Shown here piece after piece: positions 1 to 20,162 of a DNA stretch of 20,162 nucleotides. Position 1 is the first letter of the stretch. Each line of letters starts with the position of its first letter. This stretch comes from a virus: positions 1 to 20,162 of the IMG/VR virus record IMGVR_UViG_3300040856_002369; one strand, given 5' to 3'. The position numbers and the translations under genes were made by a program. The notes under the pieces are model-generated. The model was given only the letters and a program-made list of their open reading frames with translations, was not told the DNA's origin and did not search any database.

Positions 1-69
1 GTCAATAACAGCCTTGGCTACTGGCTTTGGTGGGTTTTTGCCGGGGGCACCACAACATCGTACTTTCAT
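1..69 (-). CDS. Start of an unidentified late gene (truncated by window edge)
   Basis: An ATG lies one base after the portal stop codon (TGA-T-ATG) and opens a reading frame that runs off the window, giving only 23 residues that begin MKVRCCGAPGK. An AGGAAT stretch inside the last portal codons can serve as its ribosome site. The tight spacing matches the other junctions of this operon, so it is probably the next late gene after the portal. In P22-like and related phages that position often holds a scaffold, head or connector protein. The 23 residues (two adjacent cysteines, then Lys/Pro-rich) are too few to assign a family. Confidence 0.55.
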   Translation of the reverse strand, partial: MKVRCCGAPGKNPPKPVAKAVID

Positions 70-70
70 A

Positions 71-2518
71 TCATCTATTCCTATCGAAGCGTTGCTTCAT
101 CAGTTCACGTTCAAGGGCCGCGTCAATGCGCGCTTGAGTTTGCCGCTCTTGGCTGGCAAGGCGCTGCTGGAACTCCGTCGCCTTGTTCTGCATCCGTTGC
201 TGGTCAAGAGCCAGTTCTTGCTGGTCCATCTGAGCATCCATTTGTTGCTTCTGAGCATCCAACTGCAACTCCTGTTGCTTCAATTGTACCAGAGGATCAG
301 GCTGTTGCTGACCGGCACCCGATACTTGTGCAGTCAGTTGCTTCAGATTCTGGAACTCTTGAGCATTCAGGCGGGCTACCATGGACTCTAATTCTAGCTC
401 CATGTCCGGCGTCAGAGCCTGACCACCCGTCTGCTGCATCAACATCGCCGTAGCCATCTCCTGCGACTTGATCTTTACATGCTCCATAATATGCTTCTGT
501 AGCGAAATAGCCGACTGCGGCATTGCTTGAAGCGTGGGCGACGTGCCAAACGTCAAATGCGCAAGTATATGCGCGTCATGATCCTGCCCCTCGAACGCTT
601 TCAACTGCACGTTATCCAGAGAATCAATGTTCTCCTGCGCAGGGTCCTTTGGAATAGGATCGTCGGACGAGGGCGCTATCAACACTTTATCAATGTCTCT
701 TATCCCCAGTGCCTCGTACATGCGACGGTAAGCCTCGTGCAGGTCGTGCATTTGCGGTGCCTGCATGGCCATTTCAAGCTGAGACTGCGCCAAAGCAATC
801 CGCTGAGCTTGTGAAAATACGTTCGGGTTGGATACAGGAACAACGTCCACGCGGTCGTCAAAATCCTGCGCCATGATAGTACGGTCACCGCCTTCTACCG
901 CAAACGGGTACTCCTGAGGCAGATATTCCGACATGACACGCGCCAGAAGCTTAAACTCTTGGCGCATGCTGTAATGCAACCGCTTGTGGACAGCACTCAT
1001 GACCCGTGAGCCCTGTTCCAAGAGCGCAACAGTCGTGCCTACCGGTGCCTGCTGATTGCCGTCACCGACCTTCATGTCCGTGATCGTGGCGAAACGACGA
1101 CCCGCATCTACCACAAAACCTAATAACTGGAACAAGGTGCCGTCAGGCCCCTTGAAGGGCAACGGCATCAGAGAGTCTCTAATGGCACCTCCGGGGGCGT
1201 CAACGTCTCTGAATTCTCCCGGTTGCAAGGGCTCCTCATCATCTCTAACTCGGAGACCGCGAGCTTTAAATCCAGCAGGAAGATTAGAAAGAGTGCCAGC
1301 GTCAATAAGCTGACGAAGGGCAGCAGTCGCGGTTCTTGAGAGGCCCCCAATCGTGTGAATAAGTCCGAGCCCATAGAAACCAAACCCCGGCAAAAACTTG
1401 TAGTGAACAAAATACTGAATTTTTCGCTTCAGTTCGTCTTCTTCACGGTAGTTACGACGAACAGACAAAATTTGCCCGTTGTCTTCGCTAATGGTCACCA
1501 CATAAGGCACCTTAATGCCCGTCGGCTCACCATCTTCCCCCATGTCCTCAAAGCCCGCTAGGTCAAGCTCTACATGGCATTCCAGTAGCGTGCAATCATA
1601 ATCAATGTTGCTGTGCTCCATGCCGCCAATCTTGTCTAGCTCATCCGTCACCTCATTAGAATTAGGCAGGCTAGGCAACACAGAAACATCACGATAAAAC
1701 CCCATGACCTGACGCTTGCGCAAATCATTCAAGGGCATCTTCACAACTTGCGTGATATTCGGGCAAGAGTCCAAATCACTCGCACCATATGGCACGACAA
1801 TGTCCTCCGCAGGGACAAACTTGCTCACCGCACGGTCAATGGTCTCGTCGTAATACACCTTCTTGAACGTAGAACCCGCCAGCGGCAAATAAAACAACAT
1901 CTGGTCAAATTCAGGCGTGTAATCCTCCATCACATCCGTGATGTAGTAATTCATAAACTCCTTAACACGCATGGCCTGCGCTTCACGGTCCTTTGTCTTC
2001 TCCCCAATAACCGTCGTGCGAACAGGCCCAGAAGGGGGCAGCAACTCATTGAATGCCTGCGCTTGAAACTGCGTGGCCGCCTCCGCCATCAAAGGGTGCG
2101 TGACACCCGTGGCACCGCGGAATGGCATTGTGCGGTCTTCATAGGTGTATCCAAGAAGTTCCAAACCTTTAGAATACGCGTCTTCCCACTCAGAACGAGA
2201 CGCCTTATTGGCCTCAAACTCACCTAAAAGCTCTGAAGCCAGAGCGCCGAGTTCACGGTCGTCCAAATCCTCCGCAAGGTTTCGGTAAAAATCACCCTCA
2301 TCGACCCCAAGCATCGCCATAGGGTCAAAGTCCACAATAACACCGCCATCGTCAGACTCCTCAATCTCAATCCCTTCGGGAAGAAGCGCGTTGCCCTCAA
2401 ACGTGCCCGGGGCCGCTAGCTCTATGTCTAACTCCATGTCCTCTTCAGTAACTTCCGGCATCATTGCCGTGCTGTCCATCAGCGAGGAAAGAATCGCTTT
2501 ATCGTCACCGTTAGCCAT
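71..2518 (-). CDS. Portal protein (P22-like size class)
   Basis: This 815-residue protein is the dodecameric head vertex through which DNA is packaged and ejected. It has an acidic N-terminal arm (about residues 20-75, many Glu/Asp), then the portal core starting near residue 80 with segments such as EWEDAYSKGLELLGYTYEDR and FRGATGVTHPLMAEA. A mixed core follows and contains FFYGLGL-type and DMKVGDGNQQAPVGTT segments typical of large podovirus portals. The last 80 or so residues are Gln/Lys-rich and strongly coiled-coil, like the barrel of the P22 portal. Its start codon overlaps the preceding stop by one base (TGATG), implying translational coupling with the polyvalent protein. Size and position after terL support the call; the exact family (P22 type or a marine relative) is inferred. 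Confidence 0.85.
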   Translation of the reverse strand: MANGDDKAILSSLMDSTAMMPEVTEEDMELDIELAAPGTFEGNALLPEGIEIEESDDGGVIVDFDPMAMLGVDEGDFYRNLAEDLDDRELGALASELLGEFEANKASRSEWEDAYSKGLELLGYTYEDRTMPFRGATGVTHPLMAEAATQFQAQAFNELLPPSGPVRTTVIGEKTKDREAQAMRVKEFMNYYITDVMEDYTPEFDQMLFYLPLAGSTFKKVYYDETIDRAVSKFVPAEDIVVPYGASDLDSCPNITQVVKMPLNDLRKRQVMGFYRDVSVLPSLPNSNEVTDELDKIGGMEHSNIDYDCTLLECHVELDLAGFEDMGEDGEPTGIKVPYVVTISEDNGQILSVRRNYREEDELKRKIQYFVHYKFLPGFGFYGLGLIHTIGGLSRTATAALRQLIDAGTLSNLPAGFKARGLRVRDDEEPLQPGEFRDVDAPGGAIRDSLMPLPFKGPDGTLFQLLGFVVDAGRRFATITDMKVGDGNQQAPVGTTVALLEQGSRVMSAVHKRLHYSMRQEFKLLARVMSEYLPQEYPFAVEGGDRTIMAQDFDDRVDVVPVSNPNVFSQAQRIALAQSQLEMAMQAPQMHDLHEAYRRMYEALGIRDIDKVLIAPSSDDPIPKDPAQENIDSLDNVQLKAFEGQDHDAHILAHLTFGTSPTLQAMPQSAISLQKHIMEHVKIKSQEMATAMLMQQTGGQALTPDMELELESMVARLNAQEFQNLKQLTAQVSGAGQQQPDPLVQLKQQELQLDAQKQQMDAQMDQQELALDQQRMQNKATEFQQRLASQERQTQARIDAALERELMKQRFDRNR

Positions 2519-5500
2519 CAGGCTCTCCTACTTGTGTATGGGGCAAACGCGCCCATGCCGCGTCTTATAACTGGGGTATTGAACATCGCATTGGCCCGCG
2601 GCACAAGGGCCGCGACGCCTCCGCCGTTAGCGTAATTAGCATACGGCTTAACTTCTGGCGAAGAATACGCTTTTTCCATCTCAGGCGTTATCTTTAACAG
2701 CCATACAGACATCACGGCTTTTTCTTTTTCCGAATCCTTCGGAGTAAGGAGGATCCCTCCTCTACGCAATTCACCATTGTATTGCTTTCGTTTAGCCAGC
2801 TTTTTTACATAGGGCGCAAGAACATTGTCGTAAAATTTAAACTTTTTGCCCCCGTATTTTCTGTTTTCTATGTCATCCGTGGTAAAGGCTATGTATTCTA
2901 ACCCGCTATCTACTGCTTCTTTTAATGCCCGACGAAAACCAACTTCATGCCAGTTGTCCTTAAGCGGCGCATCTGGAACTGTTCCTGATATTTGTCCGCC
3001 CGAGTAGATTGCGTCTCTGATCTCAGGTGCTCCGATGTTGTATTGTGACTTCAATGTTTTTTTAACATCCTTGACCACGCCTTTCTTGAATTTGTCTTTG
3101 AGGTCTTTTAGCTCCTCTGGGTCAGCATCTGGTATAGCCGGTACTCCCATCCTGTAATTAAGCACATTGTCGTCAAGCTTATCGAAAAATTTCTGACGCT
3201 TATCGGGATCTTCAATAGATTTTGCCACCAAGGAATTATATTCAGGCCGTATTTCCTCCATACTCGACCTAAAAGCATTCAATTTAACGTCGGTAAAATC
3301 CCCCCTGTCTACACCATAAGCTTCCGCTATATCAAATAAAACAGTTAAATCGTTAGCGTACTCGTTTGCAGCTTGGTGCCAATCAGATTGAATTTCATCC
3401 ACATATAGCGCTTCTACGGGCTTATCCCCATCATAAACGGTACGCTCATTTAGACGAATATGAACAACCGTCTCTTCAGGGAGCCCCTTGTGATAACTCG
3501 GGATGCCGGGACTTTTACTGGCCCTCATTCCTTCGGGATCTGGGGTGGTTGTAACGGCAATTGTTCTTGGCGATCTTGCCTTTTCAATCGTATAGCCCTC
3601 GGGAGCCGCTCTGTTTAAAGTGTAGGCAGTCTCATGAAAACCTTTTACAAAGTTGTCCGACAAAGGCCGCGAAAGGTCGTCATCCACCGAGTTAATATGG
3701 TCTAGTATTTCTTGTTTAGTGTACTTTTTTGAATCGTCTAAAAACGAAGGAAGATCAAGCCTTTCTAAATCCTCTTGCTTGATGCCCGCGTTTTTAATTA
3801 ACCCCAGCATCTGAGGGCCCGTGCCCTTTTCTTGCTTTAGGGAAGAAACAACATCCGGTATTGAACTAGGAAAAGAAACAGGCGGGGGCTCAATGTTGGG
3901 TAAATCCCCCCTCAAAGCGCCCATGTTGACAGGGTACACCCGCCTTTCTTTCGGGCCATAGGCCGTTAAAACTTCTGATTGGTATAGGTCCGGTTTTTCC
4001 TGAATATAGCTAGAAAAAACACTTTCCCTTTGTAACCCCAAAGGAGATCGTGTTGCTTGCTCTATGTCATAAGGATATCTGGCTTGCGCGGCTTCATATT
4101 GAAGTCTAGGAGAAGGTATCTCTTCGTTGGCAAGCATTTCTCTGGCCTTGACTTTCGCGCTAAAACCTTGAGGAGATAGCACTTGACTTAAATCTGTTGT
4201 GGCTGGGCGAACAAACCCCTCTTTTTGAGAAATATAGTCTTGTATTGCCGCACTGAAATGTCTTTCGGGGCCCCCAAAAAAAGAAGGCTTTCCCCCAACC
4301 CCTGTTTTGACCACAAAAGAATCCGTTGTGGCATTGTACAAAACAGGCGATCCACCCTCCTTTTCTCCGCGGGCTGCGTCAAAAATAGGGGACGTGGAAG
4401 CAGGCCAAAAAACAACTTCTTTATCTTTAAGTTCAGGGTATGCTTCAAACCCGTTGTCCCACTCTATTACTTCACCCAGTTTTCGGGAAGACTCTCTGCC
4501 AGAAGCAGTTTCAGGAATTAAATCATTCTCAACATACTCATTAAATTTGTCGAACTTTAAACCGCCTTCACCATGAATAGGTATGAAAACTCCGGGTTTG
4601 TTTTCCAGCGTGCGAATAACCCCTGTTCTGCGATATATAGCGTCATCACGACGCCCTGCGTTAAACATCTCTTCCGCATCATCCACAGCCTTCTTAAACC
4701 GGCCTGACGCTCCAGAGCCACCCATCATGCCCAAGATAGTTCCGGTTTCTCCCGCCGTCATCGCCGCCGTTGCAGGCGACATCATGGCCGGAACAGACAG
4801 CATTAACTCTTCCGCCCCCACCACCTGACCAGTCTTAGGATCGTAAACCCGCTCCTCGCCAGCAAGCGCCGCTTCACCAGAAATACCCATCCGGCGAACC
4901 AAACCCTGCAACGCATCCGGTGCAGAAGACAACGCTTCCATGACCGCGGCACGGGCCTCTGGGTCCCGAAGCAACCCCTTAAACGACGCAAGTCCCTGAA
5001 GTGCCTCAGGGACCGCCGCTTCTACATCACCATACTGCCCCGGAGTAACCACGCGCTCAACTTGACCCGCTTCAGGACTCTCAACAACACGCTCTTCGTA
5101 AGGCTTCTCAACCTCCCGACGAAACGGCATCAAAGGACTAAGCAAACGACCTATGCCAGAAGCCTCAGGGCCAAAACCATACTCGTAATCCTTTACAGCA
5201 CCACCCTCCGCATAACCCCGCATCTCATAGCTCTCCTGCGGCGTCATAAACGTGGCTTCCTTGCCTTCAATCATCTGACCAATGATACGCTCCGCCTCTT
5301 CCCGAGTCTTAGCAGGAATCTGCATACCAAGCTCATTGTTGCGAAGATCCATCTCCTTGCCAGCAAACTTGCCACCAAGAACCTCTCGGATGTAATCCGT
5401 GTCTAAATACTCTCTGGCCTGAATGGCTTTCTTCGCCGTAGCAGGACTCTCCGCATTCGCCGCTAACCAACCTAACGCCAAATGACGCGCCGCATCACCA

Positions 5501-5625
5501 CGACCGTCCAACTCCTCCTTGGCACCATACTTCTTGCCAAGACTAGACGCCCAGTCAAGGTCCGCAGCCTTGATACCTACAAGCTTAGAGACAAACGCCT
5601 CAATGCCGGGACGATCGTACTGCAT
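2518..5625 (-). CDS. Large phage polyvalent-type protein (probable virion or injected protein)
   Basis: This is a 1035-residue multidomain protein. Residues about 30-105 carry DGRGDAARHLALGW followed by MDLRNNELG, resembling the D-A-x-R-H ... MD-x-x-NN-x-x-G signature of DUF6973-like domains. Residues about 270-305 are an Ala/Met/Gly-rich hydrophobic stretch. Residues about 720-935 contain the signature of a domain that recurs in large phage polyvalent proteins: VDEIQSDWHQ near 742, KDNWHEVGFRRAL near 888 and FYDNVLAPYVKKLAKR near 925. Such proteins are thought to enter the host with the DNA or act in the capsid; the catalytic activity of this domain is not established. Two Gly-Gly motifs (GYAEGGAV near 138, YANGGGV near 1000) match one in the neighbouring protein. 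The downstream two thirds is visibly more A+T-rich than residues 1-320, suggesting mosaic origin. Start and stop overlap both neighbours by one base. Confidence 0.65.
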   Translation of the reverse strand: MQYDRPGIEAFVSKLVGIKAADLDWASSLGKKYGAKEELDGRGDAARHLALGWLAANAESPATAKKAIQAREYLDTDYIREVLGGKFAGKEMDLRNNELGMQIPAKTREEAERIIGQMIEGKEATFMTPQESYEMRGYAEGGAVKDYEYGFGPEASGIGRLLSPLMPFRREVEKPYEERVVESPEAGQVERVVTPGQYGDVEAAVPEALQGLASFKGLLRDPEARAAVMEALSSAPDALQGLVRRMGISGEAALAGEERVYDPKTGQVVGAEELMLSVPAMMSPATAAMTAGETGTILGMMGGSGASGRFKKAVDDAEEMFNAGRRDDAIYRRTGVIRTLENKPGVFIPIHGEGGLKFDKFNEYVENDLIPETASGRESSRKLGEVIEWDNGFEAYPELKDKEVVFWPASTSPIFDAARGEKEGGSPVLYNATTDSFVVKTGVGGKPSFFGGPERHFSAAIQDYISQKEGFVRPATTDLSQVLSPQGFSAKVKAREMLANEEIPSPRLQYEAAQARYPYDIEQATRSPLGLQRESVFSSYIQEKPDLYQSEVLTAYGPKERRVYPVNMGALRGDLPNIEPPPVSFPSSIPDVVSSLKQEKGTGPQMLGLIKNAGIKQEDLERLDLPSFLDDSKKYTKQEILDHINSVDDDLSRPLSDNFVKGFHETAYTLNRAAPEGYTIEKARSPRTIAVTTTPDPEGMRASKSPGIPSYHKGLPEETVVHIRLNERTVYDGDKPVEALYVDEIQSDWHQAANEYANDLTVLFDIAEAYGVDRGDFTDVKLNAFRSSMEEIRPEYNSLVAKSIEDPDKRQKFFDKLDDNVLNYRMGVPAIPDADPEELKDLKDKFKKGVVKDVKKTLKSQYNIGAPEIRDAIYSGGQISGTVPDAPLKDNWHEVGFRRALKEAVDSGLEYIAFTTDDIENRKYGGKKFKFYDNVLAPYVKKLAKRKQYNGELRRGGILLTPKDSEKEKAVMSVWLLKITPEMEKAYSSPEVKPYANYANGGGVAALVPRANAMFNTPVIRRGMGAFAPYTSRRA

Positions 5626-7661
5626 CAGCGACGAGCCATCGGCATGATACCCTGTTGCATCGTGGGCATTGGCCCTTGGCCCGTGGGCCGTGGTTGCATG
5701 GCCTTCAACGTCCGACGAAGGGCCGCGGCCCGTCGCTCTTGGCTCACGGCTTCTGGGGATTGATATTGCATCAAAAACGACTCAATGCCTTGGCCCGTTA
5801 CAGGAGAATCCTGCATGGACGAAACAATACCTCCGTCCGCAAAGCGAAGTTGAGCACGAAGAGCATTCGCTCTTCTTTGCGCTGCCGCTTGCCCTGCTCG
5901 TTCCGCCTGTGCCGCTTCCGCTGCTTTTTCTGCGGCTATCGCGGCAAAAGGGTCCACTGCACGGCCAGTAGTAACAGTGCTAATTCCGTTGAGGAGAAGA
6001 TTTGAGGAAACAACCGGACGTTCTGCCGAAGCGGTAGCCCCTTCTTGAACTGTGTCAACATAAGGCTTGTCCGCATAGTAGGCTCTATCGATGCCAGTAG
6101 GGCCTCCAAAAAGGCCTCTAGAAGGCTGCGCTCCCTCCTGCATAGGCACCGCCGCTCCCACCTGCTGGGTAGATAACGTACCGCCCCCTGCTTGGGCAGG
6201 GGCTGCCGTTGGGGCTGCCGTTGGGGCTGGCGTCGGCGTCGGAAGGCCGCCAAAAGTTAACTGCGGCTCAGGGACTGGGGGTGGCGTCGGCGTCGGCGTC
6301 GGTGTAATTGCCGGAGCTGGCGTCGTTGTTGGAGATGGCGCAAGAGTAGAAGGCTGGTTGTAGAAAATATTGTCCCCAGCAAACGCCGCCCTTGCTTGGT
6401 CAATCAAAGATTCGTGCAACGGTGACCGTCCTATTCCAAAGCCCCCTATAGACATTTCGTACAGGTCATCCCGAGACAGGCCTTCAGTTATCAATCGGCC
6501 TTGCTCGTCAATAAGACCCATGTCCACGTATCGCTGAATCTGATCCTTCTGGCCGGGCGTCGTACCCATTGTGTTTACATCGTACAGATCGAAATACACG
6601 TCTTGGGGAGTTCTCGGGCCGCTAGGCCCGTGACCGAACGTCAGATTTTGGGTTTGTGCCTGTTCGTTTTGGGTTTGTGCCTGTTCGTTTTGCAGGCGCC
6701 AAGAATTCATTTCTGCTTGGGTAGAAGGCATTCCCGCCGAAACCCAATCGTTGTACCACTGTTGTTGGTCGGCAGTGGCCGTGCCATCGTTTACCCGGGA
6801 AATAATGAAGTCTTTGTTTGCGTTCCACTGCGCTTCTGTGTTCCCACCAATACCCATAATTTCTTCAGCAATGGTGCCGCCGCCGCTAACACCACCTCCA
6901 GCAGGAGTGGTTTCTGGGCCCGGGAGCGGCTCGACAGGCGTCGCCGGGGTAGGTTCATACACTAAGGTGGGGGTGGCCCCTACAGGCGGTTGGTAAGGGT
7001 ATACCAAACCAACATCTCCTGAATAAGGGTCCGTTTTCTCATACGGCGCATACGGATCATACGTGTCATAAAGGTTTGGCTGCTCCGTCGCCGAAACCAA
7101 AATGTCCTCCGACGAAAAGTAAGGTTGCTCCGCTGTGCCACCCGTCGGAGGCTGGCCGATAAATACCGGTCTCGTGGTTATTGACCCGTCATAACTGCTG
7201 CCGGGCTGACTCACACCGCCTAAACCGTACTGGTTTAGATACGTTTGCGAGGGTGTGAAACCGCCCTGCTCTTTGGCATTGTCCAGAGCAACCAGAAGAG
7301 CTTTAAAGCGCCTTTCGTTTTCTGCATTAAGGCCTTCTAACACAAAATCTTCGGTGTAATTAAAGTTGGGGTCGTTCCAAAGCTTAGCCAGCCATGTGGG
7401 ATCCGACTGCTCTACGCCTTTTGCCCAATCAATAAACCAGTCGTAGTCGTCTCCCGTGATTAGACCTAAAGCTTTAAGGGTCTCAAACATCTGCCGGTTG
7501 GTCGTGTCAGGCATAAAGTTCAAGAGGTTGTTTTCGTAAGTCACATAGGAAGGTAGTTGTTTCGGGCCGCCATAGTTCGGGCCGCCATAGTAATTACCGC
7601 CACCATAGTAATTACCGCCACCATAGTAATTACCGCCACCCACATTGACTGGAGCTACCAT
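5625..7661 (-). CDS. Pro/Thr/Ala-rich modular protein, probable virion component
   Basis: I chose the ATG at 7661 (MVAPVNVGGG..., 678 residues) because it lies 5 nt after the terL stop, with GGGTAA upstream. A frame extending to 7715 would run far into terL. No family is recognised. The N-terminus has three identical GGNYYG repeats (three perfect 18-bp DNA units). Residues about 45-130 look globular and helical (WFIDWAKGVEQ, WLAKLWNDPNF). Two tandem NEQAQTQ copies follow near 330. Long linkers rich in TP and PA repeats lie around 455-515. An Ala-rich helical segment precedes RFADGGIV near 605. Modular composition between terL and the portal operon suggests a structural or ejected protein. The low-complexity parts resemble flexible linkers; no enzymatic motif is visible. 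Confidence 0.7.
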   Translation of the reverse strand: MVAPVNVGGGNYYGGGNYYGGGNYYGGPNYGGPKQLPSYVTYENNLLNFMPDTTNRQMFETLKALGLITGDDYDWFIDWAKGVEQSDPTWLAKLWNDPNFNYTEDFVLEGLNAENERRFKALLVALDNAKEQGGFTPSQTYLNQYGLGGVSQPGSSYDGSITTRPVFIGQPPTGGTAEQPYFSSEDILVSATEQPNLYDTYDPYAPYEKTDPYSGDVGLVYPYQPPVGATPTLVYEPTPATPVEPLPGPETTPAGGGVSGGGTIAEEIMGIGGNTEAQWNANKDFIISRVNDGTATADQQQWYNDWVSAGMPSTQAEMNSWRLQNEQAQTQNEQAQTQNLTFGHGPSGPRTPQDVYFDLYDVNTMGTTPGQKDQIQRYVDMGLIDEQGRLITEGLSRDDLYEMSIGGFGIGRSPLHESLIDQARAAFAGDNIFYNQPSTLAPSPTTTPAPAITPTPTPTPPPVPEPQLTFGGLPTPTPAPTAAPTAAPAQAGGGTLSTQQVGAAVPMQEGAQPSRGLFGGPTGIDRAYYADKPYVDTVQEGATASAERPVVSSNLLLNGISTVTTGRAVDPFAAIAAEKAAEAAQAERAGQAAAQRRANALRAQLRFADGGIVSSMQDSPVTGQGIESFLMQYQSPEAVSQERRAAALRRTLKAMQPRPTGQGPMPTMQQGIMPMARR
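6646..6687. repeat. Two 21-bp coding repeats
   Basis: Two perfect tandem 21-bp units containing GGGTTTGTGCCTGTTCG encode NEQAQTQ twice in the Pro/Thr-rich protein. Confidence 0.85.
7585..7638. repeat. Three 18-bp coding repeats
   Basis: Three perfect tandem units beginning CCATAGTAATTACCG encode the N-terminal GGNYYG repeats of the Pro/Thr-rich protein. Degenerate units continue to the left (7561-7584). Exact identity suggests recent slippage. Confidence 0.85.
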
Positions 7662-7666
7662 AAGAT

Positions 7667-9136
7667 TTACCCGTAGTATTGCATCGGCCTTATGTGAGCG
7701 TCTTCGTCGCCCCAATCATCCGACGGCAGTTGTACAAAATTTCCTTGTCGATAACGCATTAACGCCTGAGTCGTACTGTCTACCAAATCGTCATGCTCCC
7801 CATTGGGAAAAGCCGCGCATTCCTCCACGACTTCCTCGGCCCAAGACTCGTCCGGTGCCCAAATCATGCCGCTCTCAAATAACGGAGAAACAGCATAAAC
7901 CCTTGACACCTTGTCGTTACCTCGACTAGGGGTAAAGTTTACCACAGGAATGCCCATATTTCGTAATTCATGCGTCAAAGGCAAACCACTAGCTTTCGCT
8001 TCAATAATCACTGTTTCAGGGTCCCAAAACCGATAGCTCTCTAACGCCACCTGTTTCAGTTCAGGAAATTCCCAACGGCCCTTCTTCGCGTCCAGCAAAA
8101 TCAAATTTGGCGGCCCGCCCTCCTCAGGATAGAAAACACCCCACGTCGTGATCGCCGAATAGTCAGAACGCGTGTTTTTAGAGAACGCCGTGTCATAACT
8201 CTGGATCACGTAATGCAACTGTGGAACAGAGGGCTTATCCCAAATTTTCCACCACTCCCGCTTGATAATCGCGTTCTCATCACCCGTCGGGTTTTGCTGA
8301 TACTGAGCATTCCACTTCGGTTGCGGAATGGACGCCTTGACCGCCTGCATTTCCTCAAAAGACCAGAACTCCGGCCAAACAGGCTTGCCAGAAGGCAACT
8401 CCATCGGGAACTCAATGACTTCCCACTTGTCCGCCAACGCATCTCGACCCTGCGCTTTGATCAATTGGCCCGTCAAATCCTTTTCGTGCCACCGCGTCAT
8501 CACCACAATAATGGCTCCGCCCGGCTGCAAACGCTGACGAGGACCACCCGTGTACCAGTCCCACGCATCATCGAAACCGTTCATCGACATCGCCGTCTGC
8601 TCCGAGTGCGGATCGTCAATAATGATCAAATCACCACCGCGGCCCGCCAAGTTTGAGCCAACGCCCACGCCGTAGTACATGCCACCTTTGGCCGTGTCCC
8701 ACCGACCGCTGGCTTTTGAATCCGCTGACAGGGCGGCGTCCGGGAATATGTCTAAATAATCCTCCCGTTCAAGCAGGTTTTTGACCTTTCGACCAAAGTT
8801 GACCGCAAGCTCCGTGGTGTGCGTAGCCTGAATAATCTTCATCGCGGGCTTTTTGCCAATCATCCACGCCGGAAACAAGAAACTGGCGAACTCAGACTTG
8901 GTGTGGCGCGGCGGCATGTTGATGATCAGGCGCTTTAAATCCCCGTTTGCCACCCTTTCCAGCTTTTCGGCCATGATTTTGTGGTGCTTGCCCGCAATGA
9001 ACTCAGGCCACATGGCGTTCACAAAGGTCAGAAAGTTGTTTTGAGCGGCCTCGACCCGCTCAATCTGAGCAAGCCGGTATTCAAGCTTCAGAATCTTCTC
9101 TTCTAGCTCTTCTTGGGTCTGAAAAGTAGCCGACAT
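7667..9136 (-). CDS. terL: Terminase large subunit (ATPase and nuclease)
   Basis: This 489-residue packaging motor works at the portal vertex: it pumps DNA into the procapsid and cuts concatemers. An N-terminal helical segment (1-35) leads into the ATPase. The ATPase has a variant Walker A MPPRHTKSE (74-82), an AThTTEL segment near 104, Walker B IIIDDP (171-176) and the coupling motif TRWHE (214-218). The RNase H-like nuclease follows, with Asp315 in YDTAFSKNTRSDYSA, Glu379 in IIEAKASG and Asp449/450/453 in HDDLVDS. All expected acidic residues are present and the length is normal. The start has GAGGG about 7-11 nt upstream. It is first in the late operon. The terS gene is not adjacent but about 5.6 kb away (14743-15408), which is unusual. 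Confidence 0.95.
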   Translation of the reverse strand: MSATFQTQEELEEKILKLEYRLAQIERVEAAQNNFLTFVNAMWPEFIAGKHHKIMAEKLERVANGDLKRLIINMPPRHTKSEFASFLFPAWMIGKKPAMKIIQATHTTELAVNFGRKVKNLLEREDYLDIFPDAALSADSKASGRWDTAKGGMYYGVGVGSNLAGRGGDLIIIDDPHSEQTAMSMNGFDDAWDWYTGGPRQRLQPGGAIIVVMTRWHEKDLTGQLIKAQGRDALADKWEVIEFPMELPSGKPVWPEFWSFEEMQAVKASIPQPKWNAQYQQNPTGDENAIIKREWWKIWDKPSVPQLHYVIQSYDTAFSKNTRSDYSAITTWGVFYPEEGGPPNLILLDAKKGRWEFPELKQVALESYRFWDPETVIIEAKASGLPLTHELRNMGIPVVNFTPSRGNDKVSRVYAVSPLFESGMIWAPDESWAEEVVEECAAFPNGEHDDLVDSTTQALMRYRQGNFVQLPSDDWGDEDAHIRPMQYYG

Positions 9137-9154
9137 TTAGCGCCCTCGGAGGCT

Positions 9155-9163
9155 TATACGATA
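9155..9163. promoter_or_regulatory. TATACGATA element before terL
   Basis: This nonamer is one base different from the TATGCGATA element found before the early-type units. Here it is only 19 nt from the start codon rather than 43-55 nt and lacks the CTTTGGGAG word, so late control may differ. Confidence 0.4.
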
Positions 9164-9270
9164 GTGCCTAGCTTACAACATTATTTAAGCTATGTATAAG
9201 ATCGATAAGTTTTAAAAATTTTTAAAATTTTACCCCCGTCTGGGTCTCTTTTGGACGTTTTTTAATCAAA

Positions 9271-9289
9271 GGTGACAATTTTTGTCACC
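9271..9289. promoter_or_regulatory. GGTGACA palindrome, operator-like
   Basis: GGTGACA-ATTTT-TGTCACC has perfect 7-bp arms and lies 135 bp before terL, next to A+T-rich DNA (9209-9232). It has no T-run on the plus strand and only a broken one on the minus strand. I favour an operator for the late operon over a terminator. Confidence 0.45.
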
Positions 9290-9323
9290 CCTTCTCAGGC
9301 TTACCTATTTTTTCTACAAAAAA

Positions 9324-9339
9324 TGTTCCACGTGGAACA
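9324..9339. promoter_or_regulatory. parS: parS-type palindrome, copy 1
   Basis: TGTTCCACGTGGAACA is a perfect 16-bp palindrome (18 bp with flanking A/T) that fits the bacterial chromosomal parS consensus tGTTNCACGTGNAACa bound by ParB. It is located about 190 bp upstream of terL in non-coding DNA. Identity is seen directly; ParB binding is inferred. Confidence 0.8.
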
Positions 9340-9351
9340 TCCGGCACTAAA

Positions 9352-9367
9352 TGTTCCACGTGGAACA
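9352..9367. promoter_or_regulatory. parS: parS-type palindrome, copy 2
   Basis: This is an exact second copy of the 16-bp palindrome, 28 bp from the first (centre to centre), with a shared upstream AAA giving a 19-bp direct repeat. Two exact copies side by side make chance occurrence very unlikely. Confidence 0.8.
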
Positions 9368-9450
9368 CCGTATCTTTTTTTCACAGTACTGTTTGTAAGA
9401 AACATGCACCTTGATGCCGCTGTGGCGGCGGGGGCGGCGGCGCGCGATGC

Positions 9451-9734
9451 GCGGCCCACGGCCAGCGATCCACGGCGCGGGAGACGCAATCGCGGACTGG
9501 GTCCCACGGGTCCCCGGCCACGGTCCACGGCCAACGGGGCGCGGACCCCGGGGAAAGTGTCATGACAAAAGCAACGCGGAAAACGGGCCACGGGGCGCGG
9601 TGCCTGGTCGATCGGCCCGCAGCAAATCCCGGAACGCTGCCGAACTGTGGCCACGGTCCACGGGCCACGGTTCCCGGAACGCTACCCACGGCCCACGGGG
9701 CCCGGTACGTTTGGCAGGGACCACGGCCCGCGGG
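9451..9734. repeat. CCACGG word cluster
   Basis: At least ten CCACGG words occur here, most within GGCCCACGG, GGTCCACGG or GGCCACGG contexts, sometimes in 7-bp steps (for example around 9650-9670). The words GGGGCGCGG and TTCCCGGAAC-like segments alternate with them. The same word, often as CCGTGGNCCGTGG, is scattered elsewhere in the window. Confidence 0.7.
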
Positions 9735-9758
9735 GCAGGGGTGCGATGTTACGGGCAC

Positions 9759-9782
9759 AAAAAAGCCCGCACGCGGCGGGCT
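9759..9782 (-). terminator. Rho-independent terminator after the 58-aa gene
   Basis: On the minus strand, AGCCCGC-CGCGT-GCGGGCT is followed by six T residues. It ends the 9977-9801 unit and isolates it from the parS/terL region. Confidence 0.85.
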
Positions 9783-9800
9783 CGGTGAGCGGGTGGCGGG

Positions 9801-9977
9801 TTAGATCCGATCGGGCCCAATCCCCCAGCACTTGGGGCACTTGCGCCGCTCACCCTCGGGAATGCGGCGGGCGTGATTATTGCCTAGCATGGGGGCACCG
9901 CACCGCGTCTCGGATGCACTGTGGTCCGCTAAGTGCCATTGCCCTAAGGCCTTCACCCAATCAAAAAATGTAGTCAT
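9801..9977 (-). CDS. 58-aa small protein with Zn-binding cysteine pattern
   Basis: I start this gene at the ATG at 9977 (MTTFFDWVKALGQW...), because CACTTTGGGAG sits 8 nt upstream; an in-frame TTG further out lies inside that ribosome site. The protein has H-x(n)-C-G (HLADHSASETRCG), then NNHARRIPEGERRKCPKCWG, giving Cys/His positions consistent with one small zinc knuckle. Proteins with a similar His...CG...CxxC layout are common in phages, but their role is unknown to me. The gene is a single-cistron unit: its leader contains a hairpin terminator, and another terminator (9759-9782) follows it. It stands immediately upstream of the CCACGG repeat cluster. Confidence 0.75.
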   Translation of the reverse strand: MTTFFDWVKALGQWHLADHSASETRCGAPMLGNNHARRIPEGERRKCPKCWGIGPDRI

Positions 9978-9985
9978 CTTAAATA

Positions 9986-10040
9986 CTCCCAAAGTGAAAA
10001 AAAGAAACCGGCCACGTGGGCCGGTTCTGTTTATCGCATA
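9986..10040 (-). promoter_or_regulatory. Leader module A (58-aa gene)
   Basis: TATGCGATA (10032-10040, minus sense), then the terminator hairpin, then CACTTTGGGAG (9996-9986), 8 nt before ATG. Upstream, TTGACC is spaced 17 bp from GATAAA with a TGC extension, giving a reasonable sigma70-type promoter with the nonamer as its extended -10. Confidence 0.65.
9997..10026 (-). terminator. Hairpin terminator inside the leader of the 58-aa gene
   Basis: On the minus strand the 8-bp stem AACCGGCC/GGCCGGTT is followed by TCTTTTTTT and then directly by CACTTTGGGAG. It can end the GP88 unit. It also lies downstream of the candidate promoter at 10032-10060, so it may act as an attenuator for the 58-aa gene. 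Confidence 0.8.
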
Positions 10041-10054
10041 TCACCGCGGGCTGG

Positions 10055-10252
10055 TCAACTGTCGGGATAGTACCAATGGGGCGCGTGGGCATTCTCCCCG
10101 AACCGCTCGAAATAGTCGGCATAATGTCGCGCCTCGCTATACCAGCGGAAATACACGGGGGCGGCCTGCCTATCTAACCGAGACCGCAACGCGGCACGGT
10201 GCCAGCGTAAATACTGGGCGGCCTTCCCGCGCCAGTGCTCGCGCCTGCTCAT
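10055..10252 (-). CDS. 65-aa basic/aromatic small protein
   Basis: The start ATG overlaps the stop of the GP88-family gene by 4 nt (ATGA), so the two are translationally coupled. The product is rich in Arg, Tyr and Trp (MSRREHWRGKAAQYLRW, RHYADYFERFGENAHA). It lacks cysteines and membrane segments and is probably helical. No family is recognised. Its stop codon TGA forms part of a TTGACC box. That box is 17 bp upstream of GATAAA, a candidate promoter for the next unit, so the end of this gene overlaps the next promoter. Confidence 0.65.
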   Translation of the reverse strand: MSRREHWRGKAAQYLRWHRAALRSRLDRQAAPVYFRWYSEARHYADYFERFGENAHAPHWYYPDS

Positions 10253-10986
10253 GACGCCACCGCCAACACTTCGGGGTTATCAATGACAAAGCCCGACCGG
10301 TCACGCGCCGCAGTTCCCTTCGCCCGCAATCCGACAATCTTACCCACCGCCCGATAGTTCAGGATATCGGAGCGGTCCCCATCAATCACGCGCCGCCCGC
10401 GGAACTGGGCAGGCAACCCGCCGCGAAACACTACCGCCACCGGCAAACCAGTGGACCAAGCCCGCGCCACTTGCCGGGCATACTGGGGCCGCCCGCTGTA
10501 GCTAAAAATCAGCCGGTAATTGTCGGGGGTTTTACAAAGCCGCGCGGCCAGTTTGGTGTAATCGTAAAAGAGAATTTCGGGGAAGGCCTGCGGCACCCCG
10601 TACTTTTCCCACTCCACATCGGACAAAACATTGAGCCGCGCAAAGGGCATTGCGCCGGACCGCCTGCAAGTGTCGCGGAAATTTTCGAGTTCGCCTTTTA
10701 ACTGAACCATAAAAGCGTACGGGTCAGAATAAAACCAGTCCGCCCGCGCCTGCCGCGCATCGGTAACACTGTCAAACCTGCCCCGCCCTTGATTGCGTAG
10801 GCATTCCGGCATACAGCCCGCCGCCTTACTGCCCGCGCATAGCACGGGATCGGGGTGGAGGGATAAACCCGCAACGCGTGCCCGCGATACTGGCGCGCCC
10901 TCGATTTCTCCGAACCCGTGATCGAAGCCCGCGCGGGTGGTTTTACCTAACTTGGGGTTGCCCCCAGTAGTGTCCAAAAGTCTCAT
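10249..10986 (-). CDS. GP88-like (phage 'gene 88 protein') family protein
   Basis: Start chosen at the ATG at 10986 (MRLLDTTGGNPKLGKTTR..., 245 aa), 8 nt after CACTTTGGGAG. The longer frame would read through a terminator and the leader. The pattern fits the GP88 family of phage proteins: LSLHPDPVLCAGSKAAGCMP with Cys50, Cys58 and Cys62, then ECLRNQGRGRFDSV, a helical RQARADWFYSDPYAF region, and FARLNVLSDVEWEKYG near 116. The three clustered cysteines could hold a metal, but the biochemical function of the family is unknown. The pattern is complete and shows no truncation. It is the first gene of a two-gene unit with the 65-aa protein and shares the leader module with the DUF932 gene just upstream. 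Confidence 0.75.
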   Translation of the reverse strand: MRLLDTTGGNPKLGKTTRAGFDHGFGEIEGAPVSRARVAGLSLHPDPVLCAGSKAAGCMPECLRNQGRGRFDSVTDARQARADWFYSDPYAFMVQLKGELENFRDTCRRSGAMPFARLNVLSDVEWEKYGVPQAFPEILFYDYTKLAARLCKTPDNYRLIFSYSGRPQYARQVARAWSTGLPVAVVFRGGLPAQFRGRRVIDGDRSDILNYRAVGKIVGLRAKGTAARDRSGFVIDNPEVLAVAS

Positions 10987-10994
10987 GATTAACA

Positions 10995-11040
10995 CTCCCA
11001 AAGTGTCGCGGCAGGATTGCCGCCCGCCCTTTATCGCATA
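10995..11040 (-). promoter_or_regulatory. Leader module B (GP88-like gene)
   Basis: TATGCGATA (11032-11040), hairpin GCGGCA-ATCC-TGCCGC (11008-11023), then CACTTTGGGAG (11005-10995), 8 nt before ATG at 10986. The order matches modules A, C, D and E. Confidence 0.7.
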
Positions 11041-11050
11041 TATCGCGGCC

Positions 11051-11076
11051 AAAAAAAAGCCCCGCCGAAGCGGGGC
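11051..11076 (-). terminator. Terminator after the DUF932 gene
   Basis: On the minus strand, GCCCCGC-TTCG-GCGGGGC is followed by eight T residues, 20 nt after the stop codon. Confidence 0.9.
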
Positions 11077-11096
11077 CCACTTGGGGAGTGTACAGT

Positions 11097-12230
11097 TCAC
11101 GCGGCCATCGCTACGCGTTGCCAATCGGAGCGGGGCAAGTCCAACACGCGCCCGCCCAGTTTCTGCCAATCGTCAACGGTGTCCGCGTCCGCTTGGTGAG
11201 CCACGGCGGTCACGGCGTTGACCATGGTGGCGCGGGTGACGGGCTGGCCGGTATAGCCTGCCTGCCCGATGGTGGCGAGCAAGCCGTCCAACACGCTGGC
11301 GGTCTCTTTTTTGGTGAGGGCCAGCACTTTGCCCAGCGACTCAACGGCGACTTGCGGCGAGCCGTTGATGGGGTCCGCGTGCGCTTGGCGCATTTTTTCG
11401 AGCACCTCATCAAAGGATTCGCGGCTAGCGTAAGCGGCGGTAAGGTCTCGGATCTGGAGCGACAGGGAATGATTATCCGCGTCCTTTGCCTCATCGCTCA
11501 GCAGGCCCCACGTATCGGCATCGCCACGCGCCCCAGTGATATGAGACTTGCGGGTCCGCTTTTCGGTTTGCATCCCATTGAGACAAGCCAGCGTCCAAAA
11601 CATCTGGTACACGTTGATCGAGCCGCACCCCACCTCAGAGTTAGACATACCGATGCCAAGGGCCATCACGTCACCTACCGCGGCACCCTCGCCAGTGATC
11701 ACCTCAGACTTCAGGCGCAGGTACAGCCGCTTATCGGTGACCGTGCCATTGACCACGCGCCACTGAGCGTCCGATTCCATCAACTGCGGCAACGCGGCAT
11801 TGAGCAGGTGAGCATTGTCAAAGGTCTTGAATTTGTCGCTCACGAAGGCCCGCGCCATGCCGGTGTTGTTGCCGTTGTCATATGTGCGGAGCATCCGCAC
11901 CGCTGGCTCTTTTCGCCAGATGGCATTAATCAGCCCGTCAAACTCCACCGAGTACCCTTGCTGGAGGCGGCGCGCCGTCCGAACGTCAAGCCCCGCCCGC
12001 TGGGCAATCTGGTCAAAGGCCACATCATTGGCCGTCAGGATTTGAGTGGGCATCCCGCCCGCCTGCTCCATGATGATCTGGCTGACGTTGCTACCGTCCC
12101 CACGGTCACCGGTCATAAGCTGAAGCTGATCAGTGGGGGCCAGAAAGTCCTGCGATCGGTTGGCTTGCTCTTGAACCTGCTGGAGCAAAGTGGAAAGGGT
12201 GTTAGCTGAATTTTCGATTGAATGTGTCAT
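11097..12230 (-). CDS. DUF932 phage/plasmid-like protein
   Basis: This 377-residue protein carries the DUF932 core. The characteristic segment is GMARAFVSDKFKTFDNAHLL (about 124-143), followed by a beta-rich region (WRVVNGTVTDKRLYLRLKSEV), then SNSEVGCGSINVYQ and a basic segment near 225. The C-terminal half is helical. DUF932 proteins are widespread on phages and plasmids, sometimes near anti-defence or replication genes, but have no established activity. The start has CTCCCAAAGTT (read as AACTTTGGGAG) 9 nt upstream, with a GC-rich hairpin and a TATCGCATA element before it. It is a single-gene unit ending in a strong terminator at 11051-11076. Length and core are normal for the family. Confidence 0.85.
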   Translation of the reverse strand: MTHSIENSANTLSTLLQQVQEQANRSQDFLAPTDQLQLMTGDRGDGSNVSQIIMEQAGGMPTQILTANDVAFDQIAQRAGLDVRTARRLQQGYSVEFDGLINAIWRKEPAVRMLRTYDNGNNTGMARAFVSDKFKTFDNAHLLNAALPQLMESDAQWRVVNGTVTDKRLYLRLKSEVITGEGAAVGDVMALGIGMSNSEVGCGSINVYQMFWTLACLNGMQTEKRTRKSHITGARGDADTWGLLSDEAKDADNHSLSLQIRDLTAAYASRESFDEVLEKMRQAHADPINGSPQVAVESLGKVLALTKKETASVLDGLLATIGQAGYTGQPVTRATMVNAVTAVAHQADADTVDDWQKLGGRVLDLPRSDWQRVAMAA

Positions 12231-12239
12231 GATTTAACT

Positions 12240-12286
12240 CTCCCAAAGTTAGCGGCGAAATTGCCGCACGCCAAATGTATGCGATA
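12240..12286 (-). promoter_or_regulatory. Leader module C (DUF932 gene)
   Basis: TATCGCATA (12278-12286, here in the opposite orientation relative to the gene), hairpin GCGGC-AATTTC-GCCGC (12252-12267), then AACTTTGGGAG (12250-12240), 9 nt before ATG at 12230. Confidence 0.65.
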
Positions 12287-12486
12287 CCCGATCGGAGCGC
12301 AAGCCCCTCAAAAAAAATATTTTGCCCCAGAAACCATGCGGGGTTCAGGCCGATGAGAGGCCGTTTTTGCAGCTTCTCGCTCTACGTTTCTCGGTGTCAA
12401 GCCCCCCGAATTCGACAATCCGGCTCTGTCATAGAAGCTTCAAAAGCATTGACTTTCGATTTTCTACGAGTTGAGCAAAGGCCGAT

Positions 12487-12495
12487 TGGTAAAAT
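12487..12495 (+). promoter_or_regulatory. Extended -10 promoter candidate
   Basis: TGGTAAAAT provides TGn plus TAAAAT (five of six consensus bases). No good -35 is seen at 17 bp, so it would rely on the extended -10. Transcription would start about 120 bp before the 98-aa gene and include the boxA. Confidence 0.45.
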
Positions 12496-12525
12496 ACTCC
12501 CATGCAAGCCGCAAGCCGGATGCAT

Positions 12526-12537
12526 TGCTCTTTAACA
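12526..12537 (+). promoter_or_regulatory. rRNA-type boxA antitermination element
   Basis: TGCTCTTTAACA matches the boxA of proteobacterial rRNA leaders over all 12 bases. In RNA it binds NusB/NusE and suppresses termination. It is located in the leader of the 98-aa gene, downstream of the candidate promoter. Confidence 0.6.
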
Positions 12538-12568
12538 GCGCTGGCCTAGCACCGAGACGCGAGTCCGC

Positions 12569-12615
12569 TATCGGATGGCAACCCCCACAAACAACTTTCA
12601 CGTTCACTTTGGGAG
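12569..12615 (+). promoter_or_regulatory. Leader module F (98-aa gene)
   Basis: TATCGGATG (12569-12577, a degenerate form of the nonamer) and CACTTTGGGAG (12605-12615), 7 nt before ATG at 12623. No hairpin is evident between them. This is the plus-strand example of the module. Confidence 0.55.
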
Positions 12616-12622
12616 AACAGCA

Positions 12623-12919
12623 ATGAGAAGAATCAAAAAAGCAACCGCCGCAGAACGCGAGGCTTACTTGGCATCTAACCCTACCTACCCGCTGTATGGC
12701 TGGTACGTGCTAGACGGGCATCGGTGCCCTGTCGAGGACTTGCGGTGCTGGGGAGAGGGAGACCCGCAATACGAGTTTCTAGCTCCAGACCGGTACAACC
12801 TTCAAGGCTACGGCACCCATACGTTGCTGGGCTTTACCTTAAGAGACCTTGAGGAACAGCTTAGTTATGAGTCGCTAGAGCCGTGCGAAAAGGGCTGTCA
12901 ATGCGGTTGGGATCTCTGA
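12623..12919 (+). CDS. 98-aa hypothetical protein, plus strand
   Basis: ATG at 12623 is preceded by CACTTTGGGAG (12605-12615) with a 7-nt spacer, so the upstream in-frame ATG at 12575 is rejected. The protein has a basic helical start (MRRIKKATAAEREAYL), an aromatic middle (PLYGWYVLDGHRC) and a Cys-rich tail (CEKGCQCGWDL). The cysteines could bind metal, but no family is recognised. It is the only plus-strand gene between 9 and 17 kb and has a dedicated control region with a boxA and an extended -10 promoter. It is closed by its own terminator at 12928-12949. Confidence 0.75.
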   Translation: MRRIKKATAAEREAYLASNPTYPLYGWYVLDGHRCPVEDLRCWGEGDPQYEFLAPDRYNLQGYGTHTLLGFTLRDLEEQLSYESLEPCEKGCQCGWDL

Positions 12920-12927
12920 ACCATACA

Positions 12928-12949
12928 CCCCGCTCCGGCGGGGTTTTTT
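12928..12949 (+). terminator. Terminator after the 98-aa gene
   Basis: CCCCGC-TCCG-GCGGGG followed by six T residues, 9 nt after the stop codon. Confidence 0.9.
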
Positions 12950-12957
12950 ATGCCCAC

Positions 12958-12979
12958 AAAAAAGCCGCCCGAAGGCGGC
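12958..12979 (-). terminator. Terminator after the four-gene unit
   Basis: On the minus strand, GCCGCC-TTCG-GGCGGC is followed by six T residues. It faces the plus-strand terminator 9 bp away, insulating convergent units. Confidence 0.9.
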
Positions 12980-12998
12980 GTGAGGTGGACCGTGTAGG

Positions 12999-13214
12999 TC
13001 AGTGGCGGGCCAGTGCCGCAAGCTCTTCTAACGGCGAAGTATCCACCGCTATCTCCCGAAGCCTGTCGATCTCATCCGCGGCCTCGGCGGCATATTCCCT
13101 TGCTCGGCCATAGGCCTCGGCGGCTTCCTCGGTCCGGCCCGCACTCAGCATCATGGCCATGTACTCCACATTGAAGCGCGCCAGCGTTGCAGGGTTTTCT
13201 TTTCTGTTGCTCAT
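12999..13214 (-). CDS. 71-aa helical protein, last gene of a four-gene unit
   Basis: Start chosen at the ATG at 13214, which overlaps the upstream stop by one base (TGATG) and has GAGG 8 nt before it. The product is almost entirely helical and Ala/Glu-rich: FNVEYMAMMLSAGRTEEAAE, then YGRAREYAAEAADEIDRLRE. The layout resembles a single TPR-like helical pair, but it is too short to assign. A minus-strand terminator follows at 12958-12979. Confidence 0.7.
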   Translation of the reverse strand: MSNRKENPATLARFNVEYMAMMLSAGRTEEAAEAYGRAREYAAEAADEIDRLREIAVDTSPLEELAALARH

Positions 13215-13423
13215 CACACATTCCTCGCTAGGAGCGAGCAAATCCGATCGCCCTCTTCGGTTACAGGCGCAGGCCTGCCAACGTAATCGTCATACAGCCA
13301 AACGAAATGCCCGCGGGGATCAAGCCCCCGCTCACAACACGCGTCCACCCACCCCTGCGGCAACGCGTGATCGTATGTCTGCCCCTCATACCGCGCAATG
13401 GCGGCTTCGCCTACTGTTTGCAT
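13214..13423 (-). CDS. 69-aa hypothetical protein
   Basis: The start overlaps the preceding stop (TAATG), with AGGAG 8 nt upstream, so it is clearly part of the 14102-12999 unit. The sequence has ALPQGWVDACCERGLDPRGH and FVWLYDDYVGRPAPVTEEGD, with two adjacent cysteines, and is mixed acidic and aromatic. No membrane segment or known motif is visible. Function unknown. Confidence 0.7.
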   Translation of the reverse strand: MQTVGEAAIARYEGQTYDHALPQGWVDACCERGLDPRGHFVWLYDDYVGRPAPVTEEGDRICSLLARNV

Positions 13424-13902
13424 TATCGAAGCTCCTCCGTGGATTCAAGGGTGTAGCAAGAGTCACCGTCATACTCGCGGCAATCTGAAATCTCCAGATC
13501 CCCACAGATAGGTGAATACCAATCGTGCTCCACAGTTTCAAAGTTAGTTATAGAGGCGTTATACATATCGGACACGCGCTCATCAAAAACACGCTGAGCG
13601 ATTTCAATGGCTTCCTCTTCACTGCGCGCCAAGACATCAATCTTGGTGGACATCTCCACCCACCCATCGACTTGATAATGGTGGCGCGTTTCGATTGAGG
13701 GCCAAAGCTCAACTTCCGCTAACGCCGCCGCCACTTCATCGGCCCGACTATCTGGCTGTTGGTCTTCGCGCGCCCCACAGCGGGGGCATTCAAACTTCGA
13801 CTGGTCCGCGCCTGTAATTTTCTTAGGCCGAATGTAGTCGGTCTTACACTCGCAGTCCCAATAGTCTTCGTTCAGAGCTATAACTTCAGGTGCTGTTTTC
13901 AT
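13423..13902 (-). CDS. 159-aa protein with N-terminal zinc-ribbon-like cysteines
   Basis: I start at the ATG at 13902 (MKTAPEVIALNEDYWDCEC...), which overlaps the previous stop in TAATG and has GGAG 8 nt upstream. A GTG three codons earlier is less likely. Residues about 17-45 contain CEC ... CPRCG, a plausible treble-clef or ribbon zinc site. After an acidic linker, residues about 75-125 look like a compact alpha/beta domain (YQVDGWVEMSTKIDVLARSE, then EEAIEIAQRVFDERV). Two further cysteines lie in the acidic tail. No family is recognised. Similar two-part layouts occur in uncharacterised phage early proteins. Confidence 0.7.
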   Translation of the reverse strand: MKTAPEVIALNEDYWDCECKTDYIRPKKITGADQSKFECPRCGAREDQQPDSRADEVAAALAEVELWPSIETRHHYQVDGWVEMSTKIDVLARSEEEAIEIAQRVFDERVSDMYNASITNFETVEHDWYSPICGDLEISDCREYDGDSCYTLESTEELR

Positions 13903-14102
13903 TATCGACACTCCGCTTCATTTAACAGAGCCACGACATCGGAGGGACTCTCCACCATGCGCTGGCTGATGAATGGAATACCGTCCACGTCAAAGTCCCA
14001 GCAATCACTAGCGTATTGCCGAGCATCCTTTTCTGAGTCAAACCACCGAATAGAGTCGTGACAGCACGTGCCATCATCGACTAGCCAAAGTATTGCTTTC
14101 AT
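13902..14102 (-). CDS. 66-aa hypothetical protein, first gene of a four-gene unit
   Basis: Start chosen at the ATG at 14102 (MKAILWLVDDGTCCHDS...), 7 nt after CTTTGGGAG. The longer frame overlaps the leader hairpin and the nuclease gene. The middle segment KDARQYASDCWDFDVDGIPF, with paired cysteines near residue 13, suggests a small alpha/beta fold. No known motif is visible. It leads the 14102-12999 unit, whose members are chained by 1-nt overlaps. Confidence 0.7.
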   Translation of the reverse strand: MKAILWLVDDGTCCHDSIRWFDSEKDARQYASDCWDFDVDGIPFISQRMVESPSDVVALLNEAECR

Positions 14103-14109
14103 ATCTGTT

Positions 14110-14154
14110 CTCCCAAAGATTAGGCAACATTGCCCAATAACAGGATATGCGATA
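14110..14154 (-). promoter_or_regulatory. Leader module D (four-gene unit)
   Basis: TATCGCATA in the minus sense (14146-14154), hairpin GGCA-ATGT-TGCC (14123-14134), then CTTTGGGAG (14118-14110), 7 nt before ATG at 14102. The nonamer touches the end of the nuclease gene. Confidence 0.65.
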
Positions 14155-14595
14155 CTAAACCGGCATTGCAATAGTATTTAGAATATTTTCCCAGTCGCCC
14201 GTTTGATTGGTGTACACCATGGGCTCCGTAGTCAGGCCGTCCATCCGCAGGTCCACCGCCTGACTGGCGTGGTACAGGAATATCTCCCGCCCGTTATCTT
14301 CTTTTCGCTGAACCAAAATCCAGCAACTGCCGCGCTTGTGCTTACTAGCAAAAGCCACTTGGTGGGGAGAAATCTCAACCTTGTTCTTTTTCGCCACCTT
14401 CATCTCTACCAGATGGAAGGCACCGTTGGGGTCCATCAGCAAAAGATCAGGGAACCCAAGGGTGGCCCTAGATTCCACCCGAGTGTAGGCCCAGCTAGGC
14501 TGATACTTAAGTATCCCTGCCTTGAACGCCTGCCAGAGGCTCGCTTCTCTTGGTTTACGCGCCTTCTTTACCGGTTCCAATATGTCGATGCTCAT
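14155..14595 (-). CDS. VRR-NUC / Holliday-resolvase-like PD-(D/E)XK nuclease
   Basis: This 146-residue protein carries the complete small PD-(D/E)XK nuclease signature: Glu41 in RVES, GFPDLLL with Asp50, then LVEMKVAKK with Glu64 and Lys66, and a SPHQ segment (77-80) matching the S-x-x-Q position of VRR-NUC and Hjc-like enzymes. Such proteins cut branched or flapped DNA and could process replication or recombination intermediates before packaging. Its ATG overlaps the stop of the 54-aa gene by 4 nt (ATGA). The 3' end abuts the TATGCGATA control element of the next unit (14146-14154), and the stop lies one base from it. Family membership is clear; the substrate is inferred. Confidence 0.85.
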   Translation of the reverse strand: MSIDILEPVKKARKPREASLWQAFKAGILKYQPSWAYTRVESRATLGFPDLLLMDPNGAFHLVEMKVAKKNKVEISPHQVAFASKHKRGSCWILVQRKEDNGREIFLYHASQAVDLRMDGLTTEPMVYTNQTGDWENILNTIAMPV

Positions 14596-14756
14596 TTAAA
14601 GCGAGCCTTTCTTAATTCCCACGCCTTCTTTTCCAAGGGATGTGAGAAATACGGCTCAATGTTTTTTCGCTCACCCTCAAAATACTCCCCCCTACAACGC
14701 CTTTCCCACTCCGATTTGCCGTACCAAATCTTGCCTACAAAATTAACTAGGAACAT
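14592..14756 (-). CDS. 54-aa small basic protein between terS and nuclease
   Basis: This short frame starts at the ATG at 14756 inside the last codons of terS (14-nt overlap). It ends in a 4-nt ATGA overlap with the nuclease gene, exactly filling the gap between them. The product begins MFLVNFVGKIWYGKSEWERR and ends HPLEKKAWELRKARFK. It is basic, aromatic and probably helical, with no stop or low-complexity stretch. The perfect fit on both sides is the main support. Function unknown; it could be a small DNA-binding or packaging accessory. Confidence 0.65.
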   Translation of the reverse strand: MFLVNFVGKIWYGKSEWERRCRGEYFEGERKNIEPYFSHPLEKKAWELRKARFK

Positions 14757-15408
14757 CTTCTTGTATAACCTCCGCGTCCTCTACATCCCCATCGTCAAGA
14801 ATTGCCATCATGCGCTCTCTGGCTTGGCTCCGCTTGCCTTTGCCCGTGCTAGATAAGTCCACATCGTGCATCAGAGGCTGGTAGTTCTGCTTAAGCTCAT
14901 CCAACGCCTTCATCACCTCTTCCTTCGACATCTGCTCAATAGACCCATGACGGATCTCAGTCTTATTAACGTAGATATCTCCCTGCGCCTGACCCCTGCG
15001 GTACTCGGCTTGAACCGCGGCTGAATACGCGCCAGCATCTAACGCCGCGTCACGGATCCGCTGAAGGTCCCGAAGGTGCCGCTGGTATTCCACGCCATAC
15101 TTCTGGTCCAGTTCCTGTCGGTATTCCCGTATGGCCTTACAAACGTGGGGGCTTATCCGCGGGTTGGTCAGTTCAGAGGCACGAACGTGGGCAGACTTCT
15201 CAGGGTAGCCTGCATTGATCGCCGCCTCCCGCATCGTAATCTGGCCGTCCTTGCTGACTAGCTCACGGACAAACAGTTCTTGCCTGCGGTTTAGCCGCTT
15301 CTCTTTCAGGGGTGGTCTGCCCCGCCGTTTCTCTTGCCGCTCTTCAGGGATAGGGGTGGTCTTCGCGCCAGAGAATACCTTGGCGTAGCGTGATTTCTTC
15401 TCAGCCAT
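14743..15408 (-). CDS. terS: Terminase small subunit (Terminase_2 type)
   Basis: Start chosen at the ATG at 15408 (MAEKKSRYAKVFSG..., 221 aa) because TTGGGAG lies 5 nt upstream; a frame reaching 15468 has no ribosome site. After a basic tail, residues about 45-95 match the small-terminase DNA-binding domain: LNRRQELFVRELVSKDG, then TMREAAINAGYPEKSAHVRA, then LTNPRISPHV. A helical central part follows (YRQELDQKYGVEYQRHLRDL). The C-terminal segment EIRHGSIEQMSKEEVMKALD is typical of marine phage small terminases. The protein would recognise the packaging site and deliver DNA to TerL. It is separated from terL by many early-type genes and is co-transcribed with a VRR-NUC nuclease. Confidence 0.8.
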   Translation of the reverse strand: MAEKKSRYAKVFSGAKTTPIPEERQEKRRGRPPLKEKRLNRRQELFVRELVSKDGQITMREAAINAGYPEKSAHVRASELTNPRISPHVCKAIREYRQELDQKYGVEYQRHLRDLQRIRDAALDAGAYSAAVQAEYRRGQAQGDIYVNKTEIRHGSIEQMSKEEVMKALDELKQNYQPLMHDVDLSSTGKGKRSQARERMMAILDDGDVEDAEVIQEDVPS

Positions 15409-15469
15409 ACGGGCTCCCAATATATGAGTAAGTTCAAGAACCATAAGCTTGGCAGGCCTTAATTTCAAG

Positions 15470-15713
15470 TTCTATATAGTGTTTTTTCCAGAGAAATAAA
15501 AAATATTTTTTTCATTTTTCGCCAGAATATTTAAACCAATTCCTTGATTAACGTTTTGTAGTACACATGGTGTATACCACCGTTACCCCCTCGTTACCCC
15601 CAAAAGTGAGTGTTTATGCGGGCTAGAGACCCAAGGTAACGCGGTAACGCCGGTAACGGCCATTTTTTTTCTTTTTTATTTTTTTATGTTGCTGGGAAAA
15701 ACACTATATAGAA
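15470..15713. repeat. 22-bp inverted repeat pair flanking the GGTAACG words
   Basis: The arms at 15470-15491 and 15692-15713 match at 21 of 22 bases. Each contains AAAAACACTATATAGAA and points outward: the left arm toward terS on the minus strand, the right arm toward the repeats on the plus strand. They may be divergent promoters or ends of a small element. Confidence 0.75.
15581..15657. repeat. GGTAACG iteron-like words
   Basis: CGTTACC occurs at 15581 and 15592 (11-bp step, within CGTTACCCCC). GGTAACG occurs at 15635, 15643 and 15652 (8- and 9-bp steps). The two clusters are in opposite orientation and lie inside the 22-bp inverted repeat. Confidence 0.7.
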
Positions 15714-15777
15714 ACGCTTTTTAACCCTGACCCGTGGTCCGTGGGCCCTGAACCGATAGTACCCGCTAACAAACTAT

Positions 15778-15837
15778 GCGATGAGGCCCTTGAATCACCG
15801 CAAATTTTGCGGCGATGAGGCTCTTGAATCTCCGCAA
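15778..15837. repeat. 26-bp tandem direct repeat (34-bp period)
   Basis: Copies at 15778-15803 and 15812-15837 share GCGATGAGGC, then TTGAATC and CCGCAA, with two mismatches in 26 bases. The 8-bp gap with the flanking bases forms CCGCAAATTTTGCGG, a near-palindrome. The first copy is preceded by TAT, making another TATGCGATG nonamer. Confidence 0.75.
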
Positions 15838-15861
15838 TGCCAACTATTCACGGCCCAAGGG

Positions 15862-15909
15862 CCTATTTCCCATCAAGAAATATCATGATGGAATGCCTAC
15901 TGAAATAGG
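15862..15909. repeat. Nested hairpin
   Basis: Outer arms CCTATTTC (15862-15869) and GAAATAGG (15902-15909) enclose inner arms CCATCA (15870-15875) and TGATGG (15886-15891). The result is one interrupted stem of 14 pairs with a 10-nt loop and a one-sided bulge. Confidence 0.65.
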
Positions 15910-15925
15910 TACTGGAGTGCATATT

Positions 15926-16024
15926 AGTGTAGAAGTGTAGGGAAAACCCTACTACTTTTATATATTCCCTTTCTATCCTTTTCAAATAATCTATTTGTGA
16001 AGAAAAACTCTACACTTCTACACT
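15926..16024. repeat. 15-bp perfect inverted repeat with inner hairpin
   Basis: AGTGTAGAAGTGTAG (15926-15940) is repeated inverted at 16010-16024. Inside, GTAGGG-AAAA-CCCTAC (15937-15952) forms a second, competing hairpin that shares the end of the left arm. The loop is A+T-rich. Confidence 0.75.
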
Positions 16025-16062
16025 GGCATGTGTCGTCAAAAGCGACAGGTGTTGGTTAATTT

Positions 16063-16305
16063 TTAATCAAGTGCCTGTATTTCTTTGGGGATTTCCCCGA
16101 GCAAATGCAGGACGCGTTGCACCATGTGTTGCTGATTGGGAGCGGCTATAGCGAGTTCGAATTGCTGAAGAGCCTGCTTGAGATGGACGGTGGCCGTGCG
16201 AAGATGGTACTTGGAGTTGATTCGGTCGCTGTTGGATGAGGGGGCACGTAGGTTGCCCAAGGTTTGTTCAGCAGCTTCCTGAACGGGGAGGTCTTTGCGT
16301 AGCAT
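16063..16305 (-). CDS. 80-aa helical protein, last gene of seven-gene unit
   Basis: Start chosen at the ATG at 16305 (MLRKDLPVQEAAEQTLGNLR...), with AGAGG 9 nt upstream. The sequence is helical (INSKYHLRTATVHLKQALQQ, then HMVQRVLHLLGEIPKEIQAL), without low complexity, and the frame stays open to 16063. It overlaps the 3' part of the winged-helix frame by 160 nt in another register. In that overlap this frame reads much more like protein. No family is recognised. A short hairpin at 16030-16046 follows, but without a clear T-run. Confidence 0.65.
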   Translation of the reverse strand: MLRKDLPVQEAAEQTLGNLRAPSSNSDRINSKYHLRTATVHLKQALQQFELAIAAPNQQHMVQRVLHLLGEIPKEIQALD

Positions 16306-16481
16306 AGTCGGTTTCCTCTTTTGGTACAGGTTATGAGTTGTTCCTTTTCGAGGTGCGTCAGGATTTTGATGGCCTGTTGGTGGGAGACCTTGAGCCGTGT
16401 AGCGAGTTCCCCGCAGGAGAATTCCTCCCCAGAGGCGTACAGTTGGGTCTCTAGGGTAGACTGGAGGAGTTCTGGGGTCAT
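16146..16481 (-). CDS. Winged-helix DNA-binding protein (C-terminus uncertain)
   Basis: The ATG at 16481 overlaps the upstream stop by 4 nt (ATGA). Residues 1-66 form a convincing winged helix: FSCGELATRLKVSHQQAIKI as helix-turn-helix, then THLEKEQLITCTKRGNRLCY as the recognition helix and wing. It may be a phage transcription regulator. From about residue 67 the sequence turns into Pro/Ser/Thr-rich text (VPPHPTATESTPSTIF), which looks like an out-of-frame reading of the 16063-16305 gene. Either the genes overlap by 160 nt, or a frameshift joins the winged helix to the helical 80-aa frame, or the assembly has an indel near 16290-16320. Confidence 0.55.
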   Translation of the reverse strand: MTPELLQSTLETQLYASGEEFSCGELATRLKVSHQQAIKILTHLEKEQLITCTKRGNRLCYAKTSPFRKLLNKPWATYVPPHPTATESTPSTIFARPPSISSRLFSNSNSL

Positions 16482-16705
16482 TCGTCGTATCCTGAGTACA
16501 GTTCATCGAACAGGAGTTCGGTGATGTCGTTGAGGTCGCTTGTGGTAAACACATCGGTGATGTCTCTGGCCCCGTTTCGGGTTTTGACAAAGACCACGAG
16601 GTCTTCCATTTCGTGCTCCACGGCGTTGTATTGGGCTTGGACATACAGGTCTAAGTAGGTCTCATAGTCCTGAAGGTCGAGCGTGATGGCCCCTGATTTT
16701 GGCAT
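16478..16705 (-). CDS. 75-aa acidic hypothetical protein
   Basis: AAGGAG lies 6 nt before the ATG at 16705, the strongest ribosome site of this unit. The product is acidic (ITLDLQDYETYLDLYVQAQY and SDLNDITELLFDELYSGYDE) and probably alpha/beta. Phage proteins of this size and acidity can mimic DNA or bind host proteins, but no such family is recognised here. It overlaps the winged-helix gene by 4 nt. Confidence 0.7.
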   Translation of the reverse strand: MPKSGAITLDLQDYETYLDLYVQAQYNAVEHEMEDLVVFVKTRNGARDITDVFTTSDLNDITELLFDELYSGYDE

Positions 16706-16715
16706 GGGGGACTCC

Positions 16716-16847
16716 TTATTGACGGCCCATGAACTTGATGGTTTCGCGGGCCTCTTTGAGCTTAGCTCTGGTGCTCATGAGTTCGGCGAAGATGTAGGCG
16801 TTGAACATGAATAAGAGGGCGAATAGGACTACATGGTCTTCTGACAT
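16716..16847 (-). CDS. 43-aa single-span membrane peptide
   Basis: The ATG at 16847 has GGAG 8 nt upstream, and the frame overlaps the end of the coiled-coil gene by 19 nt. Residues about 6-23 form one hydrophobic span (VVLFALLFMFNAYIFAEL), preceded by the acidic start MSEDH and followed by a Lys/Arg-rich helix (STRAKLKEARETIKF). This topology suits an inner-membrane peptide with a short charged tail. Adjacent to a lipoprotein-like peptide and a coiled coil, it could belong to a lysis or superinfection-exclusion set. Function is not assignable from sequence alone. Confidence 0.65.
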   Translation of the reverse strand: MSEDHVVLFALLFMFNAYIFAELMSTRAKLKEARETIKFMGRQ

Positions 16848-17047
16848 AGGTATTTCTCCAGTTGCTCTTTCTCGTGGTTGAGGCATCGGTTTTCGGTTTC
16901 GAGGCGGATTATTTCTTCATCCACCCCAACGATGGCGTCTCGCAGGGCGTCTTTTGCAATGGATCTGGCCAAAGCATTATCGCCCGGGGCGAGGGACGCG
17001 ATTTTTACTAGGGCGTCGGAGAGTTTCTCAGCTAATTCAAGACTCAT
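16829..17047 (-). CDS. 72-aa coiled-coil protein
   Basis: Start chosen at the ATG at 17047 (MSLELAEKLSDALVK...), with TTGGGAG 7 nt upstream; the longer frame would need to cross the lipoprotein gene in another register. The second half is a clear heptad-like coiled coil (VDEEIIRLETENRCLNHEKE, then QLEKYL). No membrane span is present. It overlaps the lipoprotein-like gene by 11 nt at its start and the membrane peptide by 19 nt at its end. Function unknown. Confidence 0.7.
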   Translation of the reverse strand: MSLELAEKLSDALVKIASLAPGDNALARSIAKDALRDAIVGVDEEIIRLETENRCLNHEKEQLEKYLCQKTM

Positions 17048-17186
17048 GCGGCCACTCCCAACTGGCGTCCCCAGTCCCGTGGGCCGTGGCACATCCTGTA
17101 ATGGCACTGACACTGGTGAAAAAGCAAAGGCATATCACGATGTAGATACAAAGTATCGTCACCGGACGGTGTTTTTCGTCACTCAT
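17037..17186 (-). CDS. 49-aa lipoprotein-like peptide
   Basis: ATG at 17186 has AGGAG 8 nt upstream and overlaps the previous stop by 4 nt (ATGA). After a charged start (MSDEKHRP) comes a hydrophobic segment (VTILCIYIVICLCFFTSVSA), then ITGC, which fits a signal-peptidase II lipobox with Cys32 as the lipidated residue. The mature part (CATAHGTGDASWEWPHES) is only 18 residues. Small phage lipoproteins include Rz1-type outer-membrane spanins, but these are usually Pro-rich, so that role is only a possibility. Part of the mature region is encoded by one of the scattered CCACGG repeats. Confidence 0.65.
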   Translation of the reverse strand: MSDEKHRPVTILCIYIVICLCFFTSVSAITGCATAHGTGDASWEWPHES

Positions 17187-17503
17187 GGGGGCGTCTCCTG
17201 TGTGTATTCTTCGTTGAGTAGATAGCCGCTGAGTACCACAAACCCTATCTTATACAGGGCCATGGTCAGATCCTTTTCGGATTCAGCACTCAGAGCGTCG
17301 ATCATGGCGTTGATCACCATGTCGCAGTTTTCGTCGAGGTCTTGATTGACGGGGTCGAGGGCCTCTTGCAGCATACTGAGCCTGAACCGTGGGTCGTCGC
17401 CCAAGAGGTCGTAGAGGTTGTCTAGGCACACTTGCCGGAAGCCGTCGTCGATGGTGGCCTTGTCAATAACCTTGCCCCGTGACACGTTAATCCTGTTTGT
17501 CAT
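17183..17503 (-). CDS. 106-aa hypothetical protein, first gene of seven-gene unit
   Basis: ATG at 17503 is 6 nt after CCTTTGGGGG, a variant of the leader word. The protein is acidic and mostly helical (KATIDDGFRQVCLDNLYDLL, then MVINAMIDALSAESEKDL), with a hydrophobic helix near residues 84-95 that is too short and polar for a clear membrane span. No family is recognised. It leads the 17503-16063 unit, and its leader contains a GTGAC hairpin and a TATGCGATA element shared with the divergent gene at 17582. Confidence 0.75.
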   Translation of the reverse strand: MTNRINVSRGKVIDKATIDDGFRQVCLDNLYDLLGDDPRFRLSMLQEALDPVNQDLDENCDMVINAMIDALSAESEKDLTMALYKIGFVVLSGYLLNEEYTQETPP

Positions 17504-17509
17504 AGTAAT

Positions 17510-17563
17510 CCCCCAAAGGTCTGGTAATCTGTGTGCGTGACCACAGAGTCACCTTATCGCATA
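17510..17563 (-). promoter_or_regulatory. Leader module E (seven-gene unit)
   Basis: TATGCGATA in the minus sense (17555-17563), hairpin GTGAC-TCTGTG-GTCAC (17537-17552), then CCTTTGGGGG (17519-17510), 6 nt before ATG at 17503. TTGCCT lies 16 bp from GATAAG with a TGC extension, a possible sigma70-type promoter. The same nonamer lies 19 nt before the divergent gene at 17582. Confidence 0.65.
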
Positions 17564-17581
17564 CGGGGGGAGATAGGCAAG

Positions 17582-17845
17582 ATGGAGAGGAAACTTTTTT
17601 TGGTTGTGTGGCGTGATGCGTGCGGCGGGAGCAACGTAGGCTGGCGCGACATTGCGGAGGTATGCAATCAAAAGGTAGCGACAGTATGGTCGTGCGGATT
17701 GATTGTGCATGAGGATGATGACCGGTTGGTTATCTGTCCTCACATTATTGTTGAGGATGGTGAGGCCATTGAGGGGGACGCGGAGTTAGCGATTCCGAAA
17801 GACTGGATTGTGTCTAAGCGGGAGTTGTTTGTCGATGAGCAATAG
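17582..17845 (+). CDS. 87-aa hypothetical protein, divergent unit
   Basis: I start at the ATG at 17582 (MERKLFLVVWRDACGGSN...), with GGGGGGAG about 10 nt upstream; an earlier in-frame ATG at 17531 lies in the opposite unit's leader. The N-terminal pattern LFLVVWRDACGG and the beta-rich continuation (ATVWSCGLIVHEDDDRLVIC) resemble a common class of small phage proteins, but I cannot name the family. It overlaps the next gene by 11 nt. Confidence 0.7.
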   Translation: MERKLFLVVWRDACGGSNVGWRDIAEVCNQKVATVWSCGLIVHEDDDRLVICPHIIVEDGEAIEGDAELAIPKDWIVSKRELFVDEQ

Positions 17846-18017
17846 TGAAGAGCGCGACTGGGACGAGTTCTTTGATGAGTGTGATGATCTCGACTTAGAT
17901 TTTGCGGAGGACCGTGACGCGTGGTCCGAGGTCCATGAGAAGTTAAACTTTTACGAAGAGCGGTTGCAGATGATTGAGCGTGCGGTGTTGCGGCTGAAGG
18001 AGAAGGGTGGGGGCTAG
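17835..18017 (+). CDS. 60-aa acidic helical protein
   Basis: Start chosen at the ATG at 17835 (MSNSEERDWDEFFDECDD...), with GGGAG 10 nt upstream. The first half is very acidic (DDLDLDFAEDRDAW), and the second half is a basic amphipathic helix (KLNFYEERLQMIERAVLRLK). It ends convergently with the HNH gene, and the two stop codons share the four bases CTAG. The segment around 17910-17935 contains a CCGTGG-type repeat. Function unknown. Confidence 0.65.
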   Translation: MSNSEERDWDEFFDECDDLDLDFAEDRDAWSEVHEKLNFYEERLQMIERAVLRLKEKGGG

Positions 18018-18511
18018 TCTTCTTCGGGGAAGGAGTTGAGGTGGTAGGAGATTTGTCGGCACCAGAAGTAGAGCTCGCCGTCGTCCATGTTGCCTTTAAC
18101 TTTATTTGCACGTTCGCAGACTAGGCGGATGTTTTCTTTGGTATAGCCGATGCTTGGGTCGATCCGATCTACGCTGATAGAGGTTCCGCGTCTTTCGGCG
18201 CTGTTTGAGTGTTCGCCATCGTTTGCCCACGTCATTGGCATTGAGGTTAGGGCGCAGAGGCCGTGTTGTTTTTTGTAGAGGGCAATGAGGTCTTCCGGGG
18301 TTATCCCAATTTTTTCTTTACGGCGCGTGGCCCGTGATCGGAGATCAATAAAGCGTCGCCGTAGGAGCGTTTCTGGGGATCGGAAAATGCGTCCTTTAGT
18401 CCTAACATTGTCGCAATCTTTGCACATATTAGTGACGCCGTTCTTAGATCTTTTAGAGCGCGTGAATTTATCTTCGGGCTTTTTTTCGCCGCAGGAATAA
18501 CATTGCTTCAT
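18014..18511 (-). CDS. HNH endonuclease with N-terminal zinc finger
   Basis: Start chosen at the ATG at 18511 (MKQCYSCGEKKPEDKF...), with GGGGGAG 6 nt upstream. Residues 4-33 form a CxxC...CxxC zinc finger. Residues about 84-140 form an HNH core: GLCALTSMP, then SVDRIDPSIGYTKENIRLVC with Asp115 and Asp118 in the place of the first active-site residues, then ERANKVKGN. The 165-aa layout matches free-standing phage HNH enzymes, which act as homing endonucleases or assist packaging. The position far from terL and terS favours a selfish homing element. It is last in the 19579-18014 unit. Confidence 0.85.
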   Translation of the reverse strand: MKQCYSCGEKKPEDKFTRSKRSKNGVTNMCKDCDNVRTKGRIFRSPETLLRRRFIDLRSRATRRKEKIGITPEDLIALYKKQHGLCALTSMPMTWANDGEHSNSAERRGTSISVDRIDPSIGYTKENIRLVCERANKVKGNMDDGELYFWCRQISYHLNSFPEED

Positions 18512-18535
18512 CGATCGCTCCCCCAAGCGAAAGAA

Positions 18536-18607
18536 TTAAATCCATCCTAGCTCCATGAGAACAAGGAACAAAACAAAAAGGATGAGGGCTTCACGCCAGT
18601 TTATCAT
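18536..18607 (-). CDS. 23-aa putative membrane micro-ORF
   Basis: A 23-codon frame opens at ATG 18607, overlapping the end of the zinc-ribbon gene by 17 nt, and encodes MINWREALILFVLFLVLMEL plus GWI. This is one hydrophobic span with a short positive N-terminus. Its ribosome site is weak (AGAG further upstream). The frame fills the gap before the HNH ribosome site at 18518-18523. It may be a genuine small membrane peptide or a chance frame. Confidence 0.35.
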   Translation of the reverse strand: MINWREALILFVLFLVLMELGWI

Positions 18608-18761
18608 CTTTTTGCTCTACTTTTATGTAATACGAAACAAAGGCGTCGCAGCTTGAGCAGGTGAGATTTGACTCTATGTCGTAGGTGTCTTCCTCTTCCA
18701 GATCAATATCTCCGCCCCATATTAGCTCGCCGCCGCAATACCAGCAGGTTGTTCTACTCAT
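18591..18761 (-). CDS. 56-aa zinc-ribbon peptide
   Basis: Start chosen at the ATG at 18761, with GGAGG 7 nt upstream and a 4-nt overlap (ATGA) with the nuclease stop. The product has CWYCGGELIW near residue 6 and CSSCDAF near residue 36, separated by an acidic loop (DIDLEEEDTYDIESN). This is a two-CxxC zinc ribbon. Co-translation with the Cas4-like nuclease suggests a partner, but no direct evidence exists. Confidence 0.7.
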   Translation of the reverse strand: MSRTTCWYCGGELIWGGDIDLEEEDTYDIESNLTCSSCDAFVSYYIKVEQKDDKLA

Positions 18762-19579
18762 TCTTCTGCCTCCGTAGATTCTACTTTGTACCAGTGTGAG
18801 CAAGGCTCCGTGGCCCGTGATCCGTGTTTCGTGCAGAACCATTTTCGTTTAGCGACGGGCTTAGCGTGCTTACAGGTTTTGCATTCGACGGAGATGGGTA
18901 GTGAAGTTTCCCCGTGCGGCCAGCAGTGTGGCTTGAAGTTGCAATAGCGGCACTCAAAGGCGAGGGGGTTGTTAGAGACGCGCTTTGCGGAACCGTAGCG
19001 CACAACGCGGTTTGTTTTGGCGAGCAACCGGATGTAGTAGTCGTAGTCAAATTCGATGTGTTCGGCGTGGTACACCGAGGTGTTTTTGTTGTAGGCGATC
19101 ACCCATGACTCGTAGTAACCGGAGAGCCCCATGAGTAGTTGCACTTGTGCGAAGTAGACGGGGTGGCTGTAGTAGACGCCGCGGGTCTTGAAGGCTGTCC
19201 ACTTTTTGTCGTTCATTGATTTAATTTCAAGGATGGCGGGCACAGGGGCTTTTTTATCGGTAGCCATGACCCCGTCGGCGTGGCCTCGCAGGTGCCCTCC
19301 GAACGCTGTATATTCCCACTGCTTTTTGGTTTTAGGATCGACTTCGTAGACAAGGACGCCTGCCTGCTTTAGGTCTTTGACAACCTTCTCTTCGATGTCG
19401 TGTCCGAGTTCAAAGATTCGTAGTACGGCGGCAGGGATGCTTTTTTGGGGATAACCACGAAGGCTGTATTGCAGGGCAGCTTCGCAGGGGTTTCCCACGT
19501 TGCTTGCACCGATGTACGAGCGTCGCTCTCGCTCAGCATTTTTCTCGGTGCCCAGATCGATGGCTTTAATTAAGTCCAT
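18758..19579 (-). CDS. Cas4/RecB-like PD-(D/E)XK exonuclease with Fe-S cysteines
   Basis: This 273-residue protein has the RecB/Cas4 nuclease order: helix with GNPCEAAL (Cys32), IFELGHDIEEKV (His60), LRGHADGVM (Asp102), AILEIKSMNDKKW (Glu118 and Lys120), then YFAQVQLLMGLSGY with the motif glutamine. Cys210, Cys213 and Cys219 (CRYCNFKPHC) complete a four-cysteine site with Cys32, as in Fe-S-containing Cas4 and AddB proteins. A further C-terminal four-cysteine module follows (Cys233, Cys236, Cys249, Cys260), not typical of Cas4. Its role is probably 5'-end resection or recombination in phage replication. No CRISPR array or Cas1 is present. The gene starts a unit with the Zn-ribbon and HNH genes and carries a CCGTGG repeat in its last codons. 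Confidence 0.85.
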   Translation of the reverse strand: MDLIKAIDLGTEKNAERERRSYIGASNVGNPCEAALQYSLRGYPQKSIPAAVLRIFELGHDIEEKVVKDLKQAGVLVYEVDPKTKKQWEYTAFGGHLRGHADGVMATDKKAPVPAILEIKSMNDKKWTAFKTRGVYYSHPVYFAQVQLLMGLSGYYESWVIAYNKNTSVYHAEHIEFDYDYYIRLLAKTNRVVRYGSAKRVSNNPLAFECRYCNFKPHCWPHGETSLPISVECKTCKHAKPVAKRKWFCTKHGSRATEPCSHWYKVESTEAEE

Positions 19580-19621
19580 GTTAAAATGACTCTTGGTCCG
19601 TGGGCCGTGGATAGAACATAG

Positions 19622-19630
19622 TATACGATG
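19622..19630. promoter_or_regulatory. TATACGATG element between divergent genes
   Basis: A variant of the nonamer, 43 nt upstream of the Cas4-like gene (the same distance as in the full modules) and just upstream of the plus-strand 85-aa gene. It lacks the CTTTGGGAG word. Confidence 0.45.
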
Positions 19631-19642
19631 AGGTAGATTTCA

Positions 19643-19900
19643 ATGGTTGGTCCCGAAGGTTTTGATGGCGCAATAATTGGGATTGGATCGGTAGCGACAC
19701 CGGACGGTGATCAAGAGGTACTGGTCTATGACATCCAGAGGATGGTTAGGATTTTGGTGGACAGTGAAGACATGACGCTGGAAGAGGCGCAGGAGTTTAT
19801 TCACTTCAACATTCTAGGCATTTATCTGGGCCAGCCGGGACCTTGTTTTGTGCAGTCGCTGGGGTCGATATTTCCGCAACCCGGGGAGACGATACACTAA
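19643..19900 (+). CDS. 85-aa conserved-type phage hypothetical protein
   Basis: ATG at 19643 has GAGG 9 nt upstream. The sequence follows a pattern frequent in small phage proteins: EVLVYDIQRMVRILVDSEDM, then TLEEAQEFIHFNILGIYLGQ and PGPCFVQ. The middle resembles YD-x(3)-M-x(2)-IL ... MT-x-EEA-x-E-x(4)-NI-x-G-x(2)-G. Function unknown. It diverges from the Cas4-like gene; the 63-bp spacer holds GTATACGATG and a CCGTGG repeat. Confidence 0.75.
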   Translation: MVGPEGFDGAIIGIGSVATPDGDQEVLVYDIQRMVRILVDSEDMTLEEAQEFIHFNILGIYLGQPGPCFVQSLGSIFPQPGETIH

Positions 19901-19901
19901 T

Positions 19902-19942
19902 AAAAAAGCCCCGTTACAGGCCATGACACCTATAACGGGGCT
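19902..19942 (-). terminator. Terminator for a minus-strand unit entering from the right
   Basis: On the minus strand, AGCCCCGTTA ... TAACGGGGCT (10-bp stem, 16-nt loop) is followed by six T residues. It starts 1 nt after the plus-strand 85-aa gene stop; on that strand no T-run follows. Confidence 0.8.
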
Positions 19943-20040
19943 TGGGTTCAAAGAAAAGTCACTTTGGGAGAAAACTTTGCGAACCCGCAGTTACAACTTA
20001 GGAGTAACCACAACCAATGATACCGATTATGCGATCGCAG

Positions 20041-20162
20041 TCAAGGGGTTATGCGTTCGATAATCGTCTTGGTGGAATGCCGTTCTAGCACCACCGATAA
20101 GTCTTCTTGAATTACGACGGGTTCTTTGAACCTTTTACAAAGAGCTTGGGCTGCTCGGACGG
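20041..20162 (-). CDS. C-terminal end of an unidentified gene (cut by window edge)
   Basis: The minus strand is open from the window edge to TGA at 20041-20043. The last residues read KEPVVIQEDLSVVLERHSTK and TIIERITP, a well-mixed sequence typical of protein. The terminator at 19902-19942 is oriented for a minus-strand transcript coming from here. Plus-strand ORFs of 23-28 codons overlap it, so some doubt remains. No family is recognised. Confidence 0.55.
   Translation of the reverse strand, partial: VRAAQALCKRFKEPVVIQEDLSVVLERHSTKTIIERITP

What the first reader, a model, noticed from the sequence alone, without database searches (positions are those of the whole stretch)
12487..12622. rRNA-type boxA in a phage leader
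Seen: an exact TGCTCTTTAACA in the leader of the plus-strand 98-aa gene, 30 bp after an extended -10 promoter. Known: this is the proteobacterial rRNA boxA that recruits NusB/NusE. Inference: the phage transcript may be antiterminated by host factors or may titrate them. The gene is followed by a strong terminator, so antitermination would extend transcription into antisense of the 14102-12999 unit, a possible regulatory switch.
Basis: partly seen in the sequence, partly recalled or inferred. Interest (0 to 1): 0.6.

Follow-up and report, generated by a model that had tools for sequence, protein, structure and literature searches.

The report
boxA leader of a swappable phage cassette
A phage carries a small accessory-gene slot whose messenger RNA starts with a conserved folded leader containing the same short signal (boxA) that bacteria use to load Nus transcription factors on ribosomal RNA, and this leader is reused in front of at least four unrelated genes, which suggests a generic control element for phage cargo.

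Summary
TGCTCTTTAACA lies at 12526-12537, sense strand, 30 nt after an extended -10, upstream of the 98-aa gene. About 0.02 such matches are expected in the window.

It is part of a larger feature. In 32 related metagenomic virus contigs the same leader recurs: 5' hairpin, boxA, near-invariant spacer, second hairpin, SD. Where boxA is visible, 30 of 32 copies match the published gamma-proteobacterial consensus GYTCTTTAANA, varying only at its Y and N positions. The second hairpin shows compensatory changes. No Rfam family matches.

The leader fronts four unrelated small genes, each closed by a terminator, always between the terminase-small-subunit side and a DUF932-like gene. It is absent from close relatives. 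It is a moron-like cassette with exchangeable cargo.

Best reading: a Nus-factor-binding 5' UTR controlling the cargo gene, probably by boxA-dependent repression as in suhB or a C. koseri toxin gene, or by Rho protection. Nus binding is inferred. Two leaders have boxA changes at positions expected to weaken it. New variant of a known kind.

The parts
12487..12495 (+). extended -10 promoter element TGGTAAAAT (relatives: TGTTATAAT, TGCGATAAT, TGAGATAAT)
   Evidence: sequence and alignment of relatives; no good -35 seen; consensus scan does not list it
12502..12525 (+). hairpin 1: AUGCA-ag-CCG-[CAAGC]-CGG-a-UGCAU at the expected 5' end of the RNA; other lineages have different stems around the same loop
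   Evidence: U-A to C-G change at one pair; z -2.8 for L009, -1.5 for L012, only -0.8 for the window
12526..12537 (+). boxA TGCTCTTTAACA (consensus GYTCTTTAANA = 12527-12537)
   Evidence: consensus from PMC5725501
12538..12551 (+). spacer NCGCUGGCCUAKCA, near-invariant in all leaders
12552..12574 (+). hairpin 2: outer stem CCGA/UCGG; inner pairing GAC/GUC with GCGA loop or alternatively GCG/CGC
   Evidence: three outer pairs with compensatory changes, 100% of cells paired; one inner compensatory change; outer stem and GCG/CGC alternative predicted by energy in most rows
12575..12616 (+). conserved AUGGCAAC, then a less conserved stretch that can pair with the Shine-Dalgarno; SD CUUUGGGAGA at 12607-12616
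12623..12919 (+). cargo gene of the window, 98 aa, function unknown, no family match
12927..12950 (+). intrinsic terminator that closes the cassette
   Evidence: a terminator follows the cargo gene in the relatives, ACCCCGC..GCGGGGT in most
12964..12979 (-). facing terminator of the opposite-strand genes
12380..12403 (+). conserved element (form here CTCTACGTTTCTCGGTGTCAAGC) about 110 bp upstream of the promoter, probably near the cassette's left edge

Best explanation
The motif is a boxA inside a conserved, structured 5' untranslated leader (hairpin 1, boxA, spacer, hairpin 2, SD) of a moron-like phage cassette whose protein-coding part is exchangeable. Shown by sequence: promoter, leader, cargo and terminator form one unit; the unit is present or absent at one genomic slot, can be inverted, and carries at least four unrelated genes. 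Inferred: when RNA polymerase makes the leader, NusB and S10 (with NusA, NusG and SuhB) bind boxA and tether the RNA to the polymerase, with the hairpins displaying boxA or adding contacts. For a short single-gene mRNA the best-precedented outcome is Nus-dependent repression of translation of the gene just downstream, as for suhB and a toxin gene of Citrobacter koseri, so that cargo would be held low while free Nus complex is plentiful. Protection of the transcript from Rho is the close alternative outcome.
For: Exact match to the boxA consensus in 30 of 32 leaders, changes limited to its Y and N positions. One search searched with the downstream core only, without asking for boxA, and every true hit long enough to show it has boxA, also core only, added one exception (L158). 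Leader core 41/44 and boxA 10/11 identical between cassettes whose cargo is saturated at fourfold sites (26% identical). Compensatory changes in the hairpin-2 outer stem. Single copy in the 57.8-kb record. Four unrelated cargo families under one leader in one slot; relatives with an empty slot. Cargo-C paralogues elsewhere have an ordinary leader without boxA. A second conserved leader in three related contigs has boxA close before the SD, the suhB arrangement. boxA repression persists with up to 100 nt between boxA and SD (PMC5725501); here the gap is about 70 nt.
Against: No binding or expression data; host unknown, so its NusB/boxA pair cannot be checked. L158 (GTTTTTTAACA, C4T) carries a change of the kind that inactivates boxA in E. 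coli, and L122 (GATCCTTAACA, at a contig end) departs at two positions. The rest of the leader up to the SD is about as conserved as boxA, so exchange of the leader by recombination may explain part of the conservation. Inner pairing of hairpin 2 is ambiguous and the window core does not fold better than shuffles. Direction of the effect (repression or protection) is not determined by sequence.
Confidence: 0.5

Rival explanations
1. rRNA-type antitermination: the Nus complex on boxA makes RNA polymerase resistant to Rho and pausing, so that the long untranslated leader and the cargo gene are fully transcribed despite host silencing of foreign genes.
For: Order hairpin-boxA-structured element directly after the promoter is that of rrn leaders (boxB-boxA-boxC, PMC10250234); about 85 nt of untranslated RNA lies between boxA and the ATG.
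Against: The transcript is only about 420 nt, monocistronic and closed by a strong terminator; E. coli work cited in PMC5725501 finds rRNA itself intrinsically Rho-resistant; no boxC was seen in the leader.
Confidence: 0.25
2. The leader works through another RNA-binding partner (phage or host protein, or SD masking), and the boxA-like stretch is a coincidental part of that structure.
For: Spacer and hairpin 2 are as conserved as boxA; the SD can pair with upstream sequence in the four leader types folded; boxA is altered in L158 and L122.
Against: Variation at exactly the two degenerate consensus positions, and a second unrelated leader with boxA in the same phage group.
Confidence: 0.18
3. 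One reading: antitermination carries transcription past 12950 and silences the opposite-strand genes by antisense RNA.
For: In the window the cassette does face the 13000-14102 genes.
Against: In most relatives the same cassette is codirectional with its neighbours, and in the window a facing terminator follows.
Confidence: 0.03
4. Decoy: an abundant leader RNA titrates NusB/S10 and lowers host rRNA synthesis.
For: Extended -10 promoter and boxA close to the predicted 5' end.
Against: Single copy per genome and always attached to a coding gene with an SD.
Confidence: 0.04

Closest known systems
suhB 5' UTR boxA and the C. koseri CKO_00699 toxin-gene boxA (PMC5725501)
   Same: boxA matching GYTCTTTAANA in the 5' UTR of a protein-coding gene, one of them a small accessory (toxin) gene
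   Different: here boxA is about 70 nt from the SD and lies between two conserved hairpins; cargo varies; on a phage
rrn leader boxB-boxA-boxC
   Same: hairpin then boxA shortly after a promoter, identical 12-mer
   Different: no rRNA downstream, no boxC seen; a different, covarying hairpin follows
lambdoid nut sites (boxA-boxB) with N protein
   Same: phage leader RNA with boxA followed by a hairpin, possibly with a GNRA loop
   Different: no N gene or other nut-like copy recognised; one copy, serving one small gene with a terminator
HK022 put RNA
   Same: two stem-loops at the start of a phage transcript
   Different: put is not described with a boxA and acts on whole early operons; no sequence or structural match shown
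phage morons
   Same: own promoter and terminator, inserted between conserved genes, variable and dispensable
   Different: a shared structured boxA leader in front of unrelated cargo

Membership tests
boxA (NusB/S10 site) | match to GYTCTTTAANA on the transcribed strand | tested here: met
   consensus
boxA (NusB/S10 site) | conserved in relatives, changes only at degenerate positions | tested here: met
   30 of 32 leaders; exceptions L158 and L122
boxA (NusB/S10 site) | binds NusB-S10 | not testable with these tools
   needs purified factors or ChIP/CLIP
suhB-type boxA UTR | boxA within 50 bp of the start codon (criterion of the published survey) | tested here: not met
   85 nt lie between boxA and the ATG in the window; met in the second leader of L160, L162 and L163
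rrn leader | boxB-boxA-boxC order ahead of rRNA | tested here: not met
   hairpin precedes boxA, but no boxC (UCUGUGUGGG) seen when reading 12497-12625 and no rRNA downstream
lambda nut site | boxB hairpin plus phage N protein | tested here: inconclusive
   hairpin 2 follows boxA; no N recognised among the cargo products or other proteins scanned
HK022 put RNA | two-stem RNA that alone modifies RNA polymerase | not testable with these tools
   only a general resemblance; no Rfam match
phage moron | autonomous unit with promoter and terminator, inserted and variable among relatives | tested here: met

The most novel reading that the evidence does not exclude
A new family of phage cis-acting RNA (hairpin 1, boxA, spacer, hairpin 2) that captures the host Nus complex without a phage N protein and serves as a standard adapter 5' UTR for exchangeable accessory genes.
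Probability: 0.35. Interest if true: 0.75.

Novelty: new variant of a known kind. Interest (0 to 1): 0.55.

Why it matters
boxA sites outside rRNA and lambdoid nut sites are few. A boxA leader shared by interchangeable phage cargo genes would link Nus-factor availability, which tracks ribosome synthesis, to expression of accessory genes, and gives a compact marker for finding such cargo in metagenomes. The covarying leader is not in Rfam and can be tested with a reporter in E. coli.

Tried and rejected
Chance match: rejected. Known RNA family: none in Rfam, also at a lax threshold. Small peptide encoded in the leader: frames are broken by indels between relatives and changes fall in base pairs rather than third codon positions. 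Other copies of the leader in the same genomes: none in the 57.8-kb record. Leader in cellular genomes: none. boxA in cultured relatives: DSL-LC04 has no YTCTTTAACA; HTVC027P has two matches to that 10-mer that were not examined. Function of the cargo: no Pfam, PHROG, PADLOC or PDB lead worth following; AlphaFold models of two cargo proteins were too poor to search with. Pseudoknot between the hairpin-1 loop CAAGC and GCUG of the spacer: possible but invariant, so unsupported. The fuzzy-regex scan timed out and was replaced by an ungapped scan; a first boxA tally missed rows because of its regular expression and was redone. The pattern GCTCTTTAACANNGCTGG alone gave many contigs without the leader.

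Full report
Observation. TGCTCTTTAACA is at 12526-12537, + strand, the only exact copy, against 0.02 expected for TGYTCTTTAACA. It lies 30 nt after an extended -10 (12487-12495), upstream of a 98-aa gene (12623-12919) with SD GGGAGA and a strong terminator (12927-12950).

What recurs. The 98-aa protein has three close relatives, all preceded by the 12-mer and by about 45 further conserved nucleotides, while upstream DNA differs between the window and L001. Searches of the viral collection with parts of the leader, with a cargo protein and with the neighbouring DUF932-like protein, plus a covariance model, give 32 other contigs with the leader. Where boxA is visible (32 leaders including the window, L025 being cut short), 30 match GYTCTTTAANA: 21 GTTCTTTAACA, 8 GCTCTTTAACA, 1 GCTCTTTAAAA. 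The exceptions are L158 (GTTTTTTAACA) and L122 (GATCCTTAACA, at a contig end). Some searches asked for part of boxA, but searches did not. GYTCTTTAANA is the consensus derived for gamma-proteobacterial boxA from rRNA, suhB and mutational data (PMC5725501); the leaders otherwise vary only at its two free positions.

Structure. Hairpin 1 precedes boxA and has at least three different stems around the loop CAAGC. Hairpin 2 follows a near-invariant spacer. Its outer stem CCGA/UCGG becomes CGGG/CCCG in L058 and CCCA/UGGG in L056, L057 and L158. Three of four outer pairs have changes on both sides and all cells pair; over the whole structure 96% of cells pair against 92% in shuffles, and slid controls fall to 41% or less. 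The inner part is ambiguous: one compensatory change supports GAC/GUC, energy folding prefers GCG/CGC, and the core of the window does not fold better than shuffles. Nothing in Rfam matches.

Constraint. Between cargo-C cassettes with 26% identity at fourfold sites, boxA is 10-11 of 11 and the core up to 42 of 44 identical, while hairpin 1 is 13-14 of 22. The stretch down to the SD is equally conserved in several pairs, so leader exchange by recombination may contribute; the compensatory changes cannot be explained that way.

Cassette. The leader precedes four unrelated small genes (98-aa type; MKNFTAPF type; MDNSLYVV type; MTNIYHS type), each followed by a terminator where the contig reaches that far. 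The slot is always between the terminase-small-subunit/nuclease side and the DUF932-like gene. Relatives such as L099 and L096 have the slot empty. In the window lineage, in L014/L017/L021 and probably in L122 the unit is inverted; elsewhere it is codirectional with its neighbours. The 57.8-kb record has one copy. Cargo-C paralogues at another site use the ordinary leader of this phage group, without boxA.

Second boxA leader. The exact 11-mer GYTCTTTAACA appears in one other place in this phage group: a different leader in G007, G013 and G017, with two hairpins whose loops (GGGGU and ACCCC) are complementary, then GCGCTCTTTAACA, then the SD 9-10 nt later, the suhB arrangement.

Mechanism. Shown: a conserved structured leader with a consensus boxA in front of exchangeable cargo. 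Inferred: NusB-S10 binding and assembly of the Nus complex. For a short 5' UTR the precedents are Nus-dependent translational repression (suhB; lambda N; a C. koseri toxin gene), which in suhB survives insertion of up to 100 nt between boxA and SD (PMC5725501); the phage spacing is about 70 nt. Rho protection is the main alternative.

Limits. The host is unknown: the nearest cultured phages by terminase (61-64%) include a Pelagibacter phage and a phage of an unspecified gamma-proteobacterium; the leader is absent from the cellular genomes searched, and a DUF932 relative was found only in one MAG contig labelled Rhodospirillales. No expression data exist here. L158 and L122 suggest boxA can be lost in some lineages.

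Noticed in passing
window 9324-9339 and 9352-9367; also G001, G002, G003, G004, G007: Perfect 16-bp palindrome TGTTCCACGTGGAACA, close to the ParB-binding parS consensus (from memory), twice near terL here and 1-3 times in most related records, 0 in DSL-LC04 and HTVC027P. ParB was not looked for.
   Followed up: partly
window 10032, 11032, 12278, 14146, 17555; many related loci: Ordinary leaders of this phage group share a promoter motif TATGCGATA (or its reverse), a 5' hairpin with an AAUNNN loop and the SD CTTTGGGAGA, often with a terminator after the gene, as if each gene were its own unit.
   Followed up: partly
L160:3092-3175, L162, L163: Second boxA leader with two hairpins whose loops GGGGU and ACCCC could kiss, nearly identical between phages whose gene has diverged.
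   Followed up: partly
window 12380-12403 and relatives: Conserved CTACGTTTNTAGTGTCAAGC-type element, often followed by a T run, about 110 bp upstream of the cassette promoter.
   Followed up: no
window 9438-9741: GC-rich imperfect repeats of the CCACGG type upstream of the terL gene start.
   Followed up: no
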